From assembly GCA_015654575.1 (NCBI GenBank), contig JAATGR010000251.1, forward strand, positions 1 through 60,063: a DNA stretch of 60,063 nt, given 5' to 3'. Both the position numbers and the translations under genes were made by a program. Under the pieces are notes generated by a model, which was not told where the DNA came from, searched no databases, and saw only the letters and a list, made by a program, of their open reading frames with translations. This DNA is from Actinomycetales bacterium. GTDB lineage: Bacteria > Actinomycetota > Actinomycetes > Actinomycetales > Microbacteriaceae. Of the stretch, positions 1-60,063 are shown one piece after another (position 1 is the first letter of the stretch; each line of letters opens with the position of its first letter).

Positions 1-698
1 ACGAGCGGGTCGCCGACGGCGGCGAGTTCCCAGTCGAGCACCGCCTCGACCCGCGACGGGTCAGCCGCGTCGAGCACGACGTTGCCGAGCCGGAAGTCGT
101 TGTGCAGCAGCGCCGCGCCGCTCTCCGCAGGCGCATGCTCCGCGAGCCAGGCGTCGACGTCGGCGAACTCCGCCGGCCCCGCACCGTCGTCGTCGGCGAC
201 CAGCCGCGCGAGCCTGGCCCGGTGGCGGACGTTGCTTCCCTCCGGCCGGCCCCGCACCCCCGCCGCCGCCCAGTCGACCTCATGGAGGGCCGTGAGCGCA
301 GCGGCGAGACTGGCGGCGAGGCGTGCCCCGTCGACGCCCTCGGGGGCGCGGTCGGTCACGATCGGCCCGGGAGCGAGGCTCATCACGAAGAACGGCACGT
401 CGAAGACCTCGCCCGCCTCGCCCTCGGCAAGCACCCGCGGCACCGGCACGGCGGAACCGGCGACGGCGCGGAGGATGCCGGCCTCGCGGTGGACGTCGTG
501 CGCACCCGGCGGCGTGGGCGGAGGAGGAGGCCGGCGCACCACGACCGTGCGCCGGCCGTCGGCGACGAGATAGGTCAGGTTCGAGTGCCCGTCGCCGGCG
601 AGCCGGGCCGTGACGCCGCCGCCCGCGCCGTCGAGGAGCCCCCGCTCGCGCAGCCACGCGGCGAGCCGCGCCAGCGTGCCGGGATCGAGCGCCGTCAT
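1..698 (-). CDS. APH-family phosphotransferase (3' end beyond window)
   Basis: The reading frame opens at ATG 696-698 and runs off the window start, leaving about 232 residues. It shows the aminoglycoside phosphotransferase/choline kinase-like fold: a nucleotide-binding N lobe, the catalytic motif HNDFRLGNVVLD (HxDxxxxN) near residue 205, and the metal-binding DWE in VLDWELAAVGDP at the edge. Family members of this subgroup are often encoded beside acyl-CoA metabolism genes and are commonly mislabelled as resistance enzymes; the true substrate is unknown. The start overlaps the stop of the upstream gene by 4 bp (ATGA), so it is the distal gene of the minus-strand operon that begins with the KASIII-like gene. 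Confidence 0.85.
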   Translation of the reverse strand, partial: MTALDPGTLARLAAWLRERGLLDGAGGGVTARLAGDGHSNLTYLVADGRRTVVVRRPPPPPTPPGAHDVHREAGILRAVAGSAVPVPRVLAEGEAGEVFDVPFFVMSLAPGPIVTDRAPEGVDGARLAASLAAALTALHEVDWAAAGVRGRPEGSNVRHRARLARLVADDDGAGPAEFADVDAWLAEHAPAESGAALLHNDFRLGNVVLDAADPSRVEAVLDWELAAVGDPL

Positions 699-1591
699 GC
701 GCCGAGGTGCCGGAGATAGTCGATCGGCCACTCGCACTCGAGCTGCCCGGCCCCGGTCGCGCCGTCGATGCGGGCGTGACACGCGGCCTCCCGCACCTCG
801 CTGCCGCTGCGCGGGTCGGGTAGGCGCAGTATCCCGAACGACTCCAGCTCGACCCGGGTGCGTCGGCCCTCGACGTCGATCACGATCGCGTCGAGGCCTT
901 CCTGGTCGTACCCGGCACCGAAGCGCAGTCGGTGCTCGATCCGCTCGACCGGCACCACCCGGTCGCCGTCCGCGACGTACCCGGCGAAGCCCCACGCCCC
1001 CGCGGCGATCCAGATCCAGCCATTCACGCTGCGGTCGCCGGCATAGGCGACGAACCAGGTCCAGTGCTGCGGCATCCGCCAGTCGCGTCGTCCCCAGGAG
1101 TGGTCGCGGTGCGCCGCAGCGTCGAGTCTCAGCTCGTGGCCGGCGATGCGGAGCGTCCCGACCAGGCGACCGGTCTGCTCGAAGCGGTCGAGCGCGAACC
1201 AGGCCGGGATGGGCTGCGGGCCCTCGCGGTAGCTGACCGCGCGGTGCCGGCTGGTGAACTCCGCCTCCAGCGCGATGCGCGGCGTGTGGGCCGAGATCGT
1301 CACGCTCCGCAGCGGCTCCTTGTGCCGCACCCGCACCTGCCCGGCGTCGCCGCCGTCCAGCAGCAGGTCGTCGAGGTCGGCGTCGGCGTCGGGCTCCGCC
1401 GAGCCGAGGTCGACCACCGGGTCGCCCACGCCCTCGCCCCACACGGCGAGGTTCCATCCGGCGAGCCGCCGGCCGATCGGCAGGTACAGCTGCGCGGCGA
1501 TGCGCTCGTCGGGGAGCGTGACCTGCCAGAACAGGCTGTCGCGCGGATGCTCCGCCGGATGCCGGCGGTCGTCGGCTGCGGTGAGAGTCAC
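695..1591 (-). CDS. AttH/CrtC-like lipocalin-fold protein (DUF7064/DUF7065 type)
   Basis: 298 residues from GTG 1589-1591, which overlaps the TGA of the upstream crotonase (GTGA). An in-frame longer start exists but would lie inside the crotonase gene. The protein has two beta-rich halves and the central motif AAHRDHSWGRRDW, typical of AttH/CrtC-like proteins related to carotenoid hydratases and of the DUF7064/7065 group found beside acyl-CoA dehydrogenase and enoyl-CoA hydratase genes. No signal peptide or membrane segment is seen, so it should be cytoplasmic. Its position between crotonases and an APH protein suggests a role in lipid or terpenoid acyl metabolism, but the reaction is unknown. 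The domain name is from memory of the family. Confidence 0.7.
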   Translation of the reverse strand: MTLTAADDRRHPAEHPRDSLFWQVTLPDERIAAQLYLPIGRRLAGWNLAVWGEGVGDPVVDLGSAEPDADADLDDLLLDGGDAGQVRVRHKEPLRSVTISAHTPRIALEAEFTSRHRAVSYREGPQPIPAWFALDRFEQTGRLVGTLRIAGHELRLDAAAHRDHSWGRRDWRMPQHWTWFVAYAGDRSVNGWIWIAAGAWGFAGYVADGDRVVPVERIEHRLRFGAGYDQEGLDAIVIDVEGRRTRVELESFGILRLPDPRSGSEVREAACHARIDGATGAGQLECEWPIDYLRHLGA

Positions 1592-2310
1592 CCGGCCGCC
1601 TCCCGGCCGTCTCCGGTCGCGAACGCGATGCGCGCTCGGAGCGCCGCGTCGAGCGAGGCGACCTCGTCGTCGACGAGCACGGCCCGCTTGCCGATCCGCT
1701 CGCCGCTCGCCGAGGCGAGCTGGCGCGCCCACGCCAGGGCGGTGCCCGGCAGCTCCTCCGGGGGTACGACCCGGTTCACCAGGCCGATCCGCAGCGCCTC
1801 CGCTGCGTCGACGTTGCGGCCGGTGAAGCTCAGCTCGGCGGCGAGGCCGGGGCCGACGAGACGGGTCAGCATCCAGGACGTGCCCAACTCGCCGACCGAG
1901 AGCCCGACGTGCACGAACGCGGCTCCGAGCGTCGCGGTCGTCGCGGCGATCCGCATGTCGGCGGCGAGGGCGAGCGAGAGCCCGCCGCCCGCGGCGGGGC
2001 CGTTGAGCGCGGCGACGACGGGGAACGGCAGCCGGTGGATGGCGGCGATCGCGCCGCTCGCGAGGTCTTCGAGGTCGAGGAAGGCCGGCACGCTGATCTC
2101 TTGCAGGCCCGGCACCTGGGCGAGGTCGTAGCCGCCGCAGAAGACCCGCCCCGTGCCGGTGAGGACCAGCGCGCGGGTGCCGTCGCGGCGGACCGTCTCG
2201 GCAGCTGCGGCCAGATCGCGGAAGACCCCGGCATCCAGCGCGTTGCCCCGCCCGTCGAGCGTCAGCACCGTGACGCCGTCCCCGGCGGCCTCCAGGCGCA
2301 CCTCGGTCAT
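1588..2310 (-). CDS. Enoyl-CoA hydratase/isomerase (crotonase family), copy 1
   Basis: 240 residues. Crotonase fold with the oxyanion-hole signature NGPAAGGGLSLALAAD and the second element VGLSVGELGTSW. At the position of the first catalytic glutamate of classical enoyl-CoA hydratases (PE in FGQPE) there is VG, while an acidic residue is kept in GELG, as in many actinobacterial EchA proteins. It could therefore be a hydratase or an isomerase acting on acyl-CoA thioesters. It lies 7 bp after the paralogous gene at 2318-3115, and the two look like a tandem duplication that has diverged. Confidence 0.88.
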   Translation of the reverse strand: MTEVRLEAAGDGVTVLTLDGRGNALDAGVFRDLAAAAETVRRDGTRALVLTGTGRVFCGGYDLAQVPGLQEISVPAFLDLEDLASGAIAAIHRLPFPVVAALNGPAAGGGLSLALAADMRIAATTATLGAAFVHVGLSVGELGTSWMLTRLVGPGLAAELSFTGRNVDAAEALRIGLVNRVVPPEELPGTALAWARQLASASGERIGKRAVLVDDEVASLDAALRARIAFATGDGREAAG

Positions 2311-2317
2311 GCGCGGA

Positions 2318-3115
2318 TCACCGGTTCTCGAACCGCGCCGGACGTTTTTCGAGGAACGCCTGCAGCGCCTCGGCCATGTCGGTGGTGCGGGTCAGCAGCG
2401 TCTGCCCCCGGTTCTCCAGCTCGAGTGCGGCGCCGTACGAGGCCACCTCCTGGTTTGCCTGCAACGCGCGCTTGGACAGCCGCACCCCCGCCGGAGCGTT
2501 CGCCGCGATCTGGCGGGCGAGCTCGACGGCGGCGTCGACGACGGAGCCGTCGACGATCCGGTTGACCAGGCGCAACCGGAACGCCTCGTCTGCGTCGACG
2601 GTGCCGCCGGTGAACGCCAGCTCCGCCGCGGCGGCCGGCCCCACGATCCGAGGCAGCAGCCACGAGGCGCCGAGGTCGCCGATCGACAGTCCGATGCGAG
2701 TGAACGCCGCGGTGAAGCGCGCCGTCGTCGAAGCGAGGCGGATGTCGGCGGCGAGCGCGAGCGAGAGGCCGCCGCCGGCGGCCGGGCCATTCACGGCGGC
2801 GATCACGGGAATGCGCAGCTCGCGTACCGCCAGCAACGCCCGCATCGCGAGCTCTTGGCGGTCGAGCATCTCCGTCGCCGACAACCGAGGCAGCTCCTCT
2901 GCCTCGGTGAGGTCATAGCCCGCGCAGAATCCACGACCGGCCCCGGTGAGCACGAGTGCGCGCGCCCCGCCGTCGGTGTTCAGCCCGGCGGTGAGTGAGA
3001 CCAGGTCGCCGAACATCTCCACGGTGAGGGCGTTGAGCCTCGCCGGCCGGTTCAGGGTCGCGACCACGACGCCCTCCGCCGGGGTCGTGACGTCGATCGT
3101 GGCGTAGCCGGTCAT
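2318..3115 (-). CDS. Enoyl-CoA hydratase/isomerase (crotonase family), copy 2
   Basis: 265 residues, starting at ATG 3113-3115, which overlaps the stop of the KASIII-like gene (ATGA). Contains the crotonase motif NGPAAGGGLSLALAAD and IGLSIGDLGASW, plus the C-terminal helix that covers the active site. As in the neighbour, the first catalytic glutamate position is glycine and an aspartate occupies the second acidic site (GDLG). Longer in-frame extensions upstream are only the shadow of the KASIII gene. Likely acts on a CoA thioester produced or used by the same operon. Confidence 0.88.
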   Translation of the reverse strand: MTGYATIDVTTPAEGVVVATLNRPARLNALTVEMFGDLVSLTAGLNTDGGARALVLTGAGRGFCAGYDLTEAEELPRLSATEMLDRQELAMRALLAVRELRIPVIAAVNGPAAGGGLSLALAADIRLASTTARFTAAFTRIGLSIGDLGASWLLPRIVGPAAAAELAFTGGTVDADEAFRLRLVNRIVDGSVVDAAVELARQIAANAPAGVRLSKRALQANQEVASYGAALELENRGQTLLTRTTDMAEALQAFLEKRPARFENR

Positions 3116-4158
3116 TCGATCGTCAGCTCTTTGCCGACGGCGGCGGGGAGTTCGATGACCTGCGCCGCGTAGCACAGGCCCGCGCCGAAGCCGAACTGCA
3201 GGGCCAGCTGCCCCCCGTGCGCACGGCCCTCGCGCAGCAGCCGCTCGGTCGCCAGTGGGACGGATGCGCCGGAGGTGTTCCCGGTGTCGACGATGTCGCG
3301 CGCTACGACGACGTCCTCTCGCAGGCCCAGCCGCCCGACGAGGCTGTCGATGATGCGCAGGTTGGCCTGGTGAGGGATGAAGACATCGATGTCGGCGGGG
3401 GTGACCCCGGCGCGTTCGATCGCCTCCGAAGCGAACTGCGGCACCACCGAGGTCGCCCAGCGGAACACCGAGGGACCCTCCTGTCGGGCGGTCGGCCACT
3501 CGACGTGCTCGCCGGGGGCGGCGTTGCGGTAGTCGAGCCAGGTGTGGGTCATCGTGATCGCGTCGGCGTGCGTGCCATCCGAGCCCCACACGGTGGGGCC
3601 GATGCCCGGGCTGTCGCTGGGGCCGAGCACCGCGGCGCCGGCGCCGTCGCCGACGATGAACGAGATCGTCCGGTCTGTGGGGTCGCCGTAGTCCGAGAGC
3701 TTCTCCGCACCGATGACCAGCACGTGCCGGGCCAGCCCTGAGCGGATCATCGCGTCGGCCTGCCCGATGCCGTAGCAGTACCCGGCGCAACCGGCGTTGA
3801 CGTCGTAAGCGGCTGCGCTGGGCGAGACGCCGAGCGCAGCGGCGACGACAGGTGCCATGCCGGGGGTGGGCTGCATCCACGAGACCGTCGAGACGATCAC
3901 GACGTCGATGTCGGCGGGGTCGACCCCCGACACCGACAGCGCCTCACGCCCGGCGGCTTCGGCCAGATGTTGGACGAGCACCTCGCGGGGCGCTCGAGCC
4001 CTGGTCTGGATGCCGGTGCGCCGGCGGATCCATTCGTCTGAGCTGTCGATGGCCGCCGCGAGCTCGTCGTTGCCGACGCGCTCCGGTCCCCGTATCCCCG
4101 CGACGCCCAGCATCCGCGACATGGTGATGGGTCTCGCGGCGCGCAGATTCGCTGTCAC
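3112..4158 (-). CDS. KASIII-like (FabH-type) 3-oxoacyl synthase, accessory copy
   Basis: 348 residues from GTG 4156-4158 with a good upstream GAGGTGA ribosome site. It has the thiolase fold and the full Cys-His-Asn triad: C124 in NAGCAGYCYG, H263 in IPHQANLRI and N294 in DTGNTSGAS. N-terminal SSDEWIRRRTGI is the usual FabH signature. Housekeeping fabH normally sits with fabD, acpP and fabF; here it leads an operon with two crotonases, so it is more likely an accessory condensing enzyme or an acyl-CoA thiolase-like enzyme than the primary fatty acid initiator. Substrate not predictable from the sequence. Confidence 0.88.
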   Translation of the reverse strand: MTANLRAARPITMSRMLGVAGIRGPERVGNDELAAAIDSSDEWIRRRTGIQTRARAPREVLVQHLAEAAGREALSVSGVDPADIDVVIVSTVSWMQPTPGMAPVVAAALGVSPSAAAYDVNAGCAGYCYGIGQADAMIRSGLARHVLVIGAEKLSDYGDPTDRTISFIVGDGAGAAVLGPSDSPGIGPTVWGSDGTHADAITMTHTWLDYRNAAPGEHVEWPTARQEGPSVFRWATSVVPQFASEAIERAGVTPADIDVFIPHQANLRIIDSLVGRLGLREDVVVARDIVDTGNTSGASVPLATERLLREGRAHGGQLALQFGFGAGLCYAAQVIELPAAVGKELTIE

Positions 4159-4314
4159 GTATTCACCTCGACCTTCGATGTTACCTGCGTCGCCGGGTGT
4201 GCGTGCCCTGCGGCACCGCCACGCGGCGTCCTCCCCTCCTCCGGCTCCGATCCCGGTAGCACGCGACCAGCCGTTGCGGGGTGTGCTGACCGAGCAGTCT
4301 CAGCCGCCCATCCC

Positions 4315-5136
4315 TCACGCTGAACCGTCCGGATCGGTGCCGCCGCGCTCGTAGGGGGTGCGTTCGCCGGCGCGCACGGCGACGTCGAGGATGTTGCCGT
4401 GCGGGGGAAGCGGGCAGACCGCGAAGTCGGAGTAGGCACACGGCTTGTTGTAGGCGCGGTTGAAGTCCACGATGACGCGGTCGCCCTCCTGTGGGAGGGA
4501 GACGAGCAGCTCTCGAACGGCGGCATACGTCGTGTGCCCCGAGGTCGCGTCGCGGAAGAGCAGGACGACCGCGTCGGAGCGGCCGCGCGCCGGGGTGGCG
4601 GTCAGGCGACGCGTGCGTCCGCCGACCTCGACCTCGACGACCCCGGGGGATTCCGCCGTGTGCGAGAGCCGTTCGATGACAGATCCGAGGTCGACCTGCT
4701 CCACGACCGGGATCCAGCGTCCCTCGAGGCGCCAGGCCGGGTCCGGGGCGTACGCCGGCGTCCCCGCGTATGCCGTGAGCGCCGGGCTGTGCGGATCGCG
4801 CACGCGAACGATGTCCCAACCATCCAACGGCAGGATCTCGATCGTGAGCTCGCCATGCGGGATGAACTGCGGGGCGCGTGGGAGCACGACCCGCCCCGTC
4901 CCACCCGCGATCGCCCCCTCGTCTTCCGCGAGGTCGACGACGACGCCGTCCGGCGCGGAGGACCATGAGCCGGGGATCCGCTCGATGCGTGCCGGATCGG
5001 AGGTGAGGAAGGTGATGCTCGTCACCGGCAGGATTCCGCCGGGTGCGGCCACGATCCGATCGCGTTCCTCGCGCCAGGCGTGCCACTCCTGCGTGAAGTC
5101 GTCGGCGACGGCCGGGCTCGTGCGCGTGTCGCTCAT
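4315..5136 (-). CDS. DUF1684 domain protein
   Basis: 273 residues from ATG 5134-5136, overlapping the stop of the upstream luciferase-like gene (ATGA). The C-terminal half carries the DUF1684 hallmark NKPCAYSDFAVCPLPP followed by N (around residues 230-250) and a conserved DFNRAYN. No signal peptide. Function of the family is unknown. It is the last gene of the eight-gene import and oxidation operon, and a 156-bp gap separates it from the KASIII operon downstream. Confidence 0.85.
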   Translation of the reverse strand: MSDTRTSPAVADDFTQEWHAWREERDRIVAAPGGILPVTSITFLTSDPARIERIPGSWSSAPDGVVVDLAEDEGAIAGGTGRVVLPRAPQFIPHGELTIEILPLDGWDIVRVRDPHSPALTAYAGTPAYAPDPAWRLEGRWIPVVEQVDLGSVIERLSHTAESPGVVEVEVGGRTRRLTATPARGRSDAVVLLFRDATSGHTTYAAVRELLVSLPQEGDRVIVDFNRAYNKPCAYSDFAVCPLPPHGNILDVAVRAGERTPYERGGTDPDGSA

Positions 5137-6215
5137 GAGTGATCTCCCTTCGGCGCCCAGCCGAGGGCGGGCGCGACGTGTTCGGCGATATTCTCCAGCA
5201 GCTCGATGTTCTGCGTGTGCGTGAACCCCGGTGGCAGGAAGATCAGCACGTCGTCGGATGCGGACAGGGCGACGTCCTCGCGGAGCTCGGCGACGATCTC
5301 ATCCGGATCGCCGACATGGACGGGACTCGTGATGCCCGGCTGGCCGAAGGGGATGGCGCGCCGTCCGTCCTCGACGGGGGCCAGTGCGCCGGCCGGCCGG
5401 GACGCGGCCGGCCCCTCGGCGGCCCGCTCCTGTGCGTAGGCGAGATACAGCGCGCGTTGCGCGTCGGTCAGCGCGGGGAAGAACAGCCGCGACGCGGTCA
5501 CCCGCGGTGCCCGGTCGGTGCGGGCCCATGCGGCGCGATGCGCGTCGATCTGCACGAGCTGGGCCTGATCGAACGGGAGGTCCCGGTTCGGCGCGATCGT
5601 GGAGACGAGCAGGTCGATGCCCTGCGAACCGGCCGTCGTCGCCGTCGCGACGCCGCCGGGTCCGTACCAGATCCGATCCCGCAGTCCCAGGCTGTGCGGG
5701 CGCACGCGTAGCTCGCCTCGGGGCGAGGTTCCGAGCGCACCGCCCTCGACCGCTTCGAGGAACCGGTCGACTTTGGCGTACGTCCGCGCCTGCCACCCCT
5801 CGCTGTCGTCGCCGAACACGTCGGCGAAGCTGGGGAAGCCCCCGCCGATCCCCAGCTCCAGCCGTCCTTCCGAGAGGAGGTCGACGGTCGCGGCGTCTTC
5901 CGCGAGCCGGATCGGATGCTCGTAGCCGAGCGTGACGATGGCGGTACCGAGGTGGATGCGCTCCGTGCGGGTCGCCGCCGCGGCGAGGAACGGAAGCGGC
6001 GAGGACAGGTAGTTGTCGAAGTGGCGGTTGCGCACCCAGCCGCTGTCGTAGCCGAGGCCCTCGGCGATGTGGAACAGCTCCAGCGCGTCGCGCAGTCCCT
6101 GCGACACCCCGCCGGGGGCCTGTTCGCTGAACGGCACGTTGATGAGGAAGCCGAGCCGGCGCGGATGACCGGCCCTCGTCTCCCTCGTCGGTGTCTCTGT
6201 CGTCGTCTCGGTCAT
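5133..6215 (-). CDS. LLM-class flavin-dependent oxidoreductase 1
   Basis: 360 residues from ATG 6213-6215, preceded by AAGGA at a spacing of about 10. Luciferase-like TIM barrel: RHFDNYLSSP near the N terminus, LGTAIVTLGYEHPIRLAEDA, LSEGRLELGIGGG and a C-terminal PPGFTHTQNIELLE. These features fit the FMN-dependent MupA/Atu3640-like group. A reduced flavin would be required, and no flavin reductase gene is visible in the operon. It is clearly paralogous to the first gene of the operon at 12785-13870. Likely oxidises the imported compound or a product of it. Confidence 0.88.
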   Translation of the reverse strand: MTETTTETPTRETRAGHPRRLGFLINVPFSEQAPGGVSQGLRDALELFHIAEGLGYDSGWVRNRHFDNYLSSPLPFLAAAATRTERIHLGTAIVTLGYEHPIRLAEDAATVDLLSEGRLELGIGGGFPSFADVFGDDSEGWQARTYAKVDRFLEAVEGGALGTSPRGELRVRPHSLGLRDRIWYGPGGVATATTAGSQGIDLLVSTIAPNRDLPFDQAQLVQIDAHRAAWARTDRAPRVTASRLFFPALTDAQRALYLAYAQERAAEGPAASRPAGALAPVEDGRRAIPFGQPGITSPVHVGDPDEIVAELREDVALSASDDVLIFLPPGFTHTQNIELLENIAEHVAPALGWAPKGDHS

Positions 6216-6222
6216 CGTGATG

Positions 6223-7560
6223 TCATCCTTCCGGTCGTTCTTCTCGTGCGGCCTGAGCCCGGACCGCGGCCGTTCTGGACACGAGCGCACTGATCGACAC
6301 GCGTCCCTCGCCGAAAACCCCGCTGTCGTAGGTGTCGCGCAACGGCTCGACGAGGTCGCGCGGCAGCGCGGCGAAGCCGCGGAACGCGCCCGCCCATGCT
6401 CCGGCCGTGGCCCCGATGGAGTCGGTGTCGAGCCCCGCTTGCACGGCGAGTCCGACGGTGTCGGCGACGTCACCGTCGCCCCACAGGAGCGCAGCCGTGA
6501 GCGCGCCGGCGTTGTTGACCGTGTGCACCCAGCTCGTCTCGGGATGGCGCCGTTCCACGGCGTCGACCGCCGCCTCCCAGTCATCGCCGCGCGTGAACGC
6601 CTCGTGCACGGCGCGTACCTCGGCGGCCAGACGCGACGTCGGGGGGATGTGCCGCAGGGAGTCGAGCACGGAGTCCTCCGGGGAGGAAGCCACGAACGCA
6701 TGCGATATCAGGGCGGCTGCCCAGAGGGCGCCGTAGATCCCGTTCGCCCGATGTGAGAGGAACGCGTCGCGGTACGCGAGGCGGGCAGCCAGCCGGGGAT
6801 CGCCCGGGGCGACGAAGCCGAACACATCGGCTCGGATGAGCGCGCCGATCCATTCCTGGAACGGGTTGGCGATCGCCCCTGCGGCATCCGGCTCCGCGCC
6901 GGAGACGAGGTTGCGGTAGGCGACCCGCTCCGCCGTGTACACCTGGTGGAACGGCAGGAGCGCGAGCCAGGCATCCGCCACGTCAGCGGTGCGGAACCCC
7001 AGGCCGTGTTGCTCCAGGATGCGCAGCCCGACAATCGTGTAGTCGACGTCGTCGTCGCGCACGCCGCCGTCGATTCGCCCGCGCGTCACCCTCTCGAAGC
7101 CCCCTCGGCCGAGCTCGGCGGGATCCTCTCCGTCGGGGAAGGGCACGTAGCCGCGCAGCGGGTACTCGCCCAGCCGGCGGAGATAGCGGCGGATGCTCGT
7201 CCGCGTCGGTCCGATCTCGAGCGGTTTGCCCATGAGGTTGCCGATGATGCGGCCGTACCAGGCCCCGGCGAGCCGGTCGTCGTCGTCCTGCGTCTCGCGC
7301 GCGGGACCCGCCGCGGGCAACGCCCCGAACACGCTCTCCTCATCGCTCTGTTCGAAATGCGGCCAGGCGGCGGGCGACGCCAGCGCCGCCGCCTCGGCCG
7401 CGACCGCGGCGAGGCCTGCGGGATCGGCAGATGGCGTCCGTTCCAGCCGGCGCCGCAGCGCGAGCACCTCGGCGCCCCGTTCCGCGGCCCGCTGCACCTC
7501 CGAGGCGGCCAGGTGCCGCGGGTCGCGCGACAGATCGACCGGTCGCGTGCCCTCTGTCAT
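6223..7560 (-). CDS. ADP-ribosylglycohydrolase family protein
   Basis: 445 residues from ATG 7558-7560, overlapping the ABC ATPase stop (ATGA). The ARH/DraG fold is shown by GAWYGRIIGNLMGKPLE, the metal-binding RDDDVDYT near the middle and the C-terminal DTDSIGATAGAWAGA, which supply the aspartates for two Mg ions. About 100 residues precede the ARH core. The family removes ADP-ribose from proteins or hydrolyses related N-glycosidic bonds. Its place between an importer and flavin monooxygenases suggests hydrolysis of an imported N-glycoside-like small molecule rather than protein de-ADP-ribosylation; that is inference. Confidence 0.87.
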   Translation of the reverse strand: MTEGTRPVDLSRDPRHLAASEVQRAAERGAEVLALRRRLERTPSADPAGLAAVAAEAAALASPAAWPHFEQSDEESVFGALPAAGPARETQDDDDRLAGAWYGRIIGNLMGKPLEIGPTRTSIRRYLRRLGEYPLRGYVPFPDGEDPAELGRGGFERVTRGRIDGGVRDDDVDYTIVGLRILEQHGLGFRTADVADAWLALLPFHQVYTAERVAYRNLVSGAEPDAAGAIANPFQEWIGALIRADVFGFVAPGDPRLAARLAYRDAFLSHRANGIYGALWAAALISHAFVASSPEDSVLDSLRHIPPTSRLAAEVRAVHEAFTRGDDWEAAVDAVERRHPETSWVHTVNNAGALTAALLWGDGDVADTVGLAVQAGLDTDSIGATAGAWAGAFRGFAALPRDLVEPLRDTYDSGVFGEGRVSISALVSRTAAVRAQAAREERPEG

Positions 7561-9272
7561 GCCCGTATCCCTTCTTCCTCGCCGTGAGCCGGCGCCGACA
7601 ATTCCTGGAACCACGCGGCCCTGCGCAGCACGGGCAGGCTCCCCGCTCCGGGCACGGCGTCCAACAGGTGGCGGGTCTGTTCCGCCCGCGGTGCGTCGAG
7701 CACCTGGTGCGCCGGACCCGCCTCGACGATGCGCCCGTCGCTGAGCACGATGATCTCGTCGCACAGCTGTCGCACGACCGCGAGATCGTGAGAGACCAGC
7801 AGGTAGCCGAGGCCGAGCTCGCGCTGCAGCACGCCGAGCAGCTCCAGGATCTGGAACTGCACGGAGACGTCCAGGGCGGAGACGGGTTCATCGAGCAGCA
7901 GCACATCGGGGCGGAGCACGATCGCGCGGGCGAGGGCGACGCGCTGGCGCTGCCCTCCGCTGAGCTCGCGCGGGAGGCGGTCGGCGAAGGAGCGAGAGAG
8001 GGCGACGGCGTCGAGTGTCTCCGCGACGCGTGTTCGGCGTTCGGCGCGGTCGCCCACCCCGAACGCGCCGAGCGGTTCCTCGATGAGGCGCTGCACTGTC
8101 AGCCGCGGGTCGAGCGAGCCCCAGGGATCCTGTTGCACGAGCTGGATCCGCCGCCGTAGCGGGCGCACCGCGCGTTCGCGGGCCGTCGTGATATCGGTGC
8201 CGAAGAGCTCGACGCGGCCCGTGTCGGCCCGTTCCAGGCCGAGCGCGATCCGCAGCGTCGTCGTCTTCCCGGAGCCCGATTCGCCGACCAGGCCCAGCGT
8301 GCGCCCGGCGTGCACGTCCAGGGACACATCGTCGATGCCGCCGCCGGTGCCGCCCCGCGGATGCCGGAAACGGCGGGTTGCGCCGCTGAGGCGCACGAGC
8401 GGTTCCGGAGCGGATGTCGAGGGCCCATCGCCGCGCGGGGCGCGCGCCACCGCGAGCGCCGTCACCCCCGGCACCCGGGAGAGCAGTGTGCGGGTGTATT
8501 CCGCTCGGGGTGCGGAGAGGATCGCCTCCGTCGTTCCGGATTCGACGACGGCACCGTCGCGCATCACCACGATCCGATCCGCCCGGTCGGCGGCCAAGAG
8601 CAGATTGTGGGTCACGAGCAGGAGCCCGAGGCCGTCCTGCCGGACGAGCCCGGTCACATGGTCGAGCACGTGCGCCTGCACGGTGACATCGAGCGCGCTC
8701 GTCGGCTCGTCGGCGACGATGAGGCGCGGTCTGCCCGCCAGCGCGATCGCGATGAGGACGCGCTGGCGCATCCCTCCGGACAGCTGATGCGGGAACTGGG
8801 CGAGCAAGCGCTCGGCATCCAGCAGGCCGGCGCGGGCGAGTGCTTCGAGCACGCCGGCGCGCGCCGCCGGGGCGGATCGGACGGGCAGGCGCAGCGCTTC
8901 CGCGACCTGCGCCCCGATCCGCATCGTCGGGTTCAGCGAGACGAGCGGATCCTGCGGGACGTACCCCACGATCGCGCCGCGTACCGCGCGCACGGCGCCG
9001 CGCCGCCCGCCCGCCGTCTCGATCCCGCCGATGCGGACGCTTCCCGCGCTCACGCGCCCAGAGCGCGGAAGCAGTCCCAGTGCGGCGTTGACGAGAGTGG
9101 ACTTGCCCGATCCCGATTCACCGACGATCGCGACGATCTCCCCGGCATCCACCTGCAGGTCGACGCCGTGCAGGATCTCGCGGGACCGTCTGCGGGCGTC
9201 GTAGACGACGTGCAGTCCGCGCGCGTCGAAGAGCGGTTCCGGGGCGGTGTCCGCCGCTGCGTCCTCGGGCAT
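7557..9272 (-). CDS. Peptide-type ABC transporter ATPase, fused DppD-DppF type
   Basis: 571 residues with two complete ATPase modules. First: GESGSGKST (Walker A), LSGGMRQRV (signature), LIVADEPTSALD (Walker B). Second: GESGSGKTT, LSGGQRQRVALARA, LLLDEPVSALDVS. This fused layout is common for peptide/nickel/opine importers. ATG 9270-9272 was chosen because GGAG lies nine bases before it; GTG 9276-9278 overlapping the permease stop is an alternative. It energises the two permeases encoded directly upstream. Confidence 0.92.
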   Translation of the reverse strand: MPEDAAADTAPEPLFDARGLHVVYDARRRSREILHGVDLQVDAGEIVAIVGESGSGKSTLVNAALGLLPRSGRVSAGSVRIGGIETAGGRRGAVRAVRGAIVGYVPQDPLVSLNPTMRIGAQVAEALRLPVRSAPAARAGVLEALARAGLLDAERLLAQFPHQLSGGMRQRVLIAIALAGRPRLIVADEPTSALDVTVQAHVLDHVTGLVRQDGLGLLLVTHNLLLAADRADRIVVMRDGAVVESGTTEAILSAPRAEYTRTLLSRVPGVTALAVARAPRGDGPSTSAPEPLVRLSGATRRFRHPRGGTGGGIDDVSLDVHAGRTLGLVGESGSGKTTTLRIALGLERADTGRVELFGTDITTARERAVRPLRRRIQLVQQDPWGSLDPRLTVQRLIEEPLGAFGVGDRAERRTRVAETLDAVALSRSFADRLPRELSGGQRQRVALARAIVLRPDVLLLDEPVSALDVSVQFQILELLGVLQRELGLGYLLVSHDLAVVRQLCDEIIVLSDGRIVEAGPAHQVLDAPRAEQTRHLLDAVPGAGSLPVLRRAAWFQELSAPAHGEEEGIRA

Positions 9273-9274
9273 GG

Positions 9275-10138
9275 TCACGATCTCCGTCCCGCGTAGCTGA
9301 GGTGACCGAGGGAGAAGACGAACAGCCCCAACACGAGTCCGGGAAGCAGCGTCAGCCAGGGCGCTGCGACGACATAGTCCCGTCCCGAGGCGATGAGGTT
9401 CCCCCATTCCGGCGCGGGCGGCGCGGCGCCGAATCCGAGGAAGCTGAGGGATGCGGCGATCAGGACGGCGGCCCCGACCTCGAGTACCCCGAGGGCGAGC
9501 ACAGGGCCCGCTGCGTTTGGGACGATGTGGCGCAGGATCACGAGAGGGCGGGGCACGCCGTTCACGCGCGCCGCCTCGATGTAGGGCAGGCGCGAGATCC
9601 GCAGCACCTCGGAGCGGGTGATCCGCGCGAAGCCCGGGATCAGGCCGATGCCGACGGCGATGGCAACGCTTGTCGTGCCGAAGCCGATCGCGGTGACGAC
9701 GGCGAGCGCCGTGAGAAGGCCGGGCAGGGCGAGGGTCACATCGACAAGACGCATCAGCCCGATGTCGACGAGCCCGCCGGCGAACCCGCTGAGGGCGCCG
9801 AGCGCGAGACCCGCGCTCGCGCCGATCGCGACGGCGATCGTGGCCGCCTGCAGTGAGAGGCCCGTCCCGTGCACGACGCGGGCGAAGAGGTCGCGGCCCA
9901 GCTCGTCCGTGCCGAAGAGGTGGCTCCAGGAGGGGGGCAACAGGCGGTCGGCGGGCGCGGTCGCGAAGGGGTCGGCTGAGGTCAGCAACGTCGGCGCCAC
10001 AGCGGCGATCAGCACGAGCACGACGTAGGCGATCGCCACGAGGGCGCCGGGGCGCAGGAGCGGATGCAGCACCCGTCGTTCCGAGTCCTCGCCGGAAGCA
10101 GCATCCGGGAGCGAGGCGAGTTCCACCGTGGTCATCAC
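9275..10138 (-). CDS. Peptide-type ABC transporter permease, DppC-like
   Basis: 287 residues with about six membrane helices. The N terminus has the DppC-type LFGTDELGRDLFARVVHGT motif region, and the EAA loop is present as EAARVNGVPRPLVILRHIVPN. ATG 10136-10138 overlaps the stop of the DppB-like gene. Forms the translocation channel with that permease. Confidence 0.92.
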   Translation of the reverse strand: MMTTVELASLPDAASGEDSERRVLHPLLRPGALVAIAYVVLVLIAAVAPTLLTSADPFATAPADRLLPPSWSHLFGTDELGRDLFARVVHGTGLSLQAATIAVAIGASAGLALGALSGFAGGLVDIGLMRLVDVTLALPGLLTALAVVTAIGFGTTSVAIAVGIGLIPGFARITRSEVLRISRLPYIEAARVNGVPRPLVILRHIVPNAAGPVLALGVLEVGAAVLIAASLSFLGFGAAPPAPEWGNLIASGRDYVVAAPWLTLLPGLVLGLFVFSLGHLSYAGRRS

Positions 10139-11082
10139 ACGCTCCTCAGCACGATGCGCGGGTCGAGCAGGGGATAGATCACGTCGACGACCAGGTTGAC
10201 GACGACGAACGCGGTGGCGGAGACGAGCACGATCCCCTGGACGAGCGGGATGTCCTGCGCGCTCACGGCCTGCTGCGTGAGCCGACCGATGCCCTGGCGG
10301 GAGAACACGGTCTCGCTGATCACGGCGCCCGTGACGGTGCCGGCCACGAGCAGGCCGACGATCGTCACGGTCGGCAGGATCGCGTTCTTGAGGACATGGC
10401 GCGAGAAGACGCGCGGCGCGGGGATGCCCTTCGCCACCGCCGTGGCGACATACGGCTCCTGGCGGGCGTCGGCGAGCCCGCGTCCGAGCACCTGCGCGAG
10501 CATCGCGGAACCGGGGATCGCCATCACGATGGCGGGGAGCACGATCGAGGAGAATCCCTTCGAGCCGCCGGAGGGGAACCAGCCCAGGGCGAAAGAGAAG
10601 ACCTGGATGAGGATCAACCCCACCCAGAACGTCGGCAGGGCCGCGGTCACCCAGGGCAGCCGGGTGAACAGGCCGCGCAGCCAGGAGAAGCGCGCGTACT
10701 GCGCGAGCACGGCGATGGCCGTACCGATGACGAGGGCGAGCAGCAGCGAGAACAGGGCGAGCGTGACGGTGGGGCCGACGTTCTCCTGGATGAGCTCGAC
10801 GACCGGGCGCTTCCGCGAGAGCGAGGTGCCCAGGTCGAAGGTCACGGCGCGCAGCAGGAAGCTGGCGTACTGCACGATGATCGGCTGGTCCAGCCCGTAG
10901 GTGGCGCGGATCGCGGCGATCTCATCGGGTCCGAGCGCCGTCGTGTCGCTCGTGGTGCCCTGGTAGAGCAGCGTGACGGAGTCGCCGGGGAGGAGATAGA
11001 CGATGAAGAACGTGACGGTGAAGGCCGCCCAGAGCACGAACAGTGCCTGGGCGACCTTTCCCGCTACGTAGCGAACGAGCAT
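10135..11082 (-). CDS. Peptide-type ABC transporter permease, DppB-like
   Basis: 315 residues. N-terminal helix with FIVYLLPGDSV, typical of DppB (LxPGDP-like), then a periplasmic-side segment ending RATYGLDQPIIVQY, and an EAA-like loop EPYVATAVAKGIPAPRVFSRH. Five to six membrane segments. It starts 4 bp after the stop of the substrate-binding lipoprotein, so the importer genes are co-transcribed. Confidence 0.92.
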   Translation of the reverse strand: MLVRYVAGKVAQALFVLWAAFTVTFFIVYLLPGDSVTLLYQGTTSDTTALGPDEIAAIRATYGLDQPIIVQYASFLLRAVTFDLGTSLSRKRPVVELIQENVGPTVTLALFSLLLALVIGTAIAVLAQYARFSWLRGLFTRLPWVTAALPTFWVGLILIQVFSFALGWFPSGGSKGFSSIVLPAIVMAIPGSAMLAQVLGRGLADARQEPYVATAVAKGIPAPRVFSRHVLKNAILPTVTIVGLLVAGTVTGAVISETVFSRQGIGRLTQQAVSAQDIPLVQGIVLVSATAFVVVNLVVDVIYPLLDPRIVLRSV

Positions 11083-11086
11083 CGAC

Positions 11087-12745
11087 TCAGTCCGCGTCGA
11101 TCCACGCGTCGTTGAGCACGGTGTAGTTCTCCGCGGCGTAGGCGATGCCGTGGACGTTCTCCGCCACGCCGATCGTCTGCAGCCGCGAGTTCACCGAGAA
11201 CGCCACGACCTGGTCGTTGAACAGCTGCTGGATCTCCTCGAAGGTCGCCGATCGCGTGGTTGTGTCGGTCTCGCTCACGGACTCCTCCAGCAGCGCCGAC
11301 AGCTCGGTCGCCGTCTCGACGCTCTGCGAGTAGTAGCCGACGGAGCTCGGCGACAGCACCGCGGTGTCGAAGAGGTCGCGGAGGATGTTGGGCTCTGCCC
11401 GCGTGAGCGCGGTGCCCGCCACGTCGAAGTCGCCCGCAGCGACCGCGGCGGTCGCGGACGCGGAGTCCAGCGACTCGATCTCAAGGTCGATGCCGATCTC
11501 CTTGAGCTGGTCCTGGATGAGCACGAGGGTCGTGTCCGACTCGATGTCCGCCCACAGCAGCCAGTCGATCGTGAGCCGCTGACCGTCCTTCTCGTAGTAG
11601 CCGTCGCTTCCGAGCGTGTAGCCGGCTTCCTCGATGAGCGCCTTGGCGCCGTCGGGGTCGTAGGCGTACGCGTCCTCGTCGCTGAAGAACGACGGTGTCG
11701 TCGAGGACAGCACGCTCGTCGGGGTCGGGTAGCCCTCGAAGTACACCGTGTTCGCGATCTCGGTGCGGTCGATGGCCTTCACGAGCGCCTGGCGGAGGCG
11801 GAGGTCGCTCAGCACGCGCCCGTCGGTGACGTTCGGCACGGCGACCGAGGTGAGTCCGGGCAGCTCGCGTTCGAGGATCGAACCGCCGGCTGCGGTGATG
11901 AGCTCCTGGTTCTCCGCGGTGAGCGCATTGCGCGGCCAGGCGACGTCGATCTGACCGCTGGTGAGGTCGCCGACGATGACGGAGTATTCGGGGACGTAGG
12001 TCAGCTCGACGTTGGCGATGTGCGCCGCACCGGTGTTCTCGACCGATCCGGCCGCCCAGGCGTAGTCCTCTCGTCGCGAGAGGCTCGCCCCCTCGTCCGC
12101 GGTGTAGGAATCGAGCGTGTACAGCCCGGACCCGGAGTAGTCGCCCGCGCACCGCTCCTCCGCGGTCTTCTCGTAGGAGTCCGGCGAGAGGATGCCGAGC
12201 GCCGGCGTCGATGTCGCTTGGAGGAACTGCGCGTTAGGGGCGCTGAAGTCGATCTGCACCGTCGACTCGTCGATGACGGTGGTGCCGGTGTAGCCGGTGA
12301 GGTAGCCGTATGCCTGCGCGCCGACGTTGCCGAGATTCCAGATGGCGTCGAACGCGGTCTTGACGGCGTCGGCGTCGAAGGTCTCGCCGTCAGAGAACGT
12401 GACGCCGTCTTCGAGGGTGAACGTGAAGCTGGTTGCGTCGTCGGAAACGGTCCACGACGATGCCAGCCACGGCAGGATCTCGCCGGTGTCGGGGTCCTGC
12501 GAGGTCAGCGAGTCCACCAGCCATGACGCGAGGATGCGGTCCTCGAGGAAACCGGTCTGCGCGGGGTCGATACAGCCTTTCGTGTAGCTGAAGGCAATGT
12601 TCAGGGTGCCGCCGTCGACGATGTCCCCGTCGCTGGCGGAGGAGTTGCCGGTGGTCGAGGCGCAGCCGGCCAGCGCGAGGAGCGATGCGCTCGCGAGGAC
12701 GGCCGCGGCTCTGCGCCATGGCGCTGTGCTGTGCGGGTGGGACAT
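11087..12745 (-). CDS. ABC transporter substrate-binding lipoprotein, family 5
   Basis: 552 residues. Lipoprotein signal peptide with lipobox LALAGC (Cys about residue 28). Family 5 (DppA/OppA/NikA) architecture with EDGVTFSDGETFDADAV, ALVKAIDRTEIANTVYF and the closing C-terminal lobe. A GAAAGAAGGAA ribosome site precedes the ATG. Ligands of this family include peptides, nickel chelates, opines, glycosides and plant-derived small molecules; the neighbouring monooxygenases favour a small organic compound over peptides. Confidence 0.92.
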   Translation of the reverse strand: MSHPHSTAPWRRAAAVLASASLLALAGCASTTGNSSASDGDIVDGGTLNIAFSYTKGCIDPAQTGFLEDRILASWLVDSLTSQDPDTGEILPWLASSWTVSDDATSFTFTLEDGVTFSDGETFDADAVKTAFDAIWNLGNVGAQAYGYLTGYTGTTVIDESTVQIDFSAPNAQFLQATSTPALGILSPDSYEKTAEERCAGDYSGSGLYTLDSYTADEGASLSRREDYAWAAGSVENTGAAHIANVELTYVPEYSVIVGDLTSGQIDVAWPRNALTAENQELITAAGGSILERELPGLTSVAVPNVTDGRVLSDLRLRQALVKAIDRTEIANTVYFEGYPTPTSVLSSTTPSFFSDEDAYAYDPDGAKALIEEAGYTLGSDGYYEKDGQRLTIDWLLWADIESDTTLVLIQDQLKEIGIDLEIESLDSASATAAVAAGDFDVAGTALTRAEPNILRDLFDTAVLSPSSVGYYSQSVETATELSALLEESVSETDTTTRSATFEEIQQLFNDQVVAFSVNSRLQTIGVAENVHGIAYAAENYTVLNDAWIDAD

Positions 12746-12784
12746 GGGTGTTCCTTCTTTCCGTGGTGCTGACGGGTGCGGTGG

Positions 12785-13870
12785 TCAGGCCGATATCGAG
12801 ACCGGGCGGCCGAGGTGGGGGATCACGTGCTCGGCGAGGTCCTCGAGGAGACGCCGGTTCTCCGCGAGTCCGAAGGCCGGGGGCAAGAACAGGATGAGCT
12901 CGTCCGCCTCCGCGAGCGCGACGTCGGCGAGCAGCGCGTCGAGGACGGCCGACGGGTCGCCATGGACGGCGTCGCTCACCGAGAAGCGGGGGCGGGCATC
13001 GCCCACGCCGTCCAGCGCACGCGGGTCGACGGCGCCCTGGGGGCGCGAGGCGCCGGGGCCGAGGGTGCGTCGCTCCTCGTCGTATGCGGCGTAGAGCCGC
13101 GCCAGCTCGGGCGTCGTCGCTGGCAGGACGGAACGGCTCACCGAGACACGCGGGACACGCGGGCCGGTGTGGGCGGCGCGATAGTCGGCGATGGCCTGAC
13201 GCTGCGCCTCGTTGTAGTCGTCGACCGGCTCGGTCAGGATTGTGCTGAGCAGCAGTCGCAGCCCCTGGCCGCCGATGCGCGTGGCCGAGGTGGCGGAGCC
13301 CGCTCCGAACCACACGCGTTCGATGAGGGTGTCGCTCAGACCGCGCACGGTCAGTTCCCGGTCGAGCGGTGCGCCGCCGAAGTCGGTGCCCCGCCCGACG
13401 CTCTGGCCCTGGATCGCGCGGAGGAACACGGCGAGGCGATCCTGTGCCTGATCCCGGCCGTCGTTGACCTCTTGCCCGAAGGCGGCGTCGAAGCCGCCCT
13501 GACCCGTGCCGAAGCCCAGCTGGAGCCGCCCCTGCGTGAGATGGTCGGCGAGGCTCGCGGCCTCGGCGAGCAGCACCGGGTCCTCATAGCGGATGCCGAT
13601 GATCGCCGTGCCGAGCCCGATCCGCTCCGTGTGCTGGGCCACGACCGGAAGGAACACGAGCGGCGAGGAGAGGTAGTTGTCGAAGTGGCGCTGGTACACC
13701 CAGCCGCGGTCAAAGCCCAGCTGCTCGCCGACCCGGAAGAGCTCGATTCCGTCTTGGACAGATTCGGCGACGCGCCCCGTGGCGAACGGAATCCGCGTGT
13801 GGAAGCCGACGGTGAGGGGTCGGCGGGTGCCACTCGGCGCCTCGGCGCCTCGGGTGATGAGATCGGTCAC
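12785..13870 (-). CDS. LLM-class flavin-dependent oxidoreductase 2
   Basis: 361 residues, starting at GTG 13868-13870 with GGAAGGAAG just upstream; the longer frame to 13939 lacks a ribosome site. Same architecture as the enzyme at 5133-6215: YQRHFDNYLSSPLVFLP, GLGTAIIGIRYEDP, LTQGRLQLGFGTG and a C-terminal LFLPPAFGLAENRRLLEDL. Clear paralogy between the first and second-last gene of one operon suggests two successive oxidations or enzymes for two related substrates. First gene after the LysR gene. Confidence 0.87.
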   Translation of the reverse strand: MTDLITRGAEAPSGTRRPLTVGFHTRIPFATGRVAESVQDGIELFRVGEQLGFDRGWVYQRHFDNYLSSPLVFLPVVAQHTERIGLGTAIIGIRYEDPVLLAEAASLADHLTQGRLQLGFGTGQGGFDAAFGQEVNDGRDQAQDRLAVFLRAIQGQSVGRGTDFGGAPLDRELTVRGLSDTLIERVWFGAGSATSATRIGGQGLRLLLSTILTEPVDDYNEAQRQAIADYRAAHTGPRVPRVSVSRSVLPATTPELARLYAAYDEERRTLGPGASRPQGAVDPRALDGVGDARPRFSVSDAVHGDPSAVLDALLADVALAEADELILFLPPAFGLAENRRLLEDLAEHVIPHLGRPVSISA

Positions 13871-14140
13871 GTCGTCTTCCTTCCCTGCTGCGCGCGATGT
13901 CCAGGAAGCGGGGTGCCCGGCACGGCAGGCCCCCATCATCGGCAGCAGGGTCGACGGGCGTCCAAGAGGGTGCGGTTATGCGTTCGCATCACGCCGCGTT
14001 ATCTATTGCGCTGCGTCGTTGGCGCCGCTGAAATAGCTGGTCATCGGCGCTTTTCGGAATTCGCTGACGATTCACGGGACCGGACGGACGGCGCTGTTCG
14101 GTGACGACGTGTTACGCCGTCTGCGAGGGGCCCGCGCCGC
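13871..14140 (-). promoter_or_regulatory. Promoter region of the LLM2-ABC-LLM1 operon
   Basis: This 270-bp gap lies between the LysR gene and the operon it probably controls. It is less GC-rich in the middle (around 13990-14060). A dyad with arms ATGCG and CGCAT separated by TT (13978-13989) is a candidate regulator site. No coding frame is convincing. Promoter elements could not be fixed by eye. Confidence 0.4.
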
Positions 14141-15001
14141 TCAGGAGGCGAGGCGGGTGAGGAAGAAGCCGCGGAGAGCGGTGGAGGCGGTGCGCTCGAC
14201 GTCCGCCTCGACGCCCCGGCGCGAGATCATCTGCACCGGCACGTCACTGAGCGGCGGAAGTCCCGTGATGGGGGCAAGGCCCTCCGGTGTCGTGCCTGCG
14301 GTGGGGAGGACGGCGACCCCGACGCCTGCGCGCACGGCGGCGATGATGCCTTCCAGGCTCGCGGATTCCGTGATGACCTCGACGGGCTGACGCCGGGCGG
14401 CGAGAGCGGCGATGGCCCACTCCCGCATGCCGCACGGTTCGGTGAAGGCGACGAGCTGAACGGGCCCGCGTGGATCGAGCGGCGCACGACCGACCGACCC
14501 GTACCAGCGCAGCGGGAGTGTTCCGACCTGGGTCCCGCCGAGCTCCCCGCCGCCGCCGAGGACGAGGGAGACATCGACATCCCCCTTGACGACCGCGTCC
14601 ACCAGCCGCGGTGACCGGTCGATGTGGAACTGTACCTGCCGGTCCGGGTAGGCGGCGCGCAGCAGCGCGAGCAGCTCGGGCAAGGTCTGCTCGGCCGCGG
14701 CCTCCGGTGATCCGACGACGATCGGTCGCTGCGGCAGAATGTCGAGCCCGCGCACGACGTCGTCATGGACGGCGATGATGCGTCGGGCCTCCGAGAGGAA
14801 GTGCCGACCGGCCGCTGTGAAGCGCATGCGGCGGCCGTGCTTCTCCATGAGCTGTCGCCGGAGGTGCCGCTCCAGCGCGCGGACATGCTGGCTCACCGCC
14901 GGTTGGCTCAGCCGCAGGGCGTCCGCTGCGGGCGCGAATCCGCCGTATTCCTCGATCGCGACGAGCGTGCGCAGCTTCGCGATGTCGAGATCGTCAGCCA
15001 T
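14141..15001 (-). CDS. LysR-family transcriptional regulator
   Basis: 286 residues. The N-terminal winged HTH is clear (LRTLVAIEEYGGFAPAADAL then LSQPAVSQHVRALE), followed by a two-lobed effector-binding domain with GSPEAAAEQTLPELLALL. It is encoded on the same strand and directly upstream of the import/monooxygenase operon, so control of that operon by the imported compound is likely. Its own promoter lies in 15002-15150. Confidence 0.92.
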   Translation of the reverse strand: MADDLDIAKLRTLVAIEEYGGFAPAADALRLSQPAVSQHVRALERHLRRQLMEKHGRRMRFTAAGRHFLSEARRIIAVHDDVVRGLDILPQRPIVVGSPEAAAEQTLPELLALLRAAYPDRQVQFHIDRSPRLVDAVVKGDVDVSLVLGGGGELGGTQVGTLPLRWYGSVGRAPLDPRGPVQLVAFTEPCGMREWAIAALAARRQPVEVITESASLEGIIAAVRAGVGVAVLPTAGTTPEGLAPITGLPPLSDVPVQMISRRGVEADVERTASTALRGFFLTRLAS

Positions 15002-15159
15002 CTGCTCATGCTAGGGATACCGCGCCCGGTGGCGTCCGTCGTCGTCACGCAATGACACCGGCATCGCCACTGTGCGCGCGAGACCGGATTCCAGCGATCG
15101 CCGCGAGCGCGTGTGAGGGCCCTCGGCTCGGTGCGGACGCCCCCACCATTCCAGATCTG

Positions 15160-15178
15160 TTAGGTTAGGACCACCTAA
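15160..15178 (+). promoter_or_regulatory. DtxR/IdeR-type iron box
   Basis: TTAGGTTAGGACCACCTAA matches the consensus TTAGGTTAGGCTAACCTAA at 16 of 19 positions, with both outer arms TTAGGT and CCTAA intact. It sits 100 bp before the start of the surface-protein gene, where DtxR/IdeR plus Fe(II) would block transcription. Identification rests on eye matching. Confidence 0.75.
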
Positions 15179-15180
15179 GT

Positions 15181-15217
15181 AATCCGCGTGTGGGCTTGCC
15201 TTGCTGACACGCGGATT
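15181..15217 (+). terminator. Leader hairpin just after the iron box (possible attenuator)
   Basis: AATCCGCGTGT (15181-15191) and ACACGCGGATT (15207-15217) form a perfect 11-bp stem with a 15-nt loop, followed by TGTCTGTG. It starts two bases after the iron box and would be near the 5' end of the mRNA. It may be an attenuator, an mRNA-stabilising leader or a second operator; it lacks a proper U tract. Confidence 0.45.
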
Positions 15218-15277
15218 TGTCTGTGACGCGTGGTTTCACCGCGTCCTCAGCCTCTCCTTGAGCGAAAGGACATCCCC

Positions 15278-18200
15278 TTGCCCCGCCCCTCCATCAGGTC
15301 GACCCTCGCGGTGCTTGTGACGACAGCCGTCATGATGCTTGCCGGCGTCACGGCTGCGCAGGCTGCGACCGCATCATCGTCCAACCTCGCGTTGGGCGCG
15401 CAGGCGACCGCCAGCTCGACGCACCCGTCGAACAACTACGCCTTGAACGCGTCCAACCTGGTGGACGGCTCGACGTCGACCCGGTGGGCTGCGGCGGATG
15501 ACGCCACCTTCCCGCTGACGATCGATCTCGATTTCGGGGCGGACGTGACGTTCGACAGCATCTACATCGACGAGTTCACCGACTCGGGCACCAACCTGCG
15601 GGTTGCGACGTACGACCTGCAGGAGTGGGACGAGGATTCGGTGGCCTGGGTGACGTTCGGCACGTATACGGACGGCATTGGAAGCGGCAAGGACATCTCG
15701 GACTTCGGCACCGTCACGACGTCGAAGCTGAGGCTGTCGATCGACAGCATGCTGGAGGGTGAGATCTACACCCCGACGCTCACCGAGATCCAGGTGTACG
15801 ACGGTGCGAGCGCGTCGGATGAGGACGCCGTGACGCCCGACGACGATCCCTATTACGCCTTCGAGAGCACACCCGCCGGTGCGGTCGATGTCGCCACCGA
15901 GGCGGAGGTCGTGCTGCTGGCGGAGCCTGCGACCGATGCGGACACCCTTCGTACCATCAGCTCCGACGGGTCGGTGATCCTCCAGCAGGTCTCGGAGGGA
16001 TCCGGTGCCGTTGCGCAGAGCCTCGACCTCTCCGACTATCTCGATGACGTGACCGGCGGCACCAGCACACTCGACTACGACGGGGACTCCCCGTACGCCG
16101 AGGTCATCTACTTGATCGGAGACAAGGACGGTCAGCGCATCGTCCTGCGCGTGGTCACTCCCGGACAGAACGATCTCGGCGCCGTCGGAACCACGACCAC
16201 GATCGAGGTGCTCGACGCTGCTGCATTCCGGGAGCGCACCGGATTCTCCATCGACGGTCTCGAACTGCTCAGCCCCTTCAGCACCGGTCTGGTCGCGGTG
16301 TACGACGACGGCACGTTATACCGGGCGCAGCGCCTGACCTACACGCTGGCCCCGCAGAGCGACTACACCGCCGGCGCCTTGCCGATCACGTACGAGGCGC
16401 GGTCGTTCCTGCTCGATTCCTACGGTGACCTGTACGCGAGTCGTGACGGCGGCATCGACGTGGTGTCGCTCTACGACCTCTCCACGGTCACCAGTGTGTC
16501 CGCCCCGGAACTCTGCGTCGCCACGTCGTGGGCCTACTCCGCCTACGACACGCTCGCCATCGCCGACGCCGACTCCCACCTGGGCATCTTCGATGTCTCG
16601 AACGGCGTGACACTGCGCACCACGATCGCCCTGGACGCGCCCGCGGCATCCCTCGCATACGTGGCCGTGATCGGCGAGATCCAGGTCGCCTCCGCGGGCT
16701 CCGAGACGATCTCCCGTTACGCGTCCAGCGACGGTTCGGATCGCGACGCACTGGACGCACCGGGCGGTGTGCTCGCCGGATCGCTGCGCGCGTACGACAG
16801 CTGGACCCCCGCCACGACCTACCTCGCCGCCGTCGGCGACGCCGTGTACGGATACCGCACGCTCTATGTCTCCAGCCCGGTCGCCTGGATCACTCCGTCG
16901 CTGTCCGTATCCACCCGCGGCGCTGGCGTCGACTTCGCCGCCGCGGCTGCAGGGTCGGAGACCTCGTCCGACGGCATGTACTGGGAGTACAGCCTGGATG
17001 GCGGCGTGACCTGGGCCGAGCGCGGAGCATCGTGGGGGTCGGCGTCCGCGGATCAGGGCAACGTCACGACGATTCCGACGGCGCTCAGCGAGCCGATGGA
17101 CGGCGTCGCGCCCTACCTGCGTCAGCTCACGGACGAAAGCCTCTGGAAGACGACGACCTTCTCGCGCTGGGAGGGATCCATCACCCTGCCGACCGAGCAG
17201 TACGACGCGCTTTGGCGCTACCGTGTCGAAACGTCGTACGGAACCGTCGCGAGCGCCTCGACGACGATCGTGATCGCTGACGAGCAGGAGATCGACACGA
17301 CACTGCAGGTGACGACCTCCCCGTCTGCGAAGCGCGTCACCGCAGGCCAGTCGGTCACCTTCACCGCCACGGCGACCGCAGAGTCGACGCCGTCCGTGCG
17401 ATGGCAGAGCTCGACGGACGGTGAGAACTGGAGCGACATCGACGGCGCCACCTCGACGAGCCTGACCTTCACCGCCGCGGCGGAGGACTCCGGCACGAGC
17501 TATCGTGCGGTCTTCACCTCCGGCGACTCGCAGGTCGTCACCGACGCAGCCGAGTTAGGCGTGATGGTCCCCGAGGGCATCTCGGTCGGCGCCGCACCCG
17601 AGGGCGCCGTGGTCGCCACCGGTGCCAGCTTCGACCTCGACCTGTCCACCTATTCGCAGGAATGGGCCCGGGATACGGCCGGCGAGAACGTCTCACAGGG
17701 CGACACCGGATTCGTGTTCTCCGGGGGCACGGGCTGGACCGACCCCGAGACAGGAGAGACCCAGCTCGCCTGGGACGGCACGGCGATCTATCTGCCTTAC
17801 GGCGGACAGTGGGACCTGTATCTCTCCTTCGCCAACCCATACCTGTCGATCGCTGCGGATGGGCGTGCGACGCTGACCGCCGAGGTCGCATGGAACGACG
17901 GCAGCGGCGAATGGAGCGGTGAGGTCGACGACAGCTACACGCGGGTGATCATCGCGACGTTCGCCACCAGCGAGCTGACGGCGAACACCGATGGCACCGT
18001 CACCTTCTCCGGAACGCCGGAGTGGACCGGTCGGGCTTACACCGAAGGCGTCGGCGCGGTGTACGCGGACAGCTTCCCGGCGTCGTTCGTGGACTACCTG
18101 GACGCGACGAACCGGGGCTGGTTCTACGCGAGTGGAAGCTCGCGCGATCCGGAGAAGGCCCCGCTCACGGTGACGGCGTCGTTCACGCCGACCGCCGAAG

Positions 18201-19528
18201 CGGCCTCCACCGAGGGAACCGCGATCGATCCGGCCGACCCGCTCGGCGACGGGGAGAATCCGTTCACGCCGACCACGCCCGTGGTGACCTCGCAGCCGCA
18301 GTCCGTGACCGTCGCGGTCGACGCGACGGCCCGGCTGACCGCGACGGCGTCCGGTTCTCCGGTGCCGACCGTGCAGTGGCAGCAGCTGGTCGACGGGACG
18401 TGGACCGATATCGCCGGAGCGACGGCAACGACGTACGAGACCGCGGCGCTCGCCGAGGGCGAGTACTCGTTCCGTGCCGTGTTCAGCGGATCCGGCGAGG
18501 CCGTGACCACCGATGCCGCCGTCGTGACGGTGTCGGCGGATGCGGTCGAGCCCGAGCCGAGCGCATCGCCCACGCTGTCCGTCTCACCCGACGCGGATCT
18601 CGCGGACGCCACCACGGTCTCCGTCTCGGGGACGGGCTTCGAGAAGAACACGAACCTGAACGGCGCATACGTGCTGTTCGGATATGTGACGACCTTCCCG
18701 TCGGAGGGTGGGGCGCTCGGCACGGGTTACGACTACATTCCCGGAACCGAGAACCAGCGGTTCGTCGCCTGGTCGGATGCCCCCACCTCCTCGTCCGCGC
18801 AGGCGCTGTTCACTGATGGCGCCTTCACGGTCTCCGGACTGACCGTCCAGTCGACGTTCGTCGGTGCGTCCGGCGAGGCCGTGGACTGCACGGCGGACGG
18901 CGTCACGTGCGGCGTGTTCACGATCGGCGCTCATGGCCTGGCCGACTCCGCGGTGGAGACCTTCACCCCAGTCACGTTCGCGTCGGATGCCACGACGGAT
19001 CCTGGTGAGTCGACCGATCCTGGTGAGTCGACGGATCCTGGTGAGTCGACGGATCCTGGTGAGTCGACGGATCCTGGTGAGTCGACGGATCCTGGTGAGT
19101 CCACGGTGTCCCCGTCGGATTCCGATCTCGTCGCCGAGCTGGAAGGCGGGATCACCGTTCCGGTGACCGCGCTCGAAGGGTCGACCGTGACCGTCTCCGT
19201 CGACGTCGAACGCGCGGGCGAGTCGCTGTCGGCGTACCTGTTCTCCTCGCCGACCGACCTCGGGACGCACACCGTCTCGGCGACCGGGACCTTCGACGTG
19301 CAGTTGCCGGAGGGCGTCACCGGGTCGCACCGCCTCGCCGTCTACGACGCCGACGGTCAGCTCATCGGCTGGGCGGCCATCGCCATCTCGCCGATCGTGT
19401 CGAGCACCGATCCGTTGGCGGTCACCGGCGGCGGGTTCCCGACCGGGCCGCTCGCGGCAGCAGGGGCATTGCTCCTGCTGGGTGCGGCGTTGGTCGTCGC
19501 GCGTCGCCGTCGGGCGATAAAGGCATAA
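15278..19528 (+). CDS. Iron-regulated LAXTG surface protein with discoidin and HtaA-like regions
   Basis: 1416 residues from TTG 15278-15280, chosen because AAAGGA stands seven bases upstream and it gives a canonical signal peptide ending AAQAATA. Regions: F5/8-type C (discoidin) about 31-178 (NLALGAQATAS, DGSTSTRWAA); a long beta-rich region about 185-660; Ig-like about 674-765; an HtaA-like region about 768-978 with SFANPYLSIAADGRATL, ending KAPLTVTASF; Ig-like about 998-1088; a domain of the kind that accompanies HtaA (VSVSGTGFEKNTNLNGAYV, CGVFTIGAHGLADSAVETF); six DPGEST repeats; and a final beta domain. The C terminus has LAVTGG, a membrane helix and ARRRR, a class E sortase signal. HtaA domains bind haem in Corynebacterium. 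With the upstream iron box, haem or iron capture at the wall is the best guess. Confidence 0.8.
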   Translation: MPRPSIRSTLAVLVTTAVMMLAGVTAAQAATASSSNLALGAQATASSTHPSNNYALNASNLVDGSTSTRWAAADDATFPLTIDLDFGADVTFDSIYIDEFTDSGTNLRVATYDLQEWDEDSVAWVTFGTYTDGIGSGKDISDFGTVTTSKLRLSIDSMLEGEIYTPTLTEIQVYDGASASDEDAVTPDDDPYYAFESTPAGAVDVATEAEVVLLAEPATDADTLRTISSDGSVILQQVSEGSGAVAQSLDLSDYLDDVTGGTSTLDYDGDSPYAEVIYLIGDKDGQRIVLRVVTPGQNDLGAVGTTTTIEVLDAAAFRERTGFSIDGLELLSPFSTGLVAVYDDGTLYRAQRLTYTLAPQSDYTAGALPITYEARSFLLDSYGDLYASRDGGIDVVSLYDLSTVTSVSAPELCVATSWAYSAYDTLAIADADSHLGIFDVSNGVTLRTTIALDAPAASLAYVAVIGEIQVASAGSETISRYASSDGSDRDALDAPGGVLAGSLRAYDSWTPATTYLAAVGDAVYGYRTLYVSSPVAWITPSLSVSTRGAGVDFAAAAAGSETSSDGMYWEYSLDGGVTWAERGASWGSASADQGNVTTIPTALSEPMDGVAPYLRQLTDESLWKTTTFSRWEGSITLPTEQYDALWRYRVETSYGTVASASTTIVIADEQEIDTTLQVTTSPSAKRVTAGQSVTFTATATAESTPSVRWQSSTDGENWSDIDGATSTSLTFTAAAEDSGTSYRAVFTSGDSQVVTDAAELGVMVPEGISVGAAPEGAVVATGASFDLDLSTYSQEWARDTAGENVSQGDTGFVFSGGTGWTDPETGETQLAWDGTAIYLPYGGQWDLYLSFANPYLSIAADGRATLTAEVAWNDGSGEWSGEVDDSYTRVIIATFATSELTANTDGTVTFSGTPEWTGRAYTEGVGAVYADSFPASFVDYLDATNRGWFYASGSSRDPEKAPLTVTASFTPTAEAASTEGTAIDPADPLGDGENPFTPTTPVVTSQPQSVTVAVDATARLTATASGSPVPTVQWQQLVDGTWTDIAGATATTYETAALAEGEYSFRAVFSGSGEAVTTDAAVVTVSADAVEPEPSASPTLSVSPDADLADATTVSVSGTGFEKNTNLNGAYVLFGYVTTFPSEGGALGTGYDYIPGTENQRFVAWSDAPTSSSAQALFTDGAFTVSGLTVQSTFVGASGEAVDCTADGVTCGVFTIGAHGLADSAVETFTPVTFASDATTDPGESTDPGESTDPGESTDPGESTDPGESTDPGESTVSPSDSDLVAELEGGITVPVTALEGSTVTVSVDVERAGESLSAYLFSSPTDLGTHTVSATGTFDVQLPEGVTGSHRLAVYDADGQLIGWAAIAISPIVSSTDPLAVTGGGFPTGPLAAAGALLLLGAALVVARRRRAIKA
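18995..19102 (+). repeat. Six tandem 18-bp coding repeats (DPGEST)
   Basis: Unit ACGGATCCTGGTGAGTCG repeated six times with almost no sequence change (one C for G in the second unit start, one change at the last end). It encodes a Pro/Gly/acidic stalk between the last HtaA-companion domain and the C-terminal domain. Near identity at synonymous positions indicates recent expansion, so copy number probably varies. Confidence 0.9.
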
Positions 19529-19538
19529 CGGCAACGCC

Positions 19539-19577
19539 ATCGGGCGGGATGAGGGCCCTCACCTCATCCCGCCCGAT
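19539..19577. terminator. Bidirectional terminator hairpin
   Basis: ATCGGGCGGGATGAGG (19539-19554) pairs perfectly with CCTCATCCCGCCCGAT (19562-19577), a 16-bp stem with a 7-nt loop, between convergent genes. The last codons and stop of the MmyB-type regulator lie within the right arm. There is no long T tract. Confidence 0.75.
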
Positions 19578-20400
19578 GACTCCCGGCCTCCGCGGAGGCG
19601 TGGAACAGCGCGGCATCGGCCGAGCTGGCCGGCGTGTACAGCACGATCTGCAGATCGAGCCGGTCGGACGGGCGCACCTGGTGATGCTCGAAGGTCACGG
19701 CGCCCGCAGCCATGCGGAACACTCGCGCACGGGACTCGAATCCGCCGACGTCGTAGTTCTGCCACCATTCCCGGAACTCCCGGCTGCGCTCGGACAGCGC
19801 CGCGACGAGCTGGGTGAGGGTGGGATCAGTCAGCCGATGACCGCTCTCGGCTCGGAACTCCGCGAGGAAGCGTCTGCTCGTCACCGGCCAATCGTCCAGC
19901 AGTTCTCGCAGCCGCGCGTCGGTGAACAGCAGCCACAGCAGGTTGCGTTCGTCGGCTGACACCTCCGCGATGGGGGGATAGAGCAGTTCATAGGCCGCGT
20001 TCCACCCGGCCATGCCCCAGTCGGGGGTCAGCGCGTACGCCGGATGGTCGAGAGCGTCGAGGAGTCGTTGCACATGCGCCGGCGCCGGTTCCACATGGGC
20101 CGGGAGGGTCGGCGCGTACCCCGCCAGCGACAGCACGTAGGCACGCTCCGCATCGGTGAGCGCGAGCGCGTCCGCCACGGCGCCGAGCACCTGCCGTGAG
20201 GGTGTGATGTCGCGGCCCTGCTCCAGCCATGTGTACCAGGTCATGCTCACCCCGGAGGCGACCGACACCTCCTCCCGTCGCAGGCCCTGCAGGCGGCCCC
20301 TGGTTCCCGGGGGAAGCGCGTGTGCAGCGCGGAGAAGCTGCTCGCGCCGGGCGCGCAGGAACGCGCCGAGTTCTCGGCGTCGCTCCTTGTCCGCGGGCAT
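19564..20400 (-). CDS. MmyB-family helix-turn-helix regulator
   Basis: 278 residues. N-terminal XRE-type HTH (LGAFLRARREQLL, GLRREEVSVASGVSMTWYTW, EQGRDITPS) followed by the MmyB-like ligand-binding domain with TPDWGMAGWNAAYELLYP and FRMAAGAVTFEHH near the C terminus. Such regulators often control an adjacent divergent gene and bind fatty-acid-like or other small ligands. It is divergent from ilvD with a 76-bp intergenic region holding a perfect palindrome, pointing to autoregulation and possible control of ilvD. Confidence 0.9.
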   Translation of the reverse strand: MPADKERRRELGAFLRARREQLLRAAHALPPGTRGRLQGLRREEVSVASGVSMTWYTWLEQGRDITPSRQVLGAVADALALTDAERAYVLSLAGYAPTLPAHVEPAPAHVQRLLDALDHPAYALTPDWGMAGWNAAYELLYPPIAEVSADERNLLWLLFTDARLRELLDDWPVTSRRFLAEFRAESGHRLTDPTLTQLVAALSERSREFREWWQNYDVGGFESRARVFRMAAGAVTFEHHQVRPSDRLDLQIVLYTPASSADAALFHASAEAGSHRAG

Positions 20401-20409
20401 GTGTCCACG

Positions 20410-20428
20410 CTAGTGCTCCGAGCACTAG
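20410..20428. promoter_or_regulatory. Palindromic operator between regulator and ilvD
   Basis: CTAGTGCTCCGAGCACTAG is a perfect inverted repeat (9-bp arms, 1-bp centre) located 10 bp upstream of the regulator start and about 50 bp upstream of ilvD. Best explained as the binding site of the adjacent MmyB-family protein. Confidence 0.7.
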
Positions 20429-20476
20429 TACCAGCGGCGTCTGCGCACCGCCGCCGGTCACGGCCAGAGTGGACGC

Positions 20477-22384
20477 ATGCCCTCCCTGCGCTCCCGTACC
20501 GTCACCCATGGCCGCAACATGGCCGGCGCTCGCGCGCTGCTGCGCGCCGCCGGTGTGAACGCCGCCGATTTCGGCAAGCCGATCATCGCTGTTGCCAACA
20601 GCTTCACCGAGTTCGTGCCCGGCCACACTCACCTCCAGCCGGTGGGACGGATCGTGTCGGACGCGATCAGCGCGGCCGGCGGCATCCCCCGTGAGTTCAA
20701 CACGATCGCCGTCGATGACGGCATCGCGATGGGCCACAGCGGGATGCTGTACTCCCTGCCCTCGCGCGACCTCATCGCAGACTCCGTCGAGTACATGGTT
20801 AACGCGCACCAGGCCGACGCGCTGGTGTGCATCTCGAACTGCGACAAGATCACGCCCGGCATGCTGATGGCCGCGCTGCGGCTCAACATCCCCACCGTGT
20901 TCGTCTCGGGCGGTCCGATGGAGTCCGGGCGGGCCACGCTGGTCGATGGCAGCATCCGGACCCTCGACCTCGTCGATGCGATCTCGGAGGCCGTCAACGA
21001 GAACATCTCCGACGCCGACATCCAGCGCATCGAGGAGTCGGCGTGCCCGACCTGCGGCTCGTGCTCGGGCATGTTCACGGCGAACTCGATGAACTGCCTC
21101 ACCGAGGCGATCGGGTTGTCGTTGCCGGGGAACGGCACAACGCTCGCCACCCACACCGCCCGCCGGGCGCTCTACGAGGAGGCGGGCGCGCTCGCCGTCG
21201 GTCTCGCCCACCGGTACTACGACCAGGACGACGAGTCGGTGCTGCCGCGCAACATCGTCACCAGGGCGGCGTTCGGCAATGCGATGGCGCTCGATATCGC
21301 GATGGGCGGGTCGACGAACACGATCCTGCATCTGCTCGCGGCCGCGCACGAAGCCGGGGTCGACTTCGGCCTCGACGACATCGACGAGGTCTCCCGCCGG
21401 GTGCCCTGCCTGGCGAAGGTGGCGCCCAACGTCGCGGGCGGTCGCATCTATTACATGGAGGACGTGCACCGCGCCGGCGGCATCCCCGCGATCCTCGGGG
21501 AGCTGCACCGGGCGGGACTGCTGGACGAGAACGTCCATGCCGTCCACGCGGCATCGCTGGCGGGATGGCTCGCCGATTGGGATGTGCGCGGGGGCTCGGC
21601 GACCGAGACGGCGCGCGAGCTCTGGCTGGCCGCACCCGGCGGGCGCCGCTCATCGACGGCGTTCTCGCAGTCGGAGCGGTGGTCGCAGCTCGACCTGGAT
21701 GCGGCCGCCGGCTGCATCCGCGACGCCGAGCACGCATACTCCGTCGACGGCGGGCTGGCCGTGCTCCGTGGCAATATCGCGGTCGATGGTGCTGTGGTTA
21801 AGACGGCCGGCGTCGACCCGTCGATCTGGACGTTCGCGGGCCCCGCCGTCGTCTGCGAATCGCAAGATGAGGCGGTCGAGAAGATCCTGGCGAAGCAGGT
21901 CGGCGCCGGGGACGTGGTCGTGATCCGCTACGAAGGCCCGAAGGGTGGACCGGGGATGCAGGAGATGCTCTATCCCACGTCATTTCTCAAGGGACGCGGT
22001 CTGGGGAAGCTCTGCGCACTCATCACGGACGGCCGGTTCTCCGGCGGCACGTCGGGGCTGTCGATCGGTCACGTCTCACCGGAAGCCGCCTCCGGCGGTG
22101 TCATCGCCCTCGTCGAGGACGGCGACATCGTCCGCATCGACATCCCCGGTCGCACGATCGCGCTGGACGTGCCCGACGAGGTGCTCGAGGAGCGCCGGCT
22201 GCGCCTGCTGGCCGACGGTGGGTACCGGCCGAAGTCGCGGCAGAGGGTCGTCTCGCCCGCGCTTCGGGCATATGCGGTCATGGCGCAGTCGGCCGACAAG
22301 GGCGCCGTGCGGGACGTGGATGCGGTCGAAGCCGCCGTGCGGGCGCAGGCGGCGCAGGCGGCCCGGGAGCCCGTATTGCGGTGA
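20477..22384 (+). CDS. ilvD: Dihydroxy-acid dehydratase
   Basis: 635 residues. Converts 2,3-dihydroxy-isovalerate and 2,3-dihydroxy-3-methylvalerate to the 2-oxo acids in valine/isoleucine synthesis. Fe-S cluster motifs are visible: C122 in [14 protein letters not shown] and the CPTCGSC group (C190, C193, C196), then [15 protein letters not shown]-terminal [24 protein letters not shown] is intact in two contiguous pieces around residue 520. Length fits the longer E. coli-like type (about 615) with a slightly extended C terminus. It is away from ilvBNC here and stands beside an MmyB-type regulator, which is unusual. Confidence 0.95.
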
Positions 22385-22427
22385 CATTCGGCCTACCGTC
22401 CGTCCGGTCGTTCGTTATGGTGACCTC

Positions 22428-22868
22428 ATGGACATGCGCGTTGCGGCGTACGCGATCATCACAGATAGCGCTGATCGCGTTCTGCTCGCGCACTGGAATG
22501 AAGGCCGGCACAGCGCGTGGACGCTCCCGGGTGGAGGCCTCGAAGCCGGTGAGGATCCTGAGCACGCGGTGCGCCGCGAGGTGCACGAGGAGACCGGATA
22601 CCGGGCTGTGGTCGGGGAGCTTCTGGGCATCCATTCCCGGGTGATCCCGGCCAGCCGTCGCATCGCCGCGAGCGCCGACCCGCTTCACACGCTGCGCATC
22701 GTCTATCGCGCGGAGATCGTCGGCGGCACCCTCCGGAACGAGACCGACGGCAGCACCGACGAGGCACAGTGGTTCGCCCTGGCCGCTGTCCGTGCGCTGC
22801 GCCGGGTGAAGCTCGTCGACATCGGACTCGAATGGGCCGGCCTGCTCAAGCGCAAGAACGCTCGCTAG
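22428..22868 (+). CDS. Nudix hydrolase
   Basis: 146 residues from ATG 22428. The Nudix box is complete: GGGLEAGEDPEHAVRREV followed by HEETGY (pattern GX5EX7REVHEETGY). Substrate, probably a nucleoside diphosphate derivative, cannot be assigned. It follows ilvD by 43 bp and converges on the YbaK-type gene, their stop codons overlapping in CTAG (22865-22868). Confidence 0.9.
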   Translation: MDMRVAAYAIITDSADRVLLAHWNEGRHSAWTLPGGGLEAGEDPEHAVRREVHEETGYRAVVGELLGIHSRVIPASRRIAASADPLHTLRIVYRAEIVGGTLRNETDGSTDEAQWFALAAVRALRRVKLVDIGLEWAGLLKRKNAR

Positions 22869-23344
22869 GCGACGATGTCAGTGACGGTGGCGCCTAGCGC
22901 TGCCGTGAGCGTGTCCGCGTCGACGAACAGGCTGTAGCCATGGGCGCCGGCCCCCATCGCGATGCGTCGGCCACGGATCGAGGCATCGGCGAACACCGGC
23001 CACGCGGTCGTGCTCCCCAGGGGGACGATCGTGCCGCGCACATACCCGGTCGCCGCGAACGCGATCTCCGCATCCGGAAGCCGCAACTTGTTCACCCCGA
23101 CCGCCGCGCGCAGCTTCGGCCAGGACAAGGTGCGATCGCCGGGTACGAGCGCGAAGAGGAATGTGTCGTCGCTGCGCTTGATCACGAGGGTTTTCACGAT
23201 CTCCGCGGCATCGATCCCCAGCGCGGCGGCGGCCTCTTCTAGGCTTCCCGTCTCGGCGCGCTGTCGGAGTTCGATCGGAAGCCCCAGCGCATCGGCCGCC
23301 GCCTGCACGCGCGCTGTGGGAGATGGGTCGGGCGTCGCAATCAC
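22865..23344 (-). CDS. YbaK/EbsC-type aminoacyl-tRNA deacylase
   Basis: 159 residues from GTG 23342-23344, which overlaps the stop of the upstream gene (GTGA). Contains the family features EIVKTLVIK (with the catalytic lysine), VPGDRTLSWPKLRAAVG and RGTIVPLGSTTAWPVFAD. These proteins clear mischarged Cys-tRNA(Pro) or similar tRNAs, or act on other aminoacyl-tRNAs. Cytoplasmic, stand-alone editing protein. Confidence 0.9.
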   Translation of the reverse strand: MIATPDPSPTARVQAAADALGLPIELRQRAETGSLEEAAAALGIDAAEIVKTLVIKRSDDTFLFALVPGDRTLSWPKLRAAVGVNKLRLPDAEIAFAATGYVRGTIVPLGSTTAWPVFADASIRGRRIAMGAGAHGYSLFVDADTLTAALGATVTDIVA

Positions 23345-23922
23345 GCGTCCGGTGCGCGCAGCGGGTCGTCGGCGACCCACAGTTCGTCGTCGGCGCGGAG
23401 CGTCTGCCACGCCGCGTAGAGGACCCCGGCCGCCGCGATCCCGCCGAGGATCAGGGCGATGACGCCGCCGGCGCCGATCCCCTTCTTCTGAGGCTCCAGT
23501 GCGGCCAGCTTGGCGGAGAGCTTCTTGGAGTACTTTGCCGCGTTCTTCTGCAGCGCCGCGTTGCTTGGCAACACGATTCCGCGGCCGGCCGCGATACGGG
23601 AGCGGGTGTCGGCTGCCGCATCCCAGACGGACAGGGCACTGCCGACGACCGCTCCGGCCGCGGGGATCACGCCGTCGTTCAGGACGCGCTTCGACACATT
23701 CAGGCTGCGCGTCACATAGGGCTCGGCGTAGCGCTGGTAACCAGCGTTGACCGCAGGAACGACGTGCTCGCGGTTGTAATTGCCCAACTGCCGGCTCGCC
23801 TCTCGTGCGACGCCTGCCGCCTCGCCGACCAGGACCTGCTGCGAGTCCCACAGCTTGCTTGCCTGGTTCTGGAGCCGGCGCAGTTCTTTCTTGCGCTTAC
23901 GGTTGAGAATGCTCACGAGCAT
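23341..23922 (-). CDS. Conserved small membrane-associated protein, function unknown
   Basis: 193 residues from ATG 23920-23922 (GTG two codons later is possible). It begins with a very basic segment (NRKRKKELRRLQNQ), has an Ala-rich helical middle, a lysine-rich stretch (KYSKKLSAKL) and one membrane helix near 148-172 (GVIALILGGIAAAGVLYAAW), then an acidic tail. The gene is divergent from the cyclophilin gene. Not a family I can name. Confidence 0.8.
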   Translation of the reverse strand: MLVSILNRKRKKELRRLQNQASKLWDSQQVLVGEAAGVAREASRQLGNYNREHVVPAVNAGYQRYAEPYVTRSLNVSKRVLNDGVIPAAGAVVGSALSVWDAAADTRSRIAAGRGIVLPSNAALQKNAAKYSKKLSAKLAALEPQKKGIGAGGVIALILGGIAAAGVLYAAWQTLRADDELWVADDPLRAPDA

Positions 23923-24015
23923 GCCCCCTTCAATGGGTGTACCGGTGACCCCATCTTGCCAGAGCGTCGCTGGACGTACAGCCGGGCTTGTTATGAACTC
24001 TGCGACAATGTACGC

Positions 24016-24573
24016 ATGGCCACACCTACCGCTGTCGCAACCCTCCACACGAATCACGGCGACATCGTCGTCAACCTGTTCGGCGATCACGCGCCGCGCA
24101 CCGTGAAGAACTTCATCGGCCTCGCCGACGGCAGCGGTGAATGGACCGACCCCGCCACCGGCAAGCCGGGCGAGGGCGCGCTGTACACGGATGTGGTGTT
24201 CCATCGCATCATCCCCGGCTTCATGATCCAGGGCGGCGACCCCCTCGGCCAGGGGACCGGTGGCCCCGGCTACACCTTCAACGATGAGATCCACCCGGAA
24301 CTCACCTTCGGGCAGCCGTACCTGTTGGCGATGGCCAACGCGGGCCTCCGCCGCAACGCGATCACCGGAGCCGCCGAGGGAACCAACGGGTCGCAGTTCT
24401 TCATCACCACCGATCCCACGCCGTGGCTGCAGGGCAAGCACACCATCTTCGGAGAAGTCGCGGACGACGCGTCGCGCGCCGTGGTCGCGGCGGTCGCCGC
24501 GGTCCCCACCGCTGCCGGCGATCGCCCGATCGATCCGGTCGTGATCAGCACGATCGACATCGCGGCCGTCTGA
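24016..24573 (+). CDS. ppiA: Peptidyl-prolyl cis-trans isomerase, cyclophilin type
   Basis: 185 residues, no signal peptide, so cytoplasmic. The cyclophilin active site is present: FHRIIPGFMIQGGDP, GTNGSQFFIT and LQGKHTIFGEV. Catalyses proline isomerisation in protein folding. It occupies the conserved actinobacterial place before the rhomboid, crgA and sortase genes. Confidence 0.95.
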   Translation: MATPTAVATLHTNHGDIVVNLFGDHAPRTVKNFIGLADGSGEWTDPATGKPGEGALYTDVVFHRIIPGFMIQGGDPLGQGTGGPGYTFNDEIHPELTFGQPYLLAMANAGLRRNAITGAAEGTNGSQFFITTDPTPWLQGKHTIFGEVADDASRAVVAAVAAVPTAAGDRPIDPVVISTIDIAAV

Positions 24574-24586
24574 GGCCGTCTGCGCC

Positions 24587-25465
24587 GTGACGACCCCTGA
24601 GTTCACGCGTAACCGCGAGAACTACTGCTACCGGCATCCCGACCGGCAGAGCTTCGTCCTGTGTCAGCGATGCCTGCGCACCATCTGCCCGCAGTGCCAG
24701 ACGCAGGCGGCCGTCGGCGTCATCTGCCCGGAGTGCCTGGCGGCGCAGCGACGGGAGCAGTCGCCCGCACAGCGCCGCGCGCAGCGACGCTGGGGCCGTG
24801 GCAGCGGGCGGGCCGTCGCGGCGGTGTCGTCCGGGCAGCCGGTGGCCACATATGCGATCATTGCGGTGACCGCGGCCGCCTACGTGTTGTCGCTGCTGAT
24901 CCCGCAGCTCTCCAGCTGGCTCGGGTTTGCGCCGGGGTACCTCTACCCGCAGCTCACCGGCGTCTTCCAGCCGTGGCGCCTGCTGAGCACACTGCTCGTG
25001 CACTCCACGTTCTGGCACGTCGGCCTGAACATGCTCTCTCTCTGGATGATCGGGCGCATCCTCGAACCGATGCTCGGTCGGGGCCGGTTCCTGTCGCTCT
25101 ATCTCATCAGCGGCCTGGGTGGCTCGGTCTGCGTCGCACTCCTCGCGCCGTCCAGCTATGTCGTCGGCGCGTCCGGCGCGATCTTCGGCCTGTTCGGTGC
25201 GCTGGTAGTGATCGCTCGGCACCTGGGTGCCAACCTCACCGGCATCCTGATCGTCCTCGGCATCAACCTCGCGATCGGCTTCGTCCCGGGGCTGGGCATC
25301 TCCTGGCAGGCCCATGTCGGCGGCGTCGTGGCCGGCGCCCTGGCGGGACTCATCTTCGCCCGCACGAGGAGAGCCGACCGGCGGGGACTCCAGATCGCCC
25401 TGCTGCTGGTGCTCGTCGTCGTGCTGCTGCTGCTGTTGCTGATCCCGCCGGTGATCTACGCCTGA
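24587..25465 (+). CDS. Rhomboid intramembrane serine protease with N-terminal Cys-rich finger
   Basis: 292 residues from GTG 24587. Residues 14-50 hold a B-box-like zinc finger (CYRH, CQRC, CPQC, CPEC). The rhomboid core follows with about six helices, WHVGLNMLSLW, nucleophile S196 in GASGAIFGLFG and H243 in QAHVGG, so the Ser-His dyad is complete. Cleaves membrane proteins within the bilayer; substrates unknown. It begins 13 bp after the cyclophilin stop. A poly-Leu helix closes the protein. Confidence 0.92.
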   Translation: MTTPEFTRNRENYCYRHPDRQSFVLCQRCLRTICPQCQTQAAVGVICPECLAAQRREQSPAQRRAQRRWGRGSGRAVAAVSSGQPVATYAIIAVTAAAYVLSLLIPQLSSWLGFAPGYLYPQLTGVFQPWRLLSTLLVHSTFWHVGLNMLSLWMIGRILEPMLGRGRFLSLYLISGLGGSVCVALLAPSSYVVGASGAIFGLFGALVVIARHLGANLTGILIVLGINLAIGFVPGLGISWQAHVGGVVAGALAGLIFARTRRADRRGLQIALLLVLVVVLLLLLLIPPVIYA

Positions 25466-25471
25466 GCGGAG

Positions 25472-25502
25472 TTATCCACAGGCTCATCCACACTGGGGAT
25501 GA
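25472..25502. promoter_or_regulatory. Cluster of DnaA boxes
   Basis: TTATCCACA at 25472-25480 is a perfect DnaA box. TCATCCACA at 25484-25492 differs by one base, and TGGGGATGA at 25494-25502 resembles the reverse box at seven of nine positions. They fill the short gap between the convergent rhomboid and crgA genes. Confidence 0.6.
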
Positions 25503-25519
25503 ATGACAACGGTGTAGTT

Positions 25520-25750
25520 CTAGCGCCAACGGGTCGTCATGAGAAACCCGATGAACGCGATTCCGAAGCCGATGACGAGGTTCCAGGCGTCGATCCCCGG
25601 GATGGGATAGGTCATGCTGCTGAGGTAGAACACGAGGACCCACGCCAGTCCGATCAGCATGAGGCCGATCATGATGGGCTTGAACCACACCGGGTTCGGG
25701 GCGGGTTCGCCGGTCCCGGTCGTTTCTTCGTCCTTGTCCACACGTGCCAT
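25520..25750 (-). CDS. crgA: Cell division protein CrgA
   Basis: 76 residues from ATG 25748-25750, chosen because AGGTAGG is at a proper distance; an ATG three codons earlier touches that site. Acidic N terminus, then PNPVWFKPIMIGLMLIG and two membrane helices ending MTTRWR, the standard CrgA layout. CrgA sits at the septum and links FtsZ, FtsI and related proteins, delaying or coordinating division in actinobacteria. Position between rhomboid and sortase is conserved. Confidence 0.93.
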   Translation of the reverse strand: MARVDKDEETTGTGEPAPNPVWFKPIMIGLMLIGLAWVLVFYLSSMTYPIPGIDAWNLVIGFGIAFIGFLMTTRWR

Positions 25751-25803
25751 GCCCGACATCCTACCTGGGAGGGGTTCACGGTCGTGATGACTAGAATCCG
25801 GAT

Positions 25804-26604
25804 GTGACTGAGCCCGTCATTCCCGGCAGTCGACGTTCCCGACGTCGGCGGCCGCGTCGTCGCACTTCCATCGTGGGCGTGCTCGGTGAGGTGCTCATCA
25901 CGCTCGGTGTCGTGGCGCTGCTGTACGTGGCGTGGCAGCTGTGGATCGGGGACCTGATCTACAGCGTGGAGCGGTCCGACCAGGCCCACAGCCTCTCGGA
26001 GCAATGGCAGGCGGAATACGACGCGGCGCAATCCGCCTCGCCTGACCCCAGTTCGACGGATGCGAGTGATGACGGGACGGATGACTCCTCGTCGGATGTT
26101 ATCCCGGTGCTCCCCCAGGCCGGCGACGGCGAGATCTTCGCGACCATGTACATCCCGCGGTTCGGCTCCGACTACGCGGTGCCGATGGCGGGGGGCGTCA
26201 CCAAACCGGTCACGCTCGATCCGATCGGCATCGGGCACTACATGGGAACGGCGATGCCCGGCGAGGAGGGGAACGTCGCTCTCGCGGCCCACCGCACGAC
26301 GTTCGGCAAGCCCTTCAACCAGATCGCGAACCTCCACGTCGGTGACGCGATCGTGATCGAGACGCCGGACGGCTGGTACACGTACCGCTTCCGCACACTC
26401 GAGTACGTCACGCCGAGCTCGGTGGACGTGCTCCTTCCGGTGCCCCAGGTGTCCGGTGCCACCGCCGACGGGAGCTTCCTGACGATGACCAGCTGCAGCC
26501 CGATGTACTCGCTGGCCGAAAGGATCGTCGCCTACAGCGTCTTCGAGTCCTTCACTCCGCGCGCCGACGGCGCACCGGCATCCCTCACCGAGGGGGTCTC
26601 CTGA
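25804..26604 (+). CDS. srtE: Class E sortase
   Basis: 266 residues from GTG 25804. An Arg-rich N terminus (RRSRRRRPRRR) precedes a signal-anchor helix (about 22-48), then an acidic linker and the sortase barrel with YIPRFGSDYAVP. Catalytic residues: H163 in AAHRTTFG, C231 in MTSCSPMYSLAER, R240. Class E sortases anchor LAXTG proteins to peptidoglycan; the window has two such candidates (15278-19528 with LAVTG and 39453-40573 with LARTG). The next small gene overlaps the stop by one base. Confidence 0.93.
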   Translation: MTEPVIPGSRRSRRRRPRRRTSIVGVLGEVLITLGVVALLYVAWQLWIGDLIYSVERSDQAHSLSEQWQAEYDAAQSASPDPSSTDASDDGTDDSSSDVIPVLPQAGDGEIFATMYIPRFGSDYAVPMAGGVTKPVTLDPIGIGHYMGTAMPGEEGNVALAAHRTTFGKPFNQIANLHVGDAIVIETPDGWYTYRFRTLEYVTPSSVDVLLPVPQVSGATADGSFLTMTSCSPMYSLAERIVAYSVFESFTPRADGAPASLTEGVS

Positions 26605-26759
26605 TGTACGCGGCGCTGTGGCGGATCCTTCCCGGGCCCTGGTGGGTGCGGCTGCTCATTCTGTTGATCCTGGTCGCCGCCGTCCTCTACGGGCTGTTCT
26701 TCTACGTATTCCCCTGGGCATCGACCTACCTCAACCCGCAGGAGGTTACGGTCGAGTGA
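26604..26759 (+). CDS. Small single-pass membrane protein in the sortase operon
   Basis: 51 residues from ATG 26604-26606, sharing one base with the sortase stop (TGATG), and its own stop overlaps the GTG of the following amidotransferase (GTGA). Sequence begins MYAALWRILPGPWWVRLL and has one hydrophobic helix (about 16-39) and a short polar tail. Translational coupling on both sides supports it as real. Small proteins at this spot are conserved in Micrococcales, but no function is known; a sortase accessory role is possible. Confidence 0.75.
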   Translation: MYAALWRILPGPWWVRLLILLILVAAVLYGLFFYVFPWASTYLNPQEVTVE

Positions 26760-27418
26760 GCGGCCAGGTGCGGGTGCTCATGGTGGACAACCACGACAGC
26801 TTCGTCCACACCCTGGTCGGATATCTCGCCGAGCTGGGTGCGCGGGTCGAACTCGCGGAGTCGGATGAGATCGACGTCGAGGCTGCGGCGTCGACGCTGG
26901 CCGGATACGACGGTGTCGTGATCTCCCCCGGGCCGGGACGTCCCGAGGATGCCGGGGCGTCGGTCGCGCTGGTGCACGCCGCGGCCGCGTCCGGCGTACC
27001 GCTGCTGGGCGTGTGCCTGGGACATCAGGCGATAGGGGTCGCCTTCGGCGCCGTCGTCGACGAAGCGCCCGAGCTCATGCACGGTCGCACCAGCCAGGCG
27101 GAGCACGACGGATCGGGACTCTTCGACGGGCTGCCGTCGCCGCTGACGGTGTGGCGGTACCACTCGCTCGCCGTCGATGCCGTCCGCGCGCCACTGCGCG
27201 TCACCGCACGCACCGCGACGGGCACCGTGATGGCGATCGCGCACGACAGTGCGCCGCTGCACGGCGTGCAATTCCACCCGGAGAGTGTGCTGACCGACGG
27301 GGGCTACGGGTTGCTCGCCAACTGGCTCCGGATGATCGGCGCCATCGATGCGCCGGCCCTGGCGGAGCGGCTCTCACCGCACCGCGGCCTGCTCAGCCCG
27401 AGCACACCATCAGTGTGA
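26756..27418 (+). CDS. pabA: Aminodeoxychorismate/anthranilate synthase glutamine amidotransferase subunit
   Basis: 220 residues from GTG 26756. Class I glutamine amidotransferase: VDNHDSFVHTLVGYL start, nucleophile Cys in GVCLGHQAIG, and QFHPES with the His-Glu pair. It supplies ammonia from glutamine to an aminodeoxychorismate (folate) or anthranilate (tryptophan) synthase large subunit that is not in the window. The gene is commonly annotated trpG or pabA at this locus; away from trp genes, folate synthesis is favoured. Its last 26 bp overlap the convergent pknB 3' end. Confidence 0.9.
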   Translation: MSGQVRVLMVDNHDSFVHTLVGYLAELGARVELAESDEIDVEAAASTLAGYDGVVISPGPGRPEDAGASVALVHAAAASGVPLLGVCLGHQAIGVAFGAVVDEAPELMHGRTSQAEHDGSGLFDGLPSPLTVWRYHSLAVDAVRAPLRVTARTATGTVMAIAHDSAPLHGVQFHPESVLTDGGYGLLANWLRMIGAIDAPALAERLSPHRGLLSPSTPSV

Positions 27419-29099
27419 CGGTCGATTTGATCGGCACCTCCCCGGGAGCAACCGACATGGTCTCGACCGTCGGTGTCGCGGAGGCCGTACAGCCGGGGTC
27501 GTCGGACGTGGAGGCCGTCAGCCCCAGAGCCTGAAGCTCCCGGGTCGCCGCATCGACGGTGTACCCGGTCAGATCGTCCAGGATGACCTTGCCGCTGGCG
27601 ATCTTCAGGTTCACCGTGGTGCCGACCGCGATCTCGTCCGCGGCGGAGAGCGTCCCGTCAGAGGCGTCTGCGGAGATGACGGTCCCCGCGACCAGGGTGG
27701 GGTCGTTGACCGTCGTGATCGTGCCCACGAGCAGGCCTGCGGTGGTGATCGCCTCCCGCGCCGATGTCTGGTCAGCGCCGACGATGGACGGCATCGCGAC
27801 CGTCTCCTTGCCGGTGGACACGTATACGGTGATGGTCTGTCCGGTGGTGACCGTAGTACCCGCCTCCGGGTCAGTGCGCACGACGTTACCCGCAGCGATC
27901 GTGTCATCGGTCACGTTCTCGCGGTCGGCGGTTAGATCCTCGCCCTGTAGCAGCGACAGTGCTCGGTCGTACGTCATCGTCGTCACGTCGGGGACGGTAC
28001 GTGTGGCGTCGGCCTGCGCCGTTCCGGCGCGCATGGTCACGACCCAGAACAGTACGGAGACCAGGAGGACTGCCAGCACCGCGACGCCAGCCCAGATCCA
28101 CGCGGCGGGAGGACCCGCCTGCGTGCGCTTCATCGTCGAATCGGCGGAGAGCTGTCGCAGCGTGCGCGCCGTCTCCGCCGCCTGGCGGGGGTTCGGGCCG
28201 TACAGCTCGTTGGTCAGTGCTCCCAGTTCTCTCTTGGTCGGCTCCTTGCCGGAAAGGGTCGCGTCGAGCGCCTGACGGAACGCGGCCGCATCTTGGAAGC
28301 GCTGGAACGGATCCTTCGCGAGGGCTCGCAGGACGACCGCGTCCACGCTGCGGGGCAGGTCCTCGACGATCTCGGAGGGTGGGACGGGCGCTTCGCTGAC
28401 GTGCTGGTAGGCGACGGCGACCGGAGTGTCGCCGCGGAAGGGCGGGCGCCCGGTCAGCAACTCGTACAGCACGACGCCGGCCGAGTAGAGATCGGCCCGC
28501 GCGTCCACTGACTCGCCCTTGGCCTGTTCGGGCGAGAAGTACGCCGCCGTGCCGAGGATGGCGGTGGTCTCGGCCACGGTCGACGACGAGTCGGACACGG
28601 CACGGGCGATGCCGAAGTCCATCACCTTCACCTGTCCGGCGGGCGTGACCATCACGTTGCCAGGCTTGATGTCGCGATGGATCACGCCTGCGCGGTGCGA
28701 GTACTCGAGGGCTTCTAGGATGCCGTCGGTGTAGCGCACGGCATCCGCTACGGGCACACCGCCGTCGGCGACGATGTCTTTGAGGAGGGTTCCGTGGACG
28801 AGCTCCATCACGATGTACGGAACCGGATGGGTGGTTCCGTCGGCGTCGGTCTCGGCGTCCTCCCCTGCGTCGTAGACGCGCACGATCGCCGGATGTGCCA
28901 TGCGGGACGCCGCCTGCGCCTCCAACCGGAACCGCGTGCGGAACGTTGCGTCGTCGGCGAGCTCCCGCTTCAGCAGCTTCAGCGCGACGTCGCGGCTCAG
29001 CGTCGTGTCGTATCCGCGGTACACGCTGGCCATCCCGCCGCGACCGATGAGCTCATCGACGCGGTAGCGGCCCGCGAGCAGGCGCGGATCATCTGACAC
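27393..29099 (-). CDS. pknB: Ser/Thr protein kinase PknB with PASTA domains
   Basis: 568 residues. Cytoplasmic kinase domain about 10-275: GRGGMASVY, catalytic K41, HRDIKPGN at 151-158, DFG at 161-163. One membrane helix 332-354. Three extracellular PASTA units at about 368-431, 434-504 and 505-566. The two cysteines of the last unit (DPGC and the terminal MVCSG) may form a disulfide. Senses muropeptides or lipid II and phosphorylates division and wall proteins. Fewer PASTA units than the four of the M. tuberculosis protein. Last gene of the fhaA-pknB block. Confidence 0.95.
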   Translation of the reverse strand: MSDDPRLLAGRYRVDELIGRGGMASVYRGYDTTLSRDVALKLLKRELADDATFRTRFRLEAQAASRMAHPAIVRVYDAGEDAETDADGTTHPVPYIVMELVHGTLLKDIVADGGVPVADAVRYTDGILEALEYSHRAGVIHRDIKPGNVMVTPAGQVKVMDFGIARAVSDSSSTVAETTAILGTAAYFSPEQAKGESVDARADLYSAGVVLYELLTGRPPFRGDTPVAVAYQHVSEAPVPPSEIVEDLPRSVDAVVLRALAKDPFQRFQDAAAFRQALDATLSGKEPTKRELGALTNELYGPNPRQAAETARTLRQLSADSTMKRTQAGPPAAWIWAGVAVLAVLLVSVLFWVVTMRAGTAQADATRTVPDVTTMTYDRALSLLQGEDLTADRENVTDDTIAAGNVVRTDPEAGTTVTTGQTITVYVSTGKETVAMPSIVGADQTSAREAITTAGLLVGTITTVNDPTLVAGTVISADASDGTLSAADEIAVGTTVNLKIASGKVILDDLTGYTVDAATRELQALGLTASTSDDPGCTASATPTVETMSVAPGEVPIKSTVTLMVCSG

Positions 29100-29167
29100 G
29101 GTGACTCCCTGGGTGCAACAGCGTCCAGACTAACCGACGGGTCGCCCGCGACCCTGGAACCTCGCTG

Positions 29168-30898
29168 TCAGCCGGCGGACGAGGAACTCGTGCTCGGGCT
29201 CGGTGCGGCGGTCACTGAACCCGTCACCGCGTCCGAGGTGTTGCTCGTGAGGGGCTGCGCGGATCCGCTCCCCGAGCACGTCACCGAGTAGGTGAGCACC
29301 ACGGTCCCGCCCGCGGATGCCGTCACGCTGACCGTCCCGCTGCGCTCGGAGGAGCCGAACTCCGCGGTGGAGGACCCGCTCGTGGTGAACGTGCCGCCCT
29401 GGACCGTGAACGAGTATCCCGTCACCGAGCCCGTCCCGGACGGACGGCAGGTGTAGGTCGGCCAGGTGAAGGTGAGGGTCGAGCCCGTCGTGATCGTGGT
29501 GGTCGCGATCGTGGCTGCGGCCGGCGTATCGGAGAGCGAGACGACGTCGTCGTAATAGGTGAGGGTGATCGTCGAACCCTTCGGAGCGTTGCCGCCGGGG
29601 ACGACGGAGTAGACGAGGCCGACCTCGCCCGACGTCGAGGCGTTGTTCCCCACGATGCAGCTCGGGCTCAAGCCGGCCGCCGTGACCTTCGCCGAGGCGG
29701 CGCTGCAGGAGATGTTCGTCAGCCCCAGTGCATCGACGTCCACCGTGGTCGCTGACGGCGCGGGCGAGGACGTCGTCCGTGCCGGTGCGCTGGTCGTCGT
29801 CGTCGACGAGGTGGCGGTCGAGTCGCCGCCCCCTCCTAGCAACGCCCACACCGTGCCGCCGAGCACGACGAGCAGGATGACGATGAGCGCGATCAGCGGC
29901 CAGGTCCAGGGGTTGTGTTTGCGTGCCTTCGCCGCAGGTTTCGCCGCGGCGGAGGTTCCCGCCCCCGACGGCAGTAGCTGGGTCGCGGTCGAGGTGTCGT
30001 TCACTCCGAGCAGCTGGGTGGCCTCGTCTCCGGAGAGCCCGGCGGCCACCGCCGGCACCGCGGCCGAGGCTGCTGCGACGTCGCCGCGGCGGAGCGCGGT
30101 CGACGCACGGGCGACTGCAGCCGCCGAGGCCGGGCGCTCCTCCGGTTTCTTCGCGATCATCGCCATCACGAGGTTCTGCACCGGTTCGGCGACGGTCGGC
30201 GGCAGCGGCGGCGCCTGCTCGTTGATCTGGGCCATCGCGATCGCGACCTGCGACTCGCCCGTGAACGGGCGCTTCCCGGCCAGGGATTCGTAGGCGACGA
30301 TGCCGAGCGAGTAGATGTCGGTCGCCGGGGACGCGGGATGTCCCGATGCCTGCTCCGGTGAGAGGTACTGCACCGTGCCCATGACCTGCCCGGTCGCGGT
30401 CAACGGCACCTGGTCGGCGATCCGGGCGATGCCGAAGTCGGTGATCTTGACCCGGCCGTCGGGGGTGATCAGCAGGTTGCCCGGCTTGATGTCCCGGTGG
30501 ACCAGACCCGCTGCGTGCGCGGCCTGCAGCGCCGAAGCCGTCTGCGCCACGACGTCGAGCGTCTTGTCCGTGGACAGCGAGCCCTCGCGCTCGAGCACCG
30601 TGGACAGCGCCTCGCCGGGGACGAGCTCCATCACCAGGAACGCGGAGCCGTTCTCCTCGCCGTAGTCGAAGACGCTCGCGATCCCCTCGTGGTTCACCAG
30701 CGCAGCGTGCCGCGCCTCCGCGCGGAAGCGCTCGAGGAACCCCGGGTCCCCCATGTACTCGTCCTTGAGGATCTTGATGGCGACGGTCCGCCCGATGACG
30801 TGGTCGGTCGCCTCCCAGACCTCGCCCATACCGCCGATAGCGATCCGAGAGTCGAGCTCGTACCGTCCGCCGAACGTTGCACCCTGCGTCGGTCTCAT
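29168..30898 (-). CDS. pknA: Ser/Thr protein kinase PknA with degenerate PASTA-like extracellular part
   Basis: 576 residues. Kinase domain about 12-275 with GGMGEVW, K42, HRDIKPGN at 134-141, DFG at 154-156. Ala-rich linker, membrane helix about 332-355, Ser/Thr-rich stretch, one PASTA-like unit ([34 protein letters not shown]) and a further beta-rich Ser/Thr domain with a cysteine pair. M. tuberculosis PknA has only a short extracellular tail, so this ectodomain is enlarged. ATG overlaps the pbpA stop (ATGA). Acts with PknB in control of growth and division. Confidence 0.93.
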
Positions 30899-32352
30899 TT
30901 GCCCAGCACCGCCTCCATGACCTTTTTCGCTATCGGCGCCGCGATGGCGTCACCCGTACCGGACTGCCCTTCACCGCCGCCGTCCTCGATTACGACCGCG
31001 ACGGCCACCTGTGGATCGTCGGCCGGGGCGAACCCCGTGAACCACAGCGTGTACGGCTCGTCGTCGCCGTTCTGCGCGGTACCTGTCTTACCCGCCACAT
31101 CGACGCCATCTATTGTTGCATTGGACGCGGCGCCGTCACTGACATTGGCCACCATCATCTGCGTCAGTTCCGCAGCGAGGTCGGAATCCAGCGCTTGTCC
31201 GTACTCGCTGGGTTCGAAGGTCTGCTGGACCGACAGGTCGGATCCGATCACCTCGTCCACCATCTGAGGGTTCATCACGACGCCGTCGTTCGCGATGCCG
31301 GCCGAGACCATCGCCATCTGAAGCGGCGTCGCCGTCACCTGCCCCTGGCCGAAGCCGGTGAGTGCCGTCTGGTCGTCGGAGAGACCGCTCGGGTAGCTGG
31401 AGGCGGTCGATTCCAACGGGGTGTCGAAGGTGGTGTTGAATCCGTACTTCTCGGCCTGGGTGCGGATCGCATCGTCGCCGAGCGCGACGGCGAGCTCGGC
31501 CATCGGGATGTTGCAGCTCAGGCGAAGGGCGTCGGCGATGGTCACGGTGTCTCCTGATCCGCAGCTGCCGCCGCCGAAGTTCTGGATGGTGGTGGAGGTG
31601 CCCGGCAGGGTATAAGAAGACAGATTCGGCAGGGTCGATTCCGAGGTGTACTGGCCCGAGGCGAGGGCGGCGGAGACGACGACGAGCTTGAACGTCGATC
31701 CCGGTGGGTTCAAATCGCCCGAAATCGCGCGGTTGTAGAGCGGATCATTGGCCGCGGCAACGAGGTCGTTGTAGGTCTGATTCACAGCCACGGTGTCGTT
31801 GGAGGCGAGCAGGTTCGTGTCATAGCTGGGGCTTGTGACCATCGCCAGGATCCGGCCGGTCGACGGTTCGATGGCGATGACGGCGCCCTGCAGATCGCCG
31901 AGGGCATCGTAGGCCGCCTGCTGTACGTCGGCGTCCAGCGACAGCACGACGTTCGATCCCTGGGCGGATTGACCGGTGAAGATCTGCTCGACCCTTGACA
32001 GGAACTGCGACGACCCAGTGCCACTCAACTCCTGGTTCATCGCCTGCTCGATGCCGGTCGCCGAACCCAGCGCGGCGTTGATGTAGCCGGTCACCGGGGC
32101 CCACATGTCGGAATCGGTGTAGACGCGCTGCCAGCTGTAGACGTCGTCGGAGGGGACCGAGGTTGCGATCGCCGTGCCGCTGGCGATGATCGATCCTCGC
32201 TGCACCTCGTACGAGTCGTAGAGCGCCCGTTTGTTCAGCGAGTTCTGGGTGAGGTCGTTGGCCTCGACGACCTGGATCCAGCTGGTCGAGGCGAACAGCA
32301 CAAGGAACATGACGAGCATCAGGATGCTGAGTCTGCGCAGTTGAGTGGTCAT
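30895..32352 (-). CDS. pbpA: Penicillin-binding protein A (class B transpeptidase)
   Basis: 485 residues from ATG 32350-32352, overlapping the rodA stop. Membrane anchor residues about 8-26, PBP dimer-like domain with [11 protein letters not shown], and the transpeptidase motifs S219-T-F-K222, S279-C-N281 and KTG at 422-424. Crosslinks peptidoglycan in the periplasmic space together with RodA, and is a known type of target for PknB signalling. Confidence 0.95.
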
Positions 32353-33737
32353 CCGATCACCACCCGGGGCTGGTTGCGCACACCGTCGGAGATGCGCAGG
32401 AGGATGGCGACGATGATCCAGTTCGCGACGAGCGACGAGCCGCCTGCCGCGAGGAAGGGCGTCGTGAGACCGGTCAGGGGGATGACCCGCGTGACGCCGC
32501 CGACCATGATGAACACCTGCAGGGCGATGGTGAACGCCATCCCGGTCGCGAGGAGTTTGCCGAAGTCGTCCTGACCGGCGACGCCGATGCGGATGCCCCT
32601 GCTGACGAACACCATGTAGAGGCACAGAATCGCGAACACGCCGATGAGCCCGAGCTCCTCGCCGAGGCTGGGGAAGATGTAGTCGCTCTGCGCGAGGGGG
32701 GTGAGGCCGGGCCTGCCCTGGCCGAGGCCGGTGCCGAGCAGGCCGCCGTGGGCCAGCCCAAAGATCCCGTCGACCAGTTGCGCGCTGCCGCCGCTTGCCC
32801 AGTAGAGGTCGGGATCGAATGCGTTCAGCCAGTTCGTGAACCGGCCGCCCACGTAGGGCAGCACCTGCGAGGCGGCGATGGCGCCGCCGGCGGCGAGCAC
32901 CAGACCCAGCACGACCCAGCTGGTCTTCCCCGTCGCGACGTAGAGCATCGCGACGAACATGCCGAAGATCAGCAGGCCGGTTCCCAGATCATGTTGGAGG
33001 ACGATGATCGTGAGCGAGACGAGCCAGATGACCAGGATCGGACCGAGCTCTCGGGCGCGCGGCCAGGTCATACCGAGGAAGCGAGTGCCCACCGATGTGA
33101 GGCTTTCGCGGGTGCGCACGAGGTAGCCGGCGAAGAAGATGGCCAGCGAGATCTTCGCGAGCTCGCCCGGCTGGAACGAGAAGAAGCCGAGCGACACCCA
33201 CACGTCGGCGTTGGCGTCGGTGCCGAGCCCGGGCACGAGCGGCAGCAGCAGCAGCACGATGCCGATGAACCCGAAGATGTACGTGTAGCGGAACAGGACG
33301 CGGTAGTTGCGCAGGCCGATCACCACGGCCAGCGCCAGCGCGTAGGAGATGCCGGCCCACGCCAGCTGCCGCGTTGAGGCCGCGGACCACCCGGTCGCGC
33401 CGTCGCCGAGGTCGATCCGGTAGATCATTGCGAGCCCGAGTCCGGTGAGGATCGTGCCGACCGGCAGCACGAAGGGATCGGCGGCGGGCGCGATGAATCG
33501 CAACACGATGTGCATGGCGAGGGCGAGCAGCGCCAGGACGCCGCAGTAGTAGAGGAAGCTTGGATCGATCGCGCTCTCCACGCCGAGCTGCACGAGCGCG
33601 ACCGCGGCGGCGTTGATGACCAGGGCGAACACCAGCAGCGCGAGCTCGCGGTTGCGCTGCTTCTGCGGCATCCGGATGCGCTTGAGGGCCCGGATCACGG
33701 CGGTGTCGGTCGACACCGGAGCCGATGTGGTGGTCAT
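32349..33737 (-). CDS. rodA: SEDS peptidoglycan polymerase, RodA/FtsW family
   Basis: 462 residues with about ten to twelve membrane helices. SEDS motifs are present: QHDLGTGLLIFGMF with the key Asp, IFGLAHGGLLGTGLGQGRPG, SDYIFPSLGEELGLIG. Long basic N terminus (RALKRIRMPQKQRNRE). Polymerises glycan strands with the class B PBP encoded next. ATG overlaps the pstP stop. Confidence 0.95.
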   Translation of the reverse strand: MTTTSAPVSTDTAVIRALKRIRMPQKQRNRELALLVFALVINAAAVALVQLGVESAIDPSFLYYCGVLALLALAMHIVLRFIAPAADPFVLPVGTILTGLGLAMIYRIDLGDGATGWSAASTRQLAWAGISYALALAVVIGLRNYRVLFRYTYIFGFIGIVLLLLPLVPGLGTDANADVWVSLGFFSFQPGELAKISLAIFFAGYLVRTRESLTSVGTRFLGMTWPRARELGPILVIWLVSLTIIVLQHDLGTGLLIFGMFVAMLYVATGKTSWVVLGLVLAAGGAIAASQVLPYVGGRFTNWLNAFDPDLYWASGGSAQLVDGIFGLAHGGLLGTGLGQGRPGLTPLAQSDYIFPSLGEELGLIGVFAILCLYMVFVSRGIRIGVAGQDDFGKLLATGMAFTIALQVFIMVGGVTRVIPLTGLTTPFLAAGGSSLVANWIIVAILLRISDGVRNQPRVVIG

Positions 33738-34972
33738 CCGGTGGTCTCCGCTGTCGTCAGGCGGGCCACGATGTCCTCGGCGGCCTGGAGGGATCCCGCG
33801 GTGATCGGCCTGCTCTGCAGCGTCTGCAGTTCAAACGGGGTGAGGGTGCTGAGCGCGACGTCGGTCACCTCGTACGGGCTGGACAGCGAAATCGGTCCGA
33901 CCGTGGCGGGGATGCCGCGGTAGATCACCACGTTCTCGTCGCCGGCTCCGACGTAGTACTGCGTCTGCGTCCAGCTGTAGCCGGCGAACAGCGCCCCGCC
34001 GATGGCCGCGAGCACCAGGATCAGTCCGACGAGCCAGCCGACGCGGCGGCGGCGGGCGCGGCGGCGGTCCTCCTCGATGAGCTCCTCGAGGAACTCGGGC
34101 GCCGGCTCGAAGTGCGTCGGCTCGTTCGCCGCCTGGCGGTTCGGGTGGAGCCACGACGAGCGCCCGGGCCGCGCGGCGGGGACGTCGACCCCCGACGGCG
34201 TCGACGCCGATCCGACGATGGCCGGCGTTCCGGAGAACATCGGATGGCGGCCGCCGACGTCCACGATGACGATCGTCACGTTGTCGGGCGCTCCGGCGTC
34301 CAGGGCGAGCTTGAGCAGGTGGTCGGCGGCCCGTGCGGGAGCGACGCCGCCGCCGAGCGCCTTCGTCGTGTGCGCGTCGTCGATGACGCCGCACAGCCCA
34401 TCGGAGCACAGCAGCCAGCGGTCACCCGCCCGGGTCGGCATGATGAACGTGTCGACCTCCGGGTCGGGGTCCATGTCGCCGAGCACGCGCATGAGCACCG
34501 AGCGCCGCGGGTGGTAGCGCGCTTCCTCCGGCGTGATGCGCCCCGAGTCGACCAGTCGTTGCACGAAGGTGTGGTCGGTCGTGATCTGGGTAAGGGCGCC
34601 GTCCCGGTATAGATAGATGCGTGAGTCGCCGATGTGGGCGATCACCGCGTAGTCGTCGACCATGAGCAGCGCGCTGACGGTCGTGCCCATCCCGGCGAGC
34701 TCGGGACGTACCCGCACCGTGTCGATGATGTCGCCGGCGGTGTCCGTGATCGCCTGCTGCAACGCGTGCTCCGCGTCGCCGGTGGTGGGGAACGCCTCAT
34801 CCAGCAGGGCGATCCGGGCGATCGCGAGGCTCGAGGCGACGTCGCCGCCCGCGTGGCCGCCCATGCCGTCCGCGACGACGAACAGGTTCGATCCCGCGTA
34901 CCCCGAGTCCTGATTGTTCGCCCGCACCTTCCCGGTGTGGGAGAGCGCGGCGCTCGAGCCTTGGAAGACCAT
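33734..34972 (-). CDS. pstP: PP2C-family Ser/Thr phosphatase PstP
   Basis: 412 residues from ATG 34970-34972. Catalytic PP2C domain about 1-240 with NQDSG, VADGMGGHAGGDVAS, GDSRIYLYRDG, LCSDGLCGVI and DNVTIVIVDV, which supply the metal-binding aspartates. Then a juxtamembrane Arg-rich segment, a membrane helix near 312-335 and an extracellular tail. It removes phosphate from PknA/PknB and their substrates. The ribosome site is weak; the gene lies 10 bp after fhaB, so coupling is likely. Confidence 0.94.
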   Translation of the reverse strand: MVFQGSSAALSHTGKVRANNQDSGYAGSNLFVVADGMGGHAGGDVASSLAIARIALLDEAFPTTGDAEHALQQAITDTAGDIIDTVRVRPELAGMGTTVSALLMVDDYAVIAHIGDSRIYLYRDGALTQITTDHTFVQRLVDSGRITPEEARYHPRRSVLMRVLGDMDPDPEVDTFIMPTRAGDRWLLCSDGLCGVIDDAHTTKALGGGVAPARAADHLLKLALDAGAPDNVTIVIVDVGGRHPMFSGTPAIVGSASTPSGVDVPAARPGRSSWLHPNRQAANEPTHFEPAPEFLEELIEEDRRRARRRRVGWLVGLILVLAAIGGALFAGYSWTQTQYYVGAGDENVVIYRGIPATVGPISLSSPYEVTDVALSTLTPFELQTLQSRPITAGSLQAAEDIVARLTTAETTG

Positions 34973-34982
34973 AGGGATGCCG

Positions 34983-35549
34983 TCAGCCCTGCAGCTCGAA
35001 GGTCGTCGCTCCGACCTTGATCGGCGCGCCGATCTTGACCGGGACGGGGGCGGCGACGCGCTGACCGTCGTGCCAGGTTCCGTTCGTGGAGTCGAGGTCC
35101 TGCAGCATCCACTGCTCACCCCAGAGCATCAGGCGAGCGTGGTGGCTCGAGGTGTAGTCGTCGCGGATGACCAGTCCTGATTCACTGGAGCGGCCGATCG
35201 TGAGCGGCTCGTTGCCCAGCGCGATCTCCAGGCCGGCCTTGGGGCCGCTCGTGATGACGATGCGGTGGACGGTCTCGGTCGTCGCCTTCGCGCCCCTGGC
35301 GGCTTTGGCTGCGGGTTTTGCGGCAGCGGGCTTTGTCTCCGGGCGGACCGTCGGCGCCGACACGGGCGCTGTCTCGGCGCTCGCGGCTGCGGTGGGGGTC
35401 GCGGTCGCGGGGATCGCGCCCGGATCGGGGAGCTTGCGCGCCCGCACGCCGAACAGGTCGGCGCGCAGCGAATAGATCACTGCGAACACGAAGAACCACA
35501 GCAGGAGCAGGAACCCGATCTGCAGCAGCAGCAGAGCCAGCGGACTCAT
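34983..35549 (-). CDS. fhaB: FHA domain protein FhaB (FipA-like)
   Basis: 188 residues from ATG 35547-35549 (ATGA overlap with fhaA). A membrane helix at 3-27 is followed by an Ala/Pro/Lys linker and a C-terminal FHA domain (about 100-188) with IGRSSESGLVI, SSHHARL and LDSTNGTWHDG. Binds phosphothreonine, recruiting partners phosphorylated by PknA/PknB at the division site. Confidence 0.94.
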   Translation of the reverse strand: MSPLALLLLQIGFLLLLWFFVFAVIYSLRADLFGVRARKLPDPGAIPATATPTAAASAETAPVSAPTVRPETKPAAAKPAAKAARGAKATTETVHRIVITSGPKAGLEIALGNEPLTIGRSSESGLVIRDDYTSSHHARLMLWGEQWMLQDLDSTNGTWHDGQRVAAPVPVKIGAPIKVGATTFELQG

Positions 35550-36280
35550 GAGAGGGCATCCCCCCAGCGCTCGGCGTCCTGGATGGAGAACGTCCGCGTT
35601 GCCTCCCCGGGCGATGCCTGCGCCACCACACGGAAAACGATGTCGGTGCGCCCGATGGTGACGGTCGAATCGGGGGGGAGCGGCGCCTCGGAGACCCGGC
35701 TGCCGTTCAGTTTGGTTCCGTTCGTGGAGCCGAGGTCGTGCACCATGGCGCGCTCGCCGTCCCACAGGATCTCGACGTGCTTGCGGCTCGTGCCGGCATC
35801 CGGCACGGTGATGTCGGCGTCGCTGCCGCGACCGATGACGGTGCGCGCAGCATGCAGCGGGTGACGTTTGCCGTTGACGTCCAGCACGCCCTGCCAGTGC
35901 ACGCGCCCGCCGCCGGACGTGCGCGAGAGCACTCTGAGCTGGCCGGTGGAGAGCTTGTCGTCCTCGGCCAGCTGGATCGTCAGTGGGCCGGGGAACGAGT
36001 AGCGCTGCGATCGTGCGTGCTTCTGTACCAGCCCGTCGAGCTCGGCGGTCAGCTGGGATCCCAGCGAACGCATGCGGGCCAGGTCGGCGGGCGCGAGGAA
36101 CACGGTGAAGGCGTTGGGCACCAGGATGCGGTCGCGCGAGACGACCGCAGCGTTGGTGTCGAGCTCGCTGCGCAGGGCGGAAGCGATCTCGACCGGTTGG
36201 ATACCGCTACGGAAGGTCTTGGCGAACGCGCCGTTCACGGCGCGTTCGAGACCTCTCTCGAAGCTGTCTAGTAGCCCCAC
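35546..36280 (-). CDS. fhaA: FhaA: DUF3662 plus FHA domain protein
   Basis: 244 residues from GTG 36278-36280, with GAGGAG just upstream. N-terminal DUF3662 domain (LLDSFERGLERAVNGAFAK, VPNAFTVFLAP) and C-terminal FHA domain with IGRGSDADITVPD, TSRKHVEI and LGSTNGTKLNG. In mycobacteria FhaA binds phosphorylated MviN and regulates lipid II export. First gene of the seven-gene minus-strand operon; its promoter lies in 36281-36432, divergent from tRNA-Leu. Confidence 0.94.
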   Translation of the reverse strand: MGLLDSFERGLERAVNGAFAKTFRSGIQPVEIASALRSELDTNAAVVSRDRILVPNAFTVFLAPADLARMRSLGSQLTAELDGLVQKHARSQRYSFPGPLTIQLAEDDKLSTGQLRVLSRTSGGGRVHWQGVLDVNGKRHPLHAARTVIGRGSDADITVPDAGTSRKHVEILWDGERAMVHDLGSTNGTKLNGSRVSEAPLPPDSTVTIGRTDIVFRVVAQASPGEATRTFSIQDAERWGDALS

Positions 36281-36432
36281 ACGACTCCTCAGGCAGGCAG
36301 AACGGTTCGCCCCATCGTAGTTGTCTTGGCTGAATGCGCAGCCAATGCAGCGGATTCGGCGAGTGGGCGGTCGACGGGGGCGTGATATCCTCGGCAGGTT
36401 GCGTTTCGCGACGTCGTTGGACGACGTGATCC

Positions 36433-36516
36433 GCGCGAGTGGCGGAATAGGTAGACGCGCTGGCTTCAGGTGCCAGTGCCCGTAAGGGCGTGGGGGTTCA
36501 AGTCCCCCCTCGCGCA
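36433..36516 (+). tRNA. tRNA-Leu (anticodon CAG)
   Basis: 84 nt. Acceptor arms GCGCGAG (36433-36439) and CTCGCGC (36509-36515) pair fully, with A as discriminator. Anticodon stem CTGGC/GCCAG encloses loop TTCAGGT, anticodon CAG. A long variable arm (CCCGTAAGGG) marks a class II tRNA, and the T arm is GGGGG-TTCAAGT-CCCCC. CCA is not encoded. The promoter probably includes TATCCT at 36386-36391. Confidence 0.97.
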
Positions 36517-36524
36517 CAGCGCGA

Positions 36525-36571
36525 AAACAGCCTCTGACAACGAGTTTCACACTCCGGGTCAGGGGCTGTTT
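36525..36571 (+). terminator. Terminator hairpin after tRNA-Leu
   Basis: AAACAGCCTCTGAC (36525-36538) pairs with GTCAGGGGCTGTTT (36558-36571) with one G-T pair, across a 19-nt loop, beginning 9 nt after the tRNA. Its right arm runs into the parS-like sequence. Confidence 0.65.
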
Positions 36572-36582
36572 CACGTGAAGGC
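36567..36582. promoter_or_regulatory. parS-like ParB-binding site
   Basis: TGTTTCACGTGAAGGC matches the parS consensus TGTTTCACGTGAAACA at 13 of 16 positions, with the central TTTCACGTGAA intact. Located just downstream of tRNA-Leu in ori-proximal DNA, where parS sites occur in actinobacteria. Confidence 0.6.
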
Positions 36583-36717
36583 GCAGGGGGACTCGGCGCA
36601 TCTCCATGTTGGTGCGGCCGGGCATTCGGGGTGCGGTCGATCTGCCTGAGTTATGAACGGGGCGCGGTGCAAAGAACGCAGGTGAATCCGTCAGCGTATG
36701 CGGAGCGACCGGAGAAG

Positions 36718-36867
36718 ATGCGGGCGGGTGACCCTGTCATGCGCGTCCGTGCCGCGGAGCGGCACTTGGCCGGAGAACGTCCCGTTCTGCGGCCACTCGT
36801 CGTCGATCTGCTCGTCGCCATGGGGATGCCGCTCGCCCAGGCGCAGGCCGGGTTGCGCGAACGCTGA
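36718..36867 (+). CDS. Possible small protein, 49 residues
   Basis: A frame from ATG 36718 to TGA 36867 encodes an Arg/Leu-rich peptide with AERHLAGERPVLRPLVVDLL. Third-position GC is high and the stretch 36572-36900 has no other candidate gene. No ribosome site is strong and no family is recognised, so it may be chance. Confidence 0.25.
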   Translation: MRAGDPVMRVRAAERHLAGERPVLRPLVVDLLVAMGMPLAQAQAGLRER

Positions 36868-36900
36868 TCCTGTCTCGGCGGCGTCGGGACGCCGAACGGC

Positions 36901-37806
36901 TCAGCTGACGAGCTGCGGGCCGGCACCGAGAAGCGCTGCCCCGACGGCGGCCGCCGAGGTCCCCGAGGGCAGCAGCCGGACCCGGCTCGTGGCGTCGAGT
37001 GAAGCGAAGAAGGCGGAGCTGCGCCCCCAGTCCTCAAGCGTGTCCTGGATGGGGACGAGCAGGCGCTCGCCGAGCCGGCTGAGCCCGCCGCCGATCACGA
37101 CCGTCTCGACATCGGCGGTAAGCAGCAGGATGCGGATCGCGGCGCAGATGCCACTGACGAACCGGTCTCGGATCGCGACGGCTTCGGGATCGGCGGCGTC
37201 GGCTCGGTCGAACAGCTCGACCGATGGCAGCGGGCTCTTGCTCGGCCACAGCCGTGCCAGTCCGGATCCCGACGCGACGGTCTCGAGGCAACCGCGCTGG
37301 CCGCACGGACAGGCCAAGCCGTTCGGGTCGACGGGGATGTGACCGATCTCTCCGGCGACACCATGGGCGCCGCGCCACGGTCGGCCGTCGACGACGATGC
37401 CGGCGGCGAGCCCGGTGCCGAGGTTCAGGTAGGCAGCTGAGTCCTGCAGGTGAAGCAGGTGCCACGCGCCGACCGCTGCGGCGTTCACGTCGTTCTCGAC
37501 CCGGGTCGTCACGCCGATCCGTCGCGTCAACTCGGCGGTGATGTCGAGCTCGGTGATGCCGAGGTTCACCGCGTGGCGGACGCGTCCGGTGGCCGCATCG
37601 ACGACGCCGGGGATGCCGATCCCAAGATGCTCGATCGGCGATGCACCGGTGCGTTCGAGGAGTTCACGGATGATCGCCTCGGTGATCTCGAGCACGGCAT
37701 CGTTGCCGTAGCCGGTCGGCCGACGCAGACGCTGCTCGATCTCGAGGGAGGTGCCGAGAGCTACCGCCTCGATCTTCGTGCCTCCGATGTCGAGTCCGAT
37801 CCTCAC
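36901..37806 (-). CDS. nagK: ROK-family sugar kinase, probably N-acetylglucosamine kinase
   Basis: 301 residues. Phosphate-binding LDIGGTKIEAVAL, catalytic Asp in ENDVNAAAVGAWH, GEIGHIPVD and the ROK zinc motif CPCGQRGCLET. No HTH, so it is an enzyme and not a repressor. Its place in a GlcNAc/chitin locus with nagA and nagB suggests phosphorylation of GlcNAc released by the GH20 enzymes; glucose or another hexose remains possible. A palindromic TTAGTAAA site lies 71 bp upstream. Confidence 0.85.
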   Translation of the reverse strand: MRIGLDIGGTKIEAVALGTSLEIEQRLRRPTGYGNDAVLEITEAIIRELLERTGASPIEHLGIGIPGVVDAATGRVRHAVNLGITELDITAELTRRIGVTTRVENDVNAAAVGAWHLLHLQDSAAYLNLGTGLAAGIVVDGRPWRGAHGVAGEIGHIPVDPNGLACPCGQRGCLETVASGSGLARLWPSKSPLPSVELFDRADAADPEAVAIRDRFVSGICAAIRILLLTADVETVVIGGGLSRLGERLLVPIQDTLEDWGRSSAFFASLDATSRVRLLPSGTSAAAVGAALLGAGPQLVS

Positions 37807-37876
37807 GGGGAGCTCCTTGATTCGATGCGGAAGGCCGGCCGCGGGTGTGCGATGCTGCCGGCCGCGACGTACCTAG

Positions 37877-37893
37877 TTAGTAAACTTTACAAA
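37877..37893. promoter_or_regulatory. Putative ROK operator, site A
   Basis: TTAGTAAACTTTACAAA is a 17-bp dyad around a central C (arms TTAGTAAA and TTTACAAA, one mismatch), 71 bp before the kinase start. It is the most symmetric member of the motif seen at five promoters of this locus. Confidence 0.6.
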
Positions 37894-37989
37894 TGCACGC
37901 TTTGGCAAGCTCGCGTGTCTAGATCGGCGGCTCCGCCGCTCGCCTCGGTGCATTCCTCACGGCGGCTCGTGCCGCCATGGCGGCCGGTT

Positions 37990-39297
37990 TCAGTCCTGAT
38001 CCGGCAGCCGGAACGGGTTGGAGTTCATCAGCGCGAGTGCGGTCCAGGCGGTGGCGCCGGTGTGCAGGCTCGCGTAGTACAGGTCCCCGTAGCCGGTGTC
38101 GAGCCCGTCGCTCGATGCCGCGACGATGCCGCGCTTGTCGCCGTTCTCCTCGCGGAGCTGGGCCGTCTGCAGGTCGGCGAAGAGCTCGCCGACACGGGCC
38201 GCGTCGCCGGCCGCGTCGCGCACGCGAAGGGCGAGCGCGAGGTGCGCGGTGCCCTCGAACCAGACCTTGCTCAGGTCGGTGTTGCTGTAGGTGATTCCGG
38301 AGTACGGTCCATCCGTCGTGGCGAGGGTCTGGTTGAGCCAGCTGACGCTGCGCGTATAGCGGTCGTCCCTCGTGGCCAGATAGGCCCACGCCTGCACGTC
38401 CCCGGGGATCGGATAGTAATTCGTGGTGCTGGAGTCTTCGGCGGTGCCCGTCCACAGATATCCGTCGTCGGCCTGCATCGCTGCGACGAACGAAGCGGCG
38501 ACCTCGGCGCGCTGGTTCCAGACGTCGTCGCCGGTTATCAGCGCGAGTTGCGTGAAGAAGGCGGTGATGTCGATGTTGTGCTCGGTGGCTTTGAAGGCGT
38601 AGGGGTTGTCGTCGCCATCGCGGCCGCCGCGATAGCCGTAGGGCGTGACAGTGGTGTCTGCGGTGTGCGTCTGCAGCCACTGCGCCAGCAGCAGCGCGCC
38701 GTCGAGGAAGTCCTGATCCCCGGTGGTTCGGTACAGGCGCAGATACGCGAGCCCGACCCAGGCCTGGTTGCCGCTGTTCGCCGCCGGTGAGCCGATGTCG
38801 GGTGCGAACGCGGGATTGACCGGGAAACTGTCCGGCTGGTACGAGGCGCGCGTGCGGCCGTCGCCGATCGGATCGCGGTCCTGGAGGCTGCGCAGCGCTT
38901 TGCCGAGCGCGACGGCGCGCTCCACATCGGCCGACTGGCCACGGGCGAGGTAGGCGAGGATGACGAGCGCGTCGTCGTAGGCGAAGGAGGAGAGGAAGTC
39001 GAAGGTCGCGGTGCTGAAGTAGCCGCCCTGGTAGCTCCGCGGCAGTCGCATGTCGGTACCGCTGCCGTACATGTCCATCCTGGTGTCGAGGAACTCGTAG
39101 ACGCGCTGCCGGGCGAGGGAGAAGGCCCAGAAGTTCGAGGTCGACGGCGTCGTCAGGGTGGTGCCGGCTGCGGCGGCGCCGCTGCCGAACAACACGGCGC
39201 CGGCTGCGACGGCACCGCCGACGAGGAACCCGCGTCGGCTGAAGCCTGCCCGGGTCCGCTGCGATCCCGGGCCCGACTGTGCGGGGGTGGAGGCCAC
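37990..39297 (-). CDS. Tat-exported helical-barrel protein, function unknown
   Basis: 435 residues. N-terminal twin-arginine signal SRRGFLVGGAVAAGAVLF with an Ala-rich cleavage region near residue 45. The mature part has repeated helix pairs with aromatic ends (FDFLSSFAYDDALVILAYLA, NQAWVGLAYLRLY, EHNIDITAFFTQLA, VWFEGTAHLALALR), the pattern of an (alpha/alpha)6 six-hairpin glycosidase or lyase. No family could be named with confidence. Divergent from the LARTG surface-protein gene and inside the GlcNAc locus, so a role in extracellular glycan breakdown is plausible. Confidence 0.8.
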   Translation of the reverse strand: MASTPAQSGPGSQRTRAGFSRRGFLVGGAVAAGAVLFGSGAAAAGTTLTTPSTSNFWAFSLARQRVYEFLDTRMDMYGSGTDMRLPRSYQGGYFSTATFDFLSSFAYDDALVILAYLARGQSADVERAVALGKALRSLQDRDPIGDGRTRASYQPDSFPVNPAFAPDIGSPAANSGNQAWVGLAYLRLYRTTGDQDFLDGALLLAQWLQTHTADTTVTPYGYRGGRDGDDNPYAFKATEHNIDITAFFTQLALITGDDVWNQRAEVAASFVAAMQADDGYLWTGTAEDSSTTNYYPIPGDVQAWAYLATRDDRYTRSVSWLNQTLATTDGPYSGITYSNTDLSKVWFEGTAHLALALRVRDAAGDAARVGELFADLQTAQLREENGDKRGIVAASSDGLDTGYGDLYYASLHTGATAWTALALMNSNPFRLPDQD

Positions 39298-39349
39298 CGG
39301 ATCTCCTGTCGTCGCGGCTTCAGCGCCGCGTTCGCGTGCACCGTGGTGG

Positions 39350-39366
39350 TTAGTGAACCATGCAAA
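39350..39366. promoter_or_regulatory. Putative ROK operator, site B
   Basis: TTAGTGAACCATGCAAA matches site A at 13 of 17 positions and continues to CTAA, giving outer arms TTAGT and ACTAA. Located 52 bp upstream of the Tat-exported protein gene in the divergent promoter region. Confidence 0.5.
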
Positions 39367-39428
39367 CTAAATCGCGTCAACGATGATTAAAGCGATGGCT
39401 GAGACTTGACTTTCGATTTGTGATCACT

Positions 39429-39437
39429 CTTTACTAT
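39429..39437. promoter_or_regulatory. Putative ROK operator half-site, site E
   Basis: The reverse strand reads ATAGTAAAG, close to the TTAGTAAAG core of site C. It stands 16 bp upstream of the frameshifted surface-protein gene. Weak alone; supported by recurrence in the locus. Confidence 0.35.
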
Positions 39438-39452
39438 CGGGATGAGGACCAC

Positions 39453-40573
39453 ATGACGAAGATGGCGGCGGGCGTGGCGATTGTCATCGGGGTCGTCCTC
39501 AGCAGTGCGGCGAGCATGCCGGCCCAGGCCGCCGAGTCTTGCGTGGCCGGCTGTACGGTCAGCTTCGCTGCCGGCTCAGCGACCTGGACGGCGCCGTCGG
39601 ACCTCGCCGACCTTCGGGTGACCGTCGCGGCCGGGGCCGGTGGGGAGAACCTCTACCGCACGACGACGATCCCCGACGGCTCGACGAGCGTCAACCTGGC
39701 GAGCAGCGGTGGCGCCGGCGGCGAGGTCACCGTCGATCTGGGCGCGGACTATGCAGGGACGACACTGCAGTTGCTCGTCGGCGCGAAGGGTGTGGCGACC
39801 GAGGCTGCGGATCAGGCTGCGCCCGGCGGTGGCGGCAGCTATCTCGCCGCGGATGGCCGCTTACTGGTCGTCGCCGGTGGCGGTGGTGGCGAGGGCTACG
39901 CGTACCAGCTCGTCGCCGACGGCGGTGACATCGTGCCGGTCTCGGGCACGCAGCAGGGCGGTGCCGGTGGCTTCTCGGGGTCCAGCCCGGACGGTGGCGA
40001 CGGCATCTCCCTCCTCGGCGGCGCTGGTCCGGGTGCGGTGGGCGCGCAGCCGGGTGCTGCGACGCCGAACTCGGCGACGCAGGCACATCGACGTCGGTCT
40101 CGGCGGATGGCGTGATCAGCCCGGGCGTCGGTGGCGCCGCGGCCTCGTTCGAGGGATTTCCGGTCGCCGCCGGCGGTGGCGGCTATGCCGGCGGCGGCGG
40201 TGGAAGTGCCGCCGTGCTCGACGCCGCGGACGGGACCGGCGCCATGGACGCGGCGGCTGGCGGCGGCGGCTCCGGCTATCTGGCCGACGGGCTCACCGCG
40301 ACGGCGACCGCGCCGAACGCGGGCGACGGGTTCGTCACGATCGTCTACACCACGCAGGATTCGGCGGTCTCGGCGGGCGACTCCAGCGCTGCTGCGGTCT
40401 CCAGCGGAGGTGACTCCGGGCAGACGCATGCCCAGGCGCTGCAGGATTCCTTGGCTCGCACCGGAGCCGCGGTCGCTCCGTGGTTCGTCGTTGTCGCTGG
40501 CGTCGTGATCGCCCTCGGGGCCGCCCTGGTGGCGTTGCGTCGCCGCGGCAGGAGGCCGGACCGGGCCGAATGA
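39453..40573 (+). pseudogene. Gly-rich LARTG surface protein, split by a frameshift
   Basis: ATG 39453 with GAGGA upstream starts a secreted protein with a signal peptide ending AAQA-like (SMPAQAAES) and a Gly/Ala-rich beta region. The frame ends at TGA 40113-40115, but the adjacent frame continues from about 40073 as SADGVISPGVGGAAASFEGF to 40573 and finishes with LARTG, a membrane helix and RRRGRR, a class E sortase signal. One missing base around 40071-40075 (AACTC|GGCGAC) would join NS to GDAG and restore about 374 residues. No slippery heptamer is seen. It may be a real disruption, a phase-variable state or a sequence error. Confidence 0.75.
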
Positions 40574-40624
40574 CGCTCGGCGGCTCGGCCTGATCATCGT
40601 GCCGAGGGCCGGGCCGCCGGACGC

Positions 40625-42271
40625 TCAGGCGATGTTCGCGGTAATGGCGGCGAGGTGCGCCGCGGCCGCTTCGCGCGTCTCGGGGCGACCCGGCACGCCG
40701 GGTCGACGTTGCCATGGGCGAGGGCCGTCGGCACGGCGGTATTCCACGCCGGCGGCGTCCAGACGGGCGAGGTGTGTGGTCAGGCGGGGGACGAATTCCG
40801 CGTAGTCCCGAGGTCCGGCGGTCCACAGCGCCTCTGCGATGGCGGCGAGGCGGGGGAAGAGGAGGTAGTCGAGCGTGCGGGGGGAATCGACGTGTTCGGT
40901 CCACAGGTTGGCCTGGCCGCCGAGCACGTGCGTGGCCTCGGCTTCGGTGAGGGCCGCGGGGACCGGGTCGAAGGTGTAGGCGTCGGCCACGGTAGTCACG
41001 GTGGCGACGGGGATGGGTTCGTCGGGGCTGTCAGACTGCCGGTAGTCGAGGTAGACGGTGTCTTCCGGGCAGGAGATCACGTCGTGTCCGGCTCGCGCCG
41101 CGTTGATCGCGCCGGTCCACCCCCGCCAGGAGAGCACGGTCGCGCCGGCGGCGAGACCGCCCTCGAGGATCTCGTCCCAGCCGAGCAGGCGGCGCCCGGC
41201 GGCCGTGAGGTGCTTGTCCATTCGGGTGATGATCCAGCTCTGGAGCGCCTCCTCGTCGGCGAGGCCGAGCTCGCGCATCCGTGCCTGGGTGCCGGCGTCT
41301 TCCTGCCATTGCTCTTTCGGGCACTCGTCGCCGCCGACGCCGATGTAGGGCGAGTCGAAGAGTTCGATCACCTCGTCGAAGACGTGCTCGAAGAACTCGA
41401 TCGTCGACTCCGCCGCGTTGATGACGGTCGGGTTGATGCCCCATTCGGTCCACGGGGTGCTCGGCGCTCCGGGCAGGCCGAGCTCCGGGTAGGCGGCGAT
41501 CGCCGCCTGGGTGTGCCCGGGCAGTTCGATCTCCGGCACGACGAGGATGCCCCGGGCTGCCGCGTACGCGATGATCTCGCGAATGTCGTCCTGGGTGTAG
41601 TAGCCGCCGTGGGGTCGGCCGTCGCGGGTTGCCGTCGTACCGGCTCCCACCTGTGACTCCGGTCGCCATCCGCCGACCTCGGCGAGTCTGGGGTAGCGAC
41701 GGATCTCGAGTCGCCAGCCCTGATCGTCAGTGAGGTGCAGGTGCAGGGTGTTGAGCCGGTGCATCGCCATCAGGTCGAGCAGGCGCAGGATCTCCCTCGG
41801 AGGCAGGAAATGTCGGGCTACGTCGAGCATGAGCCCGCGCCACGCGAATCGCGGGGCGTCGACGACGCTCGCCGCAGCGGCCGCCCAGGTCACGTCGGCG
41901 ACAGGGGCGTGCCGGTAGACGGCCGGAGGCAGCGCCTGCAGGAACGTCTGGCCGGCCCACTGCGCGCCGCGCTCGGTGGCGGCGGCGATCTGCACTCCGG
42001 TCGGCGTGATATCCAGTCGGTACGCCTCAACGTCGAGCAGCGGGTCCAACTCGAAGCGGATTGTCGGCGCCGACCCGTCGTCGCGCGCCACGGTGCCGAC
42101 CTCGACGGGCAGTGCGAATCCGGTGGGGCGGCGCAGGGCCTCCTGCAGCCGGAGCGCGGGCTGCAGGAGGGCGGGTGGTGTCGAGATCGAGGTGGCGGGC
42201 GTGAGCGCGAACGTGCCGTCCACCGTCTCGAGTTGGCTTGGGCGGGGTACGAAGGAGGTCACAGGCTCCAT
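40625..42271 (-). CDS. Beta-N-acetylhexosaminidase, GH20, full-length
   Basis: 548 residues from ATG 42269-42271 (GTG 42275-42277 is possible). N-terminal GH20b-like domain (about 1-140), then the catalytic barrel beginning PRFAWRGLMLDVARHF, with HLTDDQGWRLEI and the catalytic pair D315-E316 in GVGGDECPKEQW. No signal peptide, so it should act in the cytoplasm on imported chitobiose or other beta-GlcNAc glycosides. Divergent from the sugar-binding protein gene, with a shared regulatory region. Confidence 0.93.
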   Translation of the reverse strand: MEPVTSFVPRPSQLETVDGTFALTPATSISTPPALLQPALRLQEALRRPTGFALPVEVGTVARDDGSAPTIRFELDPLLDVEAYRLDITPTGVQIAAATERGAQWAGQTFLQALPPAVYRHAPVADVTWAAAAASVVDAPRFAWRGLMLDVARHFLPPREILRLLDLMAMHRLNTLHLHLTDDQGWRLEIRRYPRLAEVGGWRPESQVGAGTTATRDGRPHGGYYTQDDIREIIAYAAARGILVVPEIELPGHTQAAIAAYPELGLPGAPSTPWTEWGINPTVINAAESTIEFFEHVFDEVIELFDSPYIGVGGDECPKEQWQEDAGTQARMRELGLADEEALQSWIITRMDKHLTAAGRRLLGWDEILEGGLAAGATVLSWRGWTGAINAARAGHDVISCPEDTVYLDYRQSDSPDEPIPVATVTTVADAYTFDPVPAALTEAEATHVLGGQANLWTEHVDSPRTLDYLLFPRLAAIAEALWTAGPRDYAEFVPRLTTHLARLDAAGVEYRRADGPRPWQRRPGVPGRPETREAAAAHLAAITANIA

Positions 42272-42380
42272 CTTCACTTTCTCGGCGGTGCCGCCGGGGT
42301 CCGCGGGTGCGGTATCTGCCGGCCTACGCTCGGGGTGTTCTATTTCGGCTGGGTTACGAATTGGCTCGGTGGTTGATTTT

Positions 42381-42406
42381 TGTTTGGAAGCAATCTTTAC
42401 TAAACA
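42381..42406. promoter_or_regulatory. Putative ROK operator, site C
   Basis: TTTACTAAA at 42396-42404 is the reverse complement of TTTAGTAAA. The wider region runs TGTTT to AAACA (42381-42406) as outer inverted arms. It lies between the divergent hexosaminidase and importer genes and could repress both. Confidence 0.5.
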
Positions 42407-42536
42407 TCACGGGTTCCCGCAACGAGGTGAACGAGCCCGCGGCACGAAAGTGCGGCACACGTTGGCCGTTGGGCCGGGAACCTTTCTTACATCAGATACC
42501 TGTCACGCACCGCCCCATCACAAAGGAGAACCAGCA

Positions 42537-43871
42537 GTGGCTACCAAGAAGATTGCGATCGCGGCCTCCATCGGCGTCGCCGCGGCGCTCGCCCTGAGCG
42601 CATGCTCCGGCAGCACGAGCGACAGCGCCGGTACCGACGGGAGCGGCAGCAGCGCGACCGTGCCCGCTGTCGACGGGGCGGGCAAGACCATCACCGTGTG
42701 GGTCATGCAAGACGACTACCAGGACGCCACCATCCAGGCGATCAACGACGAGTTCACCAAGGAGACCGGCGCGGAGGTCGACGTCCAGGTGCAGGTGTGG
42801 GACGGCATCGCGACGAAGGTGACCACGGCACTCGCCACGAGCACCCCGCCGGACATCATCGACGTCGGCAACACGCAGGTGGCCGGCTACGCCGCGAACG
42901 GCGGTCTGCTCGACCTCACCTCGTACCAGGATGACCTCGCGCAGGGCCAGACCTGGCTCGACGGACTTGTCGACCCGGCGACCGTCGATGGCAGCCTCTA
43001 CGCCGTTCCCGGCTTCGCCGGCGCCCGCTCGGTCATCTACAACAAGACGATGTGGGCCGCGGCCGGCATCACCACCGCGCCGACCACCTACGAGGAGCTC
43101 ACCGCCGACCTCGACGCGGTCAAGGCGGCGAACGCCTCGACCTCGGACTTCTCGGCCTTCTACCTCCCCGGCGAGTACTGGTACGCCGGCCTGCAGTTCG
43201 TGTGGGACGCCGGCGGCGAGATCGCGACCGACGATGACGGCACCTGGACCTCCGGCTTCAGCAGCGCCGAGGCACAGCAGGGCCTCGCCGACTTCCAGGA
43301 GTTCCAGAACGCCTACTCCAGTGCGGCGTCGCAGAGTCTGAACACCGCCGAGCCGGATCAGAACCAGATCTTCGCCGATGGTAAGACCTCGGCGATCCTC
43401 AACACGAGCTACGCGAAGATCCTCGCGGATAACCCGAGCCTGACGGAGGATGACCTCGGTACATTCCCGCTCCCCGGCAAGTCCGGCGAGACGCAGCCGG
43501 TCATGCTCGGCGGTTCCGACTGGGCCATCCCGGCGAAGTCGCAGAACTCGGACCTCGCGCTGGTCTGGGCGAAGATCGCCGCGAGCCCCGACATCCAGAA
43601 CGACTGGGTCTATGGCAACGACGGCTGGATCCCGAACAGCCAGGAGGGCATCGAGGCTGCGCAGGCGACCCTGAGCGACCTGGACAAGAGCTTCTTCACC
43701 GCAGCTCTCAACTCCAAGGCGACTCCGGCGAACGCGAACTGGAGCACGATCGAGAGCAACAAGGACCCCGAGGATCTGTTCTCCTCCATCGCCTCCGGCT
43801 CGAAGAGCGTCGCGGATGCGGCCGAGGAGTTCGATGCCGAGGCCGACGAGACTCTGAACACGTCTAACTGA
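42537..43871 (+). CDS. Sugar ABC transporter binding lipoprotein (family 1, DasA-like)
   Basis: 444 residues from GTG 42537 with AAAGGAG upstream. Lipoprotein signal with lipobox ALSAC (Cys about 22). Family 1 sugar-binding fold: KTITVWVMQDDYQDATIQ, TSTPPDIIDVGNTQ, GSLYAVPGFAGARSVIYN and GGSDWAIPAKS. In this GlcNAc locus it probably binds chitobiose, GlcNAc or related oligosaccharides. Followed by two permease genes, separated by a strong hairpin. Confidence 0.92.
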   Translation: MATKKIAIAASIGVAAALALSACSGSTSDSAGTDGSGSSATVPAVDGAGKTITVWVMQDDYQDATIQAINDEFTKETGAEVDVQVQVWDGIATKVTTALATSTPPDIIDVGNTQVAGYAANGGLLDLTSYQDDLAQGQTWLDGLVDPATVDGSLYAVPGFAGARSVIYNKTMWAAAGITTAPTTYEELTADLDAVKAANASTSDFSAFYLPGEYWYAGLQFVWDAGGEIATDDDGTWTSGFSSAEAQQGLADFQEFQNAYSSAASQSLNTAEPDQNQIFADGKTSAILNTSYAKILADNPSLTEDDLGTFPLPGKSGETQPVMLGGSDWAIPAKSQNSDLALVWAKIAASPDIQNDWVYGNDGWIPNSQEGIEAAQATLSDLDKSFFTAALNSKATPANANWSTIESNKDPEDLFSSIASGSKSVADAAEEFDAEADETLNTSN

Positions 43872-43884
43872 ACCCAGGAGAGAG

Positions 43885-43920
43885 AGGGTGCTGCGCGGGC
43901 GAACCGCCGCGCAGCACCCT
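43885..43920 (+). terminator. Intercistronic hairpin after the binding-protein gene
   Basis: AGGGTGCTGCGCGG (43885-43898) pairs perfectly with CCGCGCAGCACCCT (43907-43920), 14 bp with an 8-nt loop, ending in GTCCTCTCCTCC. A partial terminator or mRNA 3' stabiliser would make binding protein more abundant than permeases, as between malE and malF in E. coli. Confidence 0.75.
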
Positions 43921-43962
43921 GTCCTCTCCTCCACCCCCTAGTTCTCGAGGAAAGGCGATTCC

Positions 43963-44916
43963 GTGACGCAACCGACCGCCGCACTGTCGCGTGGAATCGG
44001 GCCTGCTGCCCGCCGGCCCCGGAAGCGTCGGTCGCTCGCGACTCTGTGGATGCTCTCGCCGGCCGGCATCGTCATGGCCGCCGTCACGGTCGCCCCCATC
44101 GCCTTCCTCATCTTCACGTCCTTCACGAACTACAACCAGCGGACGCTGTTCACCGGAGCGTTCCACTTCGTTGGCCTCGAGCAGTACGCGGAGATCCTCA
44201 CCGACTCCGAATTCTGGTGGGCGCTGGTGCGCACGGTGATCTTCACCGTGGCGCTCGTGGCCGGCAGCGTGCTCATCGGTGCCGGACTCTCCCACCTGAT
44301 GACGCGGCTGTCGACGGTGCTGCGCTACGCGGTCACCGTCGTCCTGATCTTCGCCTGGGGCATGCCGAATGTCGCCTCGTCCATCATCTGGACCTGGCTC
44401 TTTCAGCCGCAGTACGGCGTCATCAACTGGCTGCTGACCCAGACGCATCTGTTCGGAGACATGACGGCGACGAACTGGTCGGCAAGTCCCGTCCTCGCCT
44501 GGACCTGCATCTGGCTGCTCGTCGTGTGGCAGGCGGTGCCCTTCCTCGCGCTCACCCTCTACGCGGCCGAGACGCAGGTACCGATCGACCTGAAGGAGGC
44601 CGCCCGGCTCGACGGCGCCTCCGAGGGCACCGTTTACCGGGTCGTCATCCTCCCGATGCTGCGGCCGACGTTGCTGCTGGTGACGATGCTCTCGATCATC
44701 TGGGACTTCAACGTCTTCAATCAGATCTGGCTCGTCTCCTCCGGGGGGCCGGACGGCGCGACCTCCACCCTCGGTGTGTTCACGTACACCACCGCGCTCT
44801 CCGGAAACATGCAGATCGGCACCGGCTCGGCCATCGCCGTCGTATCGACGATCATCCTGCTCGCGCTGAGCGCGCTTTACATCCGCAGCCTCATTCGATC
44901 GGGGGAAGACCTGTGA
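43963..44916 (+). CDS. Sugar ABC transporter permease 1 (DasB/MalF-like)
   Basis: 317 residues from GTG 43963 with GAGGAAAGG upstream. Six membrane helices. EAA loop: DLKEAARLDGASEGTVYRVV followed by ILPMLRPTLLL. Forms the channel with permease 2. Its stop overlaps the next GTG. Confidence 0.92.
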   Translation: MTQPTAALSRGIGPAARRPRKRRSLATLWMLSPAGIVMAAVTVAPIAFLIFTSFTNYNQRTLFTGAFHFVGLEQYAEILTDSEFWWALVRTVIFTVALVAGSVLIGAGLSHLMTRLSTVLRYAVTVVLIFAWGMPNVASSIIWTWLFQPQYGVINWLLTQTHLFGDMTATNWSASPVLAWTCIWLLVVWQAVPFLALTLYAAETQVPIDLKEAARLDGASEGTVYRVVILPMLRPTLLLVTMLSIIWDFNVFNQIWLVSSGGPDGATSTLGVFTYTTALSGNMQIGTGSAIAVVSTIILLALSALYIRSLIRSGEDL

Positions 44917-45803
44917 CCTCTTCACGCGTCGCGACGAACGTCGCCGCTCCACGGCGGCTCCGTGCCCGCCGCCGCAAGGTGCCGTGGATCAGCAGCGTCA
45001 TCGCCGTCGTGTTCTGCGTGGTGTGGATCTTCCCCGTCTATTGGATGGTGAACACGGCCTTCAAGCCGCGTTCCGAGATGCTGAGCTCGACGCCGCACTT
45101 CTTCCCTGAGGTCCCGACGTTCGACAACTTCGTCACCGCGTTCACCGGCGGTGACTTCCTCCTCTTTTTCCGCAACTCGGCCATTGTCGTGGTGGGTGCC
45201 GTCGTGCTCTCGATCCTCCTCGGCCTGTTCGCATCCGCAGCGTTGTCCCGGTTCCGCTTCCGCGGTCGCCGCACCATCCTGGTGCTCATCCTGATCGTGC
45301 AGATGCTGCCGACGACGGCGCTGCTGATTCCGCAGTTCCTCATCTTCAATCAGCTCAACCTGCTGGGCACCTACTGGGGCCTCATCTTCGCCTACGTCGC
45401 CAGCGTGTTGCCGTTCTCGGTGTGGGTGATGCGCGGCTTCTTCACCGCCATCCCGATGGAGATCGACGAGGCGGCGCGGATCGACGGGGCGAACACCTGG
45501 CAGGTGCTCACGAAGGTGCTCTTCCCGCTCGTGATGCCAGGGATCATCGCGAGCAGCGTGTTCGCCTTCATCACCAGCTGGAACGACTACATCATCGCCT
45601 ACACGTTCATGAAGGATCAGTCGGGCTATACGCTGCCGGTCTGGCTGAATTCCTTCACGCAGGTCGTCGGCGGCGACCTCAGCACCGACTACGGCGGGCA
45701 GATGGCCGCTGCGACGCTGTTCTCGCTGCCCGTCGTCGTGTTCTTCATGATCATCCAGCGCAACCTCGTCTCCGGCATGTCGGCGGGCGCGGTGAAGGGC
45801 TGA
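44913..45803 (+). CDS. Sugar ABC transporter permease 2 (DasC/MalG-like)
   Basis: 296 residues from GTG 44913 (GTGA overlap). Six helices, Arg-rich N terminus, EAA loop EIDEAARIDGANTWQVLTKV followed by LFPLVMPGI, ending GAVKG as is usual for MalG-like permeases. No ATPase gene follows; a shared MsiK-type ATPase elsewhere must power the transporter. Confidence 0.92.
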   Translation: MTSSRVATNVAAPRRLRARRRKVPWISSVIAVVFCVVWIFPVYWMVNTAFKPRSEMLSSTPHFFPEVPTFDNFVTAFTGGDFLLFFRNSAIVVVGAVVLSILLGLFASAALSRFRFRGRRTILVLILIVQMLPTTALLIPQFLIFNQLNLLGTYWGLIFAYVASVLPFSVWVMRGFFTAIPMEIDEAARIDGANTWQVLTKVLFPLVMPGIIASSVFAFITSWNDYIIAYTFMKDQSGYTLPVWLNSFTQVVGGDLSTDYGGQMAAATLFSLPVVVFFMIIQRNLVSGMSAGAVKG

Positions 45804-45897
45804 GTCGTTCGATCCGTTTCCGCGGGCTGGTCCGGGGGGAAGGAATAGGATCAGCACAGCGTGCGGTGCCCCGCACCGCGATCACGGGAAGGCAGGC

Positions 45898-47013
45898 ATG
45901 GCGCAGCTTCGGGTGACGACAAAGGCGCTGCCGGAGCACAACCGCCAGCACAACCGGTCACTGCTGTTGCAGACGCTGTTCCACGACGGACCGATGAGTC
46001 GGGCCGATCTTGCGCGCGTCTCCGGACTCACCCGTGTCACGGTGTCGGACCTCGTCGCCGAGCTCACGGCCGACGGGCTGATCGTCGATCTCGGGCAGCG
46101 TCCCGGCGTTCGGATCGGCAAGCCGGCGATGCTCATCGCGCTCGACGAGCACGCCCACCATGTGGTCAGCCTCGACCTGTCGGCCGCCGACGCGTTCACC
46201 GGCGCGATCGTGAGCCTGGGCGGCGACATCATTGAGCGGCTCACCGTGCCGTTGGCCGGCGGCACCGGTGCCGCCGCCGTCGAGAAGGCAATCGCGCTCG
46301 CCGCCGCGCTCGTCGCGAAGTCGGCTGTCCACGTGCTCGGCATCGGCATCGGCACGCCCGGCATCGTCGATCACGCCGGCGTCGTCCGCGAGGCGCCGAA
46401 TCTCGGCTGGGCCGACATCGACCTCGGCGCGGCTTTCGGCGCGGCTTTCGCGGTCCCCGTGCACATTGCGAACGATGCCAATGCTGCCGTGCTCGCGATC
46501 CACACCTTCGGCAAGACCGTCGGCCGAAGCGTCATGCTCGTCGCGATCGGTCACGGGGTCGGCGCGGGTCTCATCGTCGGCGGCGTGCTCGTCGAGGGGG
46601 ACCAGTTCGCCGCGGGCGAGATCGGTCACGTCATCGTCGAGGAGGATGGCGAGCGTTGCGAATGCGGGCGGTACGGCTGTCTGGAGACGGCTGTTGCGGT
46701 GCCGCACATCCGGAGCCGACTGGCGGCCGGTGGTGCTGCGGGCCGAGATGCGGTGCTCGCCGAGGCGGGTACCGCCCTCGGGGTCGGCCTCGCTCCGGTG
46801 ATCGCGGCGCTCGGCCTCGACGAGGTCGTCATCGCCGGGCCGACGGAGCTGCTGGCTGGGCCGTTCCTCGCTGCGGCCCGCGAGACGATCGAGCGTCGCA
46901 CTCTCGCAGCGGTCACGAACGGCCTGGAGCTGCGCCTCGCCGAGGACAGTGATGAGCTCGTGCTGCTCGGCGCGACGGTGCCGGTGCTCTCGCGCGAACT
47001 CGGCATATCCTGA
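45898..47013 (+). CDS. ROK-family transcriptional repressor
   Basis: 371 residues. Winged HTH at about 15-75 (SRADLARVSGLTRVTVSDLV) joined to a ROK sugar-binding domain with GIGIGTPGIVDHAG, ANDANAAVLA, GEIGHVIVEEDG and the zinc motif CECGRYGCLET. NagC/Mlc-type regulators release DNA on binding GlcNAc-6-P or related sugars. It follows the importer genes and precedes nagB. Best candidate for the protein reading the TTAGTAAA sites. A GTGCGG/CCGCAC hairpin lies in its leader (45861-45876). Confidence 0.92.
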   Translation: MAQLRVTTKALPEHNRQHNRSLLLQTLFHDGPMSRADLARVSGLTRVTVSDLVAELTADGLIVDLGQRPGVRIGKPAMLIALDEHAHHVVSLDLSAADAFTGAIVSLGGDIIERLTVPLAGGTGAAAVEKAIALAAALVAKSAVHVLGIGIGTPGIVDHAGVVREAPNLGWADIDLGAAFGAAFAVPVHIANDANAAVLAIHTFGKTVGRSVMLVAIGHGVGAGLIVGGVLVEGDQFAAGEIGHVIVEEDGERCECGRYGCLETAVAVPHIRSRLAAGGAAGRDAVLAEAGTALGVGLAPVIAALGLDEVVIAGPTELLAGPFLAAARETIERRTLAAVTNGLELRLAEDSDELVLLGATVPVLSRELGIS

Positions 47014-47046
47014 TCGACCGGAGCGCGTCCGGGGCGTCGCCCAGAT

Positions 47047-47071
47047 ACAGTTAGTACACTGTTCTTGCAAA
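47047..47071. promoter_or_regulatory. Putative ROK operator, site D
   Basis: TTAGTACACTGTTC with arms ACAGT and ACTGT around TAGTAC (47047-47062), continuing to CTTGCAAA. It begins about 80 bp before nagB. The TTAGTA start and distal CAAA agree with the other sites. Confidence 0.45.
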
Positions 47072-47127
47072 CTCACTCGTCGGTCCGGCGCCCGCGTCGA
47101 TGATCGATTCATCGCTGGAGGTCACCC

Positions 47128-47910
47128 ATGGCTGAGGTCGTCATCGTCCCCGATCAGGCGACGGGTGGCGATATCGCCGCCAGGCGCATCGCCAGCCTGG
47201 TGCACGCCAAGCCCGACGCCGTGCTCGGCCTCGCCACCGGGTCGACGCCGTTGCCGGTGTGGAGCGCGCTCGTCGCGTTGCGGCTCGATCTGGCCCGCGT
47301 CGGCGGATTCGCCCTCGACGAGTACATCGGGCTGCCCGAGGGGCATCCGGAGTCCTACCGGGCCGTCATCACCCGAGAGGTCGTCGAGCCGCTCGGCCTC
47401 GATCCAGCGCTGGTCCACGTCCCGGCCGAGGGACTCAGCGCGAATGCGCTCGCCGGGGCCGGAGAGGCGTATGAGGCGGCGATCCGGGCGGCCGGTGGCG
47501 TAGACCTGCAGATCCTCGGCATCGGTCGCACCGGGCACATCGGCTTCAACGAGCCGGGGTCGTCTCTCGCGTCGCTGACGCGCGTGAAGACGCTGGCCCA
47601 GTGGACGAGAGAGGACAATGCTCGCTTCTTCGACGGCGACGTCGCGCGGGTGCCGCAGCACTGCGTCACGCAGGGGCTCGGCACCATCCTTCGTGCCGGA
47701 CAGCTCGTGCTGTTGGCCTGGGGGGAGTCCAAGGCGGAGGCGGTCGCTGCGGCCGTCGAGGGTCCGGTCACCGCCTCGGTGCCCGCCTCGGTCATCCAGC
47801 TCCACCGGGACGTGACCGTCATCGTCGACGAGGCCGCGGGCTCCCGGCTCCGTTACGCGGACTACTACCGGCAGGCGTGGGATCAGCGCCCCGAATGGGA
47901 TCGTCGCTGA
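47128..47910 (+). CDS. nagB: Glucosamine-6-phosphate deaminase
   Basis: 260 residues. Converts glucosamine-6-phosphate to fructose-6-phosphate and ammonia. Motifs: LATGSTPLPVW, the catalytic region FALDEYIGLP (D64-E65-Y66), GIGRTGHIGFNEPGSS and VTQGLGTIL. Full length for the family. Convergent with nagA. Confidence 0.94.
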   Translation: MAEVVIVPDQATGGDIAARRIASLVHAKPDAVLGLATGSTPLPVWSALVALRLDLARVGGFALDEYIGLPEGHPESYRAVITREVVEPLGLDPALVHVPAEGLSANALAGAGEAYEAAIRAAGGVDLQILGIGRTGHIGFNEPGSSLASLTRVKTLAQWTREDNARFFDGDVARVPQHCVTQGLGTILRAGQLVLLAWGESKAEAVAAAVEGPVTASVPASVIQLHRDVTVIVDEAAGSRLRYADYYRQAWDQRPEWDRR

Positions 47911-47944
47911 GCTCGGTCCGCCGGGTCGTTCCTCGCCGGATCCC

Positions 47945-48898
47945 CTAGGCTCCGGCGACGCCCCCGCGTTCCGCGGCATCGGAGCGCGGGCTCCCGGTCA
48001 GCGCGGCCAGGTCAAGGCCGAGCACCCGGGCGGGCGTCGTGGTGACGGCGGCGAGCGCCTCGTCGCGCGAGACGCCGGCCTCGGCGAGGACCTCCAGCGC
48101 CCGGTCGAGGGTCAGGGTCGAACCCGCGAGTCGATCGGTGCCGGCGACCGTGGCGCGGCCGTTCCGGACGGTCACGGCGAGACCGCCGAGTCGGTACTCC
48201 CCGTCGCCCGCCCCGGTGGCACTCATCGCGTCGGTGATCGCGACGACACGGCCCGGTGCCGCCGCAAAGAGCCAACGCAGATTGTCGAGGCTGACGTGCA
48301 TGCCGTCGGCGATGACCTCGATCGTGACCCGTGAGTCGGCGAGGGCGGCGCCGAGCGGACCAGGCGCCCGCCCGAGGATGCCTGGCATCGCGTTGAACGC
48401 GTGGGTGAGCACCGTCGCGCCGGCATCGAAGGCTGCGTGGGCGATGTCCGCCGTTGCCTCGGTGTGCCCGACCGCCACCACGACGCCGGCGGCGGCGAAT
48501 CGCCGGATCGCTTCGATCGCGCCGGGCAGTTCCGGGGCGATGGTGATCATGCGCAGCACGCCGTCACCGGCCTCGATGAGGCGCGACACGGTCGCAGAGT
48601 CCGGCGGGATGAGGTGGGCGGGATCGTGTGCGCCGTGCCGGCTGGGGGCGAGGAACGGGCCCTCCAGGTGAGCGCCGAGAATGCTCGGATCGGCGGCGGC
48701 CGCGGCTCGGATCGTGGTGAGCGAGGCGACGAGGAGATCGACGGGGTTCGCGACCAGGCTCAGCAGTTGCCACGCGGTGCCGTGCGCGGCGTGCGTCATA
48801 CGCATCCTGATGATGCCGTCCGGTCCGTCCTCGACGCTGCCGCCCCCGCCGCCGTGGGCATGGATATCGATGTAGCCGCCGAAGGGTGCTTCGCTCAT
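47945..48898 (-). CDS. nagA: N-acetylglucosamine-6-phosphate deacetylase, minimal form
   Basis: 317 residues from ATG 48896-48898. Metal and catalytic motifs are present: YIDIHAHGGGGG at the very N terminus, GAHLEGPFLAP, VGHTEAT, THAFNAMPG and AITDAMSATGAGDGEY. Normal NagA is about 380 residues with a small beta-sandwich domain made of about 50 N-terminal and 30 C-terminal residues; both parts are absent here, leaving only the barrel. The start follows the GH20 stop by 4 bp. Removes the acetyl group from GlcNAc-6-P if active. Confidence 0.85.
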   Translation of the reverse strand: MSEAPFGGYIDIHAHGGGGGSVEDGPDGIIRMRMTHAAHGTAWQLLSLVANPVDLLVASLTTIRAAAAADPSILGAHLEGPFLAPSRHGAHDPAHLIPPDSATVSRLIEAGDGVLRMITIAPELPGAIEAIRRFAAAGVVVAVGHTEATADIAHAAFDAGATVLTHAFNAMPGILGRAPGPLGAALADSRVTIEVIADGMHVSLDNLRWLFAAAPGRVVAITDAMSATGAGDGEYRLGGLAVTVRNGRATVAGTDRLAGSTLTLDRALEVLAEAGVSRDEALAAVTTTPARVLGLDLAALTGSPRSDAAERGGVAGA

Positions 48899-48902
48899 GT
48901 CG

Positions 48903-49976
48903 TCACTCCCGCTCCGGCGCCGTGGCCGGTCGCGGCGCCGACATGATCCTGGCAAGTGCCTCGATGCGTGGATACGCCATCTCGCGGATCTCCTCAGGCG
49001 TGGCAATCGTCTCGGTGAACATCGCCGTCTCGATGCCGAGCACGTCCGCCTCGGTCATCCCCGGGATGTGCTCGATGAGCTGGGCGGGGTCCCACCCGGC
49101 TGCCTGCTCCGGTGATGTCGGACCATTGGCCCAAACCAGGCCGAGTCGGTGCCCGGCGTGCGGCTTCATGTCGAGGTAGGCGACGTCAGCCGGTGAGAGG
49201 ATCACCTTCCGGCCATCGGCGACCCAGGCCGCGAGGTGCTCGCCGGCCGGAGGCTCGGGATCGAGGAAGTTCCAGTACTGCGCGACGGTGCACGCCGGCA
49301 ACCCCTCGATGCGGGCGATCTCGTGCCAGCCGATCGGGGTCTTGCCAAGATCGACGACGAGCGAGGTGAGCCGGCGCAGAAACGCCTCGTACTCATCGGG
49401 GTCGGTCACCAGGCTCTCGTCGCCACCGATGTGGATCCACTCGCCCGGGGTCATCGCGGCGACCTCGGTGAGGACGTCGCGGAGGAAAGCATCGACGGTG
49501 TCCGCGGCCGCTTCACCGGTGTCGATCGTCGAGAAGCCGACATCGATGCCGTCGTACGGCTCCGGGCGTGTATCGGCCGGGGCGAGCTCGGGATAGGCGG
49601 TCAAGGCCGCATTGGTGTGCCCCGGAAAGTCCAGTTCGGGTATCACGACGATCCCGCGTTCGGCGGCGTAGGCCACGATCCTGGCGTAGTCGGCCTTGGT
49701 GTAATAGCCGGGTTCCGGCACGGGGCCGCCGCCGACCTGGGTGACGGCGCCGATCCGGGTGAGCTCGGGGCGGGCGTCGATCTGCAGGCGCCAGCCCTGA
49801 TCGTCGCTGAGGTGGAGATGGAAGCGGTTCATGCCGAGCGCGGAGATGTCGTCGAGCACGGCGAGGATCGTCTCGACGGGGAAAAAGTGCCGGGCGACGT
49901 CGAGCATAAAGCCGCGCCACGCGAACCTCGGCGGCGTTGCGGCGTCGGAGGCCGCAGGCCCGTCGAGCCCGGTCAC
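48903..49976 (-). CDS. GH20 hexosaminidase lacking the N-terminal domain
   Basis: 357 residues from GTG 49974-49976, which overlaps the stop of a small upstream frame (GTGA). The catalytic barrel starts at once (PRFAWRGFMLDVARHFF at about 16) and keeps HLSDDQGWRLQI and the catalytic D186-E187 in IHIGGDESLV. The GH20b domain of about 130 residues seen in the paralogue at 40625-42271 is missing. Cytoplasmic; its substrate may differ from that of the longer enzyme. Coupled to nagA. Confidence 0.88.
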   Translation of the reverse strand: MTGLDGPAASDAATPPRFAWRGFMLDVARHFFPVETILAVLDDISALGMNRFHLHLSDDQGWRLQIDARPELTRIGAVTQVGGGPVPEPGYYTKADYARIVAYAAERGIVVIPELDFPGHTNAALTAYPELAPADTRPEPYDGIDVGFSTIDTGEAAADTVDAFLRDVLTEVAAMTPGEWIHIGGDESLVTDPDEYEAFLRRLTSLVVDLGKTPIGWHEIARIEGLPACTVAQYWNFLDPEPPAGEHLAAWVADGRKVILSPADVAYLDMKPHAGHRLGLVWANGPTSPEQAAGWDPAQLIEHIPGMTEADVLGIETAMFTETIATPEEIREMAYPRIEALARIMSAPRPATAPERE

Positions 49977-50119
49977 GCGGCGCGCCGCTTTTCCGTCTCG
50001 GTGACGAGGTTCGGCCGTTGCTCATCCACGAGCATGTCCTGGGGGAGGGTGATCTCCAGATCGAACTCACCGATCGCTGCGGGGTTGAGGCTGGCCTGGG
50101 CGAAGGTGACCGCGGACAT
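49973..50119 (-). CDS. Small 48-residue frame coupled to the short GH20 gene
   Basis: ATG 50117-50119 to TGA 49973-49975, reading MSAVTFAQASLNPAAIGEF and ending in a charged tail. The same frame is open upstream only to a TAA near 50161. Composition looks coding, and the stop is coupled to the GH20 start. I do not recognise it; it may be a leader peptide or the remnant of a larger gene. Confidence 0.4.
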   Translation of the reverse strand: MSAVTFAQASLNPAAIGEFDLEITLPQDMLVDEQRPNLVTETEKRRAA

Positions 50120-50329
50120 CGTGGCATTGCTCCATTCGCCGGCAGGTACGTGCCGGACGATCCGTTATGAACTGGTGGCGCCAGCCTATCCCGCGAGGCC
50201 CGACCACAGCTTGGCCCGCGCCCATGGCGACCGGCTCGCGCCCGCCGCCGCCGGCCTGATGCTGAGTGTTAGGTATGGGTCGGTGCACGACGACCACGGC
50301 GGTGCGGACGGCAGCGTAACCTTGCTTCT

Positions 50330-50411
50330 GATGCAGCTTCCGTTCCCCCAACGGGAGCCTGCCTCTCCGGCCCCCTCCCGCTCCCCCCAGCGACGGAGGG
50401 GGCCTTCTTCT
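50330..50411 (+). ncRNA. 6C-type small RNA
   Basis: Two successive hairpins with C-rich loops. Hairpin 1: GCTTCCGTT (50336-50344), loop CCCCC, AACGGGAGC (50350-50358). Hairpin 2: outer stem GGCCCCCTCC/GGAGGGGGCC (50369-50378, 50395-50404) with inner CGCT-CCCCCC-AGCG, then TTCTTCT. This is the actinobacterial 6C motif (B11 of mycobacteria), whose C-rich loops pair with G-rich ribosome sites. TAACCT at 50317-50322 could be the -10 box, setting the 5' end near 50330. Confidence 0.8.
50369..50411 (+). terminator. Rho-independent terminator of the 6C RNA
   Basis: Perfect 10-bp GGCCCCCTCC/GGAGGGGGCC stem followed by TTCTTCT; it doubles as the second hairpin of the RNA. Confidence 0.8.
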
Positions 50412-50523
50412 GCCATGCCGGGGCGTGTCTCGCGATGACTTGAACGATTCCTCCCATGGTCGCGCAACCTGCCATTAGAGTGATCGCTGTCGCGCTGTGC
50501 GTGACATATCCGGGGGGATCCGT

Positions 50524-50564
50524 CGACGCCCGGGCCTGTGAGCGTCAGCTCGGCCCGGGCGTCG
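50524..50564. other. Strong unexplained hairpin upstream of cspA
   Basis: CGACGCCCGGGC (50524-50535) pairs perfectly with GCCCGGGCGTCG (50553-50564); the loop itself contains GAGC-GTCA-GCTC. It has no T tract and is 127 bp before the cspA start. The stretch 50412-50690 has no convincing coding frame, so this is the main structure in it: possibly part of a long cspA leader or another small RNA. Confidence 0.5.
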
Positions 50565-50690
50565 AATGGTTGCCGGCTGGGGGCACGGAGGCAACTTTTG
50601 TGTCACGTCTCTCGTGCGCGCGCCCGAGGCGGGCTACGGTGGGAGGTCACACCGGTGCAGTGGGTGCCGGCTAGCAAAGAACGGCATTGC

Positions 50691-50897
50691 ATGAGCACGA
50701 CAGGTACGGTCAAGTGGTTCAACTCGGAGAAGGGTTTCGGTTTCATCGCTCCTGATGAGGGCGGCGCCGACGTCTTCGCGCATTTCAGCGCGATCTCCGG
50801 CAACGGATACCGCTCCCTCGAGGAGAACCAGCGCGTCGAGTTCGACGTCGAGCAGGGCCCCAAGGGCCTGCAGGCGGCGAACATCACGGCGATCTGA
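50691..50897 (+). CDS. cspA: Cold-shock domain protein
   Basis: 68 residues. Single cold-shock domain with RNA-binding motifs KGFGFIAP and [10 protein letters not shown] terminus [13 protein letters not shown]. Binds single-stranded nucleic acid and melts RNA structure. No strong ribosome site before ATG 50691, which with the structured upstream region suggests control in the leader. A terminator follows. Confidence 0.96.
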
Positions 50898-50911
50898 GGC
50901 ACAACATGGAC

Positions 50912-50944
50912 GAACGGGCCGGGATGCTGCATCCCGGCCCGTTC
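50912..50944. terminator. Bidirectional terminator between cspA and the MprF-like gene
   Basis: GAACGGGCCGGGATG (50912-50926) and CATCCCGGCCCGTTC (50930-50944) form a perfect 15-bp stem with a 3-nt loop, followed by TCCGTCTGTC. Lies between convergent genes. Confidence 0.85.
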
Positions 50945-50952
50945 TCCGTCTG

Positions 50953-53019
50953 TCATGATCCGCCGCGCACCAGTTCCAGGCCCGCGCCGGCGAGCTGGCC
51001 CAGAGTCGCCGTCGGCAGAAACGCACGGGTGAGTGCCAGCCCGATCAGTGGCAAGTCGCTCTCGTCGCGGTAGAGCAGGTAGAGCGTCTCGTAGCGCGGC
51101 TGGAACTTCTGCTTGAACCGGTGCAACGACTGGAAGCCGTACACCGGTTCGAGGGCCTCTGCGAGTTTCGTGCTGAGATCGGCGATGACGCCGGCGCCCG
51201 CCGGGTAGTCGTGTGTGAGCGGCGCGCCGGACAGCGACATGATCTCGGCGCCCTCTTCCGAGAAGGCCTTCGCCGAGGATCCGATGAGGAATTCCATCAC
51301 CGGACCGAACGCCGCCCCGTCACGCCGCCGCATCAGGTCCAGCGTCCATCCCCGGACGATGCCCGCGTCGCCGTAGACCGGCAGCCAGGACAGGAACCCG
51401 TCGATGTCGCCGTTGGGGGCCACCGCCAGCGCGAGTCGGACCTCGGGGCTTTCCGCCTCGACGAGCGTGCCCAAGGTGAAGCCCATCTCCGGCAGTCCCT
51501 TGTCGCCCACCCAGCCGTCCGAGATGGCGCGGAGCTGGGCGCGCACCCCCCAGCTCTCGTCCTTGAGGTGCGTGAGCCGGAACGACTCCTCCTCACGCTC
51601 GGCGCGGTTCAGGGAGGTGCGAACCGGACCCCACGCCTTGCCGGTGAATGCGAGCCCGGGAAGGTCGACGATGGTGTCGTCGGCGACGACGAGGCTGCGC
51701 CACCCCTCCGGTACGGCATCCCGCGTCGTCTCGCCGGCGCTGAAGAAGCACGGCACCAGGCCGACACGTTCGGCGTCGGCGATGAACTCCGCGACGGAGC
51801 CGGCACGGGAGGAGGCCGGTCCCAGCGGGTCGGCGAGTGCGAGTGCGACCCCGGCGCGCCGCTGGTAGGCGACGATTCCGGCAGCGGTGCGGGCGTACTG
51901 GATGCCGTCCCAGGTCGTCATCCACGACAGCGTGCCCCCGCCATGAGCCTGCAGTTCCTGCACGGCGTCCTCGCGGACGGGATCGGGGCTGCCGCCGATG
52001 CGGGCCCGACGATGGGCGCGGAAGGCTTTGCGCACCCACACGAGGTACACCAGCAGCGGAATCCACAGCGCGCCGGTCGCCAGGGTGAGCGAAACGTCGC
52101 CGCCGAGTGCGACCTCGGTGTGCGCGACGCCGATGATCAGCACCAGGAGGGCGAAGAGGATGAAGCTCAGCACGTTGATCGCGGCGAGGACGACTGCGAA
52201 CACCCAGGCCCAGCGCCGGCCACGGCGCAATCCGTTCGCGATCGCCGCGATGACGACCACGTCGATCGCCACGTCCCAGAAGGATCCGGATGCCGGGGCG
52301 GAGGCGCCGAAAGGACCCTGCGTGGGCACGAGGAACACGATCACCCCCATGACCGCCAACACCAGCAGCACGATGAACGCGACCAGGCGCTGCTCGCGCA
52401 CCGTGGTGCGCTGGATGCGCAGCGTCCGGTCGACGCCCAGGACCAGGAGCACCGCGAGCAGGTGCAGCAGGTCGGCGATGTTGCCCCAGAACACCATCGT
52501 CACGAACACGAAGGCGAGCAGGACCAGCCACGCCCGCACCCGCCAGGGCTGCACGAACAGGCTGATCGCCGCCGCGATGCACGCCATCACGCCGCCGGAC
52601 GGTCCGACGTCGAGCATCGATGCTTCCGCCACCGCCCACGGCCAACCGGTCGCGGCCAGCGCCCAGATGAGCGCGGCGGAACCGAGGACGCCGAACAGCT
52701 GGCCCGCGGCGAAGTATCCTAGCGCGAGCCGCGAGCCGCGCCGGAATTCGAGGTAGGCCATCCCGGAAAGGCCCGCCAGCAGCAGCGGATACATCCAGGG
52801 CTGAGCGGCGAAGAGGGTGCCGGTGATCGGAGCCCACCAGTGTCCGGCCTGCAGCGCGGGCAGGCCGTAGGCGAGCGTCTGCCAGGCCGCGCTGTCCGCG
52901 AAGGGCGACCACAGCGCGGCGCTGGCGACGGCCGCGATCAGCAACACGACCACGACGCAGAGGGTGGCCGGTATGCGGCCGACGAACGCGAGCGGGCGGG
53001 GGCGGGCGGCATCCGTCAT
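50953..53019 (-). CDS. MprF-like phosphatidylglycerol lysyltransferase domain protein with rhomboid-like membrane part
   Basis: 688 residues from ATG 53017-53019 (GTG 53026-53028 possible). N-terminal six-helix part resembles rhomboids (GHWWAPITGTLFAAQPW, DVGPSGGVMACIAAA with a serine, NIADLLHLLAVLLVL with a histidine). More helices follow to about 340, then a cytosolic DUF2156/LPG synthase C-terminal domain (RTAAGIVAYQRRAGVALALADPLGP in part, LDLMRRRDGAAFGPVMEFLI, LEPVYGFQSLHRFKQKFQPR). Likely aminoacylates phosphatidylglycerol or another acceptor. Minus-strand, convergent with cspA. Confidence 0.85.
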   Translation of the reverse strand: MTDAARPRPLAFVGRIPATLCVVVVLLIAAVASAALWSPFADSAAWQTLAYGLPALQAGHWWAPITGTLFAAQPWMYPLLLAGLSGMAYLEFRRGSRLALGYFAAGQLFGVLGSAALIWALAATGWPWAVAEASMLDVGPSGGVMACIAAAISLFVQPWRVRAWLVLLAFVFVTMVFWGNIADLLHLLAVLLVLGVDRTLRIQRTTVREQRLVAFIVLLVLAVMGVIVFLVPTQGPFGASAPASGSFWDVAIDVVVIAAIANGLRRGRRWAWVFAVVLAAINVLSFILFALLVLIIGVAHTEVALGGDVSLTLATGALWIPLLVYLVWVRKAFRAHRRARIGGSPDPVREDAVQELQAHGGGTLSWMTTWDGIQYARTAAGIVAYQRRAGVALALADPLGPASSRAGSVAEFIADAERVGLVPCFFSAGETTRDAVPEGWRSLVVADDTIVDLPGLAFTGKAWGPVRTSLNRAEREEESFRLTHLKDESWGVRAQLRAISDGWVGDKGLPEMGFTLGTLVEAESPEVRLALAVAPNGDIDGFLSWLPVYGDAGIVRGWTLDLMRRRDGAAFGPVMEFLIGSSAKAFSEEGAEIMSLSGAPLTHDYPAGAGVIADLSTKLAEALEPVYGFQSLHRFKQKFQPRYETLYLLYRDESDLPLIGLALTRAFLPTATLGQLAGAGLELVRGGS

Positions 53020-53120
53020 GGCGCTCACCCTATCGGGGGCGTCCCACCGCCCGGCGCGTTCCGGGCGCCTCCGCTAGGCAGGAGACCGCGCGTGCGCAGG
53101 ACGATTCCGGGGGGATTCTC

Positions 53121-53228
53121 ATGCGTGGAGGATGTCTCCTGCTGTGCGGCGCGGCGACAGCATCCGGCTCGGCCTCTTGGGGGCGCGTCTTGGGGGCGCT
53201 GCGGCTTGGCGGTGCGCGGGATCGCTAG
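53121..53228 (+). CDS. Doubtful 35-residue frame in the 53020-53224 gap
   Basis: ATG 53121 follows GGGGGGA and reads MRGGCLLLCGAATASGSASW to a TAG at 53226-53228. No homology is recognised and opposite genes flank it. The gap 53020-53224 otherwise holds the promoter of the MprF-like gene and nothing clear. Confidence 0.15.
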   Translation: MRGGCLLLCGAATASGSASWGRVLGALRLGGARDR

Positions 53229-53905
53229 GCGTTGTCGTCGACGAGCAGCAAGGCGCGCAGCTGAGCCGCATCCTCCACGGCGGCGACGGCGCCGTCCGAC
53301 TCATGCGGCCAGCTGAAGCCCCAGCGCACGAAGATCACCGGAACGCCGTTGGCCACGCCCCCGTCGACGTCATGATGGCGGTCGCCCACCAGCACCGGAC
53401 GGGATGTGTCCGCGCCGCCGGCCCGCATGCGCCGCAACGCCTCGGCGACGATGTCCGCCTTGTTCGCGAGGGTCTTCTCGTCGAGAGTCGCACCGGTGAT
53501 CGCGGTCAGGTGAGGGGTGATGTCAAAGTGGTCCATGAGTGCGGCGACCTGGGGCTCGGGCTTCGAACTCGCGGTGCCCTGAGGGATGCCGGCGGCGTCG
53601 AGGTCGGCGATGAGCTCGGCCATCCCCGGGTACAGCTTCGCGGCGGTGGCGTAGTCGTCGGTCTGACCGAGTTCGCGGTAGAACGACACGGCCGCCGCGG
53701 CTTGCTCGGGCGTCATCCCCGCATGGTGCTGGAACGACTCGTACAGCGGCGGCCCGATCCAGTGCACGAGATCCGCACGCGTCGGCGCGGGGAGTCCGTC
53801 GTGGGTGAGGGTCACGGTGAGGCGGCTGAGAATCCCGTCGGATGCGTCGACGAGCGTGCCGTCGACATCCCAGAGGACGCAGGAGTATGGGGAGCGGGCG
53901 GTCAC
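53225..53905 (-). CDS. HAD-family hydrolase (phosphoglycolate phosphatase-like)
   Basis: 226 residues from GTG 53903-53905. HAD motif I DVDGTLVD near residue 13, motif II in TASSKPE, a lysine in DEKTLANKADIV and motif IV VLVGDRHHDVDGG. A helical cap lies between motifs I and II, as in Gph-type phosphatases. Substrate unknown. It is 59 bp from the flavodoxin gene, transcribed the same way, so it might share its mRNA. Confidence 0.9.
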   Translation of the reverse strand: MTARSPYSCVLWDVDGTLVDASDGILSRLTVTLTHDGLPAPTRADLVHWIGPPLYESFQHHAGMTPEQAAAAVSFYRELGQTDDYATAAKLYPGMAELIADLDAAGIPQGTASSKPEPQVAALMDHFDITPHLTAITGATLDEKTLANKADIVAEALRRMRAGGADTSRPVLVGDRHHDVDGGVANGVPVIFVRWGFSWPHESDGAVAAVEDAAQLRALLLVDDNA

Positions 53906-53964
53906 CTCTCCACGTTAACGGTCAGAACAGGGTGGGGACGCCGGAGGCCGGGCTCGCCGGTACG

Positions 53965-54417
53965 TCAGACGGTGGCGGCGATGTGTTCGTCGACCACGGC
54001 ACGGGCCCACGCGATCCCAAGCTCGCTGGCGTCGTCGAAGCCCGACGCATCATGCCGCCCGTACGTCCCGACGCGGGTCGCGCCGAGTTCCCCGAACAGG
54101 CGATCGATGTGCTCGCTGCCCTGACTGTAGGTCTCGGCGTAGGTCCGGTCGCCGAGACCGAACATCGCGTATCGCAGCTCCGTCAGGTTCGGCCGCGTCG
54201 CTTCCAACCTCTCGAAGAAGGGTCGTGCGCCGGCGGGAAGCTCCCCGTCTCCGTGGCTCGAGCAGATCACGAGATACAGGGCGGACATGTCGAGGTCTGC
54301 GGGGTCAAAGGCGGACATGTCCTCGACCTGGACGGTCTCCCCGAGCGCGTCGGCGATGTCCTCCGCGATCATCTCCGAGTTGCCAGATTCGGTTCCGTAG
54401 AGCGCCACGACAGTCAT
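53965..54417 (-). CDS. Flavodoxin, probable P450 electron carrier (CreF-like)
   Basis: 150 residues. FMN-binding loop YGTESGNSEMIAEDIADAL and the second loop SSHGDGELPAGARPFF, then GLGDRTYAETYSQGS. Single-domain flavodoxin. ATG overlaps the stop of the reductase gene (ATGA), so the pair is translated together and forms an NAD(P)H to flavin to P450 chain. Counterpart of the small electron carrier of CreJEF in C. glutamicum by context. Confidence 0.88.
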   Translation of the reverse strand: MTVVALYGTESGNSEMIAEDIADALGETVQVEDMSAFDPADLDMSALYLVICSSHGDGELPAGARPFFERLEATRPNLTELRYAMFGLGDRTYAETYSQGSEHIDRLFGELGATRVGTYGRHDASGFDDASELGIAWARAVVDEHIAATV

Positions 54418-55667
54418 CGGTCAGTCCTCTCTTGGCCGTGCTGGCCGTGTCGCACCGTGGCTGGGCCGTGGCCCAGGAGTCCCTCCCAGGTGCGTACTTT
54501 TTGCCGGACCCGGCCCGGTCGAGCCAGAGCGACTTCGGCGGTGTCGATCGCCTTCCAGTGTTCGATGCCGACGGCACGGTCCCGGACCGACGGGGGGAGC
54601 CCGGAGAATCCGGGCATCGGTGCTGACGCTGTGTCGAGTCCGGCCCGCACCGCGTCGGCGACGCCCTTCGCGTCCGCGCGGGTCTCAGGGATCGTGCCGG
54701 TGGGGCCGTGTTCGGCCCAGCCGACGGCATGGACGCTCGGATCGGCGACCTCCGCGTAATGCCCGGTGAAGCCGATCGCGGTTACGACCGTCTGCGCCGG
54801 GATCACTCGCTCGCCGGAGGCGTCGCGTACTCGTACCCCCTCCACCCGAGCGTCTCCGAGGATCTCCACGGGGGTCGTCGCGAATTGAAGAGAGATCCTG
54901 ACCCGGGCGGATTCGGGCCGAGTCGCGGCCAGCGTCCGCAATGTCTCGCTCTTGGGATCCGCTGCGGCGGCATTGACGCCGACGACCTCGACGGCGACGC
55001 CGGGCACCTCGGACAGTTCGCGCACCATGGCGCGATCGAAGCGGGCGGTCTCCGCACTGGACCGGGCGACGAGCGTGAGAGAGACGAGTCCCGGCACGAT
55101 GCGCTGGTGCACGTCGTCGTCCATGTCAGAGCCTTCGTAGTGTTCCGGTGCTTTCGCGAGCAGCCGCGCGACATCCACGGCGACGTTTCCGGCTCCGATG
55201 ATCACGATGTCCGAGCCGCACACGAGGGGGACTTCAGCTTCATCCGGGTGTCCGTTGAGGAAGCGGGTCACCGCACCCGCGCCGACCACGCCGGCCAAGC
55301 GAGCGCCGGGAACGTCGAGGATGCGATCCTCGGACATTCCGGTCGCCAGGATCACCGCGTCGAAATTCTCTCGAAGCTCCGCCACCGACAGATCGGTGCC
55401 CAGTGCGACGTTGCCGGCGAAGCGCACCCGCGGAGAGTCGAAGACGCGCTCGAATTGGCGGATGACGGCTTTCGTGCCCTGGTGATCCGCGGCGACGCCG
55501 TAGCGCACCAGACCGAAGGGAACGGGCAGCCGGTCGAACACGGTGACGTGCAGGTCTGGGTCTGCCTTGAGGAGGAACTGGGCGGTGTAGCAGCCGCTCG
55601 GTCCGCTGCCGACGACGGCGATCTGGGCGATGCGGCCGGCGGTGGCTGGTTCGTTCAGGTCGTGCAC
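54414..55667 (-). CDS. creE: FAD-dependent flavodoxin/ferredoxin reductase, FprA type (CreE-like)
   Basis: 417 residues from GTG 55665-55667 with GGGAGG upstream. Adrenodoxin reductase/FprA-like: FAD motif VVGSGPSGCYTAQFL, PVPFGLVRYGVAADH, NADP motif IIGAGNVAVDVARLLAKAPEH, and C-terminal GFTGHYAE with TGTIPETRADAKGV. Transfers electrons from NADPH to the flavodoxin encoded next and so to the P450 at 57492-58763. Divergent from the HD hydrolase gene, with an operator in between. Symbol assigned by analogy with the cre cluster. Confidence 0.85.
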   Translation of the reverse strand: MHDLNEPATAGRIAQIAVVGSGPSGCYTAQFLLKADPDLHVTVFDRLPVPFGLVRYGVAADHQGTKAVIRQFERVFDSPRVRFAGNVALGTDLSVAELRENFDAVILATGMSEDRILDVPGARLAGVVGAGAVTRFLNGHPDEAEVPLVCGSDIVIIGAGNVAVDVARLLAKAPEHYEGSDMDDDVHQRIVPGLVSLTLVARSSAETARFDRAMVRELSEVPGVAVEVVGVNAAAADPKSETLRTLAATRPESARVRISLQFATTPVEILGDARVEGVRVRDASGERVIPAQTVVTAIGFTGHYAEVADPSVHAVGWAEHGPTGTIPETRADAKGVADAVRAGLDTASAPMPGFSGLPPSVRDRAVGIEHWKAIDTAEVALARPGRVRQKVRTWEGLLGHGPATVRHGQHGQERTDR

Positions 55668-55737
55668 ATCGCCTCCCGTCGTCCTTGTCGATGGCGACTC
55701 ATGGTATCGACGACATTCGGCTCTGCGATCGATACAG

Positions 55738-55752
55738 TTTCACTGAGTGGAA
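55738..55752. promoter_or_regulatory. IclR-type operator 1
   Basis: TTTCACTGAGTGGAA is a near-perfect dyad (arms TTTCAC and GTGGAA). It lies between the divergent reductase and HD-hydrolase genes. GTTTCACTGAGTG (55737-55749) recurs exactly, inverted, at 57399-57411. Confidence 0.7.
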
Positions 55753-55837
55753 TCGCGTCGTGGCAGGTTCTCTGGATCTTGCACGGTGGGTAACGAGGGC
55801 GGGCCGCCGGGCGCGTTCCGGAAGGAGCATGACGACG

Positions 55838-56587
55838 ATGTCCGAGATTCCTCTGATCGCCAGCTACTCTGCGGTCAAATTGCATCCGCGCGGGCGGATC
55901 TTCCCCCACGATGTTCTCGATGCGGTACCGAGGGCCGCGCCGGGGGTGATCGACCTCGTCGGGATGGCGCCGCTCCAGCGTGATGGCCGCCCGGTTGATC
56001 TCGCGGGCATGTGGGAGCGCGCGGCGCCCCTTCTTGCCACGCGCGACAACGACGCGCATTCGCTCTACGCGCTGGGGATAGCGGCCGCACTCTCGGCGGA
56101 GTTACCGGAGGCGGATCCGGTCGTGACCCTGCCCGCGATCCTCTTGCACGACATCGGCTGGTCTCGGGTGCCGCCGGACGAGGTGCTGTCGGCCATCGCG
56201 CCCGGCGGTGGACGTCCCGATCTGGTGCGGCTCCACGAGACGGAAGGTGCCCGCCTGGCCCGTGAGATCCTCCGGGGAGTGGGACACGATGTGGACGCGA
56301 CCGACCGGATCGTGGAGATCATCGACGGTCACGACAGTCGCAGGTACACGCTCTCGATCGAGGACGCCATCGTCAAAGACGCCGACAAGACCTGGCGGGT
56401 CACCCCGCACGGCCTCGACGTCGTCATGGAGTGGTTCGGGCTCGGCAGGGCCGAAGCCCTCCGCCTGTGTGCATCTCGGGTTGTGGATCAGCTGTTCACG
56501 GATCCGGCGCGCGCGCTGGCCCGAGGTCTCATCGCGATGGGATCCGTGACCCTGTGGCCGCAGTCCGCGGCCCTCGCCGACGGCTGA
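55838..56587 (+). CDS. creD: HD-domain phosphohydrolase (CreD-like)
   Basis: 249 residues from ATG 55838-55840, with AAGGAG ten bases upstream; an ATG three codons earlier is too close to it. Metal ligands of the HD fold are visible: H74, H104-D105 in LLHDIGWS, H133, H165-D166 in IDGHDSRRY and D181 in IVKDADKTW. In the cre pathway CreD removes phosphate from the oxidised aryl phosphate. Location between the redox partners and the P450 supports that role. The equivalence is by context; the HD family alone does not prove substrate. Confidence 0.78.
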   Translation: MSEIPLIASYSAVKLHPRGRIFPHDVLDAVPRAAPGVIDLVGMAPLQRDGRPVDLAGMWERAAPLLATRDNDAHSLYALGIAAALSAELPEADPVVTLPAILLHDIGWSRVPPDEVLSAIAPGGGRPDLVRLHETEGARLAREILRGVGHDVDATDRIVEIIDGHDSRRYTLSIEDAIVKDADKTWRVTPHGLDVVMEWFGLGRAEALRLCASRVVDQLFTDPARALARGLIAMGSVTLWPQSAALADG

Positions 56588-56593
56588 CGGCCG

Positions 56594-57391
56594 GTGTCCG
56601 GGCGCAACAGCGACGGCACCGGGGTGATCGAGCGGGTGATGCTCATCCTGGAGGCGCTCGAGCGCGCGCCGGCGCCGCAGACGCTCACGGAATTGTGCGC
56701 CACGACCGGGCTTCGCAAACCCACGATGCACCGTCTCCTGAACGGCCTGGTGGACGGGGGTCTGCTGACGCGCACGGTCGACGGCGCCTATGCCCTGGGA
56801 ATTCGGCTCTGGGAGATCGCGCAGAACGCGGGACGACAGCTCCGCGACGCCGCGCGCCCGTTCCTGCAGGACATGTTCTCGCTCGTCGGCGAGACCACCC
56901 ATCTCGCCGTCCGCGAGGGCGATGAAGTGCTCTATATCGAGCGGATCTACGGCAGTCGTCGGGTGCCGCGTGCGTCTCGCGTCGGCGGGCGTCTGCCCAT
57001 GCACGCAACGGCCGTCGGCAAGGCCATCCTCGCGTTCGAGGAGGACTGGGTGCGCGAAGCCTATCTCGGCCGCGAAGGCATGGAACGGGCGACGGCGCAC
57101 ACGGTCGTCGATCGCATGGCGCTGCGACGCGAACTCGACGAGGCGAGGCGTCGCGGTTTCGCCACCACCCGGGAGGAGGTGCGGGTCGGCTCGTGCTCGA
57201 TCGCGGTACCCGTCCTCCAGGCGTCGCGCGTCGTCGCTGCGGTGGGCCTCGTCGTCGGCCCTGAGCGGGCCGAGACGATGGCCAACCTGGTGCCGGCGCT
57301 GCAGGGAACCTCCCGACGGATCGCGAAGGCGACCGCGCACTTCCCCTGGGAGACCCTTCTCCAGGCCGGGTTGTCCACTCCGCGCAGATGA
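56594..57391 (+). CDS. IclR-family transcriptional regulator
   Basis: 265 residues from GTG 56594, 6 bp after the HD gene. N-terminal winged HTH (LTELCATTGLRKPTMHRLLN) and C-terminal IclR effector domain (LPMHATAVGKAILAF, TREEVRVGSCSIAVPVL). IclR proteins commonly govern aromatic catabolism. Two inverted operator copies flank the region at 55738 and 57396, so it probably controls both the reductase/HD promoters and the P450 promoter. Confidence 0.93.
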   Translation: MSGRNSDGTGVIERVMLILEALERAPAPQTLTELCATTGLRKPTMHRLLNGLVDGGLLTRTVDGAYALGIRLWEIAQNAGRQLRDAARPFLQDMFSLVGETTHLAVREGDEVLYIERIYGSRRVPRASRVGGRLPMHATAVGKAILAFEEDWVREAYLGREGMERATAHTVVDRMALRRELDEARRRGFATTREEVRVGSCSIAVPVLQASRVVAAVGLVVGPERAETMANLVPALQGTSRRIAKATAHFPWETLLQAGLSTPRR

Positions 57392-57395
57392 CCGA

Positions 57396-57410
57396 TCTCA
57401 CTCAGTGAAA
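57396..57410. promoter_or_regulatory. IclR-type operator 2
   Basis: TCTCACTCAGTGAAA, the inverse of operator 1 (CACTCAGTGAAAC at 57399-57411 is the exact reverse complement of 55737-55749). It lies just after the IclR stop and about 85 bp before the P450 gene. Confidence 0.7.
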
Positions 57411-57491
57411 CCATCGCCGTCGCCGTAGGGAGGGGCTTCTATCGTGAGGGCACGTTCTTCGCAGCAGGAGAAATTCGAGCAAAGGAGCACG

Positions 57492-58763
57492 ATGACTACC
57501 GCCGACACACGTACCGGCCGATGCCCCGTCATTCACGGCAGTGGTGACGACTACGGGTACGAACCATTCCAGATGAAGGATCCGTTCCCGGCGTACGCGC
57601 GTCTGCGGGACGAGGCCCCTGTCGTGTTCGACGAGCGCATCGGCTACTACGTCGTGACGCGCTACGACGAGATCAAGGCGATCTTCGCCGACCACCAGAC
57701 GTTCTCCAGTGAGAACACCGCTGCTCCCGTTCGTCCGTACGGGCCGCCCGCGAAGCAGATCATGCTCGATGGCGGATTCTCGGTGTACTCCGGACTGAGC
57801 TCCCGTCAGGCGCCCGAGCACACGAGGATCCGGGCCGCGGTGCAGAAGGGATTCACTCCTCGGCGGCTCCGGCTGCTGGAGCCGCCGATCCGTGAGCGCG
57901 TGACTGAGCTCCTGGATCGGATGCTGGAGGCGCCGGACGCTCGCGGCGAGGTGGTTCGTGCGATCGCGTACGACCTGCCGACGGAGACGATCCTGAAGCT
58001 CATCGGCGTGGACCCGGCCATGGTCCCCACGTTCAAGCGATGGAGCGATTCCCGTGCGGCGATTACATGGGGCGATCTCGACGATCAGCAGCAGATCGTG
58101 CACGCTCACAACCTCGTCGACTACTGGCAGGAGTGTCAGAACGTCGTCGCCCGCTATAAGGAGGAACCGGGGGAGAACCTTACGAGCGATCTGCTGCGGG
58201 CACAGGCAGAGGGAGACCCGATCACCGACCACGAGATCGCGTCCGTGCTCTACAGCCTCCTGTTCGCCGGGCATGAGACGACCACGACGCTGATCGCCAA
58301 CACGCTGCGAGTCCTCCTGCCCAATCGGCAGCAGTGGGCCGGCCTGGTCGCCGATCCTTCGGGCATCCCCGCCGCCGTGGAAGAAGTGCTGCGCTACTCG
58401 GGATCGATCGTCGCCTGGCGCCGGCGGGCGACCATCGAGACCGAGATTGGCGGCGTGTCGATCCCCAAGGGCGCTGACATCCTGCTCGTCATGGGTTCGG
58501 CCAACCGCGACCCATCGCGCTTCGATCACGCCGACGACTTCGACGTGGCGCGCCCGAATGTCAGGGAGCACCTCTCGTTCGGGTTCGGCATCCACACCTG
58601 CATCGGCGCACCGTTGGCCCGCATGCAGGTCAAGATCGTCCTCGAGGAGCTCGTCCGCCGGGTCCCGCAACTGCGCGCGGTGGATCCAGAGTCGGTGGAG
58701 TTCCGCGAGAACCTCTCGTTCCGGGTCCCGACGGCTGTTCCCGTGGCGTGGAACGAGGCCTGA
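57492..58763 (+). CDS. creJ: Cytochrome P450 (CreJ-like aryl phosphate oxidase)
   Basis: 423 residues from ATG 57492 with AAAGGAG upstream. Soluble bacterial P450: I-helix AGHETTTT at 259-266, ExxR E298-R301, heme motif FGFGIHTCIG with ligand C370, then PLARMQVKIVLEELV. In C. glutamicum CreJ oxidises the methyl group of 4-methylphenyl phosphate. The assignment here rests on the neighbouring PPDK-type kinase genes, HD phosphohydrolase and dedicated redox pair. Other alkylphenols, or a different phosphorylated aromatic, could be the substrate. Confidence 0.85.
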   Translation: MTTADTRTGRCPVIHGSGDDYGYEPFQMKDPFPAYARLRDEAPVVFDERIGYYVVTRYDEIKAIFADHQTFSSENTAAPVRPYGPPAKQIMLDGGFSVYSGLSSRQAPEHTRIRAAVQKGFTPRRLRLLEPPIRERVTELLDRMLEAPDARGEVVRAIAYDLPTETILKLIGVDPAMVPTFKRWSDSRAAITWGDLDDQQQIVHAHNLVDYWQECQNVVARYKEEPGENLTSDLLRAQAEGDPITDHEIASVLYSLLFAGHETTTTLIANTLRVLLPNRQQWAGLVADPSGIPAAVEEVLRYSGSIVAWRRRATIETEIGGVSIPKGADILLVMGSANRDPSRFDHADDFDVARPNVREHLSFGFGIHTCIGAPLARMQVKIVLEELVRRVPQLRAVDPESVEFRENLSFRVPTAVPVAWNEA

Positions 58764-58764
58764 C

Positions 58765-59838
58765 ATGCTCTCGCTTATCCACTCCTTCACCGATCTCGCC
58801 GAGGGGGCCGTCGATATCCACGGGGGCAAGGGCGCTTCGCTGATCACCATGACCGGCGCCGGGATGCCGGTCCCACCCGGTTTCGTCATCACGACCGGCG
58901 CGTTCGACGAGTTCCGCGATGCGAGCGGCCTGTCGGCGCTCATCCGTGACGAGCTCACCGCTCTCGACGAAAACGATGTCGTCGCCGTTCACGCTGCGGC
59001 CGCCCGGATTCGAGGCGAACTTGAGGACGCGGCGGTGCCCGATGCTGTCCGCCATCAGTTGACCGACGCTTACGATGCGCTCATGCGACGGATCGGCGCC
59101 GAGATCCCCGTCGCTGTCCGTTCCAGCGCGACCGCCGAGGATCTTCCCGACGCCTCGTTCGCGGGGCAGCAGGACACCTATCTCTGGATCACGGGCATCG
59201 ACGCGGTGAAGGAGCACGTGCGTCGTTGCTGGGCTTCGCTCTACACCCCTCGCGCCATCACCTACCGCCGATCTCACGACATCGACGAGTTCGGGTTGTC
59301 GATGGCCGTCGTCGTGCAGAAGATGGTGAACGCGCGGGTCGCGGGCGTCGCGATGACGCTCGACCCCGCCACCGGCGACCGGTCGAAGGTCGTTATCGAC
59401 GCGTCGTACGGGCTCGGCGAGCTCGTCGTGTCGGGCACGGTCACCCCCGACAACACGGTGCTGGACAAGATCACGCTCGCCGCGGTGAGGCAGCACCTCG
59501 GCGACAAGGCGCGTGAACTGGTCGCCGTCGATGGGCGGAGACTGGAGGAGCGCGATGTCGATGCCGAGCGTCGCAGCGTTCCGTGCCTCGACGATCGCGA
59601 GTTGAAATCCGTCGCTGAACTCGCCAAGCGTGCCGAGCGGCACTATCACGTGCCGCAGGACATCGAGTGGGCAATCGACGCCGACCTGCCCGACGGTGAG
59701 AACGTGCTGCTTCTCCAGGCGCGCCCCGAGACTGTCCACGGAGCGAAGCCGCTGACGGCGAGCGTTCCGCAGCTGTCGGGCGCAGGCGCTTTCTCGCTCG
59801 GCAGCATCACCGCATCCCTCACTCGCGTGTCCGTCTGA
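58765..59838 (+). CDS. creH: PPDK/PEP-synthase-type ATP-grasp subunit (CreH-like)
   Basis: 357 residues from ATG 58765, one base after the P450 stop. It has only the N-terminal nucleotide-binding half of pyruvate phosphate dikinase/PEP synthase: GGKGASLITMT, MPVPPGFVITTGAF, RSSATAEDLPDASFAGQQDT at 119-138 and a C-terminal LLQARPETV. The His and PEP domains of full-length PEP synthase (about 790 residues) are absent, as expected for a two-subunit phenol-phosphorylating enzyme (CreHI; also the phenylphosphate synthase type). Would activate 4-cresol or a related phenol with ATP. Confidence 0.85.
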   Translation: MLSLIHSFTDLAEGAVDIHGGKGASLITMTGAGMPVPPGFVITTGAFDEFRDASGLSALIRDELTALDENDVVAVHAAAARIRGELEDAAVPDAVRHQLTDAYDALMRRIGAEIPVAVRSSATAEDLPDASFAGQQDTYLWITGIDAVKEHVRRCWASLYTPRAITYRRSHDIDEFGLSMAVVVQKMVNARVAGVAMTLDPATGDRSKVVIDASYGLGELVVSGTVTPDNTVLDKITLAAVRQHLGDKARELVAVDGRRLEERDVDAERRSVPCLDDRELKSVAELAKRAERHYHVPQDIEWAIDADLPDGENVLLLQARPETVHGAKPLTASVPQLSGAGAFSLGSITASLTRVSV

Positions 59839-59898
59839 CGGACCCCGACCCGCCCATCGAACCGGCGCGACGATGCGTCGGAGAAACCCGAGGAAGCA

Positions 59899-60063
59899 AT
59901 GTCTCTGCGTTCGTTCCCGAAGCCGTCCGATATCCCCGTCCCGCCGGGGGCGGAGGGATGGGAGAAGATCTACCCTTACTATCTCGCTTTCCAGGACGAT
60001 CAACTCTCGGGCGCCGACGCCAAGTTCTGGTTCTGCGACAGCCAGCACTGGCCGACGGTGTTC
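59899..60063 (+). CDS. creI: Partner subunit of the phenol-phosphorylating enzyme (CreI-like), partial
   Basis: First 55 codons from ATG 59899 (GAGGAAG upstream); the rest lies beyond the window. It reads MSLRSFPKPSDIPVPPGAEG, then WEKIYPYYLAFQDD and FWFCDSQHWPTVF. Position right after the ATP-grasp gene and resemblance to the start of PEP-utilising swivel-domain subunits suggest the catalytic His partner, but the diagnostic His motif is outside the window. Confidence 0.6.
   Translation, partial: MSLRSFPKPSDIPVPPGAEGWEKIYPYYLAFQDDQLSGADAKFWFCDSQHWPTVF

What the first reader, a model, noticed from the sequence alone, without database searches (positions are those of the whole stretch)
53965..60063. 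A cre-type phosphorylation-first alkylphenol pathway in a Microbacteriaceae-like genome
Seen: flavodoxin, FprA-like reductase, HD phosphohydrolase, IclR regulator, P450, a PPDK ATP-grasp half protein and the start of a partner gene, in one compact cluster. Known: in Corynebacterium glutamicum CreHI phosphorylates 4-cresol, CreJEF (P450 plus redox partners) oxidises the methyl group of the phosphate ester, CreD dephosphorylates it, and CreC and CreG are dehydrogenases. The gene content matches almost one to one. Inferred: this organism handles 4-cresol or another phenol as a phosphate ester. Dehydrogenase genes would be expected beyond the window end. The actual substrate may be new.
Basis: partly seen in the sequence, partly recalled or inferred. 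Interest (0 to 1): 0.85.

Follow-up and report, generated by a model that had tools for sequence, protein, structure and literature searches.

The report
Cresol pathway with swapped electron supply
A Microbacterium-like genome carries a gene cluster predicted to degrade 4-cresol-type phenols by first phosphorylating them; the iron-sulfur electron carrier genes that such clusters normally hold are missing from it, and a flavodoxin gene with its reductase gene sits beside it, probably as their replacement.

Summary
53965-60063 encodes a flavodoxin, an FprA/adrenodoxin-reductase-like enzyme, an HD phosphohydrolase, an IclR regulator, a P450 that is 63% identical to its closest solved relative (recalled as C. 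glutamicum CreJ), the ATP-grasp half of a two-component phenol dikinase, and the start of its partner. A second contig of the same genome overlaps the window end (99 of 100 bases). It completes the partner, with its phospho-His domain, and adds a short-chain dehydrogenase, a second HD phosphohydrolase and an aldehyde dehydrogenase.

The match is not one to one. In 61 of 70 cre loci compared, the cluster holds a putidaredoxin-like ferredoxin gene, in 57 with its reductase. The window and two relatives lack both, and only they carry a divergent cindoxin-like flavodoxin plus FprA-like reductase. That reductase family lies beside, or is fused to, a P450 in 26 of 29 other loci examined. A palindrome that recurs in other cre promoters lies between the swapped module and the operon.

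Best reading: a cre-type pathway whose P450 likely draws electrons from a captured flavodoxin module. New variant of a known kind; substrate and electron flow are untested.

The parts
53965..54417 (-). Flavodoxin, 150 aa, cindoxin-like; predicted one-electron carrier to the P450
   Evidence: PF00258 86.9 bits; cindoxin 4oxx is the only solved chain at E<=1e-15 (94.1 bits); next to the cluster in 3 of 70 cre loci
54414..55667 (-). FprA/adrenodoxin-reductase-like FAD enzyme, 417 aa; overlaps the flavodoxin gene by 4 bases; predicted flavodoxin reductase
   Evidence: FprA 1lqt 166.9 bits, adrenodoxin reductase 1cjc 166.1 bits; family next to or fused with P450s
55738..55752 (.). Predicted IclR operator TTTCACTGAGTGGAA in the divergent FprA/HD1 gap; the only match with at most 2 mismatches in the whole window
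55838..56587 (+). HD phosphohydrolase 1 (HD1), 249 aa from the likely ATG; the second, non-CreD-position phosphohydrolase
   Evidence: PF01966; orthologue in 44 of 70 cre loci; metal-binding motif kept; model pLDDT 90.6, nearest solved folds are HD hydrolases but weak (best E 2.6e-3)
56594..57391 (+). IclR-family regulator (PcaR/PcaU/PobR-like)
   Evidence: PF01614 130.7 bits, TIGR02431 139.5 bits, below that family's cut-off
57396..57410 (.). Degenerate copy of the palindrome (TCTCACTCAGTGAAA, 3 mismatches) before the P450 gene
57492..58763 (+). Cytochrome P450, CreJ-like, 423 aa from the likely ATG
   Evidence: 257/406 (63%) identical to 5xjn; 583 bits against 274 for the next distinct solved P450; tree
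58765..59838 (+). CreI-like ATP-grasp half of the two-component dikinase, 357 aa
   Evidence: PF01326 359 bits; the only PPDK_N match in this genome
59899..60063 (+). First 55 codons of the CreH-like substrate/swivel half; completed on contig C203 (L008), 621 aa in all, phospho-His motif MMSHAAIV
   Evidence: mobile domain PF00391 80.4 bits. Beyond the window on C203, in order: short-chain dehydrogenase (CreG-like), HD2 (CreD position), aldehyde dehydrogenase (CreC-like); no ferredoxin or reductase gene between the first two (20-base gap)

Best explanation
This is a cre-type cluster, predicted to degrade a 4-alkylphenol such as 4-cresol as its phosphate ester, in which the ferredoxin and ferredoxin-reductase genes are absent and a divergently transcribed flavodoxin/FprA-like pair likely supplies the P450 with electrons instead. 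Inferred steps: the ATP-grasp half (CreI-like) phosphorylates the swivel histidine of the CreH-like half, which passes the phosphate to the phenol; the CreJ-like P450 oxidises the para-methyl group of the ester; NAD(P)H electrons run through the FprA-like FAD enzyme and the FMN flavodoxin; the HD phosphohydrolase at the CreD position removes the phosphate; the short-chain and aldehyde dehydrogenases finish to 4-hydroxybenzoate, which a PobA-like enzyme and PcaGH take on. The IclR protein likely binds a palindrome in both the flavodoxin/HD1 gap and the P450 promoter. Shown: gene content, order, the missing and added genes, their family links and the recurring palindrome. Not shown: any activity, the substrate, the electron path, regulator binding.
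For: P450: 63% to 5xjn, far above all other solved P450s; sits inside the actinobacterial cre group of a tree of 72 rows. Kinase: PPDK_N and PEP-utiliser halves, Ser-His motif as stated for CreH. Order on window plus C203 equals the reverse of creC-D-E-F-G-H-I-J in C. glutamicum (table seen in PMC7764795) minus E and F. Swap: 3 of 70 loci carry Fld+FprA next to the cluster, and those 3 lack the Fdx and FdR genes; Fdx in 61, FdR in 58 of 70; no cre-type ferredoxin anywhere in G000, G140 or G200 at E<=1e-3, against 3e-36 and 7e-38 in the controls G018 and G255. Module: flavodoxin nearest to cindoxin; FprA-family gene has a flavodoxin beside or fused in 29 of 29 loci and a P450 in 26 of 29. Regulation: palindrome in 24 of 51 IclR-P450 gaps, 22 of 48 without the three loci it was read from, against 2 hits in 561,232 control bases. 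Downstream: PcaH 338 bits over its cut-off with PcaG beside it.
Against: No expression or activity data. PobA-like hit (354 bits) is under the family cut-off, as in all 9 genomes tested. Other putidaredoxin-reductase-like genes exist in G000 (33%) and G200 (32%), so a partner encoded elsewhere is not excluded; the genome is 82% complete. The P450 shows no faster change on its stem than the other cluster proteins, so there is no rate signal of adaptation to a new partner. The window's own second palindrome has 3 mismatches. Only CreJ of C. glutamicum was compared by sequence, and its identity as 5xjn is recalled.
Confidence: 0.8

Rival explanations
1. The pathway works on a phenol other than 4-cresol (for example a longer or substituted 4-alkylphenol), and the change of P450 reflects a change of substrate more than of redox partner.
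For: Six of the 20 positions that are conserved in 164 other actinobacterial P450 rows but changed in the window's group lie in residues 88-125 (439-aa reading), the B-C region, a substrate-recognition region in P450s (recalled); hypergeometric p 0.034, region chosen after seeing the data.
Against: Nine polar positions shared by the cre-linked P450s and rare in 26 non-cre ones are kept in the window's P450; cluster order is unchanged; no substrate evidence of any kind.
Confidence: 0.35
2. The flavodoxin/FprA-like pair serves another enzyme, and the P450 uses a reductase and ferredoxin encoded elsewhere in the genome.
For: Putidaredoxin-reductase-like genes occur elsewhere in G000 and G200 (32-33%); the genome is incomplete.
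Against: No cre-type ferredoxin in the three genomes; pair next to the cluster in all three and in none of the 67 others; its family is P450-linked; the conserved palindrome lies in the gap it shares with the operon.
Confidence: 0.1
3. A plain copy of the C. glutamicum cre cluster, with the flavodoxin and FprA-like enzyme as ordinary CreF and CreE.
For: All other functions are present in the same order.
Against: In the compared loci the proteins at the CreF and CreE positions are putidaredoxin-like and putidaredoxin-reductase-like, unrelated in family to flavodoxin and FprA, and they lie at another place in the cluster.
Confidence: 0.05

Closest known systems
4-cresol (cre) pathway of Corynebacterium glutamicum, creCDEFGHIJ (Du et al. 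2016, Li et al. 2014: not read; seen through passages of PMC7764795, PMC12167813, PMC9618137)
   Same: P450 of the CreJ group, two-component dikinase, HD phosphohydrolase at the CreD position, short-chain and aldehyde dehydrogenase, same order
   Different: CreE and CreF genes absent; flavodoxin and FprA-like reductase on the opposite strand; a second HD phosphohydrolase
P450cin / cindoxin / cindoxin reductase (passage of PMC9687028)
   Same: [quoted passage not shown] the window flavodoxin's nearest solved relative is cindoxin
   Different: Other P450 family and pathway; cindoxin reductase is described there as ferredoxin-reductase-like, whereas the window enzyme is FprA/adrenodoxin-reductase-like
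XplA/XplB of Rhodococcus rhodochrous 11Y (passages of PMC8081977)
   Same: Flavodoxin plus dedicated flavodoxin reductase feeding a P450; the XplB family as adrenodoxin-reductase-like is recalled
   Different: Flavodoxin fused to the P450; unrelated substrate
HpeHI kinase of the hydroxyphenylethanone pathway (passages of PMC12167813 and PMC9618137)
   Same: Two-component phenol dikinase of the same build
   Different: Followed by a carboxylase and a NagD-type phosphatase, not by a P450 and HD phosphohydrolases

Membership tests
cre-type 4-cresol pathway | Two-component ATP-dependent phenol dikinase with phospho-His swivel half | tested here: met
   PPDK_N half, PEP-utiliser mobile domain on C203, MMSHAAIV motif
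cre-type 4-cresol pathway | P450 of the CreJ group | tested here: met
   63% identity; nests with P450s next to cre kinases
cre-type 4-cresol pathway | CreE/CreF-type redox partners (putidaredoxin-reductase-like enzyme and [2Fe-2S] ferredoxin) | tested here: not met
   Absent from the cluster and no cre-type ferredoxin in the genome; distant reductases only
cre-type 4-cresol pathway | HD phosphohydrolase at the CreD position | tested here: met
   HD2 on C203 between short-chain and aldehyde dehydrogenase, PF01966 39.4 bits; in 67 of 70 loci; not aligned with CreD itself
cre-type 4-cresol pathway | Alcohol and aldehyde dehydrogenases | tested here: met
   adh_short 177 bits and Aldedh 498 bits on C203
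cre-type 4-cresol pathway | Activity on 4-cresol and its phosphate ester | not testable with these tools
   Needs enzyme assays
Flavodoxin-driven P450 systems (cindoxin/P450cin kind) | Dedicated flavodoxin and reductase encoded with the P450 | tested here: met
   Divergent pair with shared gap and palindrome; cindoxin as nearest solved relative
Flavodoxin-driven P450 systems (cindoxin/P450cin kind) | Flavodoxin shown to reduce the P450 | not testable with these tools
   Needs reconstitution
FprA/adrenodoxin reductase family | Arginine pair that binds the NADPH 2'-phosphate (recalled) | tested here: inconclusive
   In the alignment to 1lqt and 1cjc the GRRGP stretch reads ARSSA: one arginine kept, coenzyme preference open

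The most novel reading that the evidence does not exclude
One lineage of Microbacterium rewired a phosphorylation-first alkylphenol pathway from iron-sulfur to flavin electron transfer: a P450-dedicated flavodoxin/FprA module of the family otherwise fused to P450s in Microbacteriaceae was captured under the cre operator, the ferredoxin pair was lost without trace, and the P450's heme-ligand loop (conserved HYCLGN changed to HTCIGA) and substrate region changed with it, giving an iron-sparing oxidase for a phosphorylated phenol that may differ from 4-cresol.
Probability: 0.35. Interest if true: 0.62.

Novelty: new variant of a known kind. Interest (0 to 1): 0.5.

Why it matters
If true, it is a natural replacement of a P450's redox partners inside an otherwise conserved catabolic operon, with close relatives of both kinds in one genus (3 flavodoxin-type and 14 ferredoxin-type among the 17 of 366 same-genus genomes that carry the P450). 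That gives matched pairs for asking which P450 residues set partner choice, and a ready flavodoxin-driven oxidase for phosphorylated alkylphenols. It also points to a second, unassigned HD phosphohydrolase in cre clusters and to a predicted cre operator.

Tried and rejected
Plain cre reading with flavodoxin as CreF: rejected on family and position. P450-specific acceleration after the swap: tested on 36 loci with FastTree and not found; stem share of total tree length 0.048 for the P450 against 0.027-0.047 for six other cluster proteins. HD protein of the window as CreD: set aside, because the second HD protein holds the CreD position in 67 of 70 loci, while HD1 is seen in 44; some loci end too early to show it. 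Kinase clades against HpeHI and PpsAB: not tested, sequences not at hand. C. glutamicum cluster by sequence: sought and not found. Hydroxyphenylethanone pathway: set aside, since no carboxylase lies in the cluster. Structure of HD1: good model but no PDB match at E<=0.001.

Weak points of my own tests: in the P450 tree, six database rows (P0002-P0007) were labelled flavodoxin-type by me before the test; for three of them (P0002, P0004, P0007) the longest-contig length equals that of an FprA relative, for the other three nothing shows the partner. Four of 70 loci (L022, L034, L035, L045) were dropped from that tree for odd reading-frame length. Signature regions and their p-values were chosen after seeing the positions. 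The 164 comparison rows include database proteins whose neighbours were not seen.
Full report
What is there. The window is one whole contig (G000:C269) of a draft genome, 81.6% complete, 273 contigs. Its last 6.1 kb holds, on the minus strand, a flavodoxin (53965-54417) overlapped by 4 bases by an FprA-like reductase (54414-55667), and, divergently on the plus strand, an HD phosphohydrolase (HD1, likely start 55838), an IclR regulator, a P450 (likely start 57492), a PPDK-type ATP-grasp protein and the first 55 codons of its partner. The genome searches call genomes with close P450s 'same genus'; named database relatives of the P450 at 82-88% identity include Microbacterium sp., so the source is Microbacterium-like (inference).

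Beyond the window. Searching the same genome for the partner family (NF006150) gave the missing part at the end of contig C203 (1102 bits). Reversed, C203 overlaps the window's last 100 bases with one mismatch. It completes a 621-aa protein with the PEP-utiliser mobile domain (80.4 bits) and the motif MMSHAAIV, followed by a short-chain dehydrogenase, a second HD protein (HD2) and an aldehyde dehydrogenase. L105 and L106, from two other same-genus genomes, show the same order, each on one contig.

Naming. Passages of PMC12167813 state that HpeI is the ATP-grasp part and HpeH the swivel and substrate part, and that CreH has a serine before the catalytic histidine. So 58765-59838 is CreI-like and 59899 onward CreH-like; my scripts carry the opposite labels. 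A table in PMC7764795 lists cg0637 creC, cg0638 creD (phosphohydrolase), cg0639 creE, cg0640 creF, cg0641 creG, cg0642 creH, cg0644 creI, cg0645 creJ. The original cre papers were not held (a DOI that I recalled) and were not read.

The P450. The best solved matches are 5xjn/7ccf and 5gwe (583 and 579 bits; the next distinct chain has 274); I recall these as CreJ, and the C. crudilactis relative P0081 is 89% identical to 5xjn. Identity is 257/406. In a maximum-likelihood tree of 72 rows the window's group is one branch (100/100) inside the actinobacterial rows whose clusters carry ferredoxin (labelling limits are told under Tried and rejected).

Comparison of clusters. Of these 96 plus the joined window, 70 have a P450 hit together with a kinase-half hit. 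The actinobacterial order is P450, CreI, CreH, short-chain dehydrogenase, ferredoxin, reductase, HD2, aldehyde dehydrogenase: the reverse of creC-J. Ferredoxin is found in 61 of 70, reductase in 58, both in 57, HD2 in 67, HD1 in 44. The nine without a ferredoxin hit are the window, L105, L106; L038, L040 and L053, cut by contig ends; L041, which has only P450 and kinase; and the distant L054 and L059. The window, L105 and L106 alone carry flavodoxin plus FprA-like reductase beside the cluster; one further locus, L116, has a 34% FprA hit some distance upstream and keeps the ferredoxin pair. In the three, 19-21 bases or so separate the short-chain dehydrogenase from HD2 where the ferredoxin pair lies in the others (20 in the window). 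The compared ferredoxin (L010) is putidaredoxin-like and the reductase rubredoxin-/putidaredoxin-reductase-like.

Is the ferredoxin elsewhere? At E<=1e-3 no match to the cre-type ferredoxin exists in G000, G140 or G200; the controls G018 and G255 gave 3.1e-36 and 7.4e-38. For the reductase, G000 has a 33% and G200 a 32% match, against 52% and 55% at the cre clusters of the controls: distant relatives, not the cre gene.

The new module. The flavodoxin's only solved match at E<=1e-15 is cindoxin, the flavodoxin partner of P450cin (passage of PMC9687028). The reductase is nearest to FprA and adrenodoxin reductase; the GRRGP stretch of those reads ARSSA here, so NADPH preference is open. In 398 genomes drawn from the family, 40 have a match at E<=1e-50; one locus each from 29 of the 39 others was examined. 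All 29 have a flavodoxin hit beside or within the same frame; 24 have a P450 within about 1.5 kb, two more within about 2.4 kb when five misses were widened, and three of one genus have none. In 14 of 29, P450, FprA-like and flavodoxin parts form one open frame. In a tree of 50 FprA rows the cre-linked ones are one branch (100/100), sister to a branch that holds all 14 fusions (95/90).

Regulation. Aligning the FprA/HD1 gap of the three loci showed a shared palindrome, near TTCCACT-N-AGTGGAA. Tested on the other loci with at most 2 mismatches: 24 of 51 IclR-P450 gaps hold it, usually about 90-200 bases before the P450 match; without the three source loci 22 of 48. Of 45 hits in 70 loci, 38 lie within 2.1 kb upstream of the P450. 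The 32 control loci (561,232 bases) gave 2 hits. In the window the only such hit is 55738-55752, between the swapped module and the operon; a 3-mismatch copy lies at 57396. Twenty-seven of 51 gaps have no such site, so the motif is not universal.

Signature residues. Of 217 positions conserved in at least 90% of 164 other actinobacterial rows, 20 are changed in the window's group; 5 lie within 10 residues of the heme cysteine (Cys386 in the 439-aa reading; p 0.016) and 6 in the B-C region (p 0.034), both regions picked after the fact. This is suggestive only; the P450's stem is not longer than that of the other proteins.

Two phosphohydrolases. HD1 and HD2 are 30% identical (69/230) and both keep the metal-binding motif. 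Both occur in Actinomycetota, Alphaproteobacteria and Bacteroidota clusters. A split of labour, for example between early and late phosphate esters, is a guess.

End of the pathway. The genome has PcaH (338 bits, cut-off 296) with a PcaG-like neighbour, and a PobA-like protein (354 bits, under the cut-off of 539, as in all 9 genomes tested), which fits a 4-hydroxybenzoate product.

Novelty. Flavodoxin-driven P450s are known; the cre pathway is known; the replacement of one redox pair by the other in a cre cluster was not described in any title or abstract listed by the searches, which cover open-licence papers only.

Noticed in passing
L157:124-3276 and 13 more of the 29 loci L152-L180: P450, FprA-like reductase and flavodoxin in one open frame of about 1000 aa or more (Pfam p450, Pyr_redox_2 and Flavodoxin_1 in L157), in Microbacteriaceae genomes: a possible self-sufficient P450 layout. 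Searches listed no paper that by title or abstract describes it.
   Followed up: partly
window 55838-56587 and 44 of 70 cre loci: A second HD phosphohydrolase (HD1) recurs in cre clusters of three phyla beside the one at the CreD position; its role is unassigned.
   Followed up: partly
L046, L048, L053 (Bacteroidota); L050-L052, L054, L055, L057-L059, L066, L074 (Alphaproteobacteria): Cre-like clusters outside Actinomycetota with another gene order: P450, kinase halves, HD2, aldehyde dehydrogenase, HD1, short-chain dehydrogenase, then ferredoxin and/or reductase where seen (L053 ends at its contig before HD1).
   Followed up: partly
24 of 51 IclR-P450 gaps; window 55738 and 57396: Palindrome TTCCACT-N-AGTGGAA, a predicted operator of the cre IclR regulator across genera.
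   Followed up: yes
L049 (Klenkia) and L041 (Streptomyces sp. SID13031): L049 has the P450, HD1 and IclR but no kinase hit; L041 has P450 and kinase halves but no dehydrogenase cluster or ferredoxin hit.
   Followed up: no
window 54414-55667, stretch aligned to GRRGP of FprA and adrenodoxin reductase: Reads ARSSA, so one arginine of the recalled NADPH-binding pair is missing; the reductase may accept NADH.
   Followed up: no
window 50953-53028 (-): 691-aa protein with a lysyl-phosphatidylglycerol synthase C-terminal domain (PF09924 201 bits), unrelated to the cluster.
   Followed up: no
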